Below are positions 1 through 64,000 of a stretch of 64,000 nucleotides of DNA, in pieces (the stretch's first letter is position 1; each line of letters opens with the position of its first letter). The stretch is from an uncultured Lachnospiraceae bacterium. GTDB lineage: Bacteria > Bacillota > Clostridia > Lachnospirales > Lachnospiraceae. The DNA is taken from assembly GCA_944380605.1 (NCBI GenBank), contig CALWIA010000027.1, positions 186,001 through 250,000 of the forward strand, written 5' to 3'. The notes under the pieces are model-generated. The model searched no databases and had not been told where the DNA came from. It saw only the letters and a program-made list of their open reading frames with translations. Both the position numbers and the translations under genes were made by a program.

Positions 1-2
1 AT

Positions 3-530
3 CCGGGGCCGCTGGTTTGCTTCGGGGAGGACGGCGAGTACCGGAACAGCCGGATCCGCGCCTGGCTGAAGGAAGCGGAAGGCCAGTACGCGGATTATGT
101 GCCGGTGGACACAGGCGTAGATACTTTTTTTACAGGAGCGACACAGGAAGGGAGCTTTCGCCAGCTGGACGCCGCGGACCTGACGGCAGTGCCGGCGCAG
201 GATCAGCAGATGACGGATCAGCTGTTCCTTCTGTCTCTGGAAGAGGCGCTGGAGTACCGGCAGTACCTGTGGCAGTTTGGGGAAGAAACCGGAGAAAATG
301 AGAATCCGGAAACCCAGATCGGCAATTTTTGCAGAGGCTATTGGCTGCGCACGGCATACGGCGCCGACAGCAGCAAAACGCCGGAAGCCGCGTATGTGGT
401 GGATTTAGTCTCCGGCTCCATTCATCCGCAGGCGGCAAAAGCAGAAGGGGAAGACGGAGACGATCCGGAACTTGCCGTTACGGTTCCCTTCGGCGTCCGT
501 CCGGCATTCGCGCTGCGGCAGCAGAACTGA
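3..530 (+). CDS. C-terminal part of a DUF6273-like surface/secreted protein (start lies before the window)
   Basis: The reading frame is open from the window edge and ends at TGA 528-530, so only the last ~175 residues are visible. They show the layout typical of DUF6273 domains: an N-terminal stretch RIRAWLKEAEGQYADY, a central 'QLFLLSLEEALEY', then 'GYWLRTAYG' and a terminal 'VPFGVRPAFAL'. The YWLR...GVRPA pair is the family hallmark. In Clostridia such domains sit at the C-terminus of large secreted or cell-surface proteins with unknown ligands. Only 16 nt separate its stop from the earliest plausible start of the next gene, so it is probably first or middle in an operon with the two giant surface proteins that follow. 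Its N-terminus, signal peptide and other domains cannot be judged. Confidence 0.7.
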   Translation, partial: PGPLVCFGEDGEYRNSRIRAWLKEAEGQYADYVPVDTGVDTFFTGATQEGSFRQLDAADLTAVPAQDQQMTDQLFLLSLEEALEYRQYLWQFGEETGENENPETQIGNFCRGYWLRTAYGADSSKTPEAAYVVDLVSGSIHPQAAKAEGEDGDDPELAVTVPFGVRPAFALRQQN

Positions 531-576
531 GAAAGGGGAGAAACATGTGGCACAAAAAGAAAATCTGAAAGGAACC

Positions 577-3500
577 ATGGTGAGATATCAGAAAAAAGGA
601 AAACAGAACGGGTGGATCCGGGGAACCTTCCGCCGCCAGAAGAAAAAGGGGGCCGCCGCCGCGCTGGTACTGGCGCTGGTGCTGCAGCCGGTGCTGCCGC
701 CCCTTTCCGGCGGATTCCGGTCTGGACTGTTCCAGGCGGCGCAGGTCTGGGCGGCCGGGGCGGAGTCCGGAAACGAGACAGACGCCTTCCGGTTCACAGC
801 GACGCCGGGAGACGCGCAAGCCGGGACTCTGTCTCCGGGGACGCCTGGAAGCGCGGAAAAACCGGCAGGACCGGAACTGCTCAAACAGCAGAAACGCGTG
901 CTTTTGGAAAGCCGTTCCCCCATTGGGGATTTGTGGGAAGGCTGGGATGTGCCGGCGGTGTTTGACGGCGATGGGACGCCGGAAGCGCCGTATCAGATCG
1001 GCACGCTTTCCGATCTTATGGCCCTTTCCGCGGCCGTTGCCGCCGGAGAATCCTTTGAGGGCGTCTGTTTTGAACTGACGGCGGATATTGACATGGCCGG
1101 CCTGAATACGGGAAGCGGAGGATGGAACCCCATTGGCTGGTACCAGAACCGGGACGAGGCGGGGGGAGAGGTGTCTCATCCCTTCTCCGGCACATTCGAC
1201 GGCGGCGGCCGCAGGATCCGCGGGCTGCGCATCCTGCGGGAAGACGAAACCGGATATGAGCTGGGATTGTTCGGCCGGATAGACGGCGGGACCGTAAAGC
1301 ACCTGACGGTAGAAGCAGAGGATATCTGCGGCATGGACCGGATCGGGGTACTGGCAGGCAGCGTAACCGGCGACGCGGTGCTGTATGACATCACCGTTTC
1401 CGGCCATGTGTCCGCCGCTTCCGGTTCCGGAGAAGCGTTTGCCGGCGGCGTGGCCGGCCGGGTGGACGGCTGCGGCGGCCGGGCGACGGTGGAAAACTGC
1501 CGGGCGGAAGGCATTGTGGTGCGGAACGAAAGCCGGGATGGAGGCACCGGCGGCATTGCCGGAACAGTGCGGGAAGCGGATCTGGCAGACAATGAAGTCT
1601 ATACGATGGATGGAAGCTACGACCGGATTTACGGAAGAGGCTATACCGGCGGCATCGCGGGAATCATGGCGGACAGCTGCCTGTACAACTCTTACGCGGA
1701 CGGCACCATTGGAGGAAATGGGAGCCGGGCAGCAGGGGGAATCGCAGGCCGGTACGAAAGCGGGAACCTGATTCTGGCCCGTTTCGCGGGAGAGATCGGA
1801 AGAACCGGAAGCGGAACCCTGGCCAGAGAAGGCACTTTCATCGGTACCCGGGAAGACCGGGACGCGTTTACCTATGGAACGGAAAAAGCGGACAACCTGG
1901 CGTACCTGTATACCAATTCGGCGGTAAAAGCCAGAAATGTCTGCGGTTCCGGCCTGGATGGGGACAATACCTTTTCTCTGGCAGCCCACGTCGGCTACTG
2001 GACGGACAACGGGCGCAAATACGTAACCGTGGCCGGCGTTATGGAAACCGGATGCGGCAGCCGGTACTTTTACGAGGAACTGGAAGATGGCGTGCGCCAT
2101 ATTGTCACGACGAAGCTGGAGCGGGAGTTTACCGCCGATGGCTATGCCAAAGACCTGCCGTTCGCGCTGGATCACTTCGCCCCCGGCTACCAGGGGGAGC
2201 CGGTGCGGGGATATCTGCTGTCGGTGCCCCGCATTGACGCCAGAAACGCCAATGGAACCTATGACACAGATGTGGCGTATCTGACGGCCGTGCCGGAAAC
2301 GGGCAACACCTATTACCGGGCCATGGACAAGGACTATGCGGCGGCCGTGGCGCCGGGGGCGGCGGTCTCCGTGACCACGGCGGCTAAAAACAGCGGGGAG
2401 AATTACTACCAGATGATTCCGGACGCGTCAGAGGCCGGAGGCGTAAAGCCGCCGGTATACATCGACGAAGAAGGCCGGGCGGTTCCCATGACCTATATAG
2501 GCAGCGGAAGCTATACGTTTCAGATGCCGGAATGCGATACGGAGATCAACGTTTCCTATCAGAAAGTGACGACGCAGCTGACTCTGACGCCGGAAGAAAT
2601 CCGGATCCAAGTGGTGCAGACCCGAACCGGAGACCGGAAAAACCCGGAAATCCGCACAGAAGTGTATGACGATGGCGGCGTACTGATTGCCAGATATTTA
2701 AACGGGGCGACCGATCAGTCGGTGGAAGTGCAGCCGGTGCGGATTCACGCGGAACACAACAGTCCCGGCGGGTCCGCGGGTCAGGCGGTTCGCTGGATGG
2801 CAGATGACACGGAGCTTTTGACTCTGGTTTCAGAGACCGGATATACGCTGCAGGATGCGGGAGTTTTTCCCAATCTTTCCGGCTCTTTTATCCAGGACAT
2901 TCTTCAGAGAGAAGAAAAAAACCAGGCGGATCACGGATATATGGAGCCCATAAGCAGCCAGATCTATGAGAAAAGCGCGGTGGTGACCGCCGCTTCGGAT
3001 CCGGCGGTATCGGCAGGACAGGAAGCGGTATATGGAAACTGCCGGGTGACGGTATCGTTTCAGATCGTGGACCAGACTACCCGTCGGGTGGAAGGAATGG
3101 ATTTAAACAGCCGTCAGCTGGTGTATACCGTGACCCGGCGTCTGACGGGAGACCGGCTGAACCCGGAAGAATCGCTGACCTGTACGGAACCGGCAGTGCT
3201 GGAGGCGGGGCTGCTGCCGGAACAGCCGTTTTACAAACAGGTGACGTGGAGAGATCAGGAAAGCGGACAAAATCTGATTCTGACGCCAGGCGGCGAAAAC
3301 GGGCGGAACTGTACGGTGCAGGTACGGTATGATCCGGAAGGAAAAGCCAATCCGGCCTGGATACAGAACGTGATCAACGCGGACAATCAGAAGCGGAAGG
3401 AAGACCCTTATGGGGCAGTCGGCGGGACTGCCGTATACGAGGAAACGGTTACGGCGTCCTCGGAGGACCAGACCCACGGCGTGATCCGCGCGTCCTGCCA

Positions 3501-4791
3501 GGTGACGGTTTACTTTGTCACGGAAGATGAGACGGAGATTCTTCCGGAACGCCTGCAGATCAGCCAGAAGGAGATGGATTGGAATCTGACGGCGGTAAAA
3601 ACCGGGGACAGCCGTTCCGAAACAGTACAGCTTGTGGGAGCAGATGAGAACCGGAAGCTGGACGCCGCGCTGGAGCCTGTCTGCCCGGAAGGAGAACCCT
3701 ATGAGCCCTACGACCAGAGCCTGGTGTGGACATCTTCGGATCCAGACGCACTGGCGGTGGATGCACAGGGAAATCTGACGGTGAATTCGGAGGCGCGATG
3801 GATACAGGAGGCAGAGCAAACGCCGCCGTACAAAGGAGAAAAGACCGTAGAAATCCGGGTGTCGGCGGGAGAAGGCCAGGTTTCGGATACTGCGCGGATC
3901 CATCTGCGGTATGAAACGGCCTGTCTGGAACTGCCGGCGGATGCCTTTGCGCTGGAAATGGAACTGACCCGGACCGGGCGCCGGTCTTCCCCGAAACTGA
4001 CGTGGACCGGCGGCGAACCGGTGGCCTTCGCGGCGGCCTCATACCCGGAGGCGATGGAAGTGACTTATACGTCGTCCCATCCGGAGATTGTCGCGGTGGA
4101 CGCGGATGGGACGCTGACGCCGGTGCAGAATCCGGAGGCCCCGTGGCTGAAGGAAGCGGTTCCCGGTTCCGGAGAAGCGGAAGCGGCAGTGACGATTACG
4201 GCCCGGGCAGGGTCTCATACGGACACCTGTCAGGTGACGGTACATGTAACCGTGCGGGATCAGACCTATTCCGGCGGAGGCAGCGGAGGTGGCACAGGGG
4301 GCGGCAGCACCGCCCGGGCGGTGACGCCAACCGGTGCGGCGGTTTCCACTGCCAGCCTGCCATCTTACGTGGTAAGCGGCACCTGGATACAGAATGGAGA
4401 GGGCCGCTGGCTGTTTTCTGACGGAACCCGCACCTATGCCGGAGAATGGGCTGCCGTACACAATCCCTATGCTGACAGCAGCCGGGGACAGAGGAGTTTT
4501 GACTGGTTCCGGTTCGGAGCGGACGGTTTTATGGTAACCGGATGGTACCTGGACGCGGATGGAAACTGGTATTATCTGAATCCGGTTTCTGACAACACGA
4601 AAGGGAGAATGGCCGTGGGCTGGAACTGGATTCCGGGAGAAGGCGGACAGCTTCGCTGTTACTACTTTCATGAAATTTCCGATGGTACCCGGGGAGCCCT
4701 GTTCCGAAACGGCATCACACCCGACGGATATGAAGTGGATGCGCAGGGCGCCTGGACCGTGAACGGAGAGGTTCAGATCCGGCAGCCGTAA
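577..4791 (+). CDS. Large surface adhesin: GLUG motifs, four Ig-like repeats, C-terminal wall-binding repeats
   Basis: This is a secreted, wall-attached protein of 1404 residues. A basic n-region (RRQKKKG) and hydrophobic AAAALVLALVL form the signal peptide. Residues ~120-400 contain GLUG-type motifs such as GGVAGRVDG, GGIAGTV and GGIAGIMAD. Residues ~667-1230 hold four Ig-like units; each starts near a 'TRTGDR.NPE'-like motif (about residues 667, 839, 985 and 1112), and the last two carry Big_2-like 'SSDPDALAVDAQGNL' and 'SSHPEIVAVDADGTL'. A Gly/Ser linker (1231-1250) leads to aromatic repeats (GTWIQNGEGRWLF, TGWYLDADGNWYYLN, YEVDAQGAW) like choline/wall-binding modules. ATG 577 has AAGGA only 3-4 nt away; GTG 547, behind AGGGGAG with 6 nt spacing, is a real alternative adding 10 residues. 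The ligand is unknown. Likely co-transcribed with its neighbours. Confidence 0.82.
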   Translation: MVRYQKKGKQNGWIRGTFRRQKKKGAAAALVLALVLQPVLPPLSGGFRSGLFQAAQVWAAGAESGNETDAFRFTATPGDAQAGTLSPGTPGSAEKPAGPELLKQQKRVLLESRSPIGDLWEGWDVPAVFDGDGTPEAPYQIGTLSDLMALSAAVAAGESFEGVCFELTADIDMAGLNTGSGGWNPIGWYQNRDEAGGEVSHPFSGTFDGGGRRIRGLRILREDETGYELGLFGRIDGGTVKHLTVEAEDICGMDRIGVLAGSVTGDAVLYDITVSGHVSAASGSGEAFAGGVAGRVDGCGGRATVENCRAEGIVVRNESRDGGTGGIAGTVREADLADNEVYTMDGSYDRIYGRGYTGGIAGIMADSCLYNSYADGTIGGNGSRAAGGIAGRYESGNLILARFAGEIGRTGSGTLAREGTFIGTREDRDAFTYGTEKADNLAYLYTNSAVKARNVCGSGLDGDNTFSLAAHVGYWTDNGRKYVTVAGVMETGCGSRYFYEELEDGVRHIVTTKLEREFTADGYAKDLPFALDHFAPGYQGEPVRGYLLSVPRIDARNANGTYDTDVAYLTAVPETGNTYYRAMDKDYAAAVAPGAAVSVTTAAKNSGENYYQMIPDASEAGGVKPPVYIDEEGRAVPMTYIGSGSYTFQMPECDTEINVSYQKVTTQLTLTPEEIRIQVVQTRTGDRKNPEIRTEVYDDGGVLIARYLNGATDQSVEVQPVRIHAEHNSPGGSAGQAVRWMADDTELLTLVSETGYTLQDAGVFPNLSGSFIQDILQREEKNQADHGYMEPISSQIYEKSAVVTAASDPAVSAGQEAVYGNCRVTVSFQIVDQTTRRVEGMDLNSRQLVYTVTRRLTGDRLNPEESLTCTEPAVLEAGLLPEQPFYKQVTWRDQESGQNLILTPGGENGRNCTVQVRYDPEGKANPAWIQNVINADNQKRKEDPYGAVGGTAVYEETVTASSEDQTHGVIRASCQVTVYFVTEDETEILPERLQISQKEMDWNLTAVKTGDSRSETVQLVGADENRKLDAALEPVCPEGEPYEPYDQSLVWTSSDPDALAVDAQGNLTVNSEARWIQEAEQTPPYKGEKTVEIRVSAGEGQVSDTARIHLRYETACLELPADAFALEMELTRTGRRSSPKLTWTGGEPVAFAAASYPEAMEVTYTSSHPEIVAVDADGTLTPVQNPEAPWLKEAVPGSGEAEAAVTITARAGSHTDTCQVTVHVTVRDQTYSGGGSGGGTGGGSTARAVTPTGAAVSTASLPSYVVSGTWIQNGEGRWLFSDGTRTYAGEWAAVHNPYADSSRGQRSFDWFRFGADGFMVTGWYLDADGNWYYLNPVSDNTKGRMAVGWNWIPGEGGQLRCYYFHEISDGTRGALFRNGITPDGYEVDAQGAWTVNGEVQIRQP

Positions 4792-4838
4792 AGGCAAAAC
4801 CGATGCCGGCAGGCAGGAAAAAGAGAGGAGAAAAGGCA

Positions 4839-7800
4839 ATGAGACAAAAGAAATGGAAACGCCTGCTGGCGGGTCTGCTGGCGGCCGTCACGCTGACGAC
4901 GGCCGTACCGGGGCCTTCGGCTATAGACGCGTTGGCGGGAAAAGAAAACTGGGGAAATCAGGATACCTACTGGAGTTCGACCTGGCATTATTTCTGCATT
5001 GACCATCGGGGCGTGGCTTCCAACAGTCATGGAAACGATGGGGATCTGTACCAGTGCTTCGCCCCTTCCGCCGGACTGTCCGAATCGGAGACGGCCATGA
5101 TTTTCTGGGCGGCGTTTTCCATGCTGTCCGGATTCAGCAATCAGCCGGTAATCGGCAAATATTACAGCCAGATCAATGAAAAAGCGGCCGCAGCCGGTCT
5201 GCGGCCGCTGGAACCTCGGATGACTCAGGACGATCTGGGCATGGTGCTGCATCTGGAATCCGCCCGGCAGAAGTATCCGTGGCTGGCGGACGCTATGGAA
5301 AAAGGAGACCAGTATCTGGCGCTGGCCGGGCTGCTGGCCGGCGGGGAAACGCCGGGGAGCGGAGGGGCTTCCGGCGTTCCGGCTCTGCTGCAGGGCTGTA
5401 TTTCTCCGGAATCCGCCTACGTGGTGGAGGAAGGGACGATGGTCATGGCCTTTGATCCGTCCGGCGCGGACCGGGATTTTATCCGCAGCGTACCGCTGAA
5501 ATTCTGGAATGGAAGCGAGTATGCGGCGGAGATTCCTGCTGGGTGGAGCTATGAAAAGACGGATACCTCCATAGTGTTCCACTGTGAAGATGGAACGGCC
5601 CCCAGACTGCAGATCCAGTTTGACACAGAAGGCACCGGCTATGGCCTGGGAGCCGGAAGCGGCTATACTTCTGCCCAGGAGTTCTATGAAGATCATCTGG
5701 AACTGTGGCTCTGCGTGCAGTGCGCCGGCACCCATAAAAATGTCGCGGGAGGAGAAGCGCCTCTGGAATCCCATCAGAGATGCGTGTATCTGGAAATTCC
5801 GGATCAGGTGCTGCAGGCGGATTACTATGCGTCCATTGGCCCCAGACAGGAAGAAGAAGAGAAGGGTTCCATCCAGTTTACCTTGTACCGCCATGAAGAA
5901 GACTTCCGCTCCGATTACAACCTTCAGATGTACAAATACGATTTTGAGACGGGGCAGCCGCTGGAGGGAGCTACGTTCAAGCTGTACGAACGGTTTGACG
6001 ACAGCGGTCAGATCGACCGGGAAGCGGATGGACCGGCCCATTTGTATATCGGCGGAGAACCCTATGACAGCGGGTATAAAGACACTCCGGCGGTGTGGGA
6101 AGGCTTCCGTTTTGTCACTTCGCTGACCACCGACGCCGATGGGTACGCGTCCTATGGCGTGAACCATGGCTATCATTATGAAAAGACCTTCTGCGATGGC
6201 CATCCTCTGCCGCAGCTGGTTTCAGTTCCGGAAGCGGAAACCGACGCGGAAGGCAATGTGGCCAATCAGGATGCGATCGACCAGGCGGAGGCGGAAAATG
6301 AGCGGCTGGAAGCGGCATGGGAGGACTGTGTGGAGGATTGCGAAACCTATGCCGAAGAACGGGAAGGCGTTCACTTTCACTGGGTAAACGAAGGCGCGGA
6401 CGCTTCTGCCTCCGGAGAAGAAGCTTACGCGGCGTCCGGCTGTCAGGCAGACTGCCAGGCAACGTATGAAAAATTTACGGCGCTGCGCTACAGCTATGCC
6501 CTGGAAGAGGAGGAAGCCAGGGAAGGCTATATCCGCCATGGCCTGCACAGCGAAGACATTCCCATAGAGATCATCACCACCGACGCGTCCCAGAACGGCG
6601 CAAACGCCGTATTTTCCGGTGCGTACAGCGGAGATTTGGAGATGGGCAGTCTGTTTTCCCATAGCCTGGAAGCGGCAGAAGAGACAGAAAAAGATGAGCA
6701 TGAAGACAGGATAGAAGAACCGCAGGAGATTCCGGAACCGGCGTCGCCGGAGGCGGAAGTGTACCGCCAGCCGCTGCTTTCCCTGTATGAAGGAGAAGCG
6801 CCGGCGGTCTCCACTGCCAGCAACGCCCGGTTTGCCCGGGCAACTGCCGGAAATGCCGCAGGGAGAGAAGAAGGGCTTGCGGCTACGCCTGGAAACGCGG
6901 GACGGAAGGAAGCGGCAGCCCGGATTCGTTTCCTGGAACATGGGGGAGACGGCAGGACCGGTATTCCGGAAGGAGACGAGTCCGAAGACAGCGGATATCA
7001 TCTGTTTGAAGACGCTTTGAAGGAGGTATTTCAGAACGCGGGTGTGGGGAATCCGGTAGAAGCCGGTCCCTCAGACCGGTTCAGCCACTGCGGCGGACAG
7101 GACGGGGAAGGAGACAGCTGGAGGATTTACGACCATCGGACGGAAGGAGAAATCCATATCAATAAACGGGATATGGAACTGGAAGCCGGCGTGTCCGATA
7201 TGTATCACGCATATGGAGACACCCAGGGAGATGGAACCATGGAAGGCGCGGTATACGGGCTGTTCGCGGCGGAACCGCTGGTGCATCCGGACGGAAAAAC
7301 CGGAACCGTGTACCAGGCCGGCGACCTGGTGGCGGTGGCGGCGACGGATAAAAACGGCGACGCTTCGTTCATGGCTATTACGGAAGCGCCGGGATACACA
7401 TATAATTATGAAACCGGCGGCATCGAGCCCCGCAGTCCGGAAGAACCGGTTCAGGGTCCGGTCAACCTGTACGTCCGGGAGCAGACTTTTGACGACTACA
7501 CTGCGGACGGCAGATACTGGCGCAGCTATACAGACAACGAGGCAGCAAACGGAAACTGCTGGATCGGCCGGCCGCTGTTTCTGGGAGATTATTATATCAA
7601 GGAACTGTCCCGGTCCGAAGGGTATGAACTGTCGGTGTCCAACCGGCTGGATCCGCTGACTAACCAGGGCCAGAACCTGGAGGAGGCGCCGGAGACAGAC
7701 GGTTCTCAGGGAAACGCCGTGGTAACCAAGAATCTGTTTTTTGAGACGCGGCCTTCGGAGAACGCTGCCGGAACCTATGACGACCCGGATTATGATGAGC

Positions 7801-10800
7801 TGTTTTTCTTTGTCCAGTCGGAACGTACCGGGACCGAGGGTTTTGACGTATTGCTGGGCAATCTGCCGGAAGGCACCCGGGCCTACCGGGCGGAATCCGG
7901 CATTCGGAGGGAAGAGGTGGAAATCCCATTCGGAGAGTATGAGAAGCATCTGCTGTACGACGAAGCGGGCAATCCGGTTTATGTGGTGGTGCAGGAGGAA
8001 TATCAGTATCCGAAATACCAGGAGGACGGGGCTTTGATGACCCGGGAGAAGCCGGTGAATTACAGGGCTTCTGGGGTCTGGGAAGCGCCGCGGCGGCCTT
8101 TGGATGAGGAGGCGGCAGAACAGGCGGTGACCGGCGCCATGGATGGCATGACGGAAGGGGAAACGGCGTACCGGCTGAAACAGCCGTTTGATCCGGAGCG
8201 GGATTTCCTGTTTGTAAAAGCCCGACTGGAAGCGGTGCTGCGGGCCTGCGGAAAGTCGTCCCCGGAAGATGAAGACGGATATTCTTCTCTGGAGCGAGGG
8301 GTCTACGACCGGGGAAGCCGCGGGGAAGACCCGGTCCGGTACGGAGCGGCGGTACAGAAACTGGAACTGTCTGCCGGTTCCGGACAGGAGCCGGTTCTGG
8401 TGGGGGATGTGCTGCTGTCGCTGCTGGATTACTACAATACCAACAGTTTCTGGGATTACGGCGGACTGGACGCGGCGCAGGAGGCGGACGATGGATGGAT
8501 CTTTACCCTGTATACGGCGGCGGCCGGCCATTCGGAAGTATTCTGGACGGCGGATCCGGAAGGAAACGCATGGTTTTACCGGATGATTCCCTATCTGCCG
8601 GATGACGCGGCGGAACCGCCCCGGATGGTATATGTGACATACGCGGAAGATGAAACCGCGTGGGGACGGCTGGAAGACGCCGGATTTTATGAGCTTCCGG
8701 GCGGCAGCCGGATGGGGCAGGCGCTGCTGGCGCCGGACGCGCAGGTCGATGGTTCCGGCCGGATCCTGGCCAGAACGGTACGGGAAAATGTATATTATGA
8801 AATCGGTGAAACGCCGCTGGATTCCCAGGGCCGTCCCATTCAGGCCTTTGAATACCGGCAGCCGGTGCGGACGGAAATCGTGGAAGTGGAAGAAAAGGTG
8901 TGGGCGGAAATCCCGGTATTCTCAAGAGATGGAAAATGGTACGCCCATGTGGAAGGCAGCTATACCGACCAGTTCGGCAATGCCTGGACCGACGAATCCG
9001 GAAGCCTGCTTCACGAACTGCGTCTGGTGGTGCCGCAGCGGCTGGTGGAACTGAACCCGGAAGACGTGGAAGGAAAAGAAGGATGGGAAGCGGGAGATGA
9101 GATGGGCGGCGGCGCCTACTGGCTGCTGTTTCAAAATGCCTATGTAAAGACGTACAGAAGCGCAGGACAGTCGGAATTCGGCCCGGACAGCTATGTGCAG
9201 AGCCAGAGTCTGACATATCTGGGGGACGGTTATGTGTGGCAGGACGGAGAAGGGATTCCGGGAAGCGCCTCCAACACCAGAAATCAGCCGGTGCAGGTAC
9301 TGGAACGCCCCATAAAGCAGAAGGTGCAGGTGACAAAACATATCCGGACCATCGAAGGCGAAGCGGCGGATCGTCTGGACAATTTCCGCTTTAAAATTTA
9401 TCTGAAGAGCAATCTGCAGAGGCTGTTCCGCAATGAGCAGGGGGAAGTCCGCTGGCTGGACCGGAAAGGAAATCCGGCGGATGTGATGGATATGAAGGAA
9501 GCGTACCCGGAGCTGGTACAGAAACTGTATACGGAAGTGATGCACGGCACCGATCCCCTGTACCGGGATCCGCTGGATGCGGTGCAGGCCAATCCGGCAC
9601 TGTACGCCTATGAAGATGGAGAGATCGCGGACCAGCAGGAGCCCGGCTATACGGCGCTGCTGGAAACCATGGTCCGCGACGTGACAGATGAGACGGGAAC
9701 TCGCCGGGAAAAAACCTACAACTACGAAAAGTTTTTTGACGCGATGGAAACCGCGAACCAGGACAAGTGGGATGGGGAAGGTTCTTCGTATACCTCTCAC
9801 CGTCCCATAGGAAATCTGCCGAACCGGGTCTGGCAGGCAGAAGAAAACGCGAAGGCCTCCGATGCCGTCCGGCAGTTTGCCATCGACTGGTATCTGCGGG
9901 ATACGGCGGCAAAGCGGATGCGAAAGCTTCCGGAAACCGGAGCGGCGCAGGCGGAGGGGGCTCTGGCCTATGGGGACCAGCTGTACGACGAGGCCCTGTC
10001 AGAGGCTCTGGAAAAAGCAGAAAATTATCTGAAGCCCTTTTTTGCCTATGATCTGGACGCAATTTACGCCATTGCATGGGACGCGCAGGAACAGGGCGGA
10101 TCCGACGGCGACTGGACTACGGTCAGCGCGGATATGGAAGGAGAGAACGGCTGTTTCGGAACTTCTGCCTATCTGCCCTATGGAACCTATGTGATTGTGG
10201 AACAGCAGCCAGGAGAGCCCGGGCTGAAGGACCTGAAAAACAAACATTTTCAGAAGGACAGCCCCAAAGAAATTTCACTGCCGGCGGTATATGAGGAAGA
10301 AAGCGAAGATCTTTTGGACTCCTGCTATACATACGATGCGGATCTGAGTCCTCAGGAGACGGCGGGAGCCTGGGCCATCCGGTTTGGGGAGGAATCTCAT
10401 GTGATCCAGGCCAGAAACCACAGCGGAGACTTTCAGATATATAAGTACGGGCTGTCTCTGAGCCAGACAGAAAACACCCTGCATGGGACGGACCAGCCTG
10501 GCGCCGGAGCATATTTTGCCTTGTCCCAGAGTCCGCTGCGGCCGTACCTCAATGCCTATAACGACGCAGACGACCGGACGCAGGAGCCGGTGACCTATTA
10601 CCTGTCGGAGGGCATGTCGGGAAGAGGCGGCGTCTCGGCCGTGTATCGGTACAGTTCAGTCTCGGAAGCCGCCGGAAATGCCCATGGGATCCGGTCCATG
10701 ACAGGGGTGCTGACGGCATATGACGGACAGTATGCGGCGATGCTGGTGCCCTGGAGCCAGGAACATGTCCGCGAAGAGGAGACAGGAAAGAAAGAGGGGC

Positions 10801-13800
10801 AGGCGGCAACGCGGTTTGAGAACCAGTTCTATGCGGCCTGTCTGCGGATTGAAAAACTGGATTCTGTGACCCATGAAAACCTGCTGCACGACGACGCGGT
10901 TTTCTGCCTGTACGCGGCGGAGCGCCAGACAGCGGAAGATGGAATGGGAGAGGTGAAATTTTATGAAGAGGATACGGTGATTACCGGCAGCAGGGAGTTT
11001 CTGGAAAGCATGGGCGCATCGGATATTCGGCCGTGGAAGCGGGACGGTATCGCGGGAGCGGTGCAGCAGCTGCTGGAACAGCTGACAGGAGAAACGGGCG
11101 CCGCGTTCAGCGGCGTGGTGCCGGCGGGAACGCCGATATGCCGGGAGGAAGAACAGATCTGGATGACAGACAGCCAGGGAATGAAAACCGGAACCTTCCG
11201 GGCATTTTCCACAGCCAGAGATGGAGAACTGCCGGAGAATGGAGGACAGACTGCCGGAAGCCAGAATACCGGATACCTGGAGACGCCGGAACCTTTGGGC
11301 GCGGGCGTCTACGTGCTGGCGGAAGTGAAGGCCCCTGCAGGCTACACCCGGAGCCGGCCGGTGGCCATTGAGATTTACAGCGACCAGATCTCCTATTATC
11401 AGGACGGAGACCGGGACCGGCGGATCGCGGCAGCCGTCTATGAATATCCGGAAGAGACGGCCAGGGTTTATGTGGAAAACGCGCCGGTCCGGCTGCAGGT
11501 GGAAAAGAAAAAACAGTCTTACGGGCTTCCGAAAAAGGAACAGATGGTGACGTTTCGCGTCAGCGGACGCGTGGATGGTTCCCTGGCGCAGATCGGCGGG
11601 AACCCGGCGTATGAGTATGCCTATGAGAACGGGCAGTACCTGGGGTATGCCTGGAAAAAGGGTACGCTGGAATATCTGCAGGGGCTGAAAGAAGCCGGCG
11701 AGCCGGTGGAGATCGTGTACCACGGCTCCGTATTTGCCGGGTACGGTTATCTGACAAGGCCCAGAGAAACGGCGGACGACGAGAACGGATACGTGACCGG
11801 CGCAGTGATGACGCTGTTTGAAGGCATGACGCTGACTCCTTCCGGCCTGGGAGGAGATCAGGGATACGAAGGCCTGAAAATTGAGCGGAATCTGACCGGC
11901 ACGGTGGAGCGGATGTACGTGCAGGAAGGATACGCGGGAACCCGGACCGAATTTGTCCAGGTACAGGATGAGGATACGGGAGAATGGGCCTGGACGGCAA
12001 AAACCGTCAGCCGGCCGGACACAGAGATCCTGTATTACGATCTGGGAGGACTGGACGTGTTTGCATCCGTGGCTGCGGAAACAGGGCAAATCCGCTGCGG
12101 CTATGACAGCAGGCATGAAAAAGTGCCGCTGGAAACGCTGGAGGACGACAAGCAGACGATTCGTCCCACAGGGCGGGAACATTCCATTTTCGCCTTTAAA
12201 GATGGAGCGCCGTATCTGGAACTGACCGGCGGAGACCTGACTGCGGTGTCTTATTCGCCGCTGGACAAGGCCTTTACCGGCGGCATGGCGCAGATCCGGC
12301 GCCTGCCGGACGGCAGCGCGGCGCAGACGGAAGGCGTGGTCCTGTATCATCTGGACGCCGACGGGAACCGGGACGCCATGGTGGATCCGGAAACCGGCAT
12401 GGCCTATCTGTTGGACGAGGAAAACCGGCAGGTCTATGTGTGGCCGGTGACAGTGGAAGAACCAGGGGGAGCCGGAAGCCTGGTGATGGACAAAATTGCC
12501 ACCTCCCGGATTGGTACCGTGGGAGAAAACCGGGAAGATCTGATCACGCCGGAACACCCGGAAAGCGGCTATATCACAGGAACCTGGGAAAGCGAAAACG
12601 GAGAAGAAAGCCACAAGGCTTCCACCGCGGTGAAAAACGGGCAGGGGCAGTCCTTAAACGGGGAAGTGCTTCTCAATGAAAACAACGGATCCTTTCCCAA
12701 AACCATGGAACCGGTGCTGGACGCATACGGCCTGCCGGAGTATTACCCGGATTCCGGGGACACCTACCGGGAATCGGAGACCTTGTATGACCGCAGCGGA
12801 GAGACTGTGCGGGAAAAGACATCGGATCTGACGGAAGCCTATGATGGGAACAGCTACCGGATCCGGCAGGAAGACGGAGGACAGGCGGCGGAAGATCCGC
12901 CTCTGAAGCACCGGAAAGGAGAGGGGTATATTCTGGAAAACACCTGGATTTCCGGGGAGAAATCGCCCAATGATCCCTTTGCGGACGAGATGACCCAGGG
13001 ACAGCCGGATCTTCTGAAGCGGATTCCTGCCGGGACCTATATTCTGGAGGAAGTGACAGCGCCGGAGGGCCGTGTCCGGGGATTTCCAAAGGCGGTGCAG
13101 GTACAGGAAGATCCGGAGATTCAGAACATTTCCATGGAGGACGATACGACCAAGGTGCTGATTCGAAAAGCCGATGGGACGGAACGGCCGGTGTATGAAG
13201 TGCTGGATATGCAGAACCGCTCCGCTTCCGGAGAACCGGAAAGCCTGAGAACAGCGCAGGAGACAAAACTCTCTTTTGGAGGCCGCCAGGTATCCGGGGC
13301 CGTACTGGCTCTGTATGAGGCAAAACGGGTGTCTGTTGGAGCCGGTTCCCGGCTGGTGAAAAAAAGCGAAGAACCGTTGGTCTGCGCTTCCACCAACAGC
13401 CGGCCGGGAGCGGAGGAATGGCTGACAGCCAGGTGGACCACGGAAGATACGCCGCTGTACCTGGAAGGGATTCCGGCAGGGGAGTATTTGCTGGAGGAAC
13501 TGGAGACGCCGGAAGGGTTTGTGTCTGCAGAACCCAAAGAGGTGGTGATCCGGGCGTCAGGAGACGTGCAGGAATTTGCCATGTACAACGACCATACAAA
13601 GATCGAAGTGGACAAATACCGGATGGAAAACGGAGAACCGGTCCGGGTCGGCGGCGCCGCGTTCGCCCTGTATCCGGCGTCGGAAATCAATGGGGAAATT
13701 CAGTACGAGGAAACCCGGCCGGCGGCGGTCTGGACCAGCAGCGATGGAACGGAATACGCGGATTTTATGGAAACATTTGAAGCCTTGTACCGGGAGTACG

Positions 13801-16800
13801 GAACCGGTCTGCGGGAAGTATCCTGGAATGGAGGAGGAACCGTGCAGCACGCCGGGTATGTGTCCCATACGCAGATCGGGCCGGAAAGCGGCGGCCGGCC
13901 GTCGGACTTTCCCACCGCTTCGGTGATGCTGTGGGAAACGGAAGAGGGAGTCCGGATACGGACCGCGGCCTATCAGCAGCAGGACAGCCGCCAGGGAAGA
14001 GACTTTATTTTTGAATACCAGATAGACTATCAGGAGCTGCCGGAGCTGGGCAGCCGGGCCGTGACGTATCTGACGCCGGAAGGGACCAGAAGGTTTGACT
14101 ATCTGCCGGCAGGCGGCGTCTACGTACTGGCGGAAACCAAAGCGCCGGAAGGGTTCGCGCCGGTGGAGCCGGTGGTGATCCGGGTGGAAGAGCGGGCGGA
14201 AATCCAGTATTACGGAATGGAAAATGAAGAAAACACGCTGGTTGTTTCCAAAACGGCGGAAGGGGAAGAAAAAGAACTGGCCGGAGCCAGGCTGGCCCTC
14301 TACCGTGCGGATGAGGAAGGAAATTTCCGGCAGGAAGACGCCTGGCTGGCGGCAGAATGGACCAGCGGGGAAGACGGGGAGCCGCATACGCTGCGCCGCC
14401 TTCCGGAGGGCATGTATTACCTGGCGGAACTGGAGGCTCCGGACTATTACACAACGTTTGAACCGGTTCCCATTGTATATCAGGGACAGGACCGGATTTC
14501 CTTTGTGCGGGTATCAGACCGGCCGGCGCGGGGCAGGCTGGAGATCCGGAAAACCGACGCCGGTCAGGAACTTCTGACCGGAGCGGTATTTCAGGTGTCC
14601 GCCTGGCGGAAAGAAGACCGGACTTGTCCGGTGTATTCCAGAATCGTCAGCGATCACGGCGGCATCGTACGGCTGGAGGATCTGCCGGTGGGAGAAGCGG
14701 ACCAGGCGGGAGTCATCACGCCTTATATCTATACGGTGGAGGAACTGGTACCGCCGGATGGATACGCGGTTTCTCAGACCTCCTGGGAGTTTTCGTTTCA
14801 GCCGGACCGGGACGGGGTCTCCTATGCCTGGGATGCGATGGCGGAAGAAGTTCTGTATGCTGTAAACGAAAAAACGAAGGTGGTGATCCGGAAAGAAGAC
14901 TTTGACAGCAGCGCGTTTGTGGACGGAGCCCAAATGGCGGTATATGAAGTGCTGGGTACGGACGAACAGGGCCGGTATCAGTATGAGGAAGAAAATCCGG
15001 TACAGACGTGGATGACCAGAGCGGAAACCCCGTCCTATGTGCTGGAAGGGCTGACGGCGGGAAGGACGTACTTGTTGATGGAAATCAAAGCACCGGATGG
15101 CTATGAACCCATGGAGCCGGCTGCCTTTACCTTGTCGGCAGATGGAACGTCCATCGTCTTTTTAAGCAGCGGCGCGTATACGGTGAACCTTCACGGATCC
15201 GGGGACGCCATAGAAGCGGCGACCCTGGCCGGCCGGTACGGCGTCAAAACAGAGATGGAGGTGCGGGACAGCGAAGGAAATCGGATCGCCGGCTGGACCG
15301 CGGGAGGTGAAGGCCATATTCTGACGCCGGACGATGGCATCCGGGACGGGGAAGTGTATGTATTTACGGAAACCGTGGTTTACAGCGATGGGTCCCGGGA
15401 AGTGACGGGGCAGAAAACTGTAAGAATCCATCTGCAGGATGGAAAGTACCAGGTTTCGGACCGGCGCGTCCAGGAAACGGAACTGAAGATTCTGGACGAA
15501 GAAGGACAGCCGGCGGCTGTCTGGCATCCGTCGGAACAGAATCCGGAATTGACCCTTGCCAATCCGGCCAGCCCCGAGCCGATTCGCCTGATTTCCCGGA
15601 ACGTGCATGGAGAAGGCGGAAGCGCGCTGAATCCCAGACAGGCGGTGCTCCATTCGATTACCTATACCAATGAAAGCCGCAGCCAGGAAATGATCCGGAT
15701 CCGGGTGCAGCTGGGAGCGGAACAGAAGCTGCTGGATCCGGGAAGCGGACAGATCCTCGGAGAGGAACTGATTTTTGAGATACAAGAAGCACAGCCGGGA
15801 GAAAGCGGCACCGTATCCTTTGTGTCAGAGATACAGCCGGGAGCGGAAGCCGTTTCCGTAACGGCAGCTATGGAAGCCGGAAGCCGGCACAGCAGCGGGA
15901 CATGGACGGTACCGGTACTGCAGGAAGGCCGCCTGACGGTGTACAGCCGTCTCACTGGTACAGGAAGTCAGAACGCGGCGGAGGAAGAAAGCCGGTTCCG
16001 GATCTATCTGTACACGGAAGATGGAGAAGAACTGAAGGGAAGCTATGCTTATACAGGAAGCCGGAAAGGCCGGCTGCAAAGCGGGAACGCGGTGACCCTG
16101 GCCGGCGGAGAATGGATCCATATTGATCCTTCGGCATATTACCGGCGGATCCGGTACCGAGTGGTACGGGAGGCGGACGCCTTTGCTCCGCTCCCACAGA
16201 CTCTGGAAGGACAGGTACCGGAAGAATCGGGGGCCTGCGCGGTATTTGTACGGCAGGCGGAAGACCCGGCGCAGCGGCAGCTGTTTGCCGGAGGAGAAGC
16301 GTATCTGCTGGAAGAAACCCTGGTATACAGCGATGGCAGCCGGCAGCCATCGCGGCGTCTGCGGATGGAACTGGATGACGCCGGCCGGGTGCGGATGCTG
16401 TCTGTCTTTGACCGGAAACCGGGAGTGGAGATCACCAAGACCGATCTGACCGGACAGCAGGAGATTGCAGGCGCGCGGCTGCAGCTGAAAGATCTGGATG
16501 GACGCGTACTGGAGCAGTGGATTTCCGGAGACGAGCCCCACCGCATAGAAACCAGCCTTACACCTGGAGAAACCTATGTCCTTCATGAAGATCTGGCTCC
16601 GGCAGGCTACGCCTATGCGTCAGATCTGCCGTTTACCGTATCGGAAACCGGGATTACGGCGCTGGTGCAGATGGAAGACGCGCCCACCTGTGTGCGCGTC
16701 ACGAAGCGGGACATTACCGGAGAAGCGGAAGTGCCCGGCGCGCGGATGCAGATTCTGGATATGGAAGGACGTGTGCTGGAACAGTGGATCTCCGGGGAAG

Positions 16801-18743
16801 AACCCCACGAAATTACGGGGAAGCTGGAAGCCGGACAGACCTATATACTCCACGAGGAAGCCGCGCCGTCGGGATACGCCTATGGGGCGGACGTGGAATT
16901 TACGGTGTCGGAAGACGGTACGGTAGATCTGGTGGAGATGCGGGACGAGAAAACCCGGCTGGAAATTGTAAAGATAGACGCCAGAACCAAAGAGGCGCTG
17001 GAAGGCGCGGTCCTGCAGCTGGAAACAGAACAAGGAGAGGCGGTGGAGACATGGGTCAGTAAAAAGGAAGCCCACATCATCGAAGGAAAGCTGGAAGCCG
17101 GCCGGACCTTTTTTGTCCGGGAACTGCAGCCGCCGGCGGGATATGAGCCGGCGAAGACCCTGTGGGAGGCGGTGATTCCCAGAGAGCCGGGAACGGTGCA
17201 GGTGACGGCGGAAAACCAAAAAGAGCCGGAAGAACCGGAGAAGCCGGAAGAACCTGAAAAACCGGAAGAGCCGGAGAAGCCAAAGGAGGAGATGGAAGAA
17301 GAGCCGGCGCGGCTGCGCTTCTATAAAAAGGACGCGGATACGCTGCAGGGCCTGGCGGGAGCGGAGATTTCCTTTTTTGACCAGTCCGGCCGGCTGGTGG
17401 GAAAGGAGACGTCCGGGGCCGATGGACTGCTGACGATCGCAGGGCTGCCGGATGGAACCTACTATTACCAGGAGACGAAAGCGCCGGATGGATATCTGCT
17501 GGATGAGGAAAAACACCGGTTTACCGTGAAACACGGGCAGATTCAGGAATCGGAGGCGGAGATCTGGAACCGGCGTCAGCCGGAAGAAACCCGATTCGGA
17601 ACCATCCTGGTGCGCTACGGGACCGGAAGGACCGGCTCCGGCTCTCTGGGGTTCGGCGGCCTGGAAATGCCGGTTCCCCGGACAGGAGACAGCCGGAATG
17701 CGTGGCTTTGGATGCTGTTTGCCGGTTCCGCGGCGGTGCTGTGTCTTCTGGCGGCGCTGCAGAAAAGGCAGAAGAAAAAGACAAAGAAATCACTATGGAA
17801 AACAGGGCTCTGGATTCTGTTAGCCGCCGTGCTGACAGCCGGCGCGTGTCCCTTAAAGACCCAGGCGGAAACCGTGCGGGCCGGAAGCGGAGAAGAGCGG
17901 ATCGTCCGGTCGGACCCGGTTCCGGAAGAACAGGAAGAAACAGCCGTGCCGCCGCCGGTCCGATACTGGGACGGAGAAGAATACCGGCTGAAGTCCTGGC
18001 AGAGAATGGCGGCGGAGATACCGGAACAGCAGGTGGAGGCGGAAAAGGTTCTGGTATATCCGCAGGTGGAACAGGCGGACCAGATTCCGCAGGAAGCCGA
18101 GATCGAAGTGAAAAATGAAGAAACCGGTGCGGCGGGCACCTTCTTGGTTCCGCTGGCGGAGGCCCGGCTGGAAAACGGAACCTGGACATCGGATTTTTCC
18201 CTTCCCATTCTGGCGAAGGAATATGATGCGGGTGTCTTCTATATTGGAGAGAAAACCGCGCGGCTGCCGGAAGAAAACCCGTTTGTCGGCTATGAACAGG
18301 ATCTGCTGGAACTGGCCGGCCTGGATCCGGAGTATTATGTGATTGAACATTCTGCCTGGACGTCACAGCCGTGGACAGGAGAGGACGGCCTGGTGTACCG
18401 CCAGGCTGCTGCCGCCGGACAGAAATACGTGGCGGACTGCCGGGCGGTGTACCGGGGAACCGTTACCCTGCCTTCGGTTCCCGGCACGGTCTGGGAAGCA
18501 GTCTATGAGCCGGTGAAAGCCGCCGCTTCCACGCCGGATACGGCGGAACCGGCGGCAAAAGACGGCGGCCAGACGGCAGATCCCGATTTGGAACCGCAGG
18601 AAGCCGGGAACTGGTATCAGAAGGTGCGCCAGGTCCTGCTGCTGGGCATTGGCTGTCTGCTGCTCTGGATCCTGGCGGTACTGCTTCTGCGCCGGATTCT
18701 GATCCGGCGAATCGAAAAGAAGAAACGGGAAGGAGGACGATAA
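4839..18743 (+). CDS. Giant Cna_B/SpaA-repeat surface protein with an internal VPRTG sorting signal and an extra C-terminal membrane module
   Basis: The protein has 4634 residues. ATG 4839 follows GAGGAG by 8 nt and starts a clear signal peptide (MRQKKWKRLLAGLLAAVTL). An N-terminal domain with HYFCIDHRG (about residue 53) resembles the start of thioester-type adhesin heads, but this is not certain. From ~360 onward come many Cna_B/SpaA prealbumin-like units, each with a K-D/T-D lysine strand and a 'YxLxExxAPxGY' strand whose Glu fits intramolecular isopeptide bonds (for example starting near 2002, 2921, 3133, 3233, 3347, 3862, 3951, 4041 and 4158). A PEKPEE linker lies at 4130-4155. VPRTGDS (4279-4285), a hydrophobic span and RQKKKTKK form a standard sorting signal, but the frame continues with a second signal-peptide-like segment, ~250 extracellular residues and a final transmembrane helix ending RRIEKKKREGGR. 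No sortase gene is in view. Confidence 0.88.
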   Translation: MRQKKWKRLLAGLLAAVTLTTAVPGPSAIDALAGKENWGNQDTYWSSTWHYFCIDHRGVASNSHGNDGDLYQCFAPSAGLSESETAMIFWAAFSMLSGFSNQPVIGKYYSQINEKAAAAGLRPLEPRMTQDDLGMVLHLESARQKYPWLADAMEKGDQYLALAGLLAGGETPGSGGASGVPALLQGCISPESAYVVEEGTMVMAFDPSGADRDFIRSVPLKFWNGSEYAAEIPAGWSYEKTDTSIVFHCEDGTAPRLQIQFDTEGTGYGLGAGSGYTSAQEFYEDHLELWLCVQCAGTHKNVAGGEAPLESHQRCVYLEIPDQVLQADYYASIGPRQEEEEKGSIQFTLYRHEEDFRSDYNLQMYKYDFETGQPLEGATFKLYERFDDSGQIDREADGPAHLYIGGEPYDSGYKDTPAVWEGFRFVTSLTTDADGYASYGVNHGYHYEKTFCDGHPLPQLVSVPEAETDAEGNVANQDAIDQAEAENERLEAAWEDCVEDCETYAEEREGVHFHWVNEGADASASGEEAYAASGCQADCQATYEKFTALRYSYALEEEEAREGYIRHGLHSEDIPIEIITTDASQNGANAVFSGAYSGDLEMGSLFSHSLEAAEETEKDEHEDRIEEPQEIPEPASPEAEVYRQPLLSLYEGEAPAVSTASNARFARATAGNAAGREEGLAATPGNAGRKEAAARIRFLEHGGDGRTGIPEGDESEDSGYHLFEDALKEVFQNAGVGNPVEAGPSDRFSHCGGQDGEGDSWRIYDHRTEGEIHINKRDMELEAGVSDMYHAYGDTQGDGTMEGAVYGLFAAEPLVHPDGKTGTVYQAGDLVAVAATDKNGDASFMAITEAPGYTYNYETGGIEPRSPEEPVQGPVNLYVREQTFDDYTADGRYWRSYTDNEAANGNCWIGRPLFLGDYYIKELSRSEGYELSVSNRLDPLTNQGQNLEEAPETDGSQGNAVVTKNLFFETRPSENAAGTYDDPDYDELFFFVQSERTGTEGFDVLLGNLPEGTRAYRAESGIRREEVEIPFGEYEKHLLYDEAGNPVYVVVQEEYQYPKYQEDGALMTREKPVNYRASGVWEAPRRPLDEEAAEQAVTGAMDGMTEGETAYRLKQPFDPERDFLFVKARLEAVLRACGKSSPEDEDGYSSLERGVYDRGSRGEDPVRYGAAVQKLELSAGSGQEPVLVGDVLLSLLDYYNTNSFWDYGGLDAAQEADDGWIFTLYTAAAGHSEVFWTADPEGNAWFYRMIPYLPDDAAEPPRMVYVTYAEDETAWGRLEDAGFYELPGGSRMGQALLAPDAQVDGSGRILARTVRENVYYEIGETPLDSQGRPIQAFEYRQPVRTEIVEVEEKVWAEIPVFSRDGKWYAHVEGSYTDQFGNAWTDESGSLLHELRLVVPQRLVELNPEDVEGKEGWEAGDEMGGGAYWLLFQNAYVKTYRSAGQSEFGPDSYVQSQSLTYLGDGYVWQDGEGIPGSASNTRNQPVQVLERPIKQKVQVTKHIRTIEGEAADRLDNFRFKIYLKSNLQRLFRNEQGEVRWLDRKGNPADVMDMKEAYPELVQKLYTEVMHGTDPLYRDPLDAVQANPALYAYEDGEIADQQEPGYTALLETMVRDVTDETGTRREKTYNYEKFFDAMETANQDKWDGEGSSYTSHRPIGNLPNRVWQAEENAKASDAVRQFAIDWYLRDTAAKRMRKLPETGAAQAEGALAYGDQLYDEALSEALEKAENYLKPFFAYDLDAIYAIAWDAQEQGGSDGDWTTVSADMEGENGCFGTSAYLPYGTYVIVEQQPGEPGLKDLKNKHFQKDSPKEISLPAVYEEESEDLLDSCYTYDADLSPQETAGAWAIRFGEESHVIQARNHSGDFQIYKYGLSLSQTENTLHGTDQPGAGAYFALSQSPLRPYLNAYNDADDRTQEPVTYYLSEGMSGRGGVSAVYRYSSVSEAAGNAHGIRSMTGVLTAYDGQYAAMLVPWSQEHVREEETGKKEGQAATRFENQFYAACLRIEKLDSVTHENLLHDDAVFCLYAAERQTAEDGMGEVKFYEEDTVITGSREFLESMGASDIRPWKRDGIAGAVQQLLEQLTGETGAAFSGVVPAGTPICREEEQIWMTDSQGMKTGTFRAFSTARDGELPENGGQTAGSQNTGYLETPEPLGAGVYVLAEVKAPAGYTRSRPVAIEIYSDQISYYQDGDRDRRIAAAVYEYPEETARVYVENAPVRLQVEKKKQSYGLPKKEQMVTFRVSGRVDGSLAQIGGNPAYEYAYENGQYLGYAWKKGTLEYLQGLKEAGEPVEIVYHGSVFAGYGYLTRPRETADDENGYVTGAVMTLFEGMTLTPSGLGGDQGYEGLKIERNLTGTVERMYVQEGYAGTRTEFVQVQDEDTGEWAWTAKTVSRPDTEILYYDLGGLDVFASVAAETGQIRCGYDSRHEKVPLETLEDDKQTIRPTGREHSIFAFKDGAPYLELTGGDLTAVSYSPLDKAFTGGMAQIRRLPDGSAAQTEGVVLYHLDADGNRDAMVDPETGMAYLLDEENRQVYVWPVTVEEPGGAGSLVMDKIATSRIGTVGENREDLITPEHPESGYITGTWESENGEESHKASTAVKNGQGQSLNGEVLLNENNGSFPKTMEPVLDAYGLPEYYPDSGDTYRESETLYDRSGETVREKTSDLTEAYDGNSYRIRQEDGGQAAEDPPLKHRKGEGYILENTWISGEKSPNDPFADEMTQGQPDLLKRIPAGTYILEEVTAPEGRVRGFPKAVQVQEDPEIQNISMEDDTTKVLIRKADGTERPVYEVLDMQNRSASGEPESLRTAQETKLSFGGRQVSGAVLALYEAKRVSVGAGSRLVKKSEEPLVCASTNSRPGAEEWLTARWTTEDTPLYLEGIPAGEYLLEELETPEGFVSAEPKEVVIRASGDVQEFAMYNDHTKIEVDKYRMENGEPVRVGGAAFALYPASEINGEIQYEETRPAAVWTSSDGTEYADFMETFEALYREYGTGLREVSWNGGGTVQHAGYVSHTQIGPESGGRPSDFPTASVMLWETEEGVRIRTAAYQQQDSRQGRDFIFEYQIDYQELPELGSRAVTYLTPEGTRRFDYLPAGGVYVLAETKAPEGFAPVEPVVIRVEERAEIQYYGMENEENTLVVSKTAEGEEKELAGARLALYRADEEGNFRQEDAWLAAEWTSGEDGEPHTLRRLPEGMYYLAELEAPDYYTTFEPVPIVYQGQDRISFVRVSDRPARGRLEIRKTDAGQELLTGAVFQVSAWRKEDRTCPVYSRIVSDHGGIVRLEDLPVGEADQAGVITPYIYTVEELVPPDGYAVSQTSWEFSFQPDRDGVSYAWDAMAEEVLYAVNEKTKVVIRKEDFDSSAFVDGAQMAVYEVLGTDEQGRYQYEEENPVQTWMTRAETPSYVLEGLTAGRTYLLMEIKAPDGYEPMEPAAFTLSADGTSIVFLSSGAYTVNLHGSGDAIEAATLAGRYGVKTEMEVRDSEGNRIAGWTAGGEGHILTPDDGIRDGEVYVFTETVVYSDGSREVTGQKTVRIHLQDGKYQVSDRRVQETELKILDEEGQPAAVWHPSEQNPELTLANPASPEPIRLISRNVHGEGGSALNPRQAVLHSITYTNESRSQEMIRIRVQLGAEQKLLDPGSGQILGEELIFEIQEAQPGESGTVSFVSEIQPGAEAVSVTAAMEAGSRHSSGTWTVPVLQEGRLTVYSRLTGTGSQNAAEEESRFRIYLYTEDGEELKGSYAYTGSRKGRLQSGNAVTLAGGEWIHIDPSAYYRRIRYRVVREADAFAPLPQTLEGQVPEESGACAVFVRQAEDPAQRQLFAGGEAYLLEETLVYSDGSRQPSRRLRMELDDAGRVRMLSVFDRKPGVEITKTDLTGQQEIAGARLQLKDLDGRVLEQWISGDEPHRIETSLTPGETYVLHEDLAPAGYAYASDLPFTVSETGITALVQMEDAPTCVRVTKRDITGEAEVPGARMQILDMEGRVLEQWISGEEPHEITGKLEAGQTYILHEEAAPSGYAYGADVEFTVSEDGTVDLVEMRDEKTRLEIVKIDARTKEALEGAVLQLETEQGEAVETWVSKKEAHIIEGKLEAGRTFFVRELQPPAGYEPAKTLWEAVIPREPGTVQVTAENQKEPEEPEKPEEPEKPEEPEKPKEEMEEEPARLRFYKKDADTLQGLAGAEISFFDQSGRLVGKETSGADGLLTIAGLPDGTYYYQETKAPDGYLLDEEKHRFTVKHGQIQESEAEIWNRRQPEETRFGTILVRYGTGRTGSGSLGFGGLEMPVPRTGDSRNAWLWMLFAGSAAVLCLLAALQKRQKKKTKKSLWKTGLWILLAAVLTAGACPLKTQAETVRAGSGEERIVRSDPVPEEQEETAVPPPVRYWDGEEYRLKSWQRMAAEIPEQQVEAEKVLVYPQVEQADQIPQEAEIEVKNEETGAAGTFLVPLAEARLENGTWTSDFSLPILAKEYDAGVFYIGEKTARLPEENPFVGYEQDLLELAGLDPEYYVIEHSAWTSQPWTGEDGLVYRQAAAAGQKYVADCRAVYRGTVTLPSVPGTVWEAVYEPVKAAASTPDTAEPAAKDGGQTADPDLEPQEAGNWYQKVRQVLLLGIGCLLLWILAVLLLRRILIRRIEKKKREGGR

Positions 18744-18810
18744 ACCGCTTTTAAAACAGGCGCATTTTTGCTATGATAGGGGGAGGAACAGCTGCAAGGA
18801 GGATTTGTGT

Positions 18811-20370
18811 ATGAGAGAGTGCGGAATACTGCTTCCGGTGGCCAGCCTTCCATCCAAATATGGAATCGGCGGTTTTTCCAGGGAGGCGTATGAATTTATA
18901 GATCAGCTGAAACGTGCGGGCCAGAATTACTGGCAGATCCTTCCGCTGGGGCCTACAGGCTACGGCGATTCCCCCTATCAGTCTTTTTCAGCCTTTGCCG
19001 GCAATCCGTATTTTATTGATCTGGAGCAGCTGACGGCAGAAGGGTATCTGACGGTGGCGGAGTGCCGCGAAGCGGACTGCGGAGGCGACGGCCGGTATAT
19101 CGATTACGAGGCGGTGTACCGGAGCCGGTTTGCCGTGCTGCGGAAGGCGTATGAGCGGTGGAAAAAACGGCTGGAAGAACAGGGAGAGGATCCGGAGACG
19201 CTGTTTGAGGCGGAACTGTGCCAGGAAACCCGGGAATACTGCCTGTATGCCGCGGTGAAGCGGTCTTTCGGGGAAATCAGCTGGGATCAGTGGGAAGAAC
19301 CGGTCAAACTGCGGAAGAAAGAGGCCATGGAAGCCTGCCGGAAAGAACTGGCGGACGACATACGGTTTTATGAGTTTCAGCAGCTGATGTTCCAGAGACA
19401 GTGGCAGGCGCTGAAGGCCTATGCCCATCGGCAGGGAATCCGGATTATCGGAGACATTCCTATCTATGTGGCTTTCGACAGCGCGGACAGCTGGTGCCAC
19501 CCGGAACTGTTCCAGTTTGACGAGCAGAGCCGTCCCACGGCGGTGGCCGGATGTCCGCCGGACGCGTTTTCCGCTACGGGCCAGCTGTGGGGCAACCCCC
19601 TGTACCGCTGGGACTACCATGCCGAAACCGGCTTTGCCTGGTGGATCCGTCGGATGGAGTACTGTTTTTCCCTGTATGATGTGGTGCGGGTGGACCATTT
19701 CCGGGGGTTTGACGAATATTACGCGATTCCTGCCGGAGAGGATACCGCCATGTACGGCACCTGGGAAAAGGGCCCCGGCATCGCCATTTTCCAGAAGATG
19801 CGAAAAGCGCTGGGAACCGTGGACATTATCGCGGAAGACCTGGGATTTCTGACGCCCAGTGTGCGGAAACTGCTGGAAGAGACGGGATTTCCCGGCATGA
19901 AGGTGCTGCAGTTCGCTTTTAACGCCGAAGAGAGAAGCTGTTATCTGCCGTATTTTTATCCACATAACTGCATTGTCTATACCGGAACCCATGACAACGA
20001 TACGACGCTGGGCTGGTACCGGACGCTGAGCGAAAAAGACCGGCAGTTTACAAGGGATTACATGAACAACGGGGCGTCACCGGAATCGGAGATTCCCTGG
20101 GACTTTATCCGGCTGGCATTGTCCAGTACCGCGGACCTGGCGGTGATTCCGCTGCAGGACTATCTGGGGCTGGGAGGCGAAGCCAGAATCAATACGCCGT
20201 CTACGTTGGGCGGAAACTGGACCTGGCGGCTGCAAAAGGGACAGTTTACCAGGGAAATCTGTGAACGGTGCCGGCAGATGAACCAACTGTACGGAAGGGG
20301 ACCGGTTCAGGAACCGGAGGCAGATGAGGCACCGGAAAGCCGGAAGGCAGATGAAAAACGGGAAGACTGA
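18811..20370 (+). CDS. malQ: 4-alpha-glucanotransferase (amylomaltase, GH77)
   Basis: A cytoplasmic enzyme of 519 residues that transfers alpha-1,4-glucan segments between maltodextrins, feeding glycogen/maltodextrin turnover. GH77 landmarks are all present: GYGDSPYQSFSAFAGNPYFID near the start, IIGDIPIYVAFDSADSW, PPDAFSATGQLWGNPLY, the nucleophile in VRVDHFRG (Asp295), the acid/base in IIAEDLG (Glu342) and the stabilising Asp395 in THDND. Length is usual for the short bacterial type. ATG 18811 follows AAGGAGGA at 7 nt, which is better than the upstream TTG. A possible -10 (TATGAT, 18772-18777) lies upstream with a poor -35. The last ~25 residues are a charged tail outside the catalytic fold. 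It is monocistronic and ends in a shared hairpin terminator facing the next, convergent gene. Confidence 0.96.
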   Translation: MRECGILLPVASLPSKYGIGGFSREAYEFIDQLKRAGQNYWQILPLGPTGYGDSPYQSFSAFAGNPYFIDLEQLTAEGYLTVAECREADCGGDGRYIDYEAVYRSRFAVLRKAYERWKKRLEEQGEDPETLFEAELCQETREYCLYAAVKRSFGEISWDQWEEPVKLRKKEAMEACRKELADDIRFYEFQQLMFQRQWQALKAYAHRQGIRIIGDIPIYVAFDSADSWCHPELFQFDEQSRPTAVAGCPPDAFSATGQLWGNPLYRWDYHAETGFAWWIRRMEYCFSLYDVVRVDHFRGFDEYYAIPAGEDTAMYGTWEKGPGIAIFQKMRKALGTVDIIAEDLGFLTPSVRKLLEETGFPGMKVLQFAFNAEERSCYLPYFYPHNCIVYTGTHDNDTTLGWYRTLSEKDRQFTRDYMNNGASPESEIPWDFIRLALSSTADLAVIPLQDYLGLGGEARINTPSTLGGNWTWRLQKGQFTREICERCRQMNQLYGRGPVQEPEADEAPESRKADEKRED

Positions 20371-20378
20371 ATGAAAAA

Positions 20379-20419
20379 GGGCTGTGAGAAGCGGGATTTC
20401 CTGCTTTCACAGCCTTTTT
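20379..20419. terminator. Bidirectional intrinsic terminator between malQ and the convergent membrane protein gene
   Basis: GGCTGTGA (20380-20387) pairs with TCACAGCC (20407-20414), extended by AGC/GCT inside. T5 follows on the + strand and A5 precedes it, giving a U-run for both strands. Confidence 0.9.
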
Positions 20420-20421
20420 GA

Positions 20422-21114
20422 CTACTGCAGATAAACTTCGGTTTCCTGCGTAGAAGGATCGTTGTCCGTATCCGCGGCTTCCGTCACAGAGAAATGCGGA
20501 AGGTATTCGTTGCCGGACATATCCTTGATGGAAACCGTCAGTCCCTGGCTGCCCAACTGGAACTGGACGGTGGAACTGCTGCGGTCTACGGACAGAGGTT
20601 CTACGGTCTGGCCGCTGTCGGTGGTGCCGTGTATGGAATCGAAGTCCACGCCGGACTGGCTGTCGGAGACCGTGAAGGTCAGGACGCCGTTTTCCACCTG
20701 ATATGAAGTCAGATCCGGAGATTCGTTGTCCAGAATATCGATCATTTCATAGCCGTAGATGGCCATGCCGTTGAAGTTTTCCATATAAATTTCCAGGATG
20801 CCGTTTTTGGAAATGGTGGCCTGATAGGTCTTGTTTCCTGTCATTACCAGATCCAGGGGCTGGGAATCCATGGTAATGGTCACCGTCTTAAGCGGCATAT
20901 GGGACGTAATGGAAAACGTAATGTCGGTGGTCTGGTAGTCGTGGGTTTCGCCTACGGTCAGTTCGTATTTCGGCTTGGCCGTGACAAGGAAAAAAATCAG
21001 TCCGTTGATTACGAGAAACGGCAGGATATAGAACAGCAGCAGTCGGATTCCGGGAATCTGCAGCAGCTGTTCCAGGGAAAAGGAACTGCGCCGGCGGTAT
21101 GTGTGCTGAGTCAT
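20422..21114 (-). CDS. Membrane-anchored protein with an extracellular Ig-like domain, function unknown
   Basis: 230 residues. A short cytoplasmic tail rich in Arg (TYRRRSSFSLEQLLQ) precedes one hydrophobic helix (about 24-46, LLLFYILPFLVINGLIFFLV). The rest is a predicted extracytoplasmic beta-rich region with strands such as KTVTITMDSQPLDL, QATISKNGILEIYMENFNGM and VENGVLTFTVSDSQSGVDFDSI. This pattern resembles bacterial Ig/cadherin-like domains in which a 'DNESP' start is followed by 'VSDSQSGVD'. There are no catalytic motifs. The start ATG is preceded by AGGAGGTG with about 10 nt spacing. It stands alone, divergent from the HD-domain gene and convergent with malQ. I do not recognise a named family, so a role in envelope sensing or wall interaction is only a guess. 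Confidence 0.7.
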   Translation of the reverse strand: MTQHTYRRRSSFSLEQLLQIPGIRLLLFYILPFLVINGLIFFLVTAKPKYELTVGETHDYQTTDITFSITSHMPLKTVTITMDSQPLDLVMTGNKTYQATISKNGILEIYMENFNGMAIYGYEMIDILDNESPDLTSYQVENGVLTFTVSDSQSGVDFDSIHGTTDSGQTVEPLSVDRSSSTVQFQLGSQGLTVSIKDMSGNEYLPHFSVTEAADTDNDPSTQETEVYLQ

Positions 21115-21290
21115 AGAGTCTGCACCTCCTGTATGTCCAATAAAGTGATAGAATAGTATTTAGCATATCAGAAAACGGCGTATCTTACAAGGTTATCTTT
21201 TCTTTCTCTCTTCTAAATTGCCGGAAAATATGCTATGATACAGATGAACTGTACATTGGAACCGGAAAAAAACGAGAAAAGAGGTATCTC

Positions 21291-21851
21291 ATGATTCAGA
21301 AAGCCGCAGAGTTTGCAGCAAAAGTCCACGCGGGGGTGTTCCGCAAGGGAAGCAGGCTTCCCTATATCGTGCACCCGACAGAGGTGGCCCTGATCGTAAC
21401 CGTGATGACCAGCGATCCGGAGGTTATCGCGGCGGCTTACCTGCATGACGTGATCGAAGACGCCGGAGTTTCCTACGAGGAGCTGAAAAACCTGTTCGGC
21501 AAGCGGGTGGCGGACCTGGTGCGGGAAGAAAGCGAGGACAAGTCCCGGACCTGGAAAGAACGCAAGCAGCAGACCATAGACCGGCTGCAGACCGCCGGAT
21601 GGGATGAAAAGGTGATTGCCTTTGGAGACAAGCTCAGCAACCTGCGCAGCACCGGCAAGGACTATCTGGTCATGGGAGATGAGATATGGAAGAAATTCCG
21701 TCAGAAGGACAAGGCCATGCACGCCTGGTATTACAAGAGCATGCTGCCGGCTTTTGAGGAATTCCGCATGTACCCGTTTGTGGATGAGTACCGACTGCTG
21801 CTGCGGCTGGTATTTGACAGTCCGTTCCCCAGGATGGAAGACAGAAAATAA
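21291..21851 (+). CDS. HD-domain phosphohydrolase of the SpoT/MESH1-like (p)ppGpp hydrolase type
   Basis: 186 residues, all of it a single HD fold. Motifs read HAGVFRKGSRLPYIVHP (first His plus the RKG.xPYI.HP signature), LHDVIED (the HD pair) and GDKLSNLRS (the distal Asp). This is the order found in the hydrolase half of RelA/SpoT proteins and in small stand-alone hydrolases (MESH1/SAH type). No synthetase, TGS or ACT domain is present. Known members remove pyrophosphate from (p)ppGpp using Mn2+; whether this one acts on (p)ppGpp or another nucleotide cannot be told from sequence. A weak promoter (TTCTAA-N17-TATGAT, 21211-21239) lies upstream. The start ATG follows AGAGG, and the next gene (MATE exporter) begins 36 nt after its stop, so the two are probably co-transcribed. 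Confidence 0.85.
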   Translation: MIQKAAEFAAKVHAGVFRKGSRLPYIVHPTEVALIVTVMTSDPEVIAAAYLHDVIEDAGVSYEELKNLFGKRVADLVREESEDKSRTWKERKQQTIDRLQTAGWDEKVIAFGDKLSNLRSTGKDYLVMGDEIWKKFRQKDKAMHAWYYKSMLPAFEEFRMYPFVDEYRLLLRLVFDSPFPRMEDRK

Positions 21852-21887
21852 GGAGAATCCGCGGCGGCTGCCGCAAAGAAAGGAATT

Positions 21888-23210
21888 ATGTTTACAAAAA
21901 AAGATTTGCTGAAGCTGCTGCTCCCGCTTATGGTGGAGCAGCTTCTTGCTGTGCTGGTAGGCATGGCGGATGTGGTAATGGTGGCGGTGGTAGGAGAGGC
22001 CGCCGTTTCCGGTGTATCGCTGGTGGATTCCATCAGCGTCCTGATCATTCAGATGCTGGCGGCTCTGGCCACCGGCGGTTCGGTGGTATGCGCCCAGTAC
22101 ATAGGGAGAAAAGAACCGGAGCAGGCGTGCCGGGCGGCGGGACAGCTGCTGCTGGTGACGACTCTGGTTTCCGCCGTGATAGGAGCCACCGCGTTTTTGG
22201 GAAACCGGCACCTGCTGCTTATGATCTTCGGCAACGTGGAGCAGGATGTGCTGGACAACGCCGTAATCTATTTCTGGCTCTCGGCCCTTTCCTATCCGTT
22301 TCTGGCGGTTTACAACTCCTGCGCGGCTCTGTACCGGGCCATGGGCAATTCCAAGATTTCCATGTACGTGTCCCTGGCCATGAACGCCATCAACATCTGC
22401 GGTAACGCCATCTGCGTGTTTGGCCTGCATATGGGCGTGGAAGGTGTAGGCATTCCCACCCTGGTCTCCCGTGCCTTTGCCGCTGTGGCCATGGTGGTGC
22501 TGATCCAGCGGCCCCAGAACCTGGTCCGGATTCAGGGGCTGCGCAGCCTGCGGTTTGAAGGCGGCATGATCCGGCGGATTCTGCAGGTAGGCGTGCCCAA
22601 CGGTATGGAAAACACCATGTTCCAGTTCGGAAAGCTGTTTCTGCAGAGCCTGGTTTCCACGCTGGGAACGGCGGCCATCGCCGGCTACGCGGTGGCCGGC
22701 AACCTGGTGACCTTTGAATATCTTCCCGGCAACGCGCTGGGCCTGGGGCTGATTACCATTGTGGGACAGTGCGTCGGAGCCGGAGAATGGGAACAGGCCA
22801 GGCAGTATACCCGCCGCCTGGTAGCCTTCAATTACCTGCTGCTGTTGGTGGTATGTACCGTGCTGGCAGTATTCCGCTATCCCATTATCGGCATTTACAA
22901 CCTGTCGCCGGAGGCGGCGGACAGCGCGGCCGCGCTGCTGCTGGCCCACAGTATGGCGATGGTCATCTGGCCCCTGGCCTTTACCATCCCCTATTCCCTG
23001 CGGGCCGGATACGACGCGCCGTTTACCATGTATATTTCTGTCGGCTCCATGTGGATTTTCCGCATCGGATGCGCCTATTTCTTTGTGCGGGTGCTGAATC
23101 TGGGCGTACTGGGCGTCTGGTACGGCATGTTTGTGGACTGGGTGTTCCGCGCCGTAGTCTTCCTGCGCCGGATGAGAAAATTTGGGACAGCCGGCAGGCG
23201 GGGGCAGTAG
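21888..23210 (+). CDS. MATE-family multidrug/cation-coupled efflux transporter
   Basis: 440 residues with about twelve hydrophobic segments in two similar halves. The N-terminal half begins KKDLLKLLLPLMVEQLLAVLVGMADVVMVAVVGEAAVSGVSLVDSI, the usual MATE opening. The second half starts near MIRRILQVGVPNGMENTMFQFGKLFLQ, its repeat. MATE proteins in this family (NorM/DinF-like) export cationic drugs, dyes or metabolites using Na+ or H+. Substrate cannot be predicted. The ATG sits after AAAGAAAGGA. The gene lies downstream of the HD hydrolase in a probable two-gene unit and ends only 2 bp before the stop of the convergent metal ATPase, with no hairpin between them. Confidence 0.92.
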   Translation: MFTKKDLLKLLLPLMVEQLLAVLVGMADVVMVAVVGEAAVSGVSLVDSISVLIIQMLAALATGGSVVCAQYIGRKEPEQACRAAGQLLLVTTLVSAVIGATAFLGNRHLLLMIFGNVEQDVLDNAVIYFWLSALSYPFLAVYNSCAALYRAMGNSKISMYVSLAMNAINICGNAICVFGLHMGVEGVGIPTLVSRAFAAVAMVVLIQRPQNLVRIQGLRSLRFEGGMIRRILQVGVPNGMENTMFQFGKLFLQSLVSTLGTAAIAGYAVAGNLVTFEYLPGNALGLGLITIVGQCVGAGEWEQARQYTRRLVAFNYLLLLVVCTVLAVFRYPIIGIYNLSPEAADSAAALLLAHSMAMVIWPLAFTIPYSLRAGYDAPFTMYISVGSMWIFRIGCAYFFVRVLNLGVLGVWYGMFVDWVFRAVVFLRRMRKFGTAGRRGQ

Positions 23211-23212
23211 CG

Positions 23213-25087
23213 TCACGCTTTCTTCCATTTCAGCAGGAGAGCGGAGTTGACAATGACCAGCACCGATCCGGCGTTGTGTACAAGAGCGCCCACCACCGGG
23301 TTCAGGATGCCGGTGATGGCCAGAACAATGGCCAAAAAGTTCAGAGCCATGGAAAATGTCATGTTGCATTTGATAGTGGTCATCATCCGCCTGGACAGGG
23401 CTGCCAGGTGAGGCAGTTCCCGCACCTCGTCATTGGCCAGGGCGATGTCCGCGGCGTCCACGGCGATGTCGCTGCCGACGCCGCCCATGGCAATGCCCAC
23501 GTCGGCCTTTTTCAGAGCGGGGGCGTCGTTGATGCCGTCGCCGATCATACATACCGGCTGGCCGGAATCCTGATACCGGCCGATGGCCTCCAGCTTGTCT
23601 TCCGGCAGGCAGCCGGCCTGCACCGATCCGATCTTCAGCTGCCCGGCAATGGTCCGGGCAGCATTTTCATGGTCGCCGGTAAGCAGAACCGGGCGGAGCC
23701 CAAGCCCGTTCAGGGCGGCGATCATATCCGCGCTGTCCTCCCGCAGGGTGTCGGAGAGCACGAGATAGCCGGCAAAAACGCCGTCCGCCGCCAGGTAGAT
23801 GACGGTGCAGCCGTTCTGCAGCGCTTCTTCTGCCGCAGGAGGGGGCGTCATGGGAACGCCGTATTCGCTCAGAAGTTCTGGATTGCCTGCCAGGATCTGC
23901 TTTCCTTCCACCTGGGCGGACACGCCCCGTCCGGGGAGCATGCGGAAGCTATCAGCCGGGGCAAGGGCAGCGCCCAGTTCTTTCTGACAGCAGCGCACAA
24001 TGGCTTTGCCCAGCGGATGTTCGGACATCTGTTCCGCGGAGGCGGCCAGCCGGTAGATCTCTTCCCGGGTATACGCGTCCGTCAGGCTGACGGTTTCCAC
24101 GACTTCCGGCATACCGTAGGTCAGGGTGCCGGTCTTGTCAAAGGCGATGACTTTTACGCCGGCCAGGCGCTCCAGCGCGTCGCCTTCCCGCACCAAAAAT
24201 CCGTGTTTCGCGGCGTTTCCAATGGCCGCCATGATGGCGGTGGGAGTGGCAAGCACCAGGGCGCAGGGGCAGAATACCACCAGGATGGTTACGGCTCGGA
24301 TGATTTCTCCGGTGATGAGCCAGGTGAGGGCCGCCGCGCTCAGGGCGATGACCACAATCCAGGTGGCCCACCGGTCGGCGATTCCGACGATTTTGGCCTT
24401 GCCCGCGTCGGCAGACTGCACCAGGCGGATCATCCGCTGAATGGAGCTGTCCTCTCCCACCCGGGAAGCCCGCATTTCAAAGGCACCGAACTGGTTCATC
24501 GTCCCGCTGGAGACCGGGTCTCCCGCAGTCTTGTCTACGGGGAGGGATTCTCCGGTCATCACCGCCTGATTGATAGAAGTCTGGCCGGAGACGATGACGC
24601 CATCTGCCGGCACGCTTTCCCCCGGCAGAACGCGGAGCAGATCGCCTACCTGTACCTGTTCGGCGGGAATGATGCGCTCCTGTCCATCCCGCAGCACCCG
24701 GGCAGTCTGAGGTGTCAGATGCACCAGCTTTTCGATGCCCGCCCGGGCTCTGGCCACGGTCAGCTCCTCCAGCAGGCCGCCCAGCTGCATAATGAAGGCC
24801 ACTTCGCCGGCGGCAAAATCCTCGCCGATGGCCACGGAGGCGATCAGCGCCAGAGACACCAATACGTCTGCCTTGATATCAAAGGCGGTGATCAGACCGA
24901 TGGCTGCCTCCAGAAGGATAGGGATACCACAGAGGAGGATGGCCACCCACGCCATATCAAAGGGAAAGAGCTGAATGCCGAACAGGCTCAGCAGCACGGC
25001 AGCTCCGGAAATGACCAGCAGCGCGATATCTTTTTTGATGCCGCCCAGTTCCAGTATCCATTCCAGTTTTTCTATCCATGTTTTCAT
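23213..25087 (-). CDS. P1B-type heavy-metal-exporting ATPase (probably copper), CsoR-controlled
   Basis: 624 residues. It has the P1B layout without an N-terminal HMA metal-binding domain: two leading helices, an actuator loop with TGESLPVDK, the FCPCALVLATPTA helix carrying the CPC transport motif, the phosphorylation site AFDKTGTLT (Asp317), an SEHPLGKAI motif (nucleotide-site HP) and GDGINDAPAL. The final helices read LNFLAIVLAITG and ALVHNAGSVLVIVNSALLL, which is not the textbook Cu(I) pattern. Metal choice therefore rests mainly on the neighbouring CsoR. ATG 25087 is preferred because GAGGA lies 6 nt upstream; the ATG six codons earlier (25105) has no ribosome site and falls inside an operator. 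A consensus promoter and two CsoR-like boxes sit directly upstream. Confidence 0.9.
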   Translation of the reverse strand: MKTWIEKLEWILELGGIKKDIALLVISGAAVLLSLFGIQLFPFDMAWVAILLCGIPILLEAAIGLITAFDIKADVLVSLALIASVAIGEDFAAGEVAFIMQLGGLLEELTVARARAGIEKLVHLTPQTARVLRDGQERIIPAEQVQVGDLLRVLPGESVPADGVIVSGQTSINQAVMTGESLPVDKTAGDPVSSGTMNQFGAFEMRASRVGEDSSIQRMIRLVQSADAGKAKIVGIADRWATWIVVIALSAAALTWLITGEIIRAVTILVVFCPCALVLATPTAIMAAIGNAAKHGFLVREGDALERLAGVKVIAFDKTGTLTYGMPEVVETVSLTDAYTREEIYRLAASAEQMSEHPLGKAIVRCCQKELGAALAPADSFRMLPGRGVSAQVEGKQILAGNPELLSEYGVPMTPPPAAEEALQNGCTVIYLAADGVFAGYLVLSDTLREDSADMIAALNGLGLRPVLLTGDHENAARTIAGQLKIGSVQAGCLPEDKLEAIGRYQDSGQPVCMIGDGINDAPALKKADVGIAMGGVGSDIAVDAADIALANDEVRELPHLAALSRRMMTTIKCNMTFSMALNFLAIVLAITGILNPVVGALVHNAGSVLVIVNSALLLKWKKA

Positions 25088-25103
25088 TGCGGTCCTCACT
25101 TTC

Positions 25104-25119
25104 ATACATTAGGGGGTAT
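25104..25119. promoter_or_regulatory. CsoR-type operator, downstream box
   Basis: ATACATTAGGGGGTAT, a pseudo-palindrome with a G5 tract flanked by ATAC/GTAT, as in known Firmicute CsoR sites. It overlaps the start of the ATPase transcript and matches the second box at 13 of 16 positions. Confidence 0.72.
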
Positions 25120-25125
25120 GGGTTT

Positions 25126-25154
25126 ATTATACCTATGGGGGTATCCTGTGTCAA
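25126..25154 (-). promoter_or_regulatory. Consensus sigma-A promoter of the metal ATPase gene
   Basis: On the minus strand TTGACA (25149-25154), a 17 bp spacer, then TATAAT (25126-25131). Both hexamers are perfect. The spacer is largely filled by a CsoR-like box, so bound repressor would block RNA polymerase. Transcription should start near 25119. Confidence 0.88.
25129..25144. promoter_or_regulatory. CsoR-type operator, box within the -35/-10 spacer
   Basis: ATACCTATGGGGGTAT, a near-repeat of the downstream box 25 bp away. It closely resembles the Bacillus copZA CsoR site style (TACC...GGGGGTAT). Confidence 0.78.
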
Positions 25155-25155
25155 G

Positions 25156-25180
25156 AAAAAAGGCAGCCCGCCGGGCTGCC
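25156..25180 (-). terminator. Intrinsic terminator of csoR
   Basis: A GGCAGCCC/GGGCTGCC hairpin (25162-25180) is followed on the minus strand by T6 (25156-25161). It separates csoR from the ATPase promoter, whose -35 begins 2 bp further on, so the two genes are independent transcripts. Confidence 0.92.
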
Positions 25181-25191
25181 TTGCTGCCGTA

Positions 25192-25467
25192 TTAACTCAT
25201 ATTGGAGAACCGTTCCACTGCCTTGGTGAAGCTTTCGATGGTCTTGTCTGCGTCTCCGTGCTGAATGCCATCCCGGACACAGTGCTGGATATGCCCTTCC
25301 AGAATCACCTTGCCGCACCCGTGCAGGGCGGACTTGGCCGCGTTGATCTGGGCCAGAATATCTTCGCAGGGAATGTCCTCGTCGATCATCCGGTCAATGG
25401 CCTGCACCTGCCCGATGATCTTTTTCAGTCTGCGGTGCAGGTTGTCCGCATCCATACATTGTCTCAC
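25192..25467 (-). CDS. csoR: CsoR-family copper-sensing transcriptional repressor
   Basis: About 91 residues, an all-helical DUF156 protein. The ligand set of Cu(I)-sensing CsoR is intact: Cys in DIPCEDIL, then His 25 residues later and Cys 4 after that (GHIQHC). This matches the Cys-His-Cys spacing of characterised CsoR and differs from the RcnR/FrmR ligand patterns. In known members apo-CsoR binds DNA and Cu(I) releases it. GTG 25467 is chosen because GGGAGG lies 8 nt upstream; TTG 25488 and ATG 25455 are alternatives. It is transcribed from its own consensus promoter, which has no box, so it is probably constitutive. It is the evident regulator of the adjacent P1B ATPase through the two boxes there. 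Confidence 0.92.
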   Translation of the reverse strand: MRQCMDADNLHRRLKKIIGQVQAIDRMIDEDIPCEDILAQINAAKSALHGCGKVILEGHIQHCVRDGIQHGDADKTIESFTKAVERFSNMS

Positions 25468-25500
25468 AGTCCTCGCCTCCCTCGTCAAACGTATGAGTAA

Positions 25501-25529
25501 ATTATATGCAGAGAAAATTCCTTTGTCAA
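25501..25529 (-). promoter_or_regulatory. Consensus sigma-A promoter of csoR
   Basis: Minus strand TTGACA (25524-25529), 17 bp spacer, TATAAT (25501-25506). No G-rich CsoR box is visible, suggesting no copper autoregulation. Confidence 0.88.
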
Positions 25530-25570
25530 TTGGTATCCAAAAGGCCGCGTCACAGCTTTTTCACAAAAAA

Positions 25571-25597
25571 TTAGCACTCGGCGCTTGACAGTGCTAA
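25571..25597. promoter_or_regulatory. CIRCE element (HrcA operator) of clpB
   Basis: TTAGCACTC (25571-25579), 9 bp, CAGTGCTAA (25589-25597). This differs from the classical TTAGCACTC-N9-GAGTGCTAA at one position. It overlaps the -35 hexamer of the clpB promoter. Confidence 0.95.
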
Positions 25598-25613
25598 CAA
25601 CATATGTTATAGT
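25585..25613 (+). promoter_or_regulatory. clpB promoter
   Basis: TTGACA (25585-25590), 17 bp spacer, TATAGT (25608-25613). The -35 hexamer lies inside CIRCE, so HrcA binding would exclude sigma-A polymerase. Confidence 0.9.
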
Positions 25614-25663
25614 ACGGATAGAACAAAAGGAAAGTTCTCTGAGTTCCGGAAGGAGGAACGCAT

Positions 25664-28255
25664 ATGAATATTAATAAATTTACCCAGAAGTCCATGGAGG
25701 CGGTGCAGAACTGCGAAAAGCTGGCCTATGAACACGGCAACCAGCAGCTGGAACAGGAACACCTGCTGTACAGCCTGCTGACTCTGGAAGACAGCCTGAT
25801 TTTGAAGCTGATAACTAAGATGAACATTTCTCCGGAGATGTTTTTAAATGAAGCGGAGCAGGCGGTGAGCCGGCTGACCAAGGTCAGCGGCGGCGGCCAG
25901 CTGTATGTGAGCAACGATCTGAACAAGGTGCTGATCAGCGCGGAAGATGAAGCCAAGGCCATGGGAGACGAATATGTGTCGGTGGAGCATTTGTTCCTGG
26001 CGATGATCAAGCAGCCGGACCGGACGATCAAGGAGCTGTTCCGGCAGTACGGCATCACCCGGGAGACGTTTCTGCAGGCGCTGAGTACGGTGCGGGGCAA
26101 CCAGCGGGTGGTCAGCGACAACCCGGAAGCTACTTATGACACCCTGGAAAAATACGGCTACGATCTGGTGGAGCGGGCGAGAAACCAGAAACTGGACCCG
26201 GTCATCGGCCGTGACAGCGAGATCCGCAATGTGGTGCGGATTCTTTCCCGAAAGACCAAGAACAACCCGGTGCTGATCGGCGAGCCTGGCGTGGGCAAGA
26301 CGGCCGTGGTGGAAGGCCTGGCGCAGCGGATTGTCCGCGGCGACGTGCCGGAAGGATTGAAGGACAAGAAACTGTTTGCCCTGGATATGGGGGCGCTGGT
26401 GGCTGGCGCCAAGTACCGGGGCGAATTTGAAGAGCGTCTGAAAGCGGTTCTGGAAGAAGTTAAGAAAAGCGAAGGGCAGATCATTCTGTTTATCGATGAA
26501 CTGCACACCATTGTGGGCGCCGGTAAGACCGAAGGTTCCATGGACGCCGGAAATATGTTAAAGCCCATGCTGGCCAGAGGCGAGCTGCACTGCATCGGCG
26601 CCACGACTCTGGACGAATACCGCAAATATATTGAAAAAGACGCGGCGCTGGAGCGCCGGTTCCAGCCGGTTATGGTCAATGAGCCCACGGTGGAAGACAC
26701 CATCTCCATTCTGAGAGGCTTAAAAGAGCGTTACGAGGTGTTCCACGGCGTAAAGATCACCGACTCGGCCCTGGTGGCGGCGGCTGTGCTGTCGGACCGG
26801 TACATTTCCGACCGGTTTCTGCCGGATAAGGCCATCGACCTGGTGGACGAGGCCTGCGCCATGATCAAGACGGAACTGGATTCCATGCCGGCGGAACTGG
26901 ATGAGATGTCCAGAAAGATCATGCAGATGGAGATCGAGGAAGCGGCTCTGAAGAAGGAAACGGACCATTTGAGCCAGGACCGCCTGGCGGATCTGCAGAA
27001 AGAACTGGCGGAACTGCACGATGAATTCGCGGCGAAGAAGGCCCAGTGGGAGAATGAAAAGACCTCTGTGGAGAAGCTGTCTTCCCTGCGGGAGGAAATC
27101 GAGTCCATCAACCGCCAGATCGCCCAGGCCCAGCAGGAATACGACCTGAACAAAGCGGCGGAGCTGCAGTACGGAAAGCTGCCGCAGCTGCAGAAGGAAC
27201 TGGCTGCCGAGGAAGAAAAGGTGAAAAACCAGGACCTGAGCCTGGTGCATGAAAGCGTGACGGAAGATGAGATCGCCCGGATTATTTCCCGGTGGACGGG
27301 AATCCCGGTGGCGAAGCTGACGGAAAGCGAGCGTAGCAAGACCCTGCATATGGACGAAATCCTCCACAAGCGGGTGATCGGCCAGGACGAGGGCGTGGAA
27401 AAGGTGACGGAGGCCATTATCCGTTCCAAAGCGGGCATCAAGGATCCCACCAAGCCCATCGGTTCGTTCCTGTTTTTGGGCCCCACCGGCGTGGGCAAGA
27501 CGGAACTGGCCAAGGCCCTGGCAGAAAGCCTGTTCGACGACGAGTCCAACATGGTGCGTATCGACATGAGCGAGTACATGGAGAAGCACTCGGTGGCCCG
27601 TCTGATCGGAGCGCCGCCCGGATATGTAGGCTATGACGAAGGCGGACAGCTGACGGAAGCGGTCAGAAGAAAACCCTACTGCGTGGTGCTGTTCGACGAA
27701 GTGGAAAAGGCCCACCCCGATGTATTCAACGTGCTGCTGCAGGTGCTGGACGATGGACGGATTACGGATTCCACCGGCAAGACCGTGGACTTTAAAAATA
27801 CCATCATTATTATGACGTCCAACATCGGCTCCCAGTATCTGCTGGAGGGCATCGATGGAAACGGCAATATCAAAAAAGAAGCGGAAGATCTGGTGATGCA
27901 CGATTTGCGGGCCCACTTCCGTCCGGAGTTTTTAAACCGGCTGGATGAGATTATCCTGTTCAAGCCTCTGACGAAGGAAAACATCAGCAGCATCGTAGAT
28001 CTGCTGATGGCCGATACCAACAAGCGGCTGGCAGACCGGGAGATCCGGGTAGAACTGACCGACAGCGCCAAGGCTTTCGTGACGGACCATGGATACGATC
28101 CGGTATACGGCGCCCGTCCGCTGAAGCGGTATCTGCAGAAAAATGTGGAGACGCTGGCAGCCAAGATCATCCTGCAGGATCAGGTCCGGGCCGGCAATAC
28201 CATTGTGATTGACACCGATTCGGAGAATCAGAAACTGATCGCTTACGTAGAATAA
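25664..28255 (+). CDS. clpB: ClpB disaggregase (Hsp100 AAA+ chaperone)
   Basis: 863 residues, the normal ClpB length. It threads aggregated proteins through a hexameric pore together with DnaK. Order of domains: Clp N-domain repeats (1-145); first AAA+ module with GEPGVGKT (about 206-213) and ILFIDELHT; the M-domain coiled coil (about 405-525, rich in K/E/L heptads), which separates ClpB from ClpC/ClpA; second AAA+ module with GPTGVGKT (about 606) and [12 protein letters not shown]-terminal domain with [14 protein letters not shown]. No ClpP-binding IGF/L loop is obvious. ATG 25664 follows AAGGAGGA at the right spacing. Regulation by HrcA is indicated by CIRCE. It is monocistronic with a strong terminator. 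Confidence 0.97.
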
Positions 28256-28264
28256 TGGCTGTAT

Positions 28265-28322
28265 AAAAAGAAAGGCATTCCTGCCCAGGATGGAACCATC
28301 CGTGGGCGGGAATGCCTTTTTT
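28265..28322. terminator. Bidirectional intrinsic terminator between clpB and ansA
   Basis: AGGCATTCCTGCCCA (28273-28287) pairs with TGGGCGGGAATGCCT (28303-28317), flanked by an A-rich run on the left and T6 on the right, so it serves both convergent genes. Confidence 0.92.
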
Positions 28323-28368
28323 CGCGATACGCCGGCCGGGCGGCCGCCGTGCCTGCACCAGCGGGCAT

Positions 28369-29421
28369 TTACTGGTCTGCCGGAAGCGGTTCCTGCGGGG
28401 AATGTTCCTGGCCGAAACTGCTTTTCCAGAGAATGTCGTGGTTGATGGTCTGATAAAACAGCTGCCGCACCTGCTGGGGCTGCCGGGTCTGGCCCAGAAT
28501 CCACATCAGTTTGGTAACTGCCGCCTCCAGCGTCATATCGTAGGCTTCCAGCAGGCCGAAGGCGTATTTGATGCTGCGGCCTACTTCGTAGATGGACATG
28601 TTGCTGCCTTCGTTGGTAACCTGCGTGGTCATGACAATGGTTTTGCCCTGGGAAATCCATTTTTCCACCGCCTGGTAAAAGCCGCCGGATTCATAGGTGG
28701 GCAGGCCGCCGACGCCGAAAGACTCAATGAGAATCGCGTCATAATGGCCGGCCATATAGTCCAGAACCGAGGCGTCCATGGAAGGAATCAGCTTCAGCAG
28801 GCCCACCTTCGGATTCAACTGGCTGTAAAACCGGACCGGTTCCGTGACGGTATCTTTGTCATCCAGGTAAAACAGGATATGGGAATCCTGAATAGCGGCC
28901 AGATAGGGAAAATTGATGCTGGAAAACGCGTTGTAGCTCTTGGTCCGCTCCTTTTTGCCGCGGGTGCCGGTGATGACTTTGCCGTCGAAGACGATGCAGA
29001 CGCCGTGGGCCCGGGGACAGGAGGCAAACCGAAGACTGTCCAGCAGATTGGTTTTGGCGTCGGTGATCTCCATATCAATGGGCTTCTGGGAGCCGGTTAC
29101 CACAATGGGCTTTGGTGAATTCTGGATCAGATAGGACAGCGCCGCGGCGGTATAGGCCATGGTGTCCGTGCCGTGGCAGACGACGAAGCCATCGTACTGG
29201 CCGTAATGCTTCTGAATGGCTTCGGCGATTTCCAGCCAGTGATGGGGCTGCATGTTGGTGCTGTCGATGTTGAACAGCTGCAGCGTGTCGGTCCGGCAGA
29301 AACCGGCGGCGTCCGGGACATAAGACAGCAGTTCCCGGGAGGTGAGTGCCGGTTTCAGGCCGGAATCCCCGCGGCGGGAAGCGATGGTTCCGCCGGTGGC
29401 AATCAGCAGGATCTGTTTCAT
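28369..29421 (-). CDS. ansA: L-asparaginase type I (cytoplasmic)
   Basis: 350 residues. It hydrolyses L-asparagine to aspartate and ammonia. The two catalytic signatures are present: LLIATGGTIAS near the N-terminus with nucleophile Thr12, and CHGTDTMAYTAAAL (HGTDT at 83-87). No signal peptide precedes the first motif, which fits the cytoplasmic low-affinity type I enzyme. C-terminal motifs VTNEGSNMSIYEVG and MTLEAAVTKLMW are usual. ATG 29421 is chosen since AAGGAG lies 7 nt upstream; the ten codons before it lack a ribosome site. Its promoter overlaps one firing in the opposite direction toward the DUF4250 gene. It is a single-gene transcript ending at the shared terminator with clpB. Confidence 0.94.
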   Translation of the reverse strand: MKQILLIATGGTIASRRGDSGLKPALTSRELLSYVPDAAGFCRTDTLQLFNIDSTNMQPHHWLEIAEAIQKHYGQYDGFVVCHGTDTMAYTAAALSYLIQNSPKPIVVTGSQKPIDMEITDAKTNLLDSLRFASCPRAHGVCIVFDGKVITGTRGKKERTKSYNAFSSINFPYLAAIQDSHILFYLDDKDTVTEPVRFYSQLNPKVGLLKLIPSMDASVLDYMAGHYDAILIESFGVGGLPTYESGGFYQAVEKWISQGKTIVMTTQVTNEGSNMSIYEVGRSIKYAFGLLEAYDMTLEAAVTKLMWILGQTRQPQQVRQLFYQTINHDILWKSSFGQEHSPQEPLPADQ

Positions 29422-29469
29422 GGAAGCGCTCCTTCTTTTATAGAAATTCAAAATTTTTGAGGTTTTCGG

Positions 29470-29498
29470 TTGTAAAAAAAGAATAAAGTCATTATACT
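29470..29498 (+). promoter_or_regulatory. Promoter toward the DUF4250 gene, overlapping the ansA promoter
   Basis: TTGTAA (29470-29475), 17 bp spacer, TATACT (29493-29498). The -10 shares bases with the ansA -10 on the opposite strand. Confidence 0.6.
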
Positions 29499-29519
29499 CG
29501 GGTTATGTAAAAAACACAA
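29491..29519 (-). promoter_or_regulatory. ansA promoter
   Basis: Minus strand TTGTGT (29514-29519), 17 bp spacer, TATAAT (29491-29496). It leaves an AT-rich leader of about 65 nt containing the near-palindrome TCAAAATTTTTGA. Confidence 0.62.
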
Positions 29520-29547
29520 CTGCGGCAGCGATAGAAAGGAAAGAAAC

Positions 29548-29727
29548 ATGCATCAGCTTCCCAAAGATCCGGTAATGCTTTTAAGCTATATCAATATGCA
29601 GCTGAGGGACTCCTACCCCTCCCTGAGGGAATTCTGCCTGTCGGCAGGAGCGGACCAGGCGGCCATTGAAAAGAAACTGGCCGGCATTGATTATTTTTAC
29701 CGGCCGGAAACCAACCAGTTCGCCTGA
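29548..29727 (+). CDS. DUF4250 small conserved protein
   Basis: 59 residues. ATG 29548 follows GAAAGGAAAG. The sequence MHQLPKDPVMLLSYINMQLRD, then SYPSLREFC, and an ending YRPETNQF matches the conserved opening (LPKDPVMLLS.IN..LRD.Y.SL) and ending (Y.....NQF) of DUF4250, a small protein widespread in Clostridia with no assigned role. The middle region (DQAAIEKKLAGIDYFY) has the look of a short helical DNA-binding-like segment, but that is inference. It is followed 47 nt later by a membrane protein gene on the same strand. Confidence 0.82.
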   Translation: MHQLPKDPVMLLSYINMQLRDSYPSLREFCLSAGADQAAIEKKLAGIDYFYRPETNQFA

Positions 29728-29774
29728 GCCGGGATCCGCGTATAAAACCAGGCGCGCCGGCACATACTGCCATC

Positions 29775-30227
29775 ATGAAAATGATACGATGGCTGCAGGA
29801 AACAGGAAAAAATTTTTTTAAATGCGGTGTGGCAGGGTGGTGCCTGGAGGTGCTGTTTACCTCCGCGGAATCCATGATGCTGCACGACTGGAGACTCATG
29901 GGGAAAACCTCCCTGCTGATGTTTCCCATATACGGCATGGGCGCGCTGCTGGCGCCCATCGGCAGAGGCGTGGACCGATGGCTTCAGGTGGATCAGACGC
30001 CGCTGCGGCTGCAGGACCGGGTCATGCGCCATGGAGTCCTCTATATGGTGCTGATTTTTACCGCGGAATACTGCTCCGGCGCCTGGCTGAAAGCCCGAGG
30101 CATCTGCCCCTGGGATTACACCGGCCGCCACAGCAACATCAACGGGCTGATCCGTCTGGACTTCGCGCCCCTGTGGTTTTTCACCGGCCTCCTGTTCGAA
30201 CAGCTCAGCAAAAAACCGCGCCCCTGA
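29775..30227 (+). CDS. CmpB-family ('putative ABC transporter permease') membrane protein
   Basis: 150 residues with about four hydrophobic stretches. It carries the hallmark elements of the PF06541-type family: an N-terminal F.CG.AGWCLEVLFTS, a central MFPIYGMGALLAPI, YCSGAWLKARGICPWDY, and INGLIRLDFAPLWFFTGLLFE. Despite the family's database name no transport activity is established, and no ABC ATPase is adjacent. Start ATG 29775; no strong ribosome site is seen, although it could be translationally linked to the DUF4250 gene upstream. A second, larger member of the same family is at 57409-58308 in this window. The gene ends just before the first copy of the structured repeat. Confidence 0.78.
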   Translation: MKMIRWLQETGKNFFKCGVAGWCLEVLFTSAESMMLHDWRLMGKTSLLMFPIYGMGALLAPIGRGVDRWLQVDQTPLRLQDRVMRHGVLYMVLIFTAEYCSGAWLKARGICPWDYTGRHSNINGLIRLDFAPLWFFTGLLFEQLSKKPRP

Positions 30228-30239
30228 CCCTCTTTTGCC

Positions 30240-30267
30240 TTGCCATTCCTTATGAGAATGGTATAAT
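30240..30267 (+). promoter_or_regulatory. Extended -10 promoter at the edge of repeat copy 1
   Basis: TTGCCA (30240-30245), 16 bp spacer, TGGTATAAT (30259-30267) with the TG extension. The -10 is part of the repeat's terminal palindrome and points toward plsC. Confidence 0.55.
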
Positions 30268-30481
30268 ATCGTTAGATATTATACCAGCGTCGGTTCGGGC
30301 CGAGTGAAACGAGGCAAAGTCCGAACCGAACCGTGCGCAAGCCCGTGAGCGAACGAACGGAGTTCGTGAGCGCGCACTGCGTATGCGCGAAGGCGCAAGC
30401 CCGTGAGCAGGGAACGAAGTTCCCGAGCGCGCACTGCGCATGTGACGAAGGCGCAAGCGCGCACTGCGCCGTGCGGCAAAG
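30259..30481. repeat. Structured interspersed repeat, copy 1
   Basis: This non-coding element starts with a perfect 12-bp inverted repeat, TGGTATAATATC (30259-30270) and GATATTATACCA (30275-30286), which places TATAAT on both strands. A second inverted pair follows, CGGTTCGG (30291-30298) and CCGAACCG (30321-30328). Then come about 2.5 tandem units of 58 bp (30335-30392, 30393-30450, partial 30451-30481), each made of GCGCAAGCCCGTGAGC, a variable short hairpin (GAACGAACGGAGTTCGT or GGGAACGAAGTTCCC) and GAGCGCGCACTGCG. Long stretches are shared with copy 2 at 39968-40254. No protein is encoded. It fills the CmpB-plsC gap, and plsC starts 24 bp after it. Confidence 0.85.
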
Positions 30482-30504
30482 TACATTCATCGAGGTAAAG
30501 CATC

Positions 30505-31254
30505 ATGTTCAAATTTATTCTGGTAGCCGGAAGCGTAATCCTGTTTCTGATTTTCAGCATTCCGATCCTGATCTGGGAGGCCTGGCTGGGCCGGCGCAAT
30601 CCTGCGGCGAAGGATCGTCAGAGCCTGAACATCGTCCGGTTTATGTTCCGTCTGATTCTGAAAATTTCCGGCGTACATATTACGGTAAAAGGTCTGGAAA
30701 ATATTCCGCGGGACCAGGGCGTCCTGTATGTAGGCAACCATCGGAGCTATTTTGATATCCTGGTGGGTTATACCACGGTGCCGTCTCTTCTGGGGTTTGT
30801 GGCCAAAAAGGAGATGCGCCGCTACCCGCTGCTGGTCAACTGGATGGAAAACGTCCACTGCCTGTTTTTGGACCGGCAGAATCTGAAAGAAGGACTGAAG
30901 ACCATTCTGGAAGGCATTGCCAAGGTAAAAGAAGGTATCTCCATATGGATTTTCCCGGAGGGCACCAGAAACCGCAACGACGACATTCTGGATCTGCTGC
31001 CCTTTAAAGAGGGAAGCCTAAAAATTGCGGAAAAGTCCGGCTGCCCGGTGGTGCCTGTGGCCATTACCGGCACGGCGGAAGTTTTTGAAAAGCACATTCC
31101 CCGCGTCCGTTCCTCTCACGTGACCATTGAGTTTGGAACGCCGTTTCTGATCAAAGAACTGGAGCCGGAACAGAAAAAATTCGCGGGAGCCTATACAAAA
31201 GAACGGATTCTGGAGATGCTCCGGAAAGAAAAAGAGCAGAGAGAGGGAAAGTAA
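30505..31254 (+). CDS. plsC: 1-acyl-sn-glycerol-3-phosphate acyltransferase
   Basis: 249 residues. It acylates lysophosphatidic acid to phosphatidic acid at the inner membrane. An N-terminal hydrophobic anchor (4-25) precedes the acyltransferase core: VGNHRSYFD with the HX4D catalytic pair (His79, Asp84), IWIFPEGTRNR (about 148-157, glycerophosphate binding), and a VPVAITGT motif. Length and order are normal. The ribosome site CGAGGTAA lies right after the structured repeat, whose outward promoter may drive it. The stop codon TAA abuts the GTG start of pheA, so the two are co-transcribed and probably coupled. The C-terminus is charged (KEKEQREGK). Confidence 0.93.
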   Translation: MFKFILVAGSVILFLIFSIPILIWEAWLGRRNPAAKDRQSLNIVRFMFRLILKISGVHITVKGLENIPRDQGVLYVGNHRSYFDILVGYTTVPSLLGFVAKKEMRRYPLLVNWMENVHCLFLDRQNLKEGLKTILEGIAKVKEGISIWIFPEGTRNRNDDILDLLPFKEGSLKIAEKSGCPVVPVAITGTAEVFEKHIPRVRSSHVTIEFGTPFLIKELEPEQKKFAGAYTKERILEMLRKEKEQREGK

Positions 31255-32382
31255 GTGGATTTACAGGAAATTCGCGGACAGCTGGATGAAATCGACGCGC
31301 AGGTAGTGGAACTGCTGAAAAAGCGGCTGCGTCTGGGAGAAGAAGTGGCCCGGTACAAAATGCAGGTCGGCAAGCCGGTGCTGGACCGGGAGCGGGAGCG
31401 GCGGAAACTGGAAGCCATCGGACAGATGACCGACAACGAGTTCGACCGTCACGCCATGGAAGAGACCTTTACCCAGCAGATGACCATCAGCCGCCGCCTG
31501 CAGTACCAGATTCTGAAAGAAAACGGAAAGACGCCGGACACCGGCTTTTCCATGGTGGAAGAACTGAAAAAAGACGGAGTAAGAGTCGTATACCAGGGCG
31601 TGGAAGGGGCTTACAGCCATATCGCGGCGCTGGAATACTTCGGAGAACAGGGAGACCTGTACCATGTGCGGACCTGGCAGGACGCCATGGACGCGGTGGA
31701 ACGGGGAGAAGCGGATTACGCGGTGATTCCCATAGAAAATTCTTCGGCGGGAGCGGTCAGCGACAACTACGACCTGCTGGTTGCCCATGACAATGTGATT
31801 GTAGGAGAAATTTTCCTGCCGGTGCGCCACGGCCTGCTGGGCCTTCCCGGCGCGTCGGAAGCGGATATCCGGGTGGTGTACTCCCACCCCCAGGCCCTGA
31901 TGCAGTGTTCCCGCTATTTAAACAGCCACCCGCAGTGGAAGCAGATCAGCGTGGAAAACACGGCGGTGGCAGCTAAAAAGGTCATTGAAGATGGAGACAG
32001 AAGCCAGGCCGCCGTGGCCAGCGAAACTGCGGGCCGGCTGTACGGGCTGTCTCTGCTGGCGCCGGCCATCAACCACAACCGGGAAAACACTACCCGTTTT
32101 CTGGTGCTGTCCCGGGACCGGATCTACCGGCGGGACGCGGCGAGAGTCAGCATCTGCTTTGAACTGCCCCACAAGAGCGGAACGCTGTACAATATGCTGG
32201 GCAATTTCATTTACAACAACGTCAACATGGTGATGATCGAGTCCCGGCCCATCCCGGGCAGAAACTGGGAATACCGCTTCTTTGTGGATATTGAAGGGAA
32301 TTTAAGCGACCCGGCGGTGCAGAACGCGCTGGCGGGCATACGGGAGGAAGCCTCCAACATGCGGATTCTGGGAAATTACTGA
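31255..32382 (+). CDS. pheA: Bifunctional chorismate mutase / prephenate dehydratase (P-protein)
   Basis: 375 residues for phenylalanine synthesis: chorismate to prephenate to phenylpyruvate. The AroQ chorismate mutase domain covers about 1-85 (LDEIDAQVVELLKKRLRLGEEVARYK). The prephenate dehydratase domain (about 105-285) has VYQGVEGAYSHIAA, YAVIPIENSSAGAVSDNYDLL and a TTRFLVL-type motif (here NTTRFLVLS). A C-terminal ACT domain (about 295-375) has ELPHKSGTLYNML and IESRPIPG, the latter matching the ESRP phenylalanine-binding motif; the GALV motif is replaced by SGTL, so feedback behaviour could differ. The start is GTG, directly after the plsC stop, with GAGAGGG upstream. Confidence 0.95.
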   Translation: MDLQEIRGQLDEIDAQVVELLKKRLRLGEEVARYKMQVGKPVLDRERERRKLEAIGQMTDNEFDRHAMEETFTQQMTISRRLQYQILKENGKTPDTGFSMVEELKKDGVRVVYQGVEGAYSHIAALEYFGEQGDLYHVRTWQDAMDAVERGEADYAVIPIENSSAGAVSDNYDLLVAHDNVIVGEIFLPVRHGLLGLPGASEADIRVVYSHPQALMQCSRYLNSHPQWKQISVENTAVAAKKVIEDGDRSQAAVASETAGRLYGLSLLAPAINHNRENTTRFLVLSRDRIYRRDAARVSICFELPHKSGTLYNMLGNFIYNNVNMVMIESRPIPGRNWEYRFFVDIEGNLSDPAVQNALAGIREEASNMRILGNY

Positions 32383-32401
32383 AACTGGAGGACAGGAATT
32401 T

Positions 32402-33685
32402 ATGGGAAAATATCTGTTATACAAAAATATGCAGCATCAGCAGCTGTTCGACGATATGTCGGGGCTGCTGGAGAAACGGACGCAGGACGCGGATACCGCC
32501 TGCGCCTGCGCGGGCCAGCTGGTGCAGCTGGCTTCGGAATACGGCTTTGCCGGCAATCTGTGGCACTGTTTTCTGGCCTTCTGCCTGGCAGAGCATGAAA
32601 ATGCCTACAGCAAGTCCTGCGAGATCCGGGGCGACAGAGGCGGGACCCTGTCGCTGCTGGCAAGGCAGGACTTTGTACTTTTAAAAGAATTGTTTGGGAA
32701 AAATCTGGCGGAACTGGATCGCCTGACGCCGGGATCCCATGTCTGGGAGGCGCTGGCCGACTATCAGCCGGCAGACGACGAAAGCCGGATCTTCAACCAC
32801 CGGGTGCGGGACCGGATCCTGGAACTGGCCGCTTCCCTGGAACAGGCAGAGGACGGAGAGCAGTTTCAGCAGGCCGCTTCGGAGTTTTACCGGGAATTCG
32901 GCGTGGGCCGGTTCGGCCTGAACAAGGCGTTCCGGATCCGGGACGAAGGGGCGGAGGCCCGGATCGAGCCCATTGTCAACGTAGAGCACGTATCCTTTCA
33001 GGACATCGTAGGATACGAACTGCAGAAGCAGAAGCTGATTGAAAATACGGAGGCATTTCTGAAGGGCAGGGCGGCCAACAATGTGCTGCTGTTCGGAGAC
33101 GCGGGCACCGGCAAATCTTCCAGCATCAAGGCGATTCTCAACGCCTATTATCCCCAGGGCCTGCGGATGATCGAGGTATACAAGCACCAGTTCCACGCGC
33201 TGTCCTCCATTCTGGAGCAGGTGCAGGACCGCAATTACAAATTTATTATTTATATGGACGATCTGTCCTTTGAAGAAAGCGAACTGGAATATAAATATTT
33301 AAAGGCGATCATTGAAGGCGGCCTGGGGCGGAGACCCGCCAACGTGCTGATCTACGCCACTTCCAACCGCCGCCATTTGATCCGTGAAAAGTTCAGCGAC
33401 AAACAGGAGCGGGACGACGAGCTGCACAGCAACGACACGGTGCAGGAAAAGCTGTCGCTGGTAGCCCGGTTCGGCGTCACCATCTACTACGGTTCTCCCA
33501 GCAAAAAGGAGTTTCAGGAGATCGTAAGGATTCTGGCGGAAAAGTACCAGGTGGAAATGCCGGAAGAAACCCTTATGACGGAAGCGGTGAAGTGGGAACT
33601 GAGTCACGGCGGACTTTCCGGAAGAACAGCCATGCAGTTTATCACCCATCTGCTGGGCATCGCGCCGGAGGCGGAGGAGGCCTAA
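32402..33685 (+). CDS. DUF815-family AAA+ ATPase
   Basis: 427 residues. The N-terminal ~190 residues are helical and poorly characterised. The C-terminal part is an AAA+ core of the DUF815 type: VSFQDIVGYELQKQKLIENTEAFL, Walker A GDAGTGKSS (about 231-239), a Walker B-like IIYMDDLSF, a sensor-like IYATSNRRHL, and LSLVARFGVTIYYGSP. The family is common in Bacteria as 'ATP-binding protein' without a proven substrate. It follows pheA by 19 nt behind GGAGGACAGG and so is probably in the plsC-pheA operon. Asp-rich Walker B (DD rather than DE) is normal for the family as I know it. Confidence 0.85.
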   Translation: MGKYLLYKNMQHQQLFDDMSGLLEKRTQDADTACACAGQLVQLASEYGFAGNLWHCFLAFCLAEHENAYSKSCEIRGDRGGTLSLLARQDFVLLKELFGKNLAELDRLTPGSHVWEALADYQPADDESRIFNHRVRDRILELAASLEQAEDGEQFQQAASEFYREFGVGRFGLNKAFRIRDEGAEARIEPIVNVEHVSFQDIVGYELQKQKLIENTEAFLKGRAANNVLLFGDAGTGKSSSIKAILNAYYPQGLRMIEVYKHQFHALSSILEQVQDRNYKFIIYMDDLSFEESELEYKYLKAIIEGGLGRRPANVLIYATSNRRHLIREKFSDKQERDDELHSNDTVQEKLSLVARFGVTIYYGSPSKKEFQEIVRILAEKYQVEMPEETLMTEAVKWELSHGGLSGRTAMQFITHLLGIAPEAEEA

Positions 33686-33771
33686 GGCTGTCGATTTAAC
33701 ATAGATTTGATGAACTTTTCGGCAAAAACAGGTATAATGTTCCGGAATCCGGCAGGAAAGGGAGGAATTAT

Positions 33772-35277
33772 ATGGCTACACGTATTTTCGCGGCCATCGA
33801 CGTGGGATCTTTTGAAGTGGAAATGACCATTTACGAGATATCCGGGAAAAATGTGCTGCGGCAGATCGATCAGCTGCGGCATGTCATTGCCCTCGGAAGG
33901 GATACCTACAACACGGGAAAAATCAGCTATGAGCTGGTGGATGAGATGTGCCGCGTGCTGGGCGAATTTGCCAAAGTAATGAAAAGCTATCAGGTGGACG
34001 ATTACCGGGCCGTGGCCACCAGCGCCATGCGGGAAGCGGGAAACAGCCATATCATTCTGGATCAGATCCGGGTGCGCACCGGCATCGAGGTCCGGATTAT
34101 CAGCAATTCGGAGCAGCGGTTTTTAAGCTATAAAGCCATTGCCATGAAAGAGGCGGAATTCCAGAAAATCATCCAGAAAGGCACCGCTATTGCCGACGTC
34201 AGCTTCGGAAGCATGCAGCTGTCGCTGTTTGACAAGGACAGCCTGGTGTCTACGCTGAACATCCGCCTGGGCGTGCTGCGGCTGCGGGGGGTTCTGGCAA
34301 GAGTCCAGGCCGACGCGCGGACGGAGCAGTCTCTGGTTGAGGAAATGGTGGAAAATGAATTGTACACCTTTAAAAAGCTGTATTTAAAGGACCGGGAGAT
34401 CAAAAACCTCATCGGCATCGGGGAGAGCATTCTCTACCTGATCCGGGATTCTTCCGGCGTAAGGCGGGGAGACCGCATCAGCGCCGAAGACTTCCTGCAA
34501 TTTTACAACCGGCTGATCTCCATGTCCCTGGACCAGATCGAAGAAGCCTTCAGCGTCAACGCGGACTATGCCCGACTCATGGTTCCCAGCGCCGTGATCT
34601 ACAAGCAGGTGCTGGAGATGACCGGCGCGGAAATGCTGTGGATTCCCGGCATCCGTCTCTGCGACGGCATCGCCGCCGACTACGCGGAATCCATAAAGTG
34701 CCTGAAATTTACACACAATTTTGACGACGATATTTTGACGGCGTCCCGCAACATGTCCAAGCGGTACCGCTGCAACAGCGGTCATATCCAGCAGGTGGAG
34801 GAGCATGCGCTGCAGATTTTTGACGCCATGAAAAAATACCATGGCCTGGGAGCCAGGGAGCGGCTGCTGCTGCGGATCGCCGCGGTGCTCCACGACTGCG
34901 GCAAATTCATCAGTATGCGGGATTCCAGCCAGTGCGCCTACCATATCATCATGTCCACGGAGATCATCGGCCTGTCCCACAAAGAACGGGAGCTGATCGC
35001 CAACGTGGTGCGCTGCAATCTGGAAAACTTTGACTACAACAATGACATTCTGACGGCGAAAATGACCGCCATGCTGCGGCTGGCCAACGCCATGGACCGC
35101 AGCCACCACAAACGGCTGGCGGGATGCCGCCTGACGGTCAAAGACCGGCAGCTGGCCATTGCGGCGCCGGCTCCGGAAAATCTGGCGCTGGAGTCGCTGG
35201 CCATAGAAGGAAAAGCAGATTTCTTTGAGGAAATTTTCGGCATCCGGCCGGTGCTGAAACAGAAAAGGAGGTTTTAG
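33772..35277 (+). CDS. Ppx/GppA-like phosphatase with C-terminal HD domain, active site partly degenerate
   Basis: 501 residues. The N-terminal ASKHA part (1-300) opens with FAAIDVGSFEVEMTIYEI, matching the phosphate-1 loop of exopolyphosphatase/GppA, and contains TSAMREAGN. The C-terminal part (about 325-490) is an HD domain with GHIQQVEEHALQIF and VLHDCGKFIS (about 372-380), an arrangement like E. coli Ppx. It sits 2 nt upstream of ppk1, so a role in polyphosphate or pppGpp turnover is likely. The usual DIGGGS phosphate-2 loop reads DVSFGSMQ, and the GxEEA motif reads NSEQR, so catalysis may be changed or lost. The TATAAT at 33733-33738 has only a weak -35. Confidence 0.82.
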   Translation: MATRIFAAIDVGSFEVEMTIYEISGKNVLRQIDQLRHVIALGRDTYNTGKISYELVDEMCRVLGEFAKVMKSYQVDDYRAVATSAMREAGNSHIILDQIRVRTGIEVRIISNSEQRFLSYKAIAMKEAEFQKIIQKGTAIADVSFGSMQLSLFDKDSLVSTLNIRLGVLRLRGVLARVQADARTEQSLVEEMVENELYTFKKLYLKDREIKNLIGIGESILYLIRDSSGVRRGDRISAEDFLQFYNRLISMSLDQIEEAFSVNADYARLMVPSAVIYKQVLEMTGAEMLWIPGIRLCDGIAADYAESIKCLKFTHNFDDDILTASRNMSKRYRCNSGHIQQVEEHALQIFDAMKKYHGLGARERLLLRIAAVLHDCGKFISMRDSSQCAYHIIMSTEIIGLSHKERELIANVVRCNLENFDYNNDILTAKMTAMLRLANAMDRSHHKRLAGCRLTVKDRQLAIAAPAPENLALESLAIEGKADFFEEIFGIRPVLKQKRRF

Positions 35278-35279
35278 AG

Positions 35280-37415
35280 ATGGCGGAACTGGACAGCCGA
35301 TATACAAAACCGGAGAATTATGTAAACCGTGAACTCAGTTGGCTGGATTTTGACTACCGGATTCTGGAAGAGGCCAGAGACAAAAGCCTTCCTCTGTTTG
35401 AACGGCTGAAATTCTTAAGCATTACCGCCTCCAACCTGGACGAATTTTTCATGGTCCGGGTGGCTTCGTTAAAGGACATGGTCCACGCCGGCTACAGCAA
35501 GCCGGACATTGCCGGCATGAATCCCGAGGAGCAGCTGAAGGCGATTTCTGAAAAAACCCATGAACTGGTCGGGCTGCAGTATTCCACCTACAGCCGTTCT
35601 CTTGTGCCGGCCCTGCGGCAGAACGGCCTGCGGATCATCGCGGCCCATGAGGACCTGACAGAGGCGGAGGGCGCCTATGTGGACCAGTACTTCCGGGAAA
35701 ATGTGTACCCGGTGCTGACGCCCATGGCGGTGGATTCTTCCCGACCCTTCCCCCTGGTACACAACAAGTCCTTAAACATCGCCGCCCTGCTGCAGAAAAA
35801 GGAAGGCGGAGATGAAGTGGATTTTGCCATGGTCCGGGTGCCCAGCGTGCTGCCTCGAATCATTGAGATCCCGTCGGAAGAAGGACGGGCGGTGATTCTG
35901 CTGGAAGAAGTGATGGAGCGGAACATACAGTCGCTGTTTTTGAACTACGACATTCTGGCGGCCAGCCCCTTCCGCATCATGCGCAACGCGGACCTGACCA
36001 TCGACGAGGAAGAAGCGGAAGACCTGTTAAAAGAGATTGAGAAGCAGCTGAAAAAGAGGCAGTGGGGCGAGGCCATCCGCCTGGAAATCCAGGAAAACGC
36101 GGACAAGCGCATTTTAAAGCGGCTGAAAAAAGAACTGAACATCCACACCGACGATATTTTTGCCATCGGCGGTCCGCTGGATCTGACGTTTTTGATGAAG
36201 ATGTACGGGCTGGAGGGATTTGACCATTTAAAGGCGCCCAAATACGTGCCTCAGCCCAATCCCGCGTTTTTAAATGACGACGATATTTTTACCAATATCC
36301 GGAAAGGGGACATTCTCCTGCACCACCCGTATGAATCCTTTGACCCGGTGGTGGATTTTATCAAGAAAGCCTCCAAAGATCCGGATGTACTGGCCATCAA
36401 GCAGACGCTGTACCGGGTCAGCGGCAATTCGCCCATCATCGCCGCCCTGGCGGCTGCCGCGGACAACGGCAAGCAGGTGTCGGTGCTGGTGGAGCTGAAG
36501 GCCCGTTTTGACGAGGAAAACAATATCAACTGGGCGAAAATGCTGGAAAAAGCCGGCTGCCATGTGATTTACGGACTGGTGGGCTTAAAGACCCACTCCA
36601 AAATCACGCTGGTGGTGCGCCGGGAAGAAGACGGCATCCGCCGCTATGTGCACCTGGGCACCGGCAACTACAACGATTCCACGGCCAGACAGTATACGGA
36701 CTGCGGACTGCTGACCTGCCACCCGCAGATTGGCGAGGACGCCACCGCCGTATTCAACATGCTGTCCGGCTACTCAGAGCCGCTGCACTGGAATCACCTG
36801 GTGCTGGCGCCTATCTGGCTGAGAAAGCGGTTTATGCGGATGATTCAGCGGGAAACCAACCATGCCAGGGAAGGCCGCGCCGCTCGGATCATCGCGAAAG
36901 TAAATTCCCTGTGTGACCGGGACATCATCGCCGCGCTGTACGAGGCGTCCTGCGCCGGCGTGCAGATCGATCTGATTGTCCGCGGCATCTGCTGTCTGAA
37001 AGCCGGGATTCCCGGCCTGAGCGAGCATATCACCGTCCGCTCCATTGTAGGAAACTTCCTGGAACACAGCCGGATTTTCTATTTTGAAAATGACGGCGCT
37101 CCGGAAATCTACATGGGAAGCGCCGACTGGATGCCCAGAAACCTGGACCGCCGGGTGGAGATTCTGTTCCCGATTCTGGAAGACGAACTGAAAAAGAAGG
37201 CCATGCACATCCTGCAGGTGCAGCTGGACGACAATCTGAAGGCTCACGTGCTGCAGCCGGATGGCACCTATGAAAAGATCGACCGCCGCGGCAAAGCGCC
37301 GGTAGGAGCCCAGGACACGTTCTGCCGGGAAGCGGAAGCTGCGGTGCGGGAAGCGGAAGAAAGCGCCGATCCCGTCAACACCCGGGTCTTTGTGCCGGTG
37401 GAAAGCGATGATTGA
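35280..37415 (+). CDS. ppk1: Polyphosphate kinase 1
   Basis: 711 residues. It makes polyphosphate from ATP at the membrane via a phosphohistidine. It shows the four-domain PPK1 layout: N-terminal YVNRELSWLDFDYRILEEA, the head domain with LDEFFMVRVASL, then the two phospholipase-D-like catalytic domains. The autophosphorylated His lies in GLKTHSKI (His439), close to its position in E. coli PPK1. YVHLGTGNYND, MGSADWMPRNLDRRVEILFPI and KARFDEENNINW are all conserved. AAAGGAGG lies 8 nt before the ATG, and the start is 2 nt after the ppx-like stop, so the two are coupled. A 68-residue gene overlaps its last 8 nt. Confidence 0.97.
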   Translation: MAELDSRYTKPENYVNRELSWLDFDYRILEEARDKSLPLFERLKFLSITASNLDEFFMVRVASLKDMVHAGYSKPDIAGMNPEEQLKAISEKTHELVGLQYSTYSRSLVPALRQNGLRIIAAHEDLTEAEGAYVDQYFRENVYPVLTPMAVDSSRPFPLVHNKSLNIAALLQKKEGGDEVDFAMVRVPSVLPRIIEIPSEEGRAVILLEEVMERNIQSLFLNYDILAASPFRIMRNADLTIDEEEAEDLLKEIEKQLKKRQWGEAIRLEIQENADKRILKRLKKELNIHTDDIFAIGGPLDLTFLMKMYGLEGFDHLKAPKYVPQPNPAFLNDDDIFTNIRKGDILLHHPYESFDPVVDFIKKASKDPDVLAIKQTLYRVSGNSPIIAALAAAADNGKQVSVLVELKARFDEENNINWAKMLEKAGCHVIYGLVGLKTHSKITLVVRREEDGIRRYVHLGTGNYNDSTARQYTDCGLLTCHPQIGEDATAVFNMLSGYSEPLHWNHLVLAPIWLRKRFMRMIQRETNHAREGRAARIIAKVNSLCDRDIIAALYEASCAGVQIDLIVRGICCLKAGIPGLSEHITVRSIVGNFLEHSRIFYFENDGAPEIYMGSADWMPRNLDRRVEILFPILEDELKKKAMHILQVQLDDNLKAHVLQPDGTYEKIDRRGKAPVGAQDTFCREAEAAVREAEESADPVNTRVFVPVESDD

Positions 37416-37614
37416 AGGGCGCCTTTCGGCTTTCGAAGCCATGCTGGCCGCCGTGCTGGATCAGTACGCCGCGGCAGAAGAAAAGCTGGAAAAACTCAGG
37501 GCCGAAGGAAAAGAAAAAACCGTCACCTACCGCCAGCTTTTCGCCAATAAACTTCAGCTTCAGGCCATGCTGACCTGGTACCGGACCTACGGACTGCTGG
37601 AGGATGAGAATTAA
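37408..37614 (+). CDS. Small hypothetical protein coupled to ppk1
   Basis: 68 residues, mostly helical and charged: an opening IEGRLSAFEAMLAAVLDQYAAAEEKLEKLR with heptad character, then KTVTYRQLFANKLQLQAMLTWYRTYGLL. No signal peptide, membrane segment or known motif is visible. ATG 37408 overlaps the ppk1 stop by 8 nt in another frame, a layout that usually means translational coupling, and a strong terminator follows immediately. The gene is credible from its position and clean end, but the family is not recognised. A partner or regulator of PPK1 would be a guess. Confidence 0.6.
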   Translation: MIEGRLSAFEAMLAAVLDQYAAAEEKLEKLRAEGKEKTVTYRQLFANKLQLQAMLTWYRTYGLLEDEN

Positions 37615-37620
37615 AAAAGA

Positions 37621-37675
37621 CGGAACCGCTGCTCCATAGATGAGAAATGATCTATGAAGCAATGGTTCCGTTTTT
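37621..37675 (+). terminator. Intrinsic terminator of the ppx-ppk1 operon
   Basis: CGGAACC (37621-37627) pairs with GGTTCCG (37664-37670). Inside, CATAGAT pairs with ATCTATG. T6 follows. An A-run upstream (37613-37618) could also serve the convergent ATPase gene. Confidence 0.9.
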
Positions 37676-37745
37676 GATGCCGCACGTACGGCTGCGGGCC
37701 GCCGCGTCCATGCGGCGCCGAAGGAACACATGACAAGATTCGGGA

Positions 37746-39086
37746 TCAGAGATTGGCTCCGGCCAGACAGCGTTTCAGCAGGAAGGCGCAGAAGTAGGGG
37801 AAGGTATAGATGGCGTCATCATACCCGATGTTCCCGCCGGTGAACTTAATTCCGCAGTGAATATCCGCATACTTTTCACTGCGGATCAGGGTCCTCATGG
37901 ACTTGGCAGTCCCGTTCTTGGCTTTCACCTCAACAGGGATCAGGGCGCTTGCCGTTCGGACGAAGAAATCCTGTTCCAGAGCAGAATCGTCCCGTTTATA
38001 GTAATAGAGTCTGTATCCCGCCTTGACCAGTGCTTCGCCAACCACATTTTCGTAAAGCGCGCCCTTATAAACGCCGAGGTTTTTGTTGGCCCGCAGGTCT
38101 TCCTGGGCCTCTTCGTCCAGCATGGCCACAAGCAGGCCGCTGTCGGCAAAGTAGATTTTATACTTCGTATCGTCATAGTTGCCCTGAAGCGGCAGTTCCG
38201 GGAAATTCAGGCAGTAGCAGATATTGACGATTCCCGCGTCGTCCAGCCATTCCACACAGCCTCTGTAGTCACGGGAACGCGCACCGGAGGCAACTTTGGA
38301 GATTTGAAACTTCTTGTTGTCCTTGGCGAGCTGCGCGGGAATGTGGTTGAATACATTCAGGATCCTGGTCTGGTCGATGCCCTCGGCATATTTGCGAATG
38401 TCCTCCTTGTAGTCCAGGATCAGCTGTCTCTGTACCTCAAGCGACCCCTCAAAGGTGCCTTTCACAATAAACTCGCGAACAACGGCGGGCATTCCGCCCA
38501 GAATACAGTAGTCAAGGAAGAGCGAACTGCACACCGACATCTGTACCTCGTTGAAGGGCGTGAGATTTCGCATATGCTCCAGCATATCTTCGATGAAAGT
38601 ATCGTCATAGCCTTTGGCCCACAGGAATTCCTCGAAATCCAGTGAGAACATCTCATAGTTAGATTTGTAGCCCACGCTGTTGCTTTCGATTTTCCGATAA
38701 TTGATACCCAGCATGGAGCCGCTGCAGATCACATCGAATCTGCCGTCAATTTTGAAGAACTTCAGCGCTGCTGCAATTTCCGGAAACTCCTGCAGTTCAT
38801 CAAAGAATATCAGTGTTTTGCCCTCAATAAACCGTTTGGACGGGTCCATTCTGGAGATATTCTTGATGATATCATTTGTCTTATATCCATCTGCCGTGAT
38901 CATTTTATACTTCGGTTCTTCCACGAAGTTGATTGTGATCACACTCTGGTAATTCATATCTCCAAACCGCTTGATGGACTCGGTTTTCCCTACCTGTCGG
39001 GGACCTTTGACGATCAACGGCTTTCTGTCGGGGTTCGCCTTCCACTCGGCCAGGAATGCATCGATTTTTCGCTTCAAGTAGAGCAT
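37746..39086 (-). CDS. AAA ATPase with DUF4143/PD-(D/E)XK-like C-terminus (accessory)
   Basis: 446 residues. The N-terminal AAA_14-type ATPase has KPLIVKGPRQVGKTESIKRF (Walker A), KTLIFFDELQEFPE (Walker B) and ICSGSMLG (sensor 1). The C-terminus carries the DUF4143-like DFEEFLWA..., ILGGMPAVV and a nuclease-like ending with ALEQDFFVRTASALIPVEVKAKNG, in which D and ExK residues match a PD-(D/E)XK core. The family is abundant and patchily spread in bacteria and archaea; no function is settled, though mobility or defence has been suspected. ATG 39086 has AGGAGG 8 nt upstream; 21 extra codons in frame before it are not needed. Base composition is more AT-rich than the flanks, which fits acquisition. 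Confidence 0.85.
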   Translation of the reverse strand: MLYLKRKIDAFLAEWKANPDRKPLIVKGPRQVGKTESIKRFGDMNYQSVITINFVEEPKYKMITADGYKTNDIIKNISRMDPSKRFIEGKTLIFFDELQEFPEIAAALKFFKIDGRFDVICSGSMLGINYRKIESNSVGYKSNYEMFSLDFEEFLWAKGYDDTFIEDMLEHMRNLTPFNEVQMSVCSSLFLDYCILGGMPAVVREFIVKGTFEGSLEVQRQLILDYKEDIRKYAEGIDQTRILNVFNHIPAQLAKDNKKFQISKVASGARSRDYRGCVEWLDDAGIVNICYCLNFPELPLQGNYDDTKYKIYFADSGLLVAMLDEEAQEDLRANKNLGVYKGALYENVVGEALVKAGYRLYYYKRDDSALEQDFFVRTASALIPVEVKAKNGTAKSMRTLIRSEKYADIHCGIKFTGGNIGYDDAIYTFPYFCAFLLKRCLAGANL

Positions 39087-39108
39087 TTCACCCGCCTCCT
39101 TCGCTATT

Positions 39109-39137
39109 ATTATACCGATACCAGATGGAGAAATCAA
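39109..39137 (-). promoter_or_regulatory. Promoter of the DUF4143-type ATPase gene
   Basis: Minus strand TTGATT (39132-39137), 17 bp spacer, TATAAT (39109-39114), 23 bp before the start codon. Confidence 0.75.
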
Positions 39138-39144
39138 TCGAAAA

Positions 39145-39234
39145 CACAAAAAATGAGCGAGTTTTATCTATATTTGCACATTTTCTGAGCGAGTTATTGA
39201 GACTGAATACACATTTTCCAAATTTTGAGCGAAG
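39145..39234. repeat. Three iteron-like direct repeats upstream of the ATPase promoter
   Basis: In an AT-rich spacer, CACA-N5/6-TGAGCGAG occurs at 39145-39161 and 39177-39193, and a looser version (CACATTTTCC...TTGAGCGAAG) at 39209-39234. Seen from the gene's strand these are CTCGCTCA followed by TGTG, all upstream of the -35. They look like binding sites for a regulator, possibly the ATPase itself. Confidence 0.6.
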
Positions 39235-39242
39235 CCATATGC

Positions 39243-39761
39243 TTACAGTAACTCCGTGTTTATCTCGTACGCGTCGTCGATCAAGATACAGTCGATGCCG
39301 TTTTCCTTTGCGAGTGCCAGGCTGCGCGCGTTATCTTCCAATACACGGTCGAACGTACAGTCCTCATCGTCTAAACGGGTTTCAATCGCACATGCAAATT
39401 GTTTTATGTCGGTGAAATGCGTTCGGATGTAACGCTCACTCATCACAAGGCAGTATCCTCGTATATCTTTGCGGTATGCATCGGAAAAGTCTTTCTTCCA
39501 TTCGAAGGGAATGTAACACCCTTCGACAATCAGATTCTGCCGGTTTTCAATCGCTGTTTTGATGATTTCCCGGACAATCGGCCATAGATAATCCGTCAAT
39601 TCGGCATCATCGCTCATGGGCGTAAGCTGCGTGCAGCCGCTGCGAATCAGCCCCATTTTCAAGTGGTCGATGGACAGATATGGATATTTGTATTTTTCGA
39701 GAAGTCTTTGCGCCAATAGGGTTTTGCCGGTATGAGATGCGCCGGTAATCAAAAGAATCAT
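39243..39761 (-). CDS. P-loop kinase-like protein (zeta-toxin / 2-phosphoglycerate-kinase-like)
   Basis: 172 residues. It has a classic small-kinase start, ILLITGASHTGKTLLAQRLLEKY (Walker A GASHTGKT), then YLSIDHLKMGLIRSG, a substrate-binding LIVEGCYIPFEW and a lid-like region with RLDDEDCTFDRVL. This resembles stand-alone P-loop kinases related to zeta toxins and AAA_33 proteins that phosphorylate small molecules. No antitoxin-like gene is next to it, so a toxin role is not supported. ATG 39761 follows GGAGGCG; the upstream in-frame TTG is part of that ribosome site. It lies upstream of, and in line with, the DUF4143 ATPase, but the 156 bp gap with its own promoter suggests separate transcription. 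Confidence 0.7.
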   Translation of the reverse strand: MILLITGASHTGKTLLAQRLLEKYKYPYLSIDHLKMGLIRSGCTQLTPMSDDAELTDYLWPIVREIIKTAIENRQNLIVEGCYIPFEWKKDFSDAYRKDIRGYCLVMSERYIRTHFTDIKQFACAIETRLDDEDCTFDRVLEDNARSLALAKENGIDCILIDDAYEINTELL

Positions 39762-39818
39762 TTTACGCCTCCGCAATTTGGGTTTATCGGATGGAGAACG
39801 ACATTCGGACTCTTATGT

Positions 39819-39847
39819 ATTATACCAGCAATGCGATTCTTAAACAA
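39819..39847 (-). promoter_or_regulatory. Promoter of the P-loop kinase gene
   Basis: Minus strand TTGTTT (39842-39847), 17 bp spacer, TATAAT (39819-39824) preceded by TGG as an extended -10. Confidence 0.65.
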
Positions 39848-40048
39848 CCGGACTGCCAGCCGCAATCTTTTCGCGGCCTTTCATGCCGCGCCGCCAGAAA
39901 CTTCCCATCCCGACAGAAATTCCCTGCCCTTTCGTAAAGAAAAAGTAAGGCAAAGACAGATAAGGTATGGTATAATATCGAAAGATATTATACCAGCGCC
40001 GGTTCGGGCCGAGCGGAGCGAGGCAAACTCCGAACCGAACCGTGCGCA

Positions 40049-40185
40049 TCCCCCGGAGGGTTTATGCCTGCGCAGCAGGCATGGTATAATGTGCACGAAA
40101 GCATTAAGCAGTGCGAAAAAAGCCGGATCTGAAAACGGCGATGTGCTCGCACATGAGCCGTTAAAGAGCCGGATTTTTTCATAGG
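40049..40185 (+). ncRNA. Insert in repeat copy 2: promoter-like box, short hairpins and an intrinsic terminator (candidate small RNA)
   Basis: The segment contains a GCCTGC/GCAGGC hairpin, a TGGTATAAT extended -10 (40082-40090), and then a long stem (40116-40179) in which AAAAAA-CCGG pairs with CCGG-TTTTTT around AACGGC/GCCGTT and ATGTGC/GCACAT. Read on + it would give a transcript of about 80 nt ending in U6. The -35 is poor, so expression is unproven; the hairpin may simply insulate the downstream two-component operon. Confidence 0.45.
40116..40179. terminator. Long terminator-like hairpin upstream of the two-component operon
   Basis: Inner stems AACGGC (40134-40139)/GCCGTT (40157-40162) and ATGTGC/GCACAT, outer CCGG/CCGG, A6 at the left and T6 at 40174-40179. 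It could end transcription in both directions. Confidence 0.7.
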
Positions 40186-40278
40186 GCGCAAGCCCGTGAG
40201 CGAACGAACAGAGTTCGTGAGCGCGCACTGCGTATGCGACGAAGGCGCAAGCCCAACATCCAAAAGAGGAGGAATTGC

Positions 40279-40983
40279 ATGTCACAGATCAACATTCTGG
40301 TAGTGGATGATGAGAAGGAGATCGCGGATCTGGTGGAAATCTACCTGGTCAGCGACGGATATAAAGTATTTAAAGCCAACAATGCCCAGGAGGGACTGGA
40401 TATTCTGAATAAGGAAGACATCCATCTGGTGCTTCTGGACATTATGATGCCGGGCATGGACGGGCTGGAGATGTGCCGGAAGATCCGGGAGACCAACAAC
40501 ATCCCCATTATCATGCTCAGCGCCCGTTCCACGGACCTGGACAAGATCCTGGGACTGGGAACCGGCGCCGACGACTATGTGGTAAAGCCCTTCAATCCCC
40601 TGGAACTGACCGCTCGGGTTAAGTCCCAGCTGCGCCGTTATACCCAGCTGAACCCCAACAGCGGCATGAAAGAAAGCGAAAAGAACGAGATCTCCATCCG
40701 TGGCCTGGTGATCAACAAAGACAATCACAAGGTGACGGTATACGACGAAGAGATCAAGCTGACGCCCATTGAGTTCGATATCCTGTATCTGCTGGCCTCC
40801 AATCCCGGAAAGGTGTTCAGCACCGACGAGATTTTCGAGAAGGTCTGGAATGAAAAAGTATACGAAGCCAATAATACGGTTATGGTACATATCCGGCGCC
40901 TCAGAGGCAAGATGAAAGAAGATACGCGGCAGAACAAGATCATCACCACCGTATGGGGGGTAGGATACAAAATTGAAAAATGA
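40279..40983 (+). CDS. OmpR/PhoB-family response regulator (VanR-like)
   Basis: 234 residues. The receiver domain has INILVVDDEKEIADLV, phosphoacceptor Asp54 in VLLDIMMPG, a conserved Ser in IMLSARS, and Lys in DDYVVKPFNPLEL. The C-terminal winged helix (about 135-230) has LTPIEFDILYLLASNPGKVFS and TVMVHIRRLRGKM, typical of OmpR/PhoB proteins and close to the VanR group. ATG 40279 follows AGAGGAGG. It heads a run of eight tightly spaced genes and overlaps the kinase gene by 11 nt, so it very likely controls that operon. It is not evidence for vancomycin resistance: no vanH/A/X-like genes are present. Confidence 0.94.
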   Translation: MSQINILVVDDEKEIADLVEIYLVSDGYKVFKANNAQEGLDILNKEDIHLVLLDIMMPGMDGLEMCRKIRETNNIPIIMLSARSTDLDKILGLGTGADDYVVKPFNPLELTARVKSQLRRYTQLNPNSGMKESEKNEISIRGLVINKDNHKVTVYDEEIKLTPIEFDILYLLASNPGKVFSTDEIFEKVWNEKVYEANNTVMVHIRRLRGKMKEDTRQNKIITTVWGVGYKIEK

Positions 40984-42118
40984 TATGAGCCGGCGGTTCC
41001 ATACCAGGGTCATTACCAACATCATCTACAGCACGGTTCTGGCCTGCCTGGTGGAGATTTTTCTGGTTACCAATCTGTCCATGCTGGGCCGCTACGCGGC
41101 GGAAAATGCCGAAGAAGGCACCGGCGGATTTCTGGCGGTTTTCTACCAGCCCGGCACCCTGGTGGTGCTGCTTTACGTACTGGCGGGCATCGCTGTATTC
41201 GCGGTCACGTTTCTGCTGCTGCAGAGCCGTTCCATGAACTACATTACGCGGATTTCCGCCGCCATGCAGAACATTTCCGAGGGTGACCTGAATACCACGG
41301 TAGAAGTGGTGGGAGACGACGAATTTTCTTCCATGGCTGCCAATTTAAACAAGATGGTGGAAGAAATCCGGGAACTGATGGACCGGGAACGGGAATCCGA
41401 ACGGACGAAAAATGAGCTGATCACCAATGTGGCCCACGATCTGCGGACCCCGCTGACCTCCATTATCGGATATCTGGAACTGCTGTCCGGACCGGTGTCT
41501 CTGGACCCGGAGATGCAGAAAAAATACATCCATATTACATATACCAAAGCCAAACGTCTGCAGAAGCTGATCGAGGACCTGTTCGGCTTTACCAAGCTGA
41601 ATTACGGGAAAATTTCCATGCGGGTGGGCAAAGTGGACATCGTCAAGCTGTTAAGCCAGCTGCTGGAGGAATTTTATCCCAATTTCATGGAAAAACATCT
41701 GGCGTATGAACTGCAGAGCAATGTACCGGCCAAGGTGATTCAGGCCGACGGCAATCTGCTGGCGCGGCTGTTTGACAATCTGATCAACAACGCCATCAAA
41801 TACGGCGCGGAAGGCAAACGGGTGCTGGTGAAGGTACAAGCCACCGATACGGTGGTGACGGTTTCTGTCACCAACTACGGCTATGTGATTCCCAAGGAAG
41901 AACTGCCGCTGCTGTTTGAAAAGTTCTACCGGGTGGAGCAGTCCCGTTCCACCAATACCGGCGGAACCGGCCTGGGTCTGGCCATCGCCAAGAACATCGT
42001 GGACATGCACGGAGGGACCATTGGCGTCACCAGCGATTTGAACGGGACGGTGTTTACCGTAAAACTGAAAGTGGACTTCGATATCAACAAAGAGAATTTC
42101 GGAGGCCTGGGAGAATAA
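40973..42118 (+). CDS. Sensor histidine kinase (VanS-like)
   Basis: 381 residues. Two membrane helices (about 14-36 and 62-84) enclose a short ~25-residue outer loop, so it probably senses within or near the membrane. A HAMP region (about 86-135) leads to HisKA with His155 in NVAHDLRTPLTS and a HATPase_c domain with NNAIKYG, a G-box around GGTGLGLAIAKNIV, and an F-box FEKFYRVEQSRS. The start is taken as TTG 40973, which has GGGTAGGA about 7 nt upstream; ATG 40985 is the alternative, although it is far from any ribosome site. It overlaps the response regulator and lies 3 nt before the next gene. Intramembrane-type kinases like this often pair with ABC exporters in peptide or envelope stress. 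Confidence 0.93.
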   Translation: MKNDMSRRFHTRVITNIIYSTVLACLVEIFLVTNLSMLGRYAAENAEEGTGGFLAVFYQPGTLVVLLYVLAGIAVFAVTFLLLQSRSMNYITRISAAMQNISEGDLNTTVEVVGDDEFSSMAANLNKMVEEIRELMDRERESERTKNELITNVAHDLRTPLTSIIGYLELLSGPVSLDPEMQKKYIHITYTKAKRLQKLIEDLFGFTKLNYGKISMRVGKVDIVKLLSQLLEEFYPNFMEKHLAYELQSNVPAKVIQADGNLLARLFDNLINNAIKYGAEGKRVLVKVQATDTVVTVSVTNYGYVIPKEELPLLFEKFYRVEQSRSTNTGGTGLGLAIAKNIVDMHGGTIGVTSDLNGTVFTVKLKVDFDINKENFGGLGE

Positions 42119-42121
42119 TAT

Positions 42122-44584
42122 ATGAATAGAAAGAAGCATCTGCTTATAGGGCCGCTGGTATTTCTGCTGGCCCTTTCTGCCGTTTTTCTGATCCGGACCG
42201 GTGTGTCGGCCGCTTCGGAGTACGAGGCGGAAGACCTGTTCCGGGAAAACGGCATGGCCATGGACGTCACCTACGGATATGACGGAAACGCTAAAGGCGG
42301 CCGGTATATTCCGGTGGACGTGCTGCTGTCCAATGACGGAGAGAAGGATTTTTCCGGAGAGGTGCAGATCCTCACCATGGAATCGGACTACGAGATCTAC
42401 CGCTATGACTATCCGGTAGAGGTTCCCGCCGGTTCCGATGGAGACCTGCATGTGTATATCCCCCTGGGAAACCGGGCGGACCAGATGTTTGTGACGCTGC
42501 TGGACCAGGAAAAAGAGAGCCTGGGCCATAAGCGGGTAAAGCTGAATTTCAGTCTGGACGTTCCGGAACTGTTTATCGGCGTTTTAAGCGATACGCCGGA
42601 AAAACTGGAGTCCTGGGATGGCGTGGGCGTGGACTACAGCATGCTGCGGACCCGGACGGTGAATTTTGATACGGATACCTTCCCTTCCGACGAGATGGGA
42701 CTGGATATGATCGACGTGCTGCTGATCAGCAACTACCGGATCCGGGATCTGTCGGAAGAGCAGAGCCGGGTGCTGGTGGACTGGGTCCGCCGGGGAGGCA
42801 CCATGATTCTGGGGACCGGCATGCGGGTGGACGACACCCTGGGCCGGTTTGCGCCGGAACTGCTGGAAGAATCCTACGAAGCGCCCCAGGTGCGGACGGT
42901 TTCCTTCGGCATGCAGTACGCTTCCGACAACCCATCCGACGCGGAACTGGAAGTGCCCTGCGTGGACTTTGCCCTGTCGGGAGGCAATATCCTTATGTCC
43001 GACGAGGAACGGACGCTGCTGGCGTCGGTGACCTATTCCCAGGGAACCATTGCCGTGGCGGCTTTTGACTTTACAGATATCGAAGCCTTCTGCCGCACAT
43101 CGCCGGCCTTTCTGGATGATCTTCTGACGGCGGTGCTGGGAGAGGAAACCATCAGCAGCCTGGCGGAGGCGGCCTACAGCGGCAACTCCGACGCCTACTG
43201 GTCCATCCGCAGTATGATCAACACCGGCAATGTCCGCCGCCTTCCCTCGCTGGGATTTTACGTGCTGGAAATCGTGATTTACGTGCTGCTGGCGGGCCTG
43301 GTGCTGTACGTGTTCCTGCGGCAGCGGGAGCTGACCGGGCTGTACCGCTCCGGTGTCGCGGCGCTGTCGCTGCTGTTTACGGCCATTATCTATTTCATGG
43401 GGAGCCAGACCCGGTTCACCGATACGTTTTACACCTATGCCCGTTTTCTGGAAACGGCCTGGGACTCGGTGAGCGAGACCACCTATATGAATATGCGGGC
43501 GCCCTACAACCAGCCGTACCGGTCGTATCTGGCGGCGGAGTATTCGGTAAAGCCGGTGACCCGCAGCTACTATGACGAAAATGGAACCCTGCCCCGGTTT
43601 ACCGGCGAAGAAGAGTACCGGATTGCCATTGACCATCGGGAGGACAAGACGGTGATTTCCGCCCAGAAGGTGCCGGCCTTCGATTCCCGGTATTTTGAAC
43701 TGAGCCGGGTCACGGACAATGAGGCACAGGAAGGGTTTTACGGGGAGATTGAAATTGACCGGGGCACCATCCGGGGCACGGTGATCAACCAGTTTGGACA
43801 GGATATGGAAAACTGCGCGGTGCTCTTTTATGACAAAGTGATTTTCCTCGGGGATATGAAGGCGGGCGAGAGCCGGACGCTGGATGGGCTGGAGGCGCTG
43901 GAATATCCCAGAAACCATTCGTATCCGGTGGCGTCCTGGATATCGGGAGAAGCGGGATTTGAGACGTCGGATATCAGCGACGAAGCCTATCTGGACGCGG
44001 TGGAAAAAACCAATCTGCTGGTGTTTTATCTGGACCATTATATGCCGGCCTACTCGCCCAACGCGAAAGTAGTAGGCGTCAGCGCTGCGGAAACCGACGG
44101 CGAGCAGATTTTCCTGCAGACGGACATGGCGGATGGCCGGACGGTGGCGGCCTCCAGAATAACGGTGTATTCCAGCGACGACCAGGTGGTGTACCGGCCG
44201 GCGCTGCTGCAGCAGCCGGCGGTGCTGGAAGGCGACTACGATTACCGCTCCAATTCCCTGTTCGGCGTGGAACCGGTGACGCTGGAATACGCCCTGGGCA
44301 ACGACGTGCGGATCGAACGGCTGGATCTGGACTACGTTTCTGACGAATTTACGGGATCCGGCAGCGGACTGGTTTCCTTTACCGGCAGCCTGTATTTTTA
44401 CAATCACAGCACCGGCCGGTTTGACCTTATGGACCTGGTAAAAACCAGCTACGACGCCGCGGAACTGGCGCCGTATCTGTCGCCGGGCAACACCCTGACG
44501 GTGAAATATGTGTACGAGAACATGAGCGGCTACAGCTGGGATGTGCTGCTTCCGATGCTGAACATTGTAGGGAGGGAATTCTGA
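42122..44584 (+). CDS. Large envelope protein with a GATase-like domain, membrane helices and an outer C-terminal region; function unknown
   Basis: 820 residues. A signal anchor (about 5-28) precedes an extracytoplasmic beta-rich region (35-155: GGRYIPVDVLLSNDGEKDF...). A Rossmann-like segment follows around 190-250, MIDVLLISNYRIRDLSEEQSRVLVDWVRRGGTMILGTG. This is the pattern of glutamine-amidotransferase-like folds seen in membrane proteins next to ABC exporters; no catalytic Cys is evident. Two helices lie at about 375-400 and 409-431 (YVLEIVIYVLLAGLVLYVFL, ALSLLFTAIIYFMG), and residues ~432-820 form a second beta-rich region. The ATG is 3 nt after the kinase stop, and its stop TGA overlaps the ABC ATPase ATG by one base. 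It is probably the extracytoplasmic partner of the ABC transporter. I do not recognise a named family. Confidence 0.72.
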   Translation: MNRKKHLLIGPLVFLLALSAVFLIRTGVSAASEYEAEDLFRENGMAMDVTYGYDGNAKGGRYIPVDVLLSNDGEKDFSGEVQILTMESDYEIYRYDYPVEVPAGSDGDLHVYIPLGNRADQMFVTLLDQEKESLGHKRVKLNFSLDVPELFIGVLSDTPEKLESWDGVGVDYSMLRTRTVNFDTDTFPSDEMGLDMIDVLLISNYRIRDLSEEQSRVLVDWVRRGGTMILGTGMRVDDTLGRFAPELLEESYEAPQVRTVSFGMQYASDNPSDAELEVPCVDFALSGGNILMSDEERTLLASVTYSQGTIAVAAFDFTDIEAFCRTSPAFLDDLLTAVLGEETISSLAEAAYSGNSDAYWSIRSMINTGNVRRLPSLGFYVLEIVIYVLLAGLVLYVFLRQRELTGLYRSGVAALSLLFTAIIYFMGSQTRFTDTFYTYARFLETAWDSVSETTYMNMRAPYNQPYRSYLAAEYSVKPVTRSYYDENGTLPRFTGEEEYRIAIDHREDKTVISAQKVPAFDSRYFELSRVTDNEAQEGFYGEIEIDRGTIRGTVINQFGQDMENCAVLFYDKVIFLGDMKAGESRTLDGLEALEYPRNHSYPVASWISGEAGFETSDISDEAYLDAVEKTNLLVFYLDHYMPAYSPNAKVVGVSAAETDGEQIFLQTDMADGRTVAASRITVYSSDDQVVYRPALLQQPAVLEGDYDYRSNSLFGVEPVTLEYALGNDVRIERLDLDYVSDEFTGSGSGLVSFTGSLYFYNHSTGRFDLMDLVKTSYDAAELAPYLSPGNTLTVKYVYENMSGYSWDVLLPMLNIVGREF

Positions 44585-45546
44585 TGCTGAAGATCGAACA
44601 TGTCAGAAAAATGTTCGGCAGGTCGGCGGCGCTGGACGGACTGGACATGGAGGTGCCCAAAGGGGCGCTTTACGGATTCGTAGGACCCAACGGCGCCGGC
44701 AAAACCACCACCATACGGATCCTGACGGGGCTTTTGCTGCCGGATGAAGGCAGGGTGCTGGTGGACGGGGCGGATGTGGTGAAAGATCCCGGAAAAGTCC
44801 GGGAGACCATCGGCTATGTGCCGGATTCTTTCGGCGTTTACGACAACCTGAAGGTGCGGGAATATATGGAGTTTTTTGCCTCCTGCTACGGTCTGGACGG
44901 CCTGGTGGCCCGAAAGCGCTGCGGGATGCTGTTGGGCCAGGTGGGCCTGGAAGAAAAGGCGGATTTTTACGTGGACGGGCTGTCCCGGGGCATGAAGCAG
45001 CGGCTTTCCCTGGCCAGAGCCATGATTCACGATCCGGAGATCCTGATTATGGACGAGCCGACGGCGGGGCTGGACCCCAGAACCCGGTACGAATTCCGGG
45101 AGATTCTGCTGGATTTGAAGGAGCAGGGGCGCACCGTGCTGATCAGTTCCCACATTCTGCCGGAATTGGCGGAGATCTGCACGGACATCGGCATTCTGGA
45201 CCAGGGCCGTCTGGTGCTGGAAGGCAGCATGGAAGACATTCTGGCCAAGATCAACGTCCGCAGCCCCCTGGCGATTTCTGTCAGCGGCGGGCGGGACACG
45301 GCGCTGCGGATTCTGCGCAGCCACCCCTGTGTAGAGACCATAACCATACGGCAGGACGACATTGTGGTAAACTTCAGCGGAGACCGGCAGGATGAGGCCA
45401 TGCTGCTGCAGCAGCTGGTGGACGCGGAAGTCATGGTGTACGGCTTCGTGCGGGAGAGAAGCAATCTGGAATCGGTGTTTATGCAGATTACGGAACATGA
45501 AGAGGAAAGGATGGTGCTGGTGCATGAAAGTGAATCCGGTTTATAA
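44584..45546 (+). CDS. ABC transporter ATP-binding protein
   Basis: 320 residues. A single nucleotide-binding domain: Walker A GPNGAGKTT (34-42), Q-loop region, signature LSRGMKQRLSLARAM (about 133, with R for the usual G), Walker B ILIMDEPTAGLDP (about 155-165) and a switch His in LISSHILPELAEI. The C-terminal ~90 residues (ISVSGGRDTALRILRSHPCVETI...) form the small accessory domain common in drug/bacteriocin-type and Gld-like exporters. It drives the permease encoded next, with which it overlaps by 23 nt. The start ATGA overlap with the preceding gene implies translational coupling. Confidence 0.95.
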   Translation: MLKIEHVRKMFGRSAALDGLDMEVPKGALYGFVGPNGAGKTTTIRILTGLLLPDEGRVLVDGADVVKDPGKVRETIGYVPDSFGVYDNLKVREYMEFFASCYGLDGLVARKRCGMLLGQVGLEEKADFYVDGLSRGMKQRLSLARAMIHDPEILIMDEPTAGLDPRTRYEFREILLDLKEQGRTVLISSHILPELAEICTDIGILDQGRLVLEGSMEDILAKINVRSPLAISVSGGRDTALRILRSHPCVETITIRQDDIVVNFSGDRQDEAMLLQQLVDAEVMVYGFVRERSNLESVFMQITEHEEERMVLVHESESGL

Positions 45547-46450
45547 GCAGGAAACCCGGGCCAGCGCCCGTTCCTTCCGTCTTCCGCTGGTAATTCTGGT
45601 CTTCAACAGCGTGCTGGCGGCGGTGGCGCTTCTGGATATGTATTCCATGATCGCCAGGGTGCGCCTGACGGCGGAGATCCAGTATTCCAGTTTTTTAAGC
45701 CTCTATGTCTTTGTGGCGGTGGTGGAATTTGTGCTTCTGCTGCTTCTGATTCCCGCGCTGACGGCAGGAAGCATCAGCGGAGAGCGGGAAAAAGGCACGC
45801 TGGAGCTTCTGCTCACCACCCGGATGTCGGCGGCGGATATTGTCATCGGGAAACTGTCCGCCAGTCTTTCTACGGTGTTCCTGCTGATTGTGTCCAGCTT
45901 TCCCATGCTGGCGCTGGTGTTTATCTATGGAGGCGTGACTATACCGGAAGTGGGATTTCTGCTGGTGAGCTACGCCGTTACAGCGCTGCTTCTGGGTTCT
46001 GTGGGCATCTGCTGCTCCGCCTGGTTCAGCCGCACCACCTTCGCCACTGTGGCCAGCTACTGCGTCATGGGAACTCTGGTGCTGGGCACCATGGGAATCA
46101 ACCAGTTTGTATATCTGCTGATGCGGGCGGCGGCGGGGACGGCGCCGGAAAATACCGGGGCCTGGCTGTATCTGCTGCTGCTGAACCCGGCTTCCACGTT
46201 TAAACAGGTGATCGACGCCCAGATGGGAGGCAGCTTTCCGGTTCCGGAGATGCTGGCCTGGGCCCAGCGCCCGCCCCATGGACTGATTACGGAACACTGG
46301 ATGCTGTTCGGCGTGCTGGCGCAGATGCTTTTGTCAGCGGCGCTGATACGGGCCGCCATATACCGGCTGGACCCGGGAGGAGGGCAGCGGAGAAAGCGCG
46401 CCAAAGCGGAACGGAAGCAGAGACCGGCAGGAAAGAAAGGAGACAGGTAA
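45524..46450 (+). CDS. ABC-2-type (GldF/NatB-like) transporter permease
   Basis: 308 residues with six hydrophobic segments. The segment TAGSISGEREKGTLELLLTTRMSAADIVIGKL between helices 2 and 3 is the coupling-helix motif of ABC-2 permeases (E+GT.E.LL..P/R). The start ATG 45524 lies inside the end of the ATPase gene; an upstream reading in the same frame has no membrane character and is out of context. The tail is strongly basic (GGGQRRKRAKAERKQRPAGKKGDR). The substrate is unknown; with the ATPase it should form an exporter or a membrane-remodelling complex. The next gene starts one base after its stop. Confidence 0.9.
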   Translation: MKVNPVYKQETRASARSFRLPLVILVFNSVLAAVALLDMYSMIARVRLTAEIQYSSFLSLYVFVAVVEFVLLLLLIPALTAGSISGEREKGTLELLLTTRMSAADIVIGKLSASLSTVFLLIVSSFPMLALVFIYGGVTIPEVGFLLVSYAVTALLLGSVGICCSAWFSRTTFATVASYCVMGTLVLGTMGINQFVYLLMRAAAGTAPENTGAWLYLLLLNPASTFKQVIDAQMGGSFPVPEMLAWAQRPPHGLITEHWMLFGVLAQMLLSAALIRAAIYRLDPGGGQRRKRAKAERKQRPAGKKGDR

Positions 46451-46451
46451 G

Positions 46452-47693
46452 ATGGGAATTATCAAAGCGGCCGCCCAGGCGGTGGGCGGAACTCTGGCGG
46501 ATCAGTGGCTGGAGGTTGTGGAAGCGGACGATATGGGGGATCAGACGGTGTTCACGGAAGGAGTGAAAATCCGCAGAGGCTCCAACACCAAGGGGACGGA
46601 TTCGGTGGTGTCCGACGGTTCGGTGATCCACGTCTGCCCCGGCCAGTTCATGATGCTGATGGACGGCGGAAAAGTGGTGGATTATACGGCGGAAGAGGGG
46701 TATTATACCGTGGATGACTCTTCTTCGCCGTCGCTGTTCAACGGCCAGTTCGGAGAGGTGTTAAAGGACGCTTTTGACCGGATCCGCTTCGGCGGAGAGA
46801 CGCCGAAAGCGCAGCGGGTTTTCTACATCAACCTGCAGGAGATCAAAGGCATCCGGTTCGGCACCCGGACGCCGGTGAACTATTTTGACGCGTTTTACAA
46901 CGCGGAGCTGTTTCTGCGTGCCCACGGCACCTACTCCATCAAGATCACGGATCCGCTGAAATTTTACCGGGAAGTGATTCCCAAAAACAGCAGCCACGTG
47001 GAAATCGGCGAAATCAACGAACAGTATCTCAACGAATTTCTGGAAGCGTTCCAGGCGGCGGTCAACCAGATGTCCGCCGACGGCATCCGGATTTCCTTCG
47101 CGGCTTCCAAGAGCCGGGAACTGAGCCAGTATATGGCGGATATTCTGGATGAGGGATGGAAACAGACCCGGGGCATGGAAATCCAGGCGGTGGGCCTGGC
47201 CAGCCTCTCGTACGACGAGGAGTCCCAGAAGCTGATCCATCTGCGCAATCAGGGCGCCATGCTGGCGGATCCCGCCATTCGGGAAGGCTATGTGCAGGGT
47301 TCTGTGGCCCGCGGCCTGGAAGCGGCCGGCTCCAACGCCCAGGGTTCCATGGCCGGCTTTATGGGCATGGGAATGGGCATGGGCGCCGCGGGGAACTTTA
47401 TGGGCGCCGCCTCCGCCGCCAATCTGAACCAGATGCAGATGAACCAGGCGCAGAGAAATCAGGCCCAGGCAAATCCGGCACAGACGCAGCCCTCCGGCGG
47501 GCAGGCGGCAGGAACGCAGCCGTCGGGAACGGTGCCGGCAGGCAGCTGGGTATGCGCCTGCGGCCAGGTGAACGCCGGCAAGTTCTGCAGCGAATGCGGG
47601 CGTCCGGCGCCTGCGGCGGGCAGCTGGGTGTGCGCCTGCGGCCAGGTGAACACCGGCAAATTCTGTACGGAATGCGGAAAACCGAAGCCGTAA
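46452..47693 (+). CDS. SPFH/virion-core-like protein (YdjI-like) with two C-terminal zinc ribbons
   Basis: 413 residues. The first ~290 residues follow the YdjI-type SPFH pattern: MGIIKAAAQAVGGTLADQWLEVVEADDMG, VIHVCPGQFMMLMDGGKVVDY, YFINLQEIKGI-like strands (here FYINLQEIKGIRFGT) and AHGTYSIKITDPLKFY. A Gly/Met/Gln-rich linker (about 300-350) leads to two near-identical zinc ribbons, each SWVCACGQVN.GKFC.ECG, with four Cys apiece. In B. subtilis the homologous YdjI works with YdjG/YdjH and PspA at the membrane; the next two genes here look like those partners. ATG 46452 is one base after the permease stop. No PspA gene is present. Confidence 0.87.
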   Translation: MGIIKAAAQAVGGTLADQWLEVVEADDMGDQTVFTEGVKIRRGSNTKGTDSVVSDGSVIHVCPGQFMMLMDGGKVVDYTAEEGYYTVDDSSSPSLFNGQFGEVLKDAFDRIRFGGETPKAQRVFYINLQEIKGIRFGTRTPVNYFDAFYNAELFLRAHGTYSIKITDPLKFYREVIPKNSSHVEIGEINEQYLNEFLEAFQAAVNQMSADGIRISFAASKSRELSQYMADILDEGWKQTRGMEIQAVGLASLSYDEESQKLIHLRNQGAMLADPAIREGYVQGSVARGLEAAGSNAQGSMAGFMGMGMGMGAAGNFMGAASAANLNQMQMNQAQRNQAQANPAQTQPSGGQAAGTQPSGTVPAGSWVCACGQVNAGKFCSECGRPAPAAGSWVCACGQVNTGKFCTECGKPKP

Positions 47694-47759
47694 GGGCCGC
47701 CGGGCCCGTCGGCCGGAGAAACTTGCCGCAGGCAGCTGCGGACGGATAAGGAGGCGCGT

Positions 47760-48839
47760 ATGGCGGAAGCAATGACCTGGAAATGCCCGAACTGCGGGGG
47801 AGGGCTGATCTTTGACCCGGAAACCCAGAAATTTCACTGCCAATACTGCCTGTCGGATTTTGATCGGGAAGAGCTGGAGACCCCGGAGCCGGATGACAGC
47901 CCCGGAGAGCCGGAGATGGACGGCAGGACCGAAGATCCAATGGCGGACGGCGGCGCGGAAGAGCCGGAGGCGGCGGTCTATCTCTGCCCCAGCTGCGGGG
48001 CGGAGCTGGTCACCGACGGCACGACGGCGGCAGCATTCTGTTTTTACTGCCACAACCCGGTGATTCTGCAGGGGCGCCTGGAAGGCGCGTACCGGCCGGA
48101 TTATGTGATTCCTTTTACCGTCCGGAAGGAATGGGCCCGGCAGATTTTCCTGGACTGGCTGCAGAAAAAGCGGTTTGTGCCCAAGTCCTTTTACGACGAA
48201 AAACAGCTGGAAACCATGACCGGGGTCTATTTCCCCTACTGGCTGTACAGCTGCCGGGCCGACGGAACCCTGGAGGCGGAGGGGACGAAGCTGCGGGTCT
48301 GGACGACGGGAAATCTGCGGTATACGGAGACCAGCCGCTATCAGGTGAGCCGGAAGGGGCAGATGCAGGTGGAGCACGTGCCCAGAAACGCGCTGAAAAA
48401 GGCGGACCGCAGACTGGCGGAGGGCGTGATGCCGTACCGCACGGAGAAAATGCAGCCGTTTTCCATGGAGTACCTGTCCGGATTCTACGCGGAGAAATGG
48501 GATATGGGACGGGAGCAGTTTGAACCGGAGGTGGAAGCGGAAGTCCGCGCCTTCGCGGCGGATCAGCTGAAGGAAAGCGTCTCCGGATACCATTCGCTGA
48601 AGACCATAACGGAATCGGTGCAGCTTTCCGATCCGCAATGGAGCTACGCGCTGCTGCCGGTGTGGACCCTTACATACAAGGACAAAAAGACGGGAACCAT
48701 TTACTATTTTGCCTGCAATGGGCAGACAGGAAAGGTGTGCGGAAGGCTGCCGCTGGATCGGAAAAAACTGGGGCTGTTTTTCCTGGAGATTTTTCTGCCG
48801 GTGGCCGCGTTTCTGCTGCTTGCGGGGTATCTGATATGA
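47760..48839 (+). CDS. TFIIB-type zinc-ribbon membrane protein (YdjG-like)
   Basis: 359 residues. Two zinc ribbons at the N-terminus: WKCPNCGGGLIFDPETQKFHCQYC (about 8-30) and YLCPSCGAELVTDGTTAAAFCFYC (about 74-97). The middle is a conserved region with YRPDYVIPFTVRKEWARQIFLDWL, VYFPYWLYSC and HVPRNALKKADRRL. A single C-terminal membrane helix (FFLEIFLPVAAFLLLAGYLI) ends the protein, so it faces the cytoplasm while anchored. The architecture matches the zinc-ribbon member of the YdjGHI group. It follows the SPFH gene by 66 nt behind AAGGAGG and its stop overlaps the TPM gene start (ATGA). DNA binding is not implied by the ribbon alone. Confidence 0.83.
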   Translation: MAEAMTWKCPNCGGGLIFDPETQKFHCQYCLSDFDREELETPEPDDSPGEPEMDGRTEDPMADGGAEEPEAAVYLCPSCGAELVTDGTTAAAFCFYCHNPVILQGRLEGAYRPDYVIPFTVRKEWARQIFLDWLQKKRFVPKSFYDEKQLETMTGVYFPYWLYSCRADGTLEAEGTKLRVWTTGNLRYTETSRYQVSRKGQMQVEHVPRNALKKADRRLAEGVMPYRTEKMQPFSMEYLSGFYAEKWDMGREQFEPEVEAEVRAFAADQLKESVSGYHSLKTITESVQLSDPQWSYALLPVWTLTYKDKKTGTIYYFACNGQTGKVCGRLPLDRKKLGLFFLEIFLPVAAFLLLAGYLI

Positions 48840-49705
48840 GAAAAAGGAAAACGAGCCTGCCGGTCCTGGTGCTTTTGCTGCTTCTTTCTGCTTTCACGGC
48901 CTGGGGGGCGGAAGGCGGAAGCGAAGACCGGCGGGTCTGGGACATGGCCGGCGTGCTGGACGAGGCGGAGGAAGCGCGGCTGGAAGAACGGATTGCTCGC
49001 AGCCGCGAAGAACTGCAGCTGGATATGGCGGTGGTCACCGCCGATGATACGGAAGGCAGAAGCGGACAGGACTTCGCCGACCGCTTTTATGAAGACGCCG
49101 GTTTGGGCTGGAAGGACAGTTCCGACGGGATCTTGTTTCTTCTGGATATGGAACACCGGGAAATGGTGCTGTCTACCAGCGGCCGGGCCATGCGGATTTT
49201 TACCGACGCGCGGCTGGACGCGATGCTGGATCGCATGTATGAAGGCGCGGCGGCAGGCGATTATGCCGCCAGCGCGGAAGCGTTTCTGGATGGGGCGGAA
49301 GACTACGCCAGGCAGGGGATTCCTGCCGGCCAGTACAATTACGAGGAAGAGACCGGGGCCATCAGCCGGTACCGGAGTCTGCGCTGGTACGAGGTACTGC
49401 TTGCCCTGGCGGCGGCAGCCTTTGCCGCCGGTACCTCCTGTATGTCGGTGCGGCGGCAGTATGCCATGGAGCCGGACCAGCGCCAGGTAAACGCCTTAAA
49501 CCTGTCGTATCAGGCGTCCTGCGGGTTTGCCTATGACACCCGGCAGGACCGGCTGCTGAACAAATCGGTGGCCAGCGTGATCCTTCCCCGCAGCAGGCCT
49601 TCCGGCTCCGGCCCCCGCAGAAGCGGCGGCGCTTCCTCGCGGAGAAGTACGGTGCACCGCTCCTCCGGCGGCAGAAGGCACGGCGGCAGAAGCCGGCGCT
49701 TTTAA
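48836..49705 (+). CDS. TPM-domain membrane protein (YdjH-like)
   Basis: 289 residues. A signal peptide (LPVLVLLLLLSAFTAWGAEG) is followed by a TPM domain (about 33-165): VWDMAGVLDEAEEARLEERIARSREELQLDMAVVT, FADRFYEDAGLGWKDSSDGILFLLDMEHREMVLSTSGRA. A membrane helix (about 183-201, EVLLALAAAAFAAGTSCM) leads to a cytoplasmic or exposed tail ending in an Arg/Ser/Gly-rich run (SGSGPRRSGGASSRRST...GRRHGGRSRRF). TPM proteins of this sort are known as partners of zinc-ribbon and SPFH proteins in envelope complexes. Its ATG overlaps the upstream stop by 4 nt. It is the last gene of the operon and ends 8 bp before the convergent feoB stop, with no hairpin in between. Confidence 0.88.
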   Translation: MRKRKTSLPVLVLLLLLSAFTAWGAEGGSEDRRVWDMAGVLDEAEEARLEERIARSREELQLDMAVVTADDTEGRSGQDFADRFYEDAGLGWKDSSDGILFLLDMEHREMVLSTSGRAMRIFTDARLDAMLDRMYEGAAAGDYAASAEAFLDGAEDYARQGIPAGQYNYEEETGAISRYRSLRWYEVLLALAAAAFAAGTSCMSVRRQYAMEPDQRQVNALNLSYQASCGFAYDTRQDRLLNKSVASVILPRSRPSGSGPRRSGGASSRRSTVHRSSGGRRHGGRSRRF

Positions 49706-49713
49706 ACAACCGG

Positions 49714-51543
49714 TCAGAACAGGAGCCGGCAGACGAAATGGACGGCCGTGCAGAGCAGAAAGCCCAGCAAGGTGGGAAGCGCTATGGCGGCGGCGGTCCA
49801 CCTCAGGCTGCCGGTTTCTTTTTTAATGGTCAGGCAGGTGGTGGCGCAGGGCCAGTGGAACAGGCAGAACAGCATCATGGACAGCGCGGTCTGCCAGGTC
49901 CAGCCGTGGGCGGTCAGCAGCTGGTAAAGGGAAGACAGGTCCGACATTTCCACCAGGGTTCCGGTCTGAAGATAGGCCATGAGGATGATGGGAAGCACGA
50001 TTTCATTGGCGGGAAATCCCAGCAGAAAAGCCGCCAAAATGACGCCGTCCAGCCCCATGAGCCGGCCCAGGGGATCCAGGGCGCCGGTGAGCCAGGCCAA
50101 CAGGCTCTGGCCGCCCAGGTGCAGATTGGCGGCCGTCCAGATGAGAACACCGGCGGGGATGGCGGAAGCCGCGGCCCGGCCCAGCACAAAGACTGTGCGG
50201 TCCAGCAGGGACCGGATTAGCACCTTGCCCACCTGGGGCCGGCGGTAGCAGGGCAGTTCCAGCGTAAAAGAAGAAGGCAGCCCCTTTAACAGCGTGCGGG
50301 ACAGAAGCCAGGAACTGCACAGCGTGGCCGCGACGCCCAGCAGCAGGAAAGCCGTCAGAAACAGAGCCGCCAGAAAGGAGCGGAAGCCTCCGGAAACGCC
50401 GGACAGGAAAAACAGGGAAATCATGGCAGTCAGCACCGGGAAGCGGCCGTTGCAGGGCACCAGGGCGTTGGTGAGAATGGCCACCAGGCGCTCTCTGGGA
50501 GAATCGATGATCCGGCATCCGGTGACGCCGGCGGCGTTGCAGCCCAGCCCCATGGCCATGGTCAGGCACTGTTTGCCGCAGGCCCGGCAGCGCATGAAGC
50601 ACCGGTCCATGTTGAAGGCGGCCCGGGGCAGGTAGCCGGAATCTTCCAGCAGCGTAAACAGCGGGAAGAAAATCGCCATGGGAGGGAGCATCACGGCCAC
50701 CACCCAGGCCAATACCCGGTAGACGCCGTAAACCAGCAGCTGCACCAGCACCGGCGGCGCTCCCAGCAGGGCAAGCCCCTGTGCCAGGCCGTCTTCCAGG
50801 GAAAACAGCAGATCCCAGAGAAACTGGGCCGGAATATTGGCGCCGGCCATGGTCAGCCAGAACACGCCCAGAAGCAGGGCAACCATCAGCAGGCTGCCGG
50901 TAAACGGGCCTGTGACGATCCGGTCCAGCCGCTCTTCCAGCCGGCGGAAGTGCTCCGTCTCCATATGAACCGTTTCTTCGGCCAGCCGATGGGGGGAGAA
51001 GTCCAGGCACTGATAGCTGCCGACGGTGCCGGCGGACTCGCTTATGGCCTGTTTCACTCCTTCCAGCGTGCGCCGGCTGCGGGCGCTGCAGGCCACCACC
51101 GGAATCTGCAGGACGTCCTGCAGCAGCTCCAGATCCACGCGGATGCCCCGGCGGCAGGCTTCGTCCCACAGGTTGACGCACAGGATCAGCGGGACGCCGG
51201 TATCCCGGACCCATTCCAGCTCCAGCACCTGTTTCAGCAGGTGCAGGCCCCGTTCCAGACAGCAGGCGTCGCAGACTACCAGGATCATGTCCGCCAGGCC
51301 GGAGCGGAGAAACTGGCTGGCCACCTCTTCTTCTTCCGAACGGGCGTCCAGGGAATAGATGCCGGGCAGATCGGCCAGCAGGTAGTCCCGGCCGCCGCAG
51401 GAGAAGCGGCCCCGGGCCAGGGCTACGGTCTTGCCGGGCCAGTTGCCGGTGTGCTGGCGCAGGCCGGTGAGGGCGTTGAACAGAGTGCTTTTTCCTACGT
51501 TGGGATTGCCCATCAGGGCAATGACGGCGGTTTTGGATTCCAT
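49714..51543 (-). CDS. feoB: Ferrous iron transporter B
   Basis: 609 residues, on the short side for FeoB (E. coli 773). The N-terminal G domain has GNPNVGKS (12-19), the switch region HTGNWPGKTV, DLPGIYSL and NLWD for G4. The membrane part holds two Gate-like repeats with MGLGCNAAGVTGCRIIDSPRERLVAILTNALVPCNGR and GFPANEIVLPIILMAY. Iron enters as Fe2+ in low-oxygen habitats, as expected for a gut anaerobe. It follows feoA by 28 nt on the same strand. The reduced size mostly reflects shorter spacer and C-terminal regions; core motifs are intact. Confidence 0.96.
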   Translation of the reverse strand: MESKTAVIALMGNPNVGKSTLFNALTGLRQHTGNWPGKTVALARGRFSCGGRDYLLADLPGIYSLDARSEEEEVASQFLRSGLADMILVVCDACCLERGLHLLKQVLELEWVRDTGVPLILCVNLWDEACRRGIRVDLELLQDVLQIPVVACSARSRRTLEGVKQAISESAGTVGSYQCLDFSPHRLAEETVHMETEHFRRLEERLDRIVTGPFTGSLLMVALLLGVFWLTMAGANIPAQFLWDLLFSLEDGLAQGLALLGAPPVLVQLLVYGVYRVLAWVVAVMLPPMAIFFPLFTLLEDSGYLPRAAFNMDRCFMRCRACGKQCLTMAMGLGCNAAGVTGCRIIDSPRERLVAILTNALVPCNGRFPVLTAMISLFFLSGVSGGFRSFLAALFLTAFLLLGVAATLCSSWLLSRTLLKGLPSSFTLELPCYRRPQVGKVLIRSLLDRTVFVLGRAAASAIPAGVLIWTAANLHLGGQSLLAWLTGALDPLGRLMGLDGVILAAFLLGFPANEIVLPIILMAYLQTGTLVEMSDLSSLYQLLTAHGWTWQTALSMMLFCLFHWPCATTCLTIKKETGSLRWTAAAIALPTLLGFLLCTAVHFVCRLLF

Positions 51544-51571
51544 AGAGTGCCTCCCGCAGGTAAAAGGGGCG

Positions 51572-51850
51572 TCAGGATACTATATGACGCGCGGGCGGCG
51601 GCGTGCCTGCCCCATCGGTACGGACGAAAATAACGGCGGCGTCCGATTCCCGCAGGGCGATGACGGCGGAGCGGGCCAGGTAGGCGCTCATGCCGCCCCG
51701 GGGCTTTTTTAAGACGCACCGGACGGTCTCGCCGGGAGAAAAACCCAGCTGGTCCAGTCTGCGGGCCATGTCCGGCTCTCCGGCCAGCCACACTACTTGG
51801 GCGGACTGCCCGGGGGAAATATATGTCAACGGAAGAACCATAGGATTCAC
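51572..51850 (-). CDS. feoA: FeoA-domain protein
   Basis: 92 residues with an SH3-like FeoA fold: VLPLTYISPGQSAQVVWLAGEPDMARRLDQLGFSPGETVRCV, then a basic GGMSAYLARSAVIALRESDAAVIFV. The LxxLGF..G motif is the family mark. FeoA proteins bind FeoB and support Fe2+ uptake. The start is either GTG 51850 or ATG 51841; neither has a strong ribosome site. It is followed by feoB in the usual feoAB order, and divergent from sfsA across 53 bp, a gap in which I could not identify a clear Fur or DtxR-type box. Confidence 0.9.
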   Translation of the reverse strand: MNPMVLPLTYISPGQSAQVVWLAGEPDMARRLDQLGFSPGETVRCVLKKPRGGMSAYLARSAVIALRESDAAVIFVRTDGAGTPPPARHIVS

Positions 51851-51903
51851 CAGACGGATCCATTATGACCAGTGTATGAAGCAGGAAAGGCGGAAGTGAC
51901 AGT

Positions 51904-52674
51904 ATGACATATGAGAACATTGTAGAAGGGCGGTTTCTGTCCAGGCCCAACCGGTTTACGGCGCTTGCGCAGCTGAACGGACAGACGGAGACCGTCCACG
52001 TAAAAAACACAGGGCGGTGCCGGGAACTGCTGATCCCCGGCGCCAGAATCCTGCTGCAGCACCATCCCGACGCGCAGACGCGGGGCAGAAAGACCTGCTA
52101 CTCTCTGACGGCGGTATATAAGGGGGACCGGCTGGTGAACATCGATTCCCAGGCGCCCAACGAAGAGGCGGCCCGCTGGCTGAGAGAGGGCGGACTGGAA
52201 GCCGGTACCGGCATCCGCCCGGAAGCGGTGCGGCGGGAGGCGGTATTCGGCCATTCCCGGTTTGACCTGGCGTTTACCGCCGGCGGCCGGCCCGCGTTTA
52301 TGGAGGTCAAGGGCGTGACGCTGGAACGGGACGGCGTCGCGCTGTTTCCCGACGCGCCCACCGGGCGGGGCGTAAAGCACCTGGAGGAGCTGGCGGCAGC
52401 GGCCGGGCAGGGGTATCTGGCCTTTCTGCTGTTTGTGATTCAGATGAAAGGCGTCCGCCGGTTCTGCCCCAACGCGGAGACCGACCCGGCTTTTGCCGGC
52501 GCGCTGGCGGAGGCGGCTGGACGGGGCGTGCGGATCCTGGCCTACGACTGCCTGGTGAGGGAAAACGGATTTGTTCTGGACCAGCCGGTCCCCGCGGAGG
52601 TTGCGCCGGGCCGGGAAATGTGCTACAATGCCGCTATATTTAAAGAACGTACACCACAAGAATGCGAGGGATAG
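51904..52674 (+). CDS. sfsA: SfsA-family nuclease / sugar fermentation stimulation protein
   Basis: 256 residues, slightly longer than the usual ~235. It begins with the nucleic-acid-binding OB-like region FLSRPNRFTALAQLNGQTETVHVKNTGRCRELLIPGARILL, then SQAPNEEAARWL and the nuclease core SRFDLAFTAGGRPAFMEVKGVTLERDGVALFPDAPTGRGVKHLEEL, with D...ExK typical of PD-(D/E)XK enzymes. The historic name reflects a maltose-metabolism phenotype in E. coli; nuclease activity is the better supported family property. Its stop is 3 nt before the thrC start, so the pair is co-transcribed. Confidence 0.93.
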   Translation: MTYENIVEGRFLSRPNRFTALAQLNGQTETVHVKNTGRCRELLIPGARILLQHHPDAQTRGRKTCYSLTAVYKGDRLVNIDSQAPNEEAARWLREGGLEAGTGIRPEAVRREAVFGHSRFDLAFTAGGRPAFMEVKGVTLERDGVALFPDAPTGRGVKHLEELAAAAGQGYLAFLLFVIQMKGVRRFCPNAETDPAFAGALAEAAGRGVRILAYDCLVRENGFVLDQPVPAEVAPGREMCYNAAIFKERTPQECEG

Positions 52675-52677
52675 AAG

Positions 52678-54165
52678 ATGAATATAACCTATCAGAGCAC
52701 CCGGGGCGGCGAAACGGGAGTGACAGCTTCCCAGGCAGTTTTAAAGGGGCTGGCCTGCGACGGCGGCCTGTTTATGCCGGACCGGATTCCGAAACTGGAT
52801 GTGACGCCGGAGGAACTGGCGGGGCAGACCTATCAGGAGACGGCGTATCAGGTGATGAAGCTGTTTCTGACGGATTATACCGAAGAAGAACTGAGAACCT
52901 GCATCGCCAGGGCCTATGACGAAAAATTCGACACGGAAGCCATTGCCCCGCTGACCAAAGCGGATGGCTGTTATTTCCTGGAACTGTTTCACGGCAGCAC
53001 CATTGCCTTTAAAGACATGGCGCTGTCTATTCTCCCCCATCTGATGACAACCGCCGCCAGAAAAAACCATGTGGACCGGGAAATCGTGATTCTCACCGCC
53101 ACGTCGGGAGACACGGGAAAAGCGGCCATGGCCGGATTTGCCGATGTGCCCGGCACCCGAATTGTGGTGTTTTACCCCCAAAACGGCGTCAGCCGGATCC
53201 AGGAACTGCAGATGGTGACCCAGAAGGGAGCCAACACCCATGTGGCGGCCATTCACGGCAATTTTGACGACGCCCAGACCGGCGTGAAAAATATTTTCGC
53301 GGACAAGGAACTGGAAAAGACGCTGGCGGACCGGGGTTTTCTGCTGTCCTCCGCCAATTCCATCAACATCGGCAGACTGGTGCCCCAGATCGTGTACTAT
53401 GTATACGCCTACTGCCAGCTGCTGCATAACGGAGAGATCCAAAAGGGAGAGACCATAAACGTAACGGTGCCCACCGGAAACTTCGGCAACATTCTGGCGG
53501 CGTATCTGGCAAAGCAGATGGGGCTTCCCATTGGGAAACTGATCTGCGCTTCCAATGAAAACAAAGTGCTGTACGACTTTTTCGCTACCGGCGTATACGA
53601 CAGGAGAAGAGAATTCATCCTGACCACTTCTCCATCCATGGACATTTTGATTTCCAGCAACCTGGAACGGCTGATTTACGCCAGCTGCGGCTGTGACGCC
53701 GAAACGACGGCCCGGCTGATGGGACAGCTGAAGGAAGAGGGACGGTATGAGATTTCTCAGAAGATGAGAGACTTTATGGCGGACTTCTGCGGCGGCTTCG
53801 CCGACCAGAAACAGGACGCGGCGGCGATCCGGAAGCTGTACGAAGACACCGGCTATGTGATCGACACCCATACCGGCGTGGCCCTGGCGGCGGCGCAGGC
53901 CTACCGGCAGGAGACCGGCGACGGCGCGCCCATGGTGATCGCGGCCACTGCCAGCCCCTACAAATTTGCCGGCAGCGTGCTGGAGGCCATCGAGGGAACG
54001 GCTCCCGAGGGAGACGCGTTCGCGGCGGCGGACCGGCTGAGCCGGATTTCCGGGACGCCGGTGCCGGAAGCGGTGGAAGAAGTGCGCCGCAGCCCCATCC
54101 GCCATACCCGGGAATGCGCGGTATCGGAGATGGAAGACGTGGTAAAGGAAATCCTGAATCTCTGA
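52678..54165 (+). CDS. thrC: Threonine synthase
   Basis: 495 residues, PLP-dependent, converting O-phosphohomoserine to threonine. N-terminal YQSTRGGETGVTASQAVLKGLACDGGLFMP is the usual opening of the long threonine synthase class. The PLP lysine is Lys112 in HGSTIAFKDMAL. A phosphate/PLP cradle reads ATSGDTGKAA, and NSINIGRLVPQIVYY and PTGNFGNILA are conserved. Length matches the E. coli/yeast-like group rather than the shorter plant-like one. It is downstream of sfsA in a two-gene unit. A weak AT-rich region follows, then the fba promoter. Confidence 0.96.
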   Translation: MNITYQSTRGGETGVTASQAVLKGLACDGGLFMPDRIPKLDVTPEELAGQTYQETAYQVMKLFLTDYTEEELRTCIARAYDEKFDTEAIAPLTKADGCYFLELFHGSTIAFKDMALSILPHLMTTAARKNHVDREIVILTATSGDTGKAAMAGFADVPGTRIVVFYPQNGVSRIQELQMVTQKGANTHVAAIHGNFDDAQTGVKNIFADKELEKTLADRGFLLSSANSINIGRLVPQIVYYVYAYCQLLHNGEIQKGETINVTVPTGNFGNILAAYLAKQMGLPIGKLICASNENKVLYDFFATGVYDRRREFILTTSPSMDILISSNLERLIYASCGCDAETTARLMGQLKEEGRYEISQKMRDFMADFCGGFADQKQDAAAIRKLYEDTGYVIDTHTGVALAAAQAYRQETGDGAPMVIAATASPYKFAGSVLEAIEGTAPEGDAFAAADRLSRISGTPVPEAVEEVRRSPIRHTRECAVSEMEDVVKEILNL

Positions 54166-54181
54166 GAAATCAGGTTTTTGC

Positions 54182-54210
54182 TTTTCAAAACCCCGGTTAT
54201 GGTGTATACT
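54182..54210 (+). promoter_or_regulatory. fba promoter
   Basis: TTTTCA (54182-54187), 17 bp spacer, TATACT (54205-54210), about 60 bp upstream of the start codon. Confidence 0.6.
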
Positions 54211-54270
54211 GATGATAAAGCAGGTTCCGGAAAGTTCTGAGGGATCATTATAAAGATGGAGGTTATTACT

Positions 54271-55140
54271 ATGTTGGTACCAGCAAAAGACATGCTTGTA
54301 AAAGCAAGAGAAGGCAAATATGCCGTAGGTCATTTCAACATCAACAATCTGGAGTGGTGCAAGGCGTTTCTGGAGACGGCGGAAGAGCTGAACGCTCCCA
54401 TCATTCTGGGCGTTTCCATGGGCGCCGGCAAGTATATGGGCGGTTTCCATACGGTTGTGGGCATGGTAAAGGGCATGATGACAGATTTAAAGACCACGGT
54501 TCCGGTGGCGCTTCATCTGGACCATGGTACATACGATGGCTGCCTGCAGTGCATCGAGGCCGGATTCTCCTCCGTTATGTTTGACGGTTCCCACTATTCC
54601 ATCGAGGAAAACCTGGAAAAGACCAGAGAACTGGTGAAAATCTGCCATGAAAAGGGCATTTCCCTGGAAGCGGAAGTAGGCTCCATCGGCGGCGAGGAAG
54701 ACGGCGTTATCGGCATGGGCGAGTGCGCGGATCCCAATGAGTGCAAGGCCATCGCGGATCTGGGCATCGATTTCCTGGCGGCAGGCATCGGCAACATCCA
54801 CGGCAAGTATCCGGCCAACTGGCCCGGCCTCAGCTTTGAGACCCTGGCGGCCGTAAAAGAAAAAGTCGGCGAGATGCCTCTGGTGCTTCACGGCGGCACC
54901 GGCATTCCGGCAGACCAGATCAAGAAGGCCATCAGCCTTGGCATCGCCAAGATCAATGTCAATACCGAGTGCCAGCTGGCGTTCGCAGGCGCTACCCGCA
55001 AATACATCGAAGCCGGCAAGGATCTGGAAGGCAAGGGATACGATCCCCGCAAGTTCCTGGCTCCCGGCGCGGCTGCCATCAAGGATACCGTCAAAGAGAA
55101 GATGGAACTGTTTGGCTGCATCGGCAAGGCCAACGCGTAA
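54271..55140 (+). CDS. fba: Class II fructose-bisphosphate aldolase
   Basis: 289 residues. A zinc enzyme of glycolysis and gluconeogenesis. Motifs: AVGHFNINNLEWCKAFLETAEE, the catalytic Asp84 and zinc ligand His85 in HLDHGTYDGC, VMFDGSHYSIEENL, and the phosphate-binding VLHGGTGIPADQIKKAISLGIAKINVNTE. ATG 54271 is preferred because GGAGGTT sits 7 nt upstream, even though another in-frame ATG is found 15 nt earlier within the leader. It is a separate transcript with its own promoter; the hairpin at 55205-55231 is the first candidate terminator after it. Confidence 0.96.
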   Translation: MLVPAKDMLVKAREGKYAVGHFNINNLEWCKAFLETAEELNAPIILGVSMGAGKYMGGFHTVVGMVKGMMTDLKTTVPVALHLDHGTYDGCLQCIEAGFSSVMFDGSHYSIEENLEKTRELVKICHEKGISLEAEVGSIGGEEDGVIGMGECADPNECKAIADLGIDFLAAGIGNIHGKYPANWPGLSFETLAAVKEKVGEMPLVLHGGTGIPADQIKKAISLGIAKINVNTECQLAFAGATRKYIEAGKDLEGKGYDPRKFLAPGAAAIKDTVKEKMELFGCIGKANA

Positions 55141-55155
55141 AACTTCAAAAAGTGC

Positions 55156-55240
55156 TTGATTTTTTACGGCAGATCGTTTATTTTAGTAAAGGTACAAGAA
55201 CAAGGGCGTTCCTCCGGGGAGGGGGAACGCCACTTCTTTT
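55156..55240 (+). promoter_or_regulatory. glnA leader: possible promoter and terminator-like hairpin
   Basis: TTGATT (55156-55161), 17 bp, TATTTT (55179-55184) could be a sigma-A promoter. Downstream, GGCGTTCC (55205-55212) pairs with GGAACGCC (55224-55231), followed by the T-rich CTTCTTTT. It is either the fba terminator or an attenuator within the glnA leader; the order promoter-hairpin-gene fits the second if the promoter is real. Confidence 0.5.
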
Positions 55241-55287
55241 GGTGTGCAGGCAAACCGGCGCGGACCGAAGACGAGAGGAAAAAAACC

Positions 55288-57405
55288 ATGAATGAAGTGA
55301 TGAATGTGGCCGAGATTTTCGGCAAAAACGTATTCAATGAAACCGTTATGAAAGAACGGCTTCCCAAGGGTGTGTTTAAGAAGCTGAAAAAGACCATGGA
55401 GGATGGCGCGGAACTGGATCCGTCCATCGCCGACGTTGTAGCCCATGCCATGAAGGACTGGGCCATTGAACGGGGGGCCACCCATTATACCCACTGGTTC
55501 CAGCCGCTGACCGGCGTAACGGCGGAAAAGCACGATTCTTTTATTTCCGTGCCGGACGCGGAAGGCAGGGTCATTATGGAATTTTCCGGCAAGGAACTGA
55601 TCAAAGGCGAGCCGGACGCTTCTTCTTTCCCTTCCGGCGGTCTTCGGGCGACCTTTGAAGCCAGAGGCTATACGGCCTGGGACTGCACGTCTCCGGCATT
55701 TCTGCGGGAAGACGCCCTGGGCGTGACCCTGTGTATTCCGACAGCCTTCTGCTCCTACACCGGCGAGGCGCTGGACCAGAAGACGCCGCTGCTGCGTTCC
55801 ATGCAGGCCATCGACGTGCAGGCGCTGCGGATTCTGCGCCTGTTCGGCAACACCCGGGCCAAGCGGGTGGTTCCGTCCGTAGGACCGGAACAGGAGTATT
55901 TCCTGGTGGACCGGGAAAAATATATGCAGAGAAAAGACCTGATCTACGCGGGCCGCACCCTGTTCGGCGCCATGCCGCCCAAGGGCCAGGAACTGGACGA
56001 TCACTATTTCGGAGCCATCCGGGAGCGGGTGGGCTCTTATATGAAAGAAGTCAATCAGGAACTTTGGAAGCTGGGAGTGACCGCCAAGACCCAGCACAAC
56101 GAGGCGGCTCCCGCTCAGCATGAGCTGGCCCCGATTTACGACGAGGCCAACCTGGCGGCGGACCATAACCAGATTATTATGGAGACGCTGAAAAAGGTAG
56201 CCGGCCGCCACGGCATGACCTGCCTGCTCCATGAAAAGCCCTTCGCCGGCGTCAACGGCTCCGGCAAGCACAACAACTGGTCCCTGATTTCCGACGACGG
56301 CATCAACCTGCTGAACCCCGGCGAAACGCCCCATGAAAACATCCAGTTTCTGCTGGTGCTGGCCTGCATTCTGAAGGCGGTGGACAAGCACGCGGATCTG
56401 CTGCGGGAGTCCGCCTCCGACGTGGGCAACGACCAGCGGCTGGGCGCCAACGAGGCGCCGCCGGCCATTATTTCCATTTTCGTGGGAGAGCAGCTGGAAG
56501 ACGTGATCAATCAGCTGTGCAGCACCGGCGAAGCCACCCATTCCATCAAGGGCGGCAAGCTGATGACCGGCGTGACCACGCTGCCGGATCTGGACAAAGA
56601 CGCCACGGACCGCAACCGGACTTCGCCCTTTGCCTTTACCGGCAACAAATTTGAATTCCGCATGGTGGGTTCTTCGGATTCCATCGCGCCGTCTACGGTG
56701 GTGCTCAATACCATTGTGGCGGAAGCTTTCAAAGAAGCGGCGGATGAACTGGAAAAAGCAGAAGATTTTGATACAGCGGTGCACGACATGATCAAGCAGA
56801 TGCTGTCGGAGCACAAGCGGATCATTTTCAACGGAAACGGATATTCCAAGGCCTGGGAAGAAGAGGCCGAGAAGAGGGGACTGCCCAATATCCGCACCAT
56901 GGTAGACGCCATTCCGGCGCTGACCACGGAGAAGGCGGTGAAGCTGTACGAGGAATTCGGCGTGTTTACCCGGTCCGAGCTGCAGTCCCGCGCCGAAGTA
57001 GAATACGAGGCCTATGTAAAGGCCATCAATATTGAAGCCAGGACCATGATAGACATGGCCGGCAAGCAGATCATCCCGGCGGTAATCAAGTACACGTCCG
57101 AACTGGCGGAATCCCTGAAGGATGTGCGCCAGGCCTGCCCGGAGGCGGATGTCAGCGCCCAGACGGAGCTTCTCATGGAAACGTCCCGGCTGCTGGCCCA
57201 GATGCGCAGAGCGCTGACGGAACTGATCCGGGTGACGGAAGCATGCGCCGGAGTCGCCGGAGCCGGGGCCTGCGCCCGCGCTTACCGCGACCAGGTGGTT
57301 CCCGCCATGGCGGCGCTGCGCGCCCCGGCAGACCAGCTGGAGATGCTGGTGGACAAGGACCTGTGGCCCTTCCCCAGCTACGGCGATCTGATTTTTGAAG
57401 TATAA
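55288..57405 (+). CDS. glnN: Glutamine synthetase type III (GlnN-like)
   Basis: 705 residues, the length of the type III enzyme (about 700) and not of the ~450-residue type I. Makes glutamine from glutamate, ammonia and ATP. Visible marks: [113 protein letters not shown] (ATP/ammonium site) and [21 protein letters not shown]. The C-terminal ~150 residues are helical and specific to this class. ATG 55288 has GAGAGGA 8 nt upstream; the earlier in-frame ATG 55156 would run through the hairpin leader and is rejected. It abuts the convergent CmpB-family gene by 3 bp. Confidence 0.96.
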
Positions 57406-57408
57406 GGG

Positions 57409-58308
57409 TCAGCGGTCCAGGCTGCTGCGCAGCTCCTTTAACGCCTCCGCGAACCGGCGGGAAGTGGCGGTGGGGTTGCCTTTCAGCAGCTGCCGCCGGT
57501 AGAAGGACATATGGCTGTAAAGCTGCAGCCGTTTTTCCCGAAGAGCGCCGAGGCGGGAGGACAGAAGGGCTTCCCGCTGCTGCCAGTCGGCGGCCTTCGC
57601 TGCCATATCCGCGGCTTTCTGCGCCGCGTTTTCCTGAAGCTGTTCAGCCCGGGCTGCCACACCGGCGGCCCGCTGGGCAGCATTTTCTTTGAATTCGCTT
57701 ACTTTCTGAGACGTTTCCGCCTTTAAAAGCGCCAGTTGCAGCTGCAGTTCCTCGGCTTCCGCCTTCATGCGGGTCATGGCCTCCAGCGCGCGGCCCAGAT
57801 CCAGCGCCTCTCTGGTGGACTGCACCGCGTCCAGCATGAACAGGACGGTGAGAACCGCCAGCACCGGAAATTCGATCCAGGGAGACAGGCCCAGGACGAA
57901 GTCCGAGATGGGCCGGTGCACCCATTCCGTCAGCAGAATGGTCAGAAGTCCCCAGGTCAGGGAGGATCCCAGGCTGACGTAGCCGTTGATCTGGAAGCGC
58001 AGATGGCTGTAATCCCAGTATTTCATCTTGAAAAGCCGCTCCATGACGTATCCGGTGACATATTCCAGAATGCTGGCGGCTATGGTGCCGGCCAGGTAGA
58101 CGGCCGCTATGCTGTCCCGGAGAGGAAGGGACACCCAGAGCATCATCACGGCGCCGGTGCCGTAAAGGGGGAGCATCGGAAGCCGCAGAAAGCCCCGGTT
58201 GACCAGTCGGCGGCTTTTGATGGAGACATAGCAGGATTCGAAGATCCATCCGAAGAAGCTGTATATATAAAAGAAACTCAGCCATTGGTGAAATGCGTAG
58301 GTGTACAT
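57409..58308 (-). CDS. CmpB-family membrane protein with a long C-terminal coiled coil
   Basis: 299 residues. The N-terminal ~170 residues contain about five hydrophobic segments and the PF06541-type marks: FFYIYSFFGWIFESCYVSIKSRRLVNRGFLRLPMLPLYGTGAVMM, TIAASILEYVTGYVMERLFKMKYWDYS and FQINGYVSLGSSLTWG. The C-terminal ~120 residues are a charged, Ala/Glu/Lys/Gln-rich helix (EAEELQLQLALLKAETSQKVSEF...) that includes two similar 22-residue steps around ENAAQ.AA. This tail is missing from the 150-residue relative at 29775. ATG 58308 follows GGAGG at 9 nt; codons upstream are not needed. The promoter has perfect hexamers. Function unknown. Confidence 0.82.
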   Translation of the reverse strand: MYTYAFHQWLSFFYIYSFFGWIFESCYVSIKSRRLVNRGFLRLPMLPLYGTGAVMMLWVSLPLRDSIAAVYLAGTIAASILEYVTGYVMERLFKMKYWDYSHLRFQINGYVSLGSSLTWGLLTILLTEWVHRPISDFVLGLSPWIEFPVLAVLTVLFMLDAVQSTREALDLGRALEAMTRMKAEAEELQLQLALLKAETSQKVSEFKENAAQRAAGVAARAEQLQENAAQKAADMAAKAADWQQREALLSSRLGALREKRLQLYSHMSFYRRQLLKGNPTATSRRFAEALKELRSSLDR

Positions 58309-58370
58309 GGTGAAAAACCTCCGGAGATTGTACGGAATGCGGATAGACATTCCGCCTGTCAGGTATTAGA

Positions 58371-58399
58371 ATTATATTTTGAAAAAATTTTTCTGTCAA
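58371..58399 (-). promoter_or_regulatory. Consensus promoter of the CmpB-family gene
   Basis: Minus strand TTGACA (58394-58399), 17 bp spacer, TATAAT (58371-58376). A CGGAATG/CATTCCG inverted repeat (about 58333-58354) lies in the leader just downstream. Confidence 0.87.
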
Positions 58400-58419
58400 G
58401 CGACACGGAGGTACGAACG

Positions 58420-59616
58420 ATGCTGCAGCTGCTGCTGCCTGTGATTTATCTTGCGTTTATCAGTCTGGGACTTCCCGACGCGGTGCTGGGAGCGGCGTGG
58501 CCGTCCATGCACCAGGAGTTCGGCGTTCCCATTTCCTATGCCGGCGCGGTATCCATGATCATTTCCGCCGGCACCATTGTATCCAGTCTCCAGAGCGACC
58601 GGCTGACCCGGCGCTGGGGCACCGGAAAAGTGACGGCCTTCAGCGTGGCCATCACCGCGGTTTCCCTGTTCGGGTTTTCCATGACCCGTTCCTTCTGGCT
58701 GCTGTGCGCCTGGGCGGTGCCCTACGGGCTGGGGGCCGGAAGCGTGGACGCGTCCATCAACAACTACGTGGCCCTGCACTACAAAAGCCGCCATATGAGC
58801 TGGCTCCACTGCATGTGGGGCGTCGGGGCGACGGCGGGTCCCTATGTCATGGGCTGGGCCCTGGCCGGCGGCGGCCAGTGGTATGACGGCTACCGGGTGC
58901 TCGGCATCTTCCAGATAGCTCTGACGGCGGTGCTGTTTTTTACCCTGCCGCTGTGGAAGGAAAATAACAAAAGCGCCGGGCAGAACCGGGACGCTTCGCC
59001 GGAAAAGGCCGGCGCCGGAAAGCCGCTGACCCTGAAAGAGATCTTCGGCATTCCCGGCGCCAGAGAGATTCTGATCTGTTTTCTATGCTACAGCGCGGTG
59101 GAGCAGAGCGTCAGCCTGTGGGCCAGCACCTATCTGGCGTTGGCCAGAGGGGTGGCGGCGGAGACGGCGGCCCGGTACGCGGGGATGTTTTTCATCGGCA
59201 TTACCGTGGGCCGGGGCATCAGCGGGTTTTTGACCATGGAAATCGATGACGAAAACATGATCCGGCTGGGTCAGGTGCTGATCGCGGCAGGCATTGCCTG
59301 TCTGCTGATTCCCGGTCCCCAGGCGCTGGCGCTGCTGGGCCTGGTGGTGATCGGCCTGGGCTGCGCCCCCATCTATCCCTGCATCATCCACTCTACGCCG
59401 GCCCATTTCGGGGCGGACAAGTCCCAGGCGGTGATCGGCGTGCAGATGGCTTTCGCCTATATCGGATCCTGCCTGATGCCGCCGCTGTTCGGCCTGGCGG
59501 CCAACCACATCACCCCGGCGCTGCTGCCGGGCTATCTGCTGGCGCTGCTGGCCCTGATGGCTGTGATGCACGAACTTCTGATGAAGCGGGCGCCGGGGAC
59601 GAAGCGGCCGCTCTGA
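58420..59616 (+). CDS. MFS transporter (FucP/bypass-of-forespore-like group)
   Basis: 398 residues with about twelve hydrophobic segments. N-terminal LLLPVIYLAFISLGLPDAVLGAAWPSMHQEFGVPISYAG is a typical first half of this MFS subgroup; after helix 2 the loop SDRLTRRWGTGKV corresponds to MFS motif A. A second signature-like region is GLGAGSVDASINNYVALHYKSRHMSWLHCMWGVGATAGPYVMG. A hydrophilic central loop (NNKSAGQNRDASPEKAGAGK) separates the two halves. The substrate cannot be read from sequence, sugars or metabolites being usual. ATG 58420 follows GGAGGT by 7 nt; the long upstream in-frame extension is antisense to the neighbour and rejected. Its stop touches the stop of the convergent ATPase with no gap. 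Confidence 0.9.
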   Translation: MLQLLLPVIYLAFISLGLPDAVLGAAWPSMHQEFGVPISYAGAVSMIISAGTIVSSLQSDRLTRRWGTGKVTAFSVAITAVSLFGFSMTRSFWLLCAWAVPYGLGAGSVDASINNYVALHYKSRHMSWLHCMWGVGATAGPYVMGWALAGGGQWYDGYRVLGIFQIALTAVLFFTLPLWKENNKSAGQNRDASPEKAGAGKPLTLKEIFGIPGAREILICFLCYSAVEQSVSLWASTYLALARGVAAETAARYAGMFFIGITVGRGISGFLTMEIDDENMIRLGQVLIAAGIACLLIPGPQALALLGLVVIGLGCAPIYPCIIHSTPAHFGADKSQAVIGVQMAFAYIGSCLMPPLFGLAANHITPALLPGYLLALLALMAVMHELLMKRAPGTKRPL

Positions 59617-62271
59617 TCAATCGGCGGAGCCGGCCCGCCGCTGGAACCATTTGACGATTTCCATAATCGGAATGATGCTGACGGCCAGCAGCAGGGCGAT
59701 CAGGTATTCATTCAGATCGATGGGCGTAAACTGGAAGGCCTTTGCCAAAAACGGCACTTCGATAACGGCGGTGGTGAGGATCAGGGATACCAGCATGGCG
59801 CCGTAGAGGAACTTGTTGTGGGTCTTCAGCCGGAACAGGGAGCCGCGGCGGCTTCGCATGTTCAGGGAGTGGCAGATTTCGACCATGGACAGGGTTAAAA
59901 ACGCCATGGTGGTGCCGTCGGCGCTGTTGGTAAATTCCCAGACGCCGCTTTCGATGTAGTGGCCCAGCAGATAGGACAGCATCACCAGAACCGTAACCAC
60001 AAAGCCCTGGAAGAATACGTCAAATCCCAGACCGCCGGCAAAAATCCCTTCCTTGGGATCCCGGGGCTTGCGTTTCATGATGTCGGCCTCGCTTTTTTCC
60101 ATGCCCAGCGCCAGAGCCGGGAAGCAGTCGGTGATCCGGTTGATCCACAGAAGGTGCACCGGTTCCAGGATGGTAAAGCCCAGCAGGGTGGCGAAGAAGA
60201 TGGCCAGCACCTCCGCCAGGTTGGAGGCCAGCAGGAACTGGATGGCCTTGCGGATATTGGCGTAGATGCGGCGGCCTTCTTCCACGGCGGATACGATGGT
60301 GGCAAAATTGTCGTCGGCCAGCACCATGTCCGCCACGTTCTTGGTCACGTCGGTGCCGGTGATGCCCATGCCGATGCCGATGTCGGCGCTTTTAATGGAA
60401 GGTGCGTCGTTGACGCCGTCGCCGGTCATGGCGGTGATCTTGCCGCGGGCTTTCCAGCCTTTTACAATGCGCACCTTGTGTTCCGGCTGTACCCGGGCAT
60501 AGACCGAATACTGTTCAATATTCTGGTTGAACATTTCCTCGCTCATGTCGTTGAGCTGAGCGCCGGTAATGGCCTGGGAGGGATCGGTGATGATGCCCAG
60601 TTCCATGCCGATGGCTACGGCGGTGTCCTTGTGGTCTCCGGTGATCATCACCGGCCGGATGCCGGCTTCGCGGCACTCCACAATGGCGGCCTTGACTTCC
60701 GGACGCACCGGGTCGATCATGCCGGACAGGCCCAGATAGGTCAGGTCCTGTTCCAGAAACTCCGGTTCGGAGGAGGCGGGAAGGGAGGGCCAGTCTCTTC
60801 TGGCGGCGCAGAGCACCCGCAGGGCCCGGTCGGCCATGGCCTTGTTGCGCGCCAGGATGTCTTCCCGGATGGCGTCGGTCATGGGCACTTCCCGTCCGCC
60901 GATCCAGGCGCGGCTGCAGCGCTTGAGCACTTCGTCCGGGGCGCCCTTGGTGAACTGGACGATTCTGCCGTCCGCCGTCTGATGGACTGTGGACATCATC
61001 TTGCGCATGGAGTCAAAAGGCGCCTCCGCCACGCGGACGTATTCCTGTTCCAGCCGGTCTTTGGGCAGGCCGTTTTTGCAGGCGTCGTTGACCAGGGCGC
61101 ATTCCGTAGGCTCGCCGACGGCCTGGCCGCTGTCGGGATCCAGTTCGGCGTCGGAACAGAGGGCCATGGCGGTTTCCAGCGCCGGCTCGTCGTCGGCGGC
61201 GTGGTCTACCACCGTCATCTTGTTCTGGGTCAGAGTGCCGGTCTTGTCAGAGCAGATGATTTGGGTGCACCCCAGGGTTTCCACCGCCGTCAGCTTGCGG
61301 ATAATGGCATTGCGGCGGGACATGTTGGTGACGCCGATGGACAGGACGATGGTAACCACGGCGGCCAGGCCTTCCGGAATCGCGGCCACCGCCAGAGAAA
61401 CGGCGACCATAAAGGTATCCAGGAAGGTTTCGCCGGTGATGCCTTCCGGGCTCATCTGGGCCCGGACCAGGCCGACGGCGAAGATGATGGCGCAGATGCC
61501 GATGACCAGCACCGTCAGAATCTTGCTGAGCTGGTTTAATTTTCTCTGAAGGGGGGTCTCCTCTTCTTTGGCCTGGGTCAGGGCGTGGGCGATTTTTCCC
61601 ATTTCCGTATCCATGCCGGTGCCGGTGATCACGGCCCGGCCGCGGCCGTATACCACGGTGGAGCCCATGTACACCATGTTTTTGCGGTCGCCCAGCGGAA
61701 TGTCCTTCTGGCCGTTTAAGCTCAGCGGGTCCGCGGTCTTGGTGACCGGCACGGATTCGCCGGTCAGGGCGGCTTCTTCCACCTTCATGCTGGCGCATTC
61801 CAGAAGACGGCCATCGGCGGGAACCGAATCTCCGGCCTCCAGCAGTACAATGTCGCCGGGCACCAGTTCTTCGCTTTTCAGAACCGTCAGTTTGCCGTCC
61901 CGCAGCACCTTGCTGGTGGCGGCGGCGATTTCCTGCAGCGCCGCGATGGCGGCTTCCGCTTTGCTCTCCTGTACCACGCCCAGTACGGCGTTGATGATGA
62001 CCACCGCCATGATGATAATGACGTCGGTGAAGGACTCTCCTTCGTAGAACGCGGTGATGCCGGAAATGACGGCGGCGGCGATGAGGATGATGATCATGGG
62101 GTCCGCCAGCTCGTCCAGAAACCGCTTCAGCAGCGAAACCTTCTTTCCCTCCTCCAGCTTGTTTCTGCCGTACTGTTCCAGACGTCCGGCGGCTTCCTGC
62201 CCGGACAGGCCTTCCGGGGAGGTGTTCTGCTTGTTCAGCACCTCTTCCCAGGGTGACAGATACTCTTTCAT
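59617..62271 (-). CDS. Cation-exporting P-type ATPase (P2-type, probable Mn2+/Ca2+ exporter)
   Basis: 884 residues. It has the full P2-ATPase plan: N-terminal cation_ATPase_N region (LSPWEEVLNKQNTSPEGLSGQEAAGRLEQYGRNKL), actuator motif LTGESVPVTK, the helix VAAIPEGLAAVVTIVLS, phosphorylation site CSDKTGTLTQNK (Asp342), KGAPDEVL for ATP binding, MTGDGVNDAPSIKSADIGIGMG, and a C-terminal six-helix block with WINRITDCFPALALGME. By motif it belongs with bacterial SERCA/PMCA-like pumps. The yybP-ykoY Mn2+ riboswitch just upstream argues for manganese export, as in the YoaB type, but Ca2+ transport is not excluded. ATG 62271 follows GGAGG at about 8 nt. Its stop abuts the MFS stop. Confidence 0.93.
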   Translation of the reverse strand: MKEYLSPWEEVLNKQNTSPEGLSGQEAAGRLEQYGRNKLEEGKKVSLLKRFLDELADPMIIILIAAAVISGITAFYEGESFTDVIIIMAVVIINAVLGVVQESKAEAAIAALQEIAAATSKVLRDGKLTVLKSEELVPGDIVLLEAGDSVPADGRLLECASMKVEEAALTGESVPVTKTADPLSLNGQKDIPLGDRKNMVYMGSTVVYGRGRAVITGTGMDTEMGKIAHALTQAKEEETPLQRKLNQLSKILTVLVIGICAIIFAVGLVRAQMSPEGITGETFLDTFMVAVSLAVAAIPEGLAAVVTIVLSIGVTNMSRRNAIIRKLTAVETLGCTQIICSDKTGTLTQNKMTVVDHAADDEPALETAMALCSDAELDPDSGQAVGEPTECALVNDACKNGLPKDRLEQEYVRVAEAPFDSMRKMMSTVHQTADGRIVQFTKGAPDEVLKRCSRAWIGGREVPMTDAIREDILARNKAMADRALRVLCAARRDWPSLPASSEPEFLEQDLTYLGLSGMIDPVRPEVKAAIVECREAGIRPVMITGDHKDTAVAIGMELGIITDPSQAITGAQLNDMSEEMFNQNIEQYSVYARVQPEHKVRIVKGWKARGKITAMTGDGVNDAPSIKSADIGIGMGITGTDVTKNVADMVLADDNFATIVSAVEEGRRIYANIRKAIQFLLASNLAEVLAIFFATLLGFTILEPVHLLWINRITDCFPALALGMEKSEADIMKRKPRDPKEGIFAGGLGFDVFFQGFVVTVLVMLSYLLGHYIESGVWEFTNSADGTTMAFLTLSMVEICHSLNMRSRRGSLFRLKTHNKFLYGAMLVSLILTTAVIEVPFLAKAFQFTPIDLNEYLIALLLAVSIIPIMEIVKWFQRRAGSAD

Positions 62272-62320
62272 GCGAGTGCCTCCTTTGTTTGCCGGGAGCG
62301 GCGGGCGTTTTCCGGAAAAT

Positions 62321-62450
62321 AAAAAAGACCTATCTGTCCGACAAAATCAGACAGATAAGTCTTGTCATTTCAAACAAAGCCAGAAGCGGAACGCTCCACG
62401 ATGTTGACTTCGCTGCGGACCGGCACGGCCCGCCGACTACTCCCTTATTT
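62321..62450 (-). promoter_or_regulatory. yybP-ykoY manganese riboswitch with intrinsic terminator
   Basis: On the minus strand the leader carries the family's conserved blocks in order: GGGAGTAG (62437-62444), a P2 stem region, GTCAACAT (62401-62408), and the 3' block ACAAGACTTAT (62354-62364). The last block is also the left arm of a terminator: AAGACTTATCTGTC (62350-62363) pairs with GACAGATAGGTCTT (62325-62338), followed by T6 (62321-62326). Aptamer and terminator thus compete for the same strand, the standard Mn2+-on antitermination design. Confidence 0.88.
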
Positions 62451-62456
62451 GCGTTT

Positions 62457-62485
62457 ACTCTACCACGGATCCGGGGCGGTGTCAA
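62457..62485 (-). promoter_or_regulatory. Promoter of the Mn-riboswitch/P-type ATPase transcript
   Basis: Minus strand TTGACA (62480-62485), 17 bp spacer, TAGAGT (62457-62462). Start near 62450 places the aptamer at the very 5' end of the RNA. Confidence 0.75.
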
Positions 62486-62523
62486 TGGGTATTTTGTCTT
62501 CCGCGGCCGGGCCGGACACAAAG

Positions 62524-62555
62524 AAAAGGCCCTGCCGAAGCAGGAGCCTTTCTTT
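62524..62555. terminator. Bidirectional intrinsic terminator
   Basis: AAAGGC (62525-62530) pairs with GCCTTT (62546-62551), and CTGC with GCAG around a CGAA (UUCG on the other strand) tetraloop. T-rich ends are found on both sides. On the minus strand it would end the structured RNA region at 62560-62691 before the riboswitch promoter. Confidence 0.82.
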
Positions 62556-62559
62556 AGGG

Positions 62560-62691
62560 AATGGTAGGTATATTTAGGAAATTGTCTTAGGGGGGCCGGA
62601 CGGATCGCTCCGTCCGGTATGAGTATGAAAAAGCTTTGTGATTTCAAGTGGTCTACTTGAAACAAAGGCCCGTTACCCTTTCGGATAACGT
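62560..62691 (-). ncRNA. Unassigned structured RNA candidate
   Basis: Three hairpins stand in a row on the minus strand: CGTTATCC-GAAA-GGGTAACG (GNRA loop), GCCTTTGTTTCAAGT / ACTTGAAATCACAAAGC, and the perfect CCGGACGGA-GCGA-TCCGTCCGG (GNRA loop). An intrinsic terminator follows. A TATACT at 62698-62703 could be its -10, with a poor -35. The predicted RNA is about 165 nt and contains no open frame. It does not match a riboswitch class I can recall. The wider 62272-62915 gap is filled by this, the Mn riboswitch and the mreB promoter region; 62704-62838 is AT-rich with nothing else recognised. Confidence 0.5.
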
Positions 62692-62838
62692 ACCTATAGT
62701 ATATCCAAGAATTGTGACTAAAATATGTCCCTGATATAAAATAATCATAAACAAAATTAAAAAAAGCAGAAGGGAATCGAAACGAAAGCGAAAGAAATGG
62801 GACAAATAAAAAGAAAACGCATTTTCAGAAAAAAAGCC

Positions 62839-62867
62839 TTTAAAAACCGGGAAGGATTGTATATAAT
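62839..62867 (+). promoter_or_regulatory. mreB promoter
   Basis: TTTAAA (62839-62844), 17 bp spacer, TATAAT (62862-62867), about 50 bp before the start codon. Confidence 0.6.
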
Positions 62868-62915
62868 AATAGATAAGTCTGACATTGTGAGAGATAAATG
62901 GAGGAAACGAGAAGT

Positions 62916-63920
62916 ATGGTAATGTCCAATGACATTGGAATTGATCTGGGTACGGCCAGTATCCTTGTGTATATTAAAGGCAAAGGCGTGGTGCTGAAGG
63001 AGCCGTCTGTGGTGGCCATCGACCGGGACACCAACAAGATCATGGCCATCGGCGAAGAAGCGCGGCTGATGATCGGCCGGACGCCGGGCAACATCGTGGC
63101 GGTGCGGCCGCTGCGGCAGGGCGTGATTTCCGATTATACCGTGACGGAAAAGATGTTAAAGTACTTCATCAACAAGGCGGTGGGCAAGAAGACGCTGCGC
63201 AAGCCGCGCATCAGCGTCTGCATTCCCAGCGGCGCCACGGAAGTGGAGAAGAAAGCGGTGGAGGACGCTACTTACCAGGCGGGAGCCAGAGAGGTTTCCA
63301 TTATCGAAGAACCGGTGGCGGCGGCCATCGGCGCCGGCATCGACATCTCCAAGGCCTGCGGCAATATGATCGTGGACATCGGCGGCGGTACGGCGGATAT
63401 CGCGGTGATTTCCCTGGGGGGCACCGTGGTCAGCACGTCCATCAAGGTGGCCGGCGACGACTTTGACGAGGCGCTGGTCCGCTATATGAGAAAGAAGCAC
63501 AACCTGTTGATCGGCGAACGGACGGCAGAGGAGATCAAGATCAACATCGGCGCGGCCTACCGCAGACCGGAGGTCCTGACCATGGAAGTCCGGGGCCGGA
63601 ACCTGGTGACGGGCCTGCCCAAGACCATTGTGGTGACTTCCGACGAGACGCTGGAGGCCCTGCGGGAGCCGGCCATGCAGATCGTGGACGCCGTGCACAA
63701 CGTGCTGGAGCGGACGCCTCCGGAACTGGCGGCGGACATTTTCGACCGGGGCATTGTGCTGACCGGCGGCGGTTCCCTGCTCAGCGGCTTGGACGCCCTG
63801 ATTGAAGAAAAGACGGGCATCAGCACGGTGATCGCGGAAGACCCGCTGACGGCAGTGGCCATCGGTACCGGCAAGTTTATCGAGTTTACCCACGGAGACG
63901 GCGGAAAAAGAGAATTTTAA
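62916..63920 (+). CDS. mreB: MreB/Mbl-family rod-shape-determining actin homologue
   Basis: 334 residues from ATG 62916. It forms membrane-bound filaments that guide lateral wall synthesis. ASKHA motifs: DIGIDLGTASILVYIKGKGVVLKEPSVVA (phosphate 1), VDIGGGTADIAVISLGG (phosphate 2), IEEPVAAAIGAG (connect), and VLTGGGSLLSGLDALIEEKTG (adenosine). Length is normal. Three ATGs cluster at the start (62898, 62916, 62922); GGAGGAA at 62901-62907 favours 62916. No mreC/mreD follows within the window, only a strong terminator, so this may be a stand-alone Mbl- or MreBH-like paralogue. Confidence 0.93.
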   Translation: MVMSNDIGIDLGTASILVYIKGKGVVLKEPSVVAIDRDTNKIMAIGEEARLMIGRTPGNIVAVRPLRQGVISDYTVTEKMLKYFINKAVGKKTLRKPRISVCIPSGATEVEKKAVEDATYQAGAREVSIIEEPVAAAIGAGIDISKACGNMIVDIGGGTADIAVISLGGTVVSTSIKVAGDDFDEALVRYMRKKHNLLIGERTAEEIKINIGAAYRRPEVLTMEVRGRNLVTGLPKTIVVTSDETLEALREPAMQIVDAVHNVLERTPPELAADIFDRGIVLTGGGSLLSGLDALIEEKTGISTVIAEDPLTAVAIGTGKFIEFTHGDGGKREF

Positions 63921-63933
63921 TCGGCTTTAGGCG

Positions 63934-63970
63934 GAGCCGGCGCAAAGAAATTTGCGGCGGCTCTTTTTTT
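63934..63970 (+). terminator. Intrinsic terminator of mreB
   Basis: GAGCCGGCGCAAA (63934-63946) pairs with TTTGCGGCGGCTC (63951-63963) around GAAA, with one G-G mismatch. T7 follows. The remaining 30 bp to the window end show nothing recognisable. Confidence 0.92.
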
Positions 63971-64000
63971 ACGATAGGAAATTTCACGGTCGGGCAGACA

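Follow-up and report, generated by a model that had tools for sequence, protein, structure and literature searches.

REP/BIME sequences are short, palindromic, non-autonomous repeats that are moved by RAYT (Y1) transposases, form tandem clusters and are recognised through their hairpins. To our knowledge, they are not tied to promoter −10 boxes. The Correia/NEMIS elements of Neisseria are IS630-type MITEs of ~100–150 bp with promoter sequence at their ends, terminal inverted repeats and a TA duplication. Group IIC introns, and other safe-site elements, insert in one direction at a transcription signal, the terminator, and the host gene is spared. BOX elements of Streptococcus pneumoniae are described as small intergenic mosaics of structured modules, thought to be parasitic, that can be co-transcribed with genes (Croucher 2011, PMC3049150). 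Clostridiales-1 appears in a published list as a probable RNA without a cis-regulatory role (Weinberg 2010, PMC2864571).

Here we describe small folded DNA repeats of gut Lachnospiraceae that form a family without a previous name. The family is like each of the first four systems in part. It shares short palindromic non-autonomous units, tandem clusters and, probably, a role for hairpin recognition with REP/BIME sequences. However, the elements are bound to −10 boxes, and no Y1_Tnp domain was found in the source genome (94% complete) or in the element-rich genomes G009, G012, G013 and G021. Size, and promoter sequence carried at the ends, recall Correia/NEMIS. Conversely, the TATAAT-type elements here lack terminal inverted repeats and have the −10 itself as target, which places them outside that class. 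One-way insertion at a transcription signal, with the gene spared, is as in group IIC introns, but the element is ~112 nt, has no internal reverse transcriptase and targets the −10 rather than the terminator. The mosaic of small intergenic structured modules is shared with BOX; extended −10 targeting and fixed orientation are not mentioned in the abstract on BOX, and the comparison is one of description rather than of sequence (PMC3049150). A literature search of partial coverage returned nothing relevant on this family or on −10 targeting.

The element upstream of plsC and its family

The window is the whole 64,000-nucleotide stretch that was analysed, positions 186001–250000 of contig C27. 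It holds two copies of the element, with the following features.

30240–30245, + strand: host −35 hexamer TTGCCA, 16 nt ahead of the P1 −10; matches the −35 position of plsC promoters in element-free relatives
30259–30286, + strand: P1, TGGTATAATATC-GTTA-GATATTATACCA, a 12-bp palindrome in which each strand contains TGGTATAAT; the −10, TATAAT, occupies 30262–30267
30287–30338, + strand: P2, GCGTCGGTTCGG...CCGAACCGAACCGTGCGC, with stem CGGTTCGG/CCGAACCG and inner hairpin GCC-GA-GT-GAA-AC-GA-GGC
30335–30391, + strand: B-module tail unit 1, 57 bp, hairpin ACGAAC-GGA-GTTCGT flanked by GA dinucleotides
30392–30448, + strand: B-module tail unit 2, hairpin GGGAAC-GAA-GTTCCC
30449–30481, + strand: B-module unit 3, partial
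30505–31254, + strand: plsC-like acyltransferase gene downstream of copy 1 (PF01553)
39968–40081, + strand: copy 2, complete A unit (P1-P2-P3-P4), covariance model score 112.6 bits
40082–40090, + strand: TGGTATAAT, the right-hand extended −10 that closes the copy 2 A unit at its 3' end
40091–40254, + strand: B module behind copy 2; 40109–40230 matches Rfam Clostridiales-1 below threshold (26.2 bits; gathering 48)
40279–40983, + strand: response regulator with winged-helix output domain downstream of copy 2 (PF00072, PF00486)

The initial annotation described copy 1 as a non-coding, structured, interspersed repeat that starts with a perfect 12-bp palindrome, giving an extended −10 on both strands, and continues with a CGGTTCGG hairpin. 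The palindrome and the hairpin can be read directly from 30259–30286 onward. The source genome contains 44 BLAST matches (best non-self 1.8e-49), the RNA of copy 1 folds with z = −5.9 (0 of 200 shuffles equally stable), and the lack of coding capacity is supported. The long match noted 9.7 kb away lies at a distance of 9709 bp and spans 92 nt at 88% identity. This is copy 2, in which the A unit is still complete and a separate B module comes after it; as DNA, copy 2 folds with z = −6.2 against shuffles. The tandem units of copy 1 do have constant flanks and compensating hairpins, although a repeat search sets their spacing at 57 bp and not 58. The hairpins of tail units 1 and 2 are altered on both arms with pairing retained, and three versions of the stem recur among source-genome copies. 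Compared with copy 2, copy 1 looks like a chimera of an A head (P1 and P2) and a B tail, joined at TGCGCA.

Between 30150 and 30560, the sole promoter-like site with 11 of 12 matches is TTGCCA-16-TATAAT with its TG, at 30240–30267 on the + strand. In relatives, the plsC promoter at the same place is TTGTTT-N17-TATAAT or similar; in the source genome it is TTGCCA-N16-TATAAT, with the −10 drawn from P1. It is therefore well supported that P1 supplies the −10 half of the plsC promoter and that the −35 half is the host's. The proposal that the element provides this promoter holds for the −10 only. The palindrome had also been read as resembling a bidirectional promoter. Activity in both directions is at most putative; the forward half is the −10 of an invaded host promoter, and where a lineage has a different P1 hairpin, a −10 is missing from this position.

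The two copies first noted are not the only ones. The source genome (2.53 Mb, 34 contigs) has 10 A heads and ~20 further B tails. By BLAST, A units occur in 16 of 26 genomes of the genus, with up to 23 matches per genome, and often stand in tandem with a period of 111–114 bp. The covariance model finds relatives in 61 of 397 genomes, and 55 of 334 genera, of the family Lachnospiraceae; a class-wide sample of 291 adds a single genome from outside the family. Most of the genomes compared are MAGs. Named hosts, found by exact match, are Hungatella effluvii, Ca. Cottocaccamicrobium, Ca. Caccovicinus and Lachnospiraceae MAGs labelled Lapin. No match was found in the phages and plasmids searched.

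Fold and covariation of the A unit

The full A unit, of ~112 nt, consists of four parts, P1 to P4. P1 is followed by P2, in which a GCGC-closed stem carries the inner hairpin GTCC-GA-AC-GAA-GT-GA-GGAC. P3 is CCCCGGAGGG and P4 is CATGTCC-GGA-GGACATG. In the inner P2 hairpin the tandem GA mismatch and a mostly GNA loop are constant, and the stems vary. RNAalifold missed this hairpin in the raw alignment, probably because of gap placement. Hence, a model with the structure named was used instead.

Two-sided changes were seen in 37 of 39 pairs, among 50 matches from many genera. Covarying cells numbered 234; shuffles gave 50, and sliding the structure gave no more than 35. The size of this effect is inflated by fitting the alignment to the covariance model. 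Entire stems are swapped and still paired, for example CGGTTCGG/CCGAACCG, CGATTCGC/GCGAATCG and CGATTTGC/GCAAATCG. The initial annotation had named two observations that would count against it, a genome with only these two copies and folds lacking covariation; many copies and covarying pairs were found. G.U pairs outnumber A.C by 42 to 18. This excess is only suggestive of a functional + strand, since 13 of the G.U cells stem from one pair.

Pairing is thus conserved, in line with the selection on structure first proposed. Selection on the RNA is possible and stands unproven, because fold-back or hairpin-templated copying can also yield covariation. One locus in G009 (L393, before the g101 gene) carries a P1-only remnant with 15-bp arms that take in host flank, TTGTGGTATAATCTC-TGAC-GAGATTATACCACAA. 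Its second arm suggests that host flank was copied by fold-back synthesis.

Empty and filled promoters

Promoters with and without the element were compared between sister species, not sister strains. Upstream of g126 (MEQPVFDLDHLPRTYFKMALPV...), the site is empty in G013, reading TTTCATGGTAAAATAATTG / TTTCATGGTAAAATAATTGTC, and the gene start is 98% identical. The filled site, in G021, is TTTCATGGTATAATCTC-unit-GGACATGGTAAAATAATTG, with a right end of ...GGACATGGTAAAATAATTGTC. The g107 site is empty in four species (G012, G009, G011 and G015), with GACAAGATATGGTATACT or TATAAT, and filled in G017 as GACAAGATATGGTATAATCTC-unit-GGACATGGTATACTGAATACGG, where TATACT is retained at the right. For holB, the empty form is AAATTATGATATACTGTCC and the filled form AAATTATGTTATAAT...GGACATGGTATACTGTCC. 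An empty lepA site, TTGCAA-N17-TATACT, agrees with the pattern at g126, g107 and holB; the mutL intergenic region, also read as a candidate empty site, was too divergent. Taken together, these pairs indicate that insertion splits an extended −10 between its ATGn and its TATA, where a −35 stands at the right distance. The host −10 hexamer is retained at the far end of the insertion. Its many copies, its lack of coding capacity and the clean pairs of empty and filled sites among close relatives mark the unit as a non-autonomous mobile repeat.

The element ends, TATAATCTC on the left and GGACATGG on the right, are not inverted. Since ATGnTATA is present at both, a target-site duplication of fixed length is inseparable from the ends themselves.

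Further modules are found at the same promoters. Overall, the sequences of B, C and D are unrelated, yet each of these modules starts at TGGTATAAT as A does, and several have another at their end. At g132 the promoter is empty in G009; in G012 it carries A, and in G011 it carries D. Upstream of pyrH, A is found in G003 and B in the source genome. At the holB promoter, A is present in G009, G011 and G013; the source genome carries C plus B there. The C module (L011, L003 and L356; source genome) reads TGGTATAATAAGAGC.CTTGGCGAGGTTTTTTCGAGCC...TTAGCAGACATGGTATAAT and has a GA-GNA hairpin as in A and B. The D module (L114, L391, L121), TGGTATAATAACGAGGAAAGCACCGATGGCGC...GTCAGTCGAGATGGTATAAT, is a second unrelated structured repeat at these promoters. 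The B module shares a closing stem, a GUGCUUGCAC-type hairpin and an occurrence in gut Clostridiales with Clostridiales-1 (RF01699; PMC2864571). Scores at three loci are only 26.2, 27.2 and 26.7 bits against a threshold of 48, so that any kinship is distant. The head unit matched no Rfam family; none reached its gathering threshold.

Probable insertion at extended −10 elements

Orientations were counted on contigs retrieved by exact match, whose genes were called by a simple home-made program. Where genes were called on both sides, the downstream gene was co-oriented in 58 of 58 elements of the genus; some of these loci are orthologous, which lowers the number of independent cases. The upstream gene was forward in 32 and divergent in 26. 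In most cases, 20–180 nt separate the end of the element from the start codon. Outside the genus, TATAAT-type elements precede a co-oriented gene in 17 of 19 cases; among the few readable elements with another P1 hairpin, most do not. Elements with other P1 and P4 hairpins were away from promoters in the few cases read; hence, targeting of promoters is not a feature of the whole superfamily. In one such group (L332–L347, from G092, G355, G360, G128, G329 and G316, and L259), the P2/P3 core GCGCCG...CGTGCGCATCCnnCGGAG is shared and P1 and P4 are quite different, with no −10. Several ends in this group adjoin a hairpin and T-run resembling intrinsic terminators. Target choice may be linked to the end hairpins.

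Promoter statistics used 67 upstream flanks, left after removal of similar ones, and took at least 4 of 6 letters of TTGACA as a −35. Such hexamers peak 17 nt before the P1 TATAAT (19 of 67, where other spacings average ~2.5; p ~3e-12), and 28 flanks have one at a spacing of 16–18, compared with 8.6 in shuffled flanks. TG is preceded by A or G in 66 of 67, with T one base further 5' in 43. These bases match TRTGn, the Gram-positive extended −10. At the right end, 37 of 46 hexamers fit TAnnnT (TATAAT 13, TACAAT 9, TATACT 9, TAAAAT 3). At five loci in several genomes (L059, L081, L117, L122, L124), a further repeat with a CTAGCCGCCGCGCTAGCGGCT hairpin lies directly 5' of P1.

We think it probable that the element is a non-autonomous, hairpin-rich mobile repeat, site-specific to the extended −10 (TRTGnTATAmT) of existing promoters and inserted in one orientation. 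Insertion would pair the host −35 with the P1 TATAAT and, on the right, leave the −10 hexamer of the host in place after ...GGACATGG. The gene would keep usable −10 boxes at both element ends, and a precise one-way insertion would spare it. Units would then pile up in tandem, and the unrelated modules B, C and D would occupy these sites too, which would produce mosaics like copy 1. The inserted unit would be transcribed as a 5' leader. The hairpins and head-to-tail arrays point to a folded single-strand intermediate; stable GNA triloops and tandem GA suggest that a trans-acting recombinase may act on it.

Y1, Y2 and IS110-type transposases were rejected as partners since none was found in the source genome. 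Ten Y1 loci were read and none is flanked by an element. Y2_Tnp is absent from the source genome and most element-rich genomes, with a fragment in G009. Transposase_20 (IS110-type) is absent from the source genome, G009, G012, G013, G017 and G021.

The insertion model must be set against other accounts of the same data. A cis-regulatory RNA, leader or riboswitch-like, selected in the 5' UTR of downstream genes, would fit an element that is always sense to its gene, covaries strongly, favours G.U over A.C and probably has transcription starting inside P1. We nevertheless judge this very improbable. The downstream genes are mutually unrelated (plsC, a response regulator, a glgC-like nucleotidyltransferase, a low-molecular-weight phosphatase, a cytidylate kinase-like protein), on which ground a regulon was rejected as well, and orthologous genes are found without the element or with a different module. 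There is only a slim chance that these are free-standing small RNA genes, as proposed for Clostridiales-1, that carry their own promoter TGGTATAAT and spread as genes. The P1 −10 could start a structured RNA, and the B module resembles RF01699 below threshold at three loci. However, P1 lies at the correct distance from the host −35 of the downstream gene, the right-end −10 is retained and no intrinsic terminator was found behind copy 1.

High copy number, intergenic position, lack of coding capacity and mosaic modules are also what an ordinary parasitic repeat of REP, BOX or MITE type would show. Such a repeat would insert anywhere, and promoter proximity would be the residue of selection against harmful insertions. 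This we find scarcely credible, as selection alone is unlikely to give the same −10 position and one orientation in 58 of 58 cases. A broader proposal is that A, B, C and D, though unrelated, are all folded single-strand cassettes put into extended −10s by one shared machinery. Promoters would then be attachment sites, as in integrons but with no known integrase, perhaps entered through a strand opened by RNA polymerase or guided by a target-complementary AUUAUACC arm. We consider this unlikely, if less so than the alternatives above.

If insertion at the extended −10 is correct, many promoters of gut Lachnospiraceae have been rewired by small elements landing on the −10 box itself. This would be an unusual choice of target, would explain duplicated −10 boxes and structured leaders before housekeeping genes, and would point to a recombinase. 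The empty and filled pairs make the model directly testable.

Elsewhere in the window, at 47536–47677, two 64-nt copies that are 89% alike lie 78 nt apart and look like duplicated cysteine-rich coding units.
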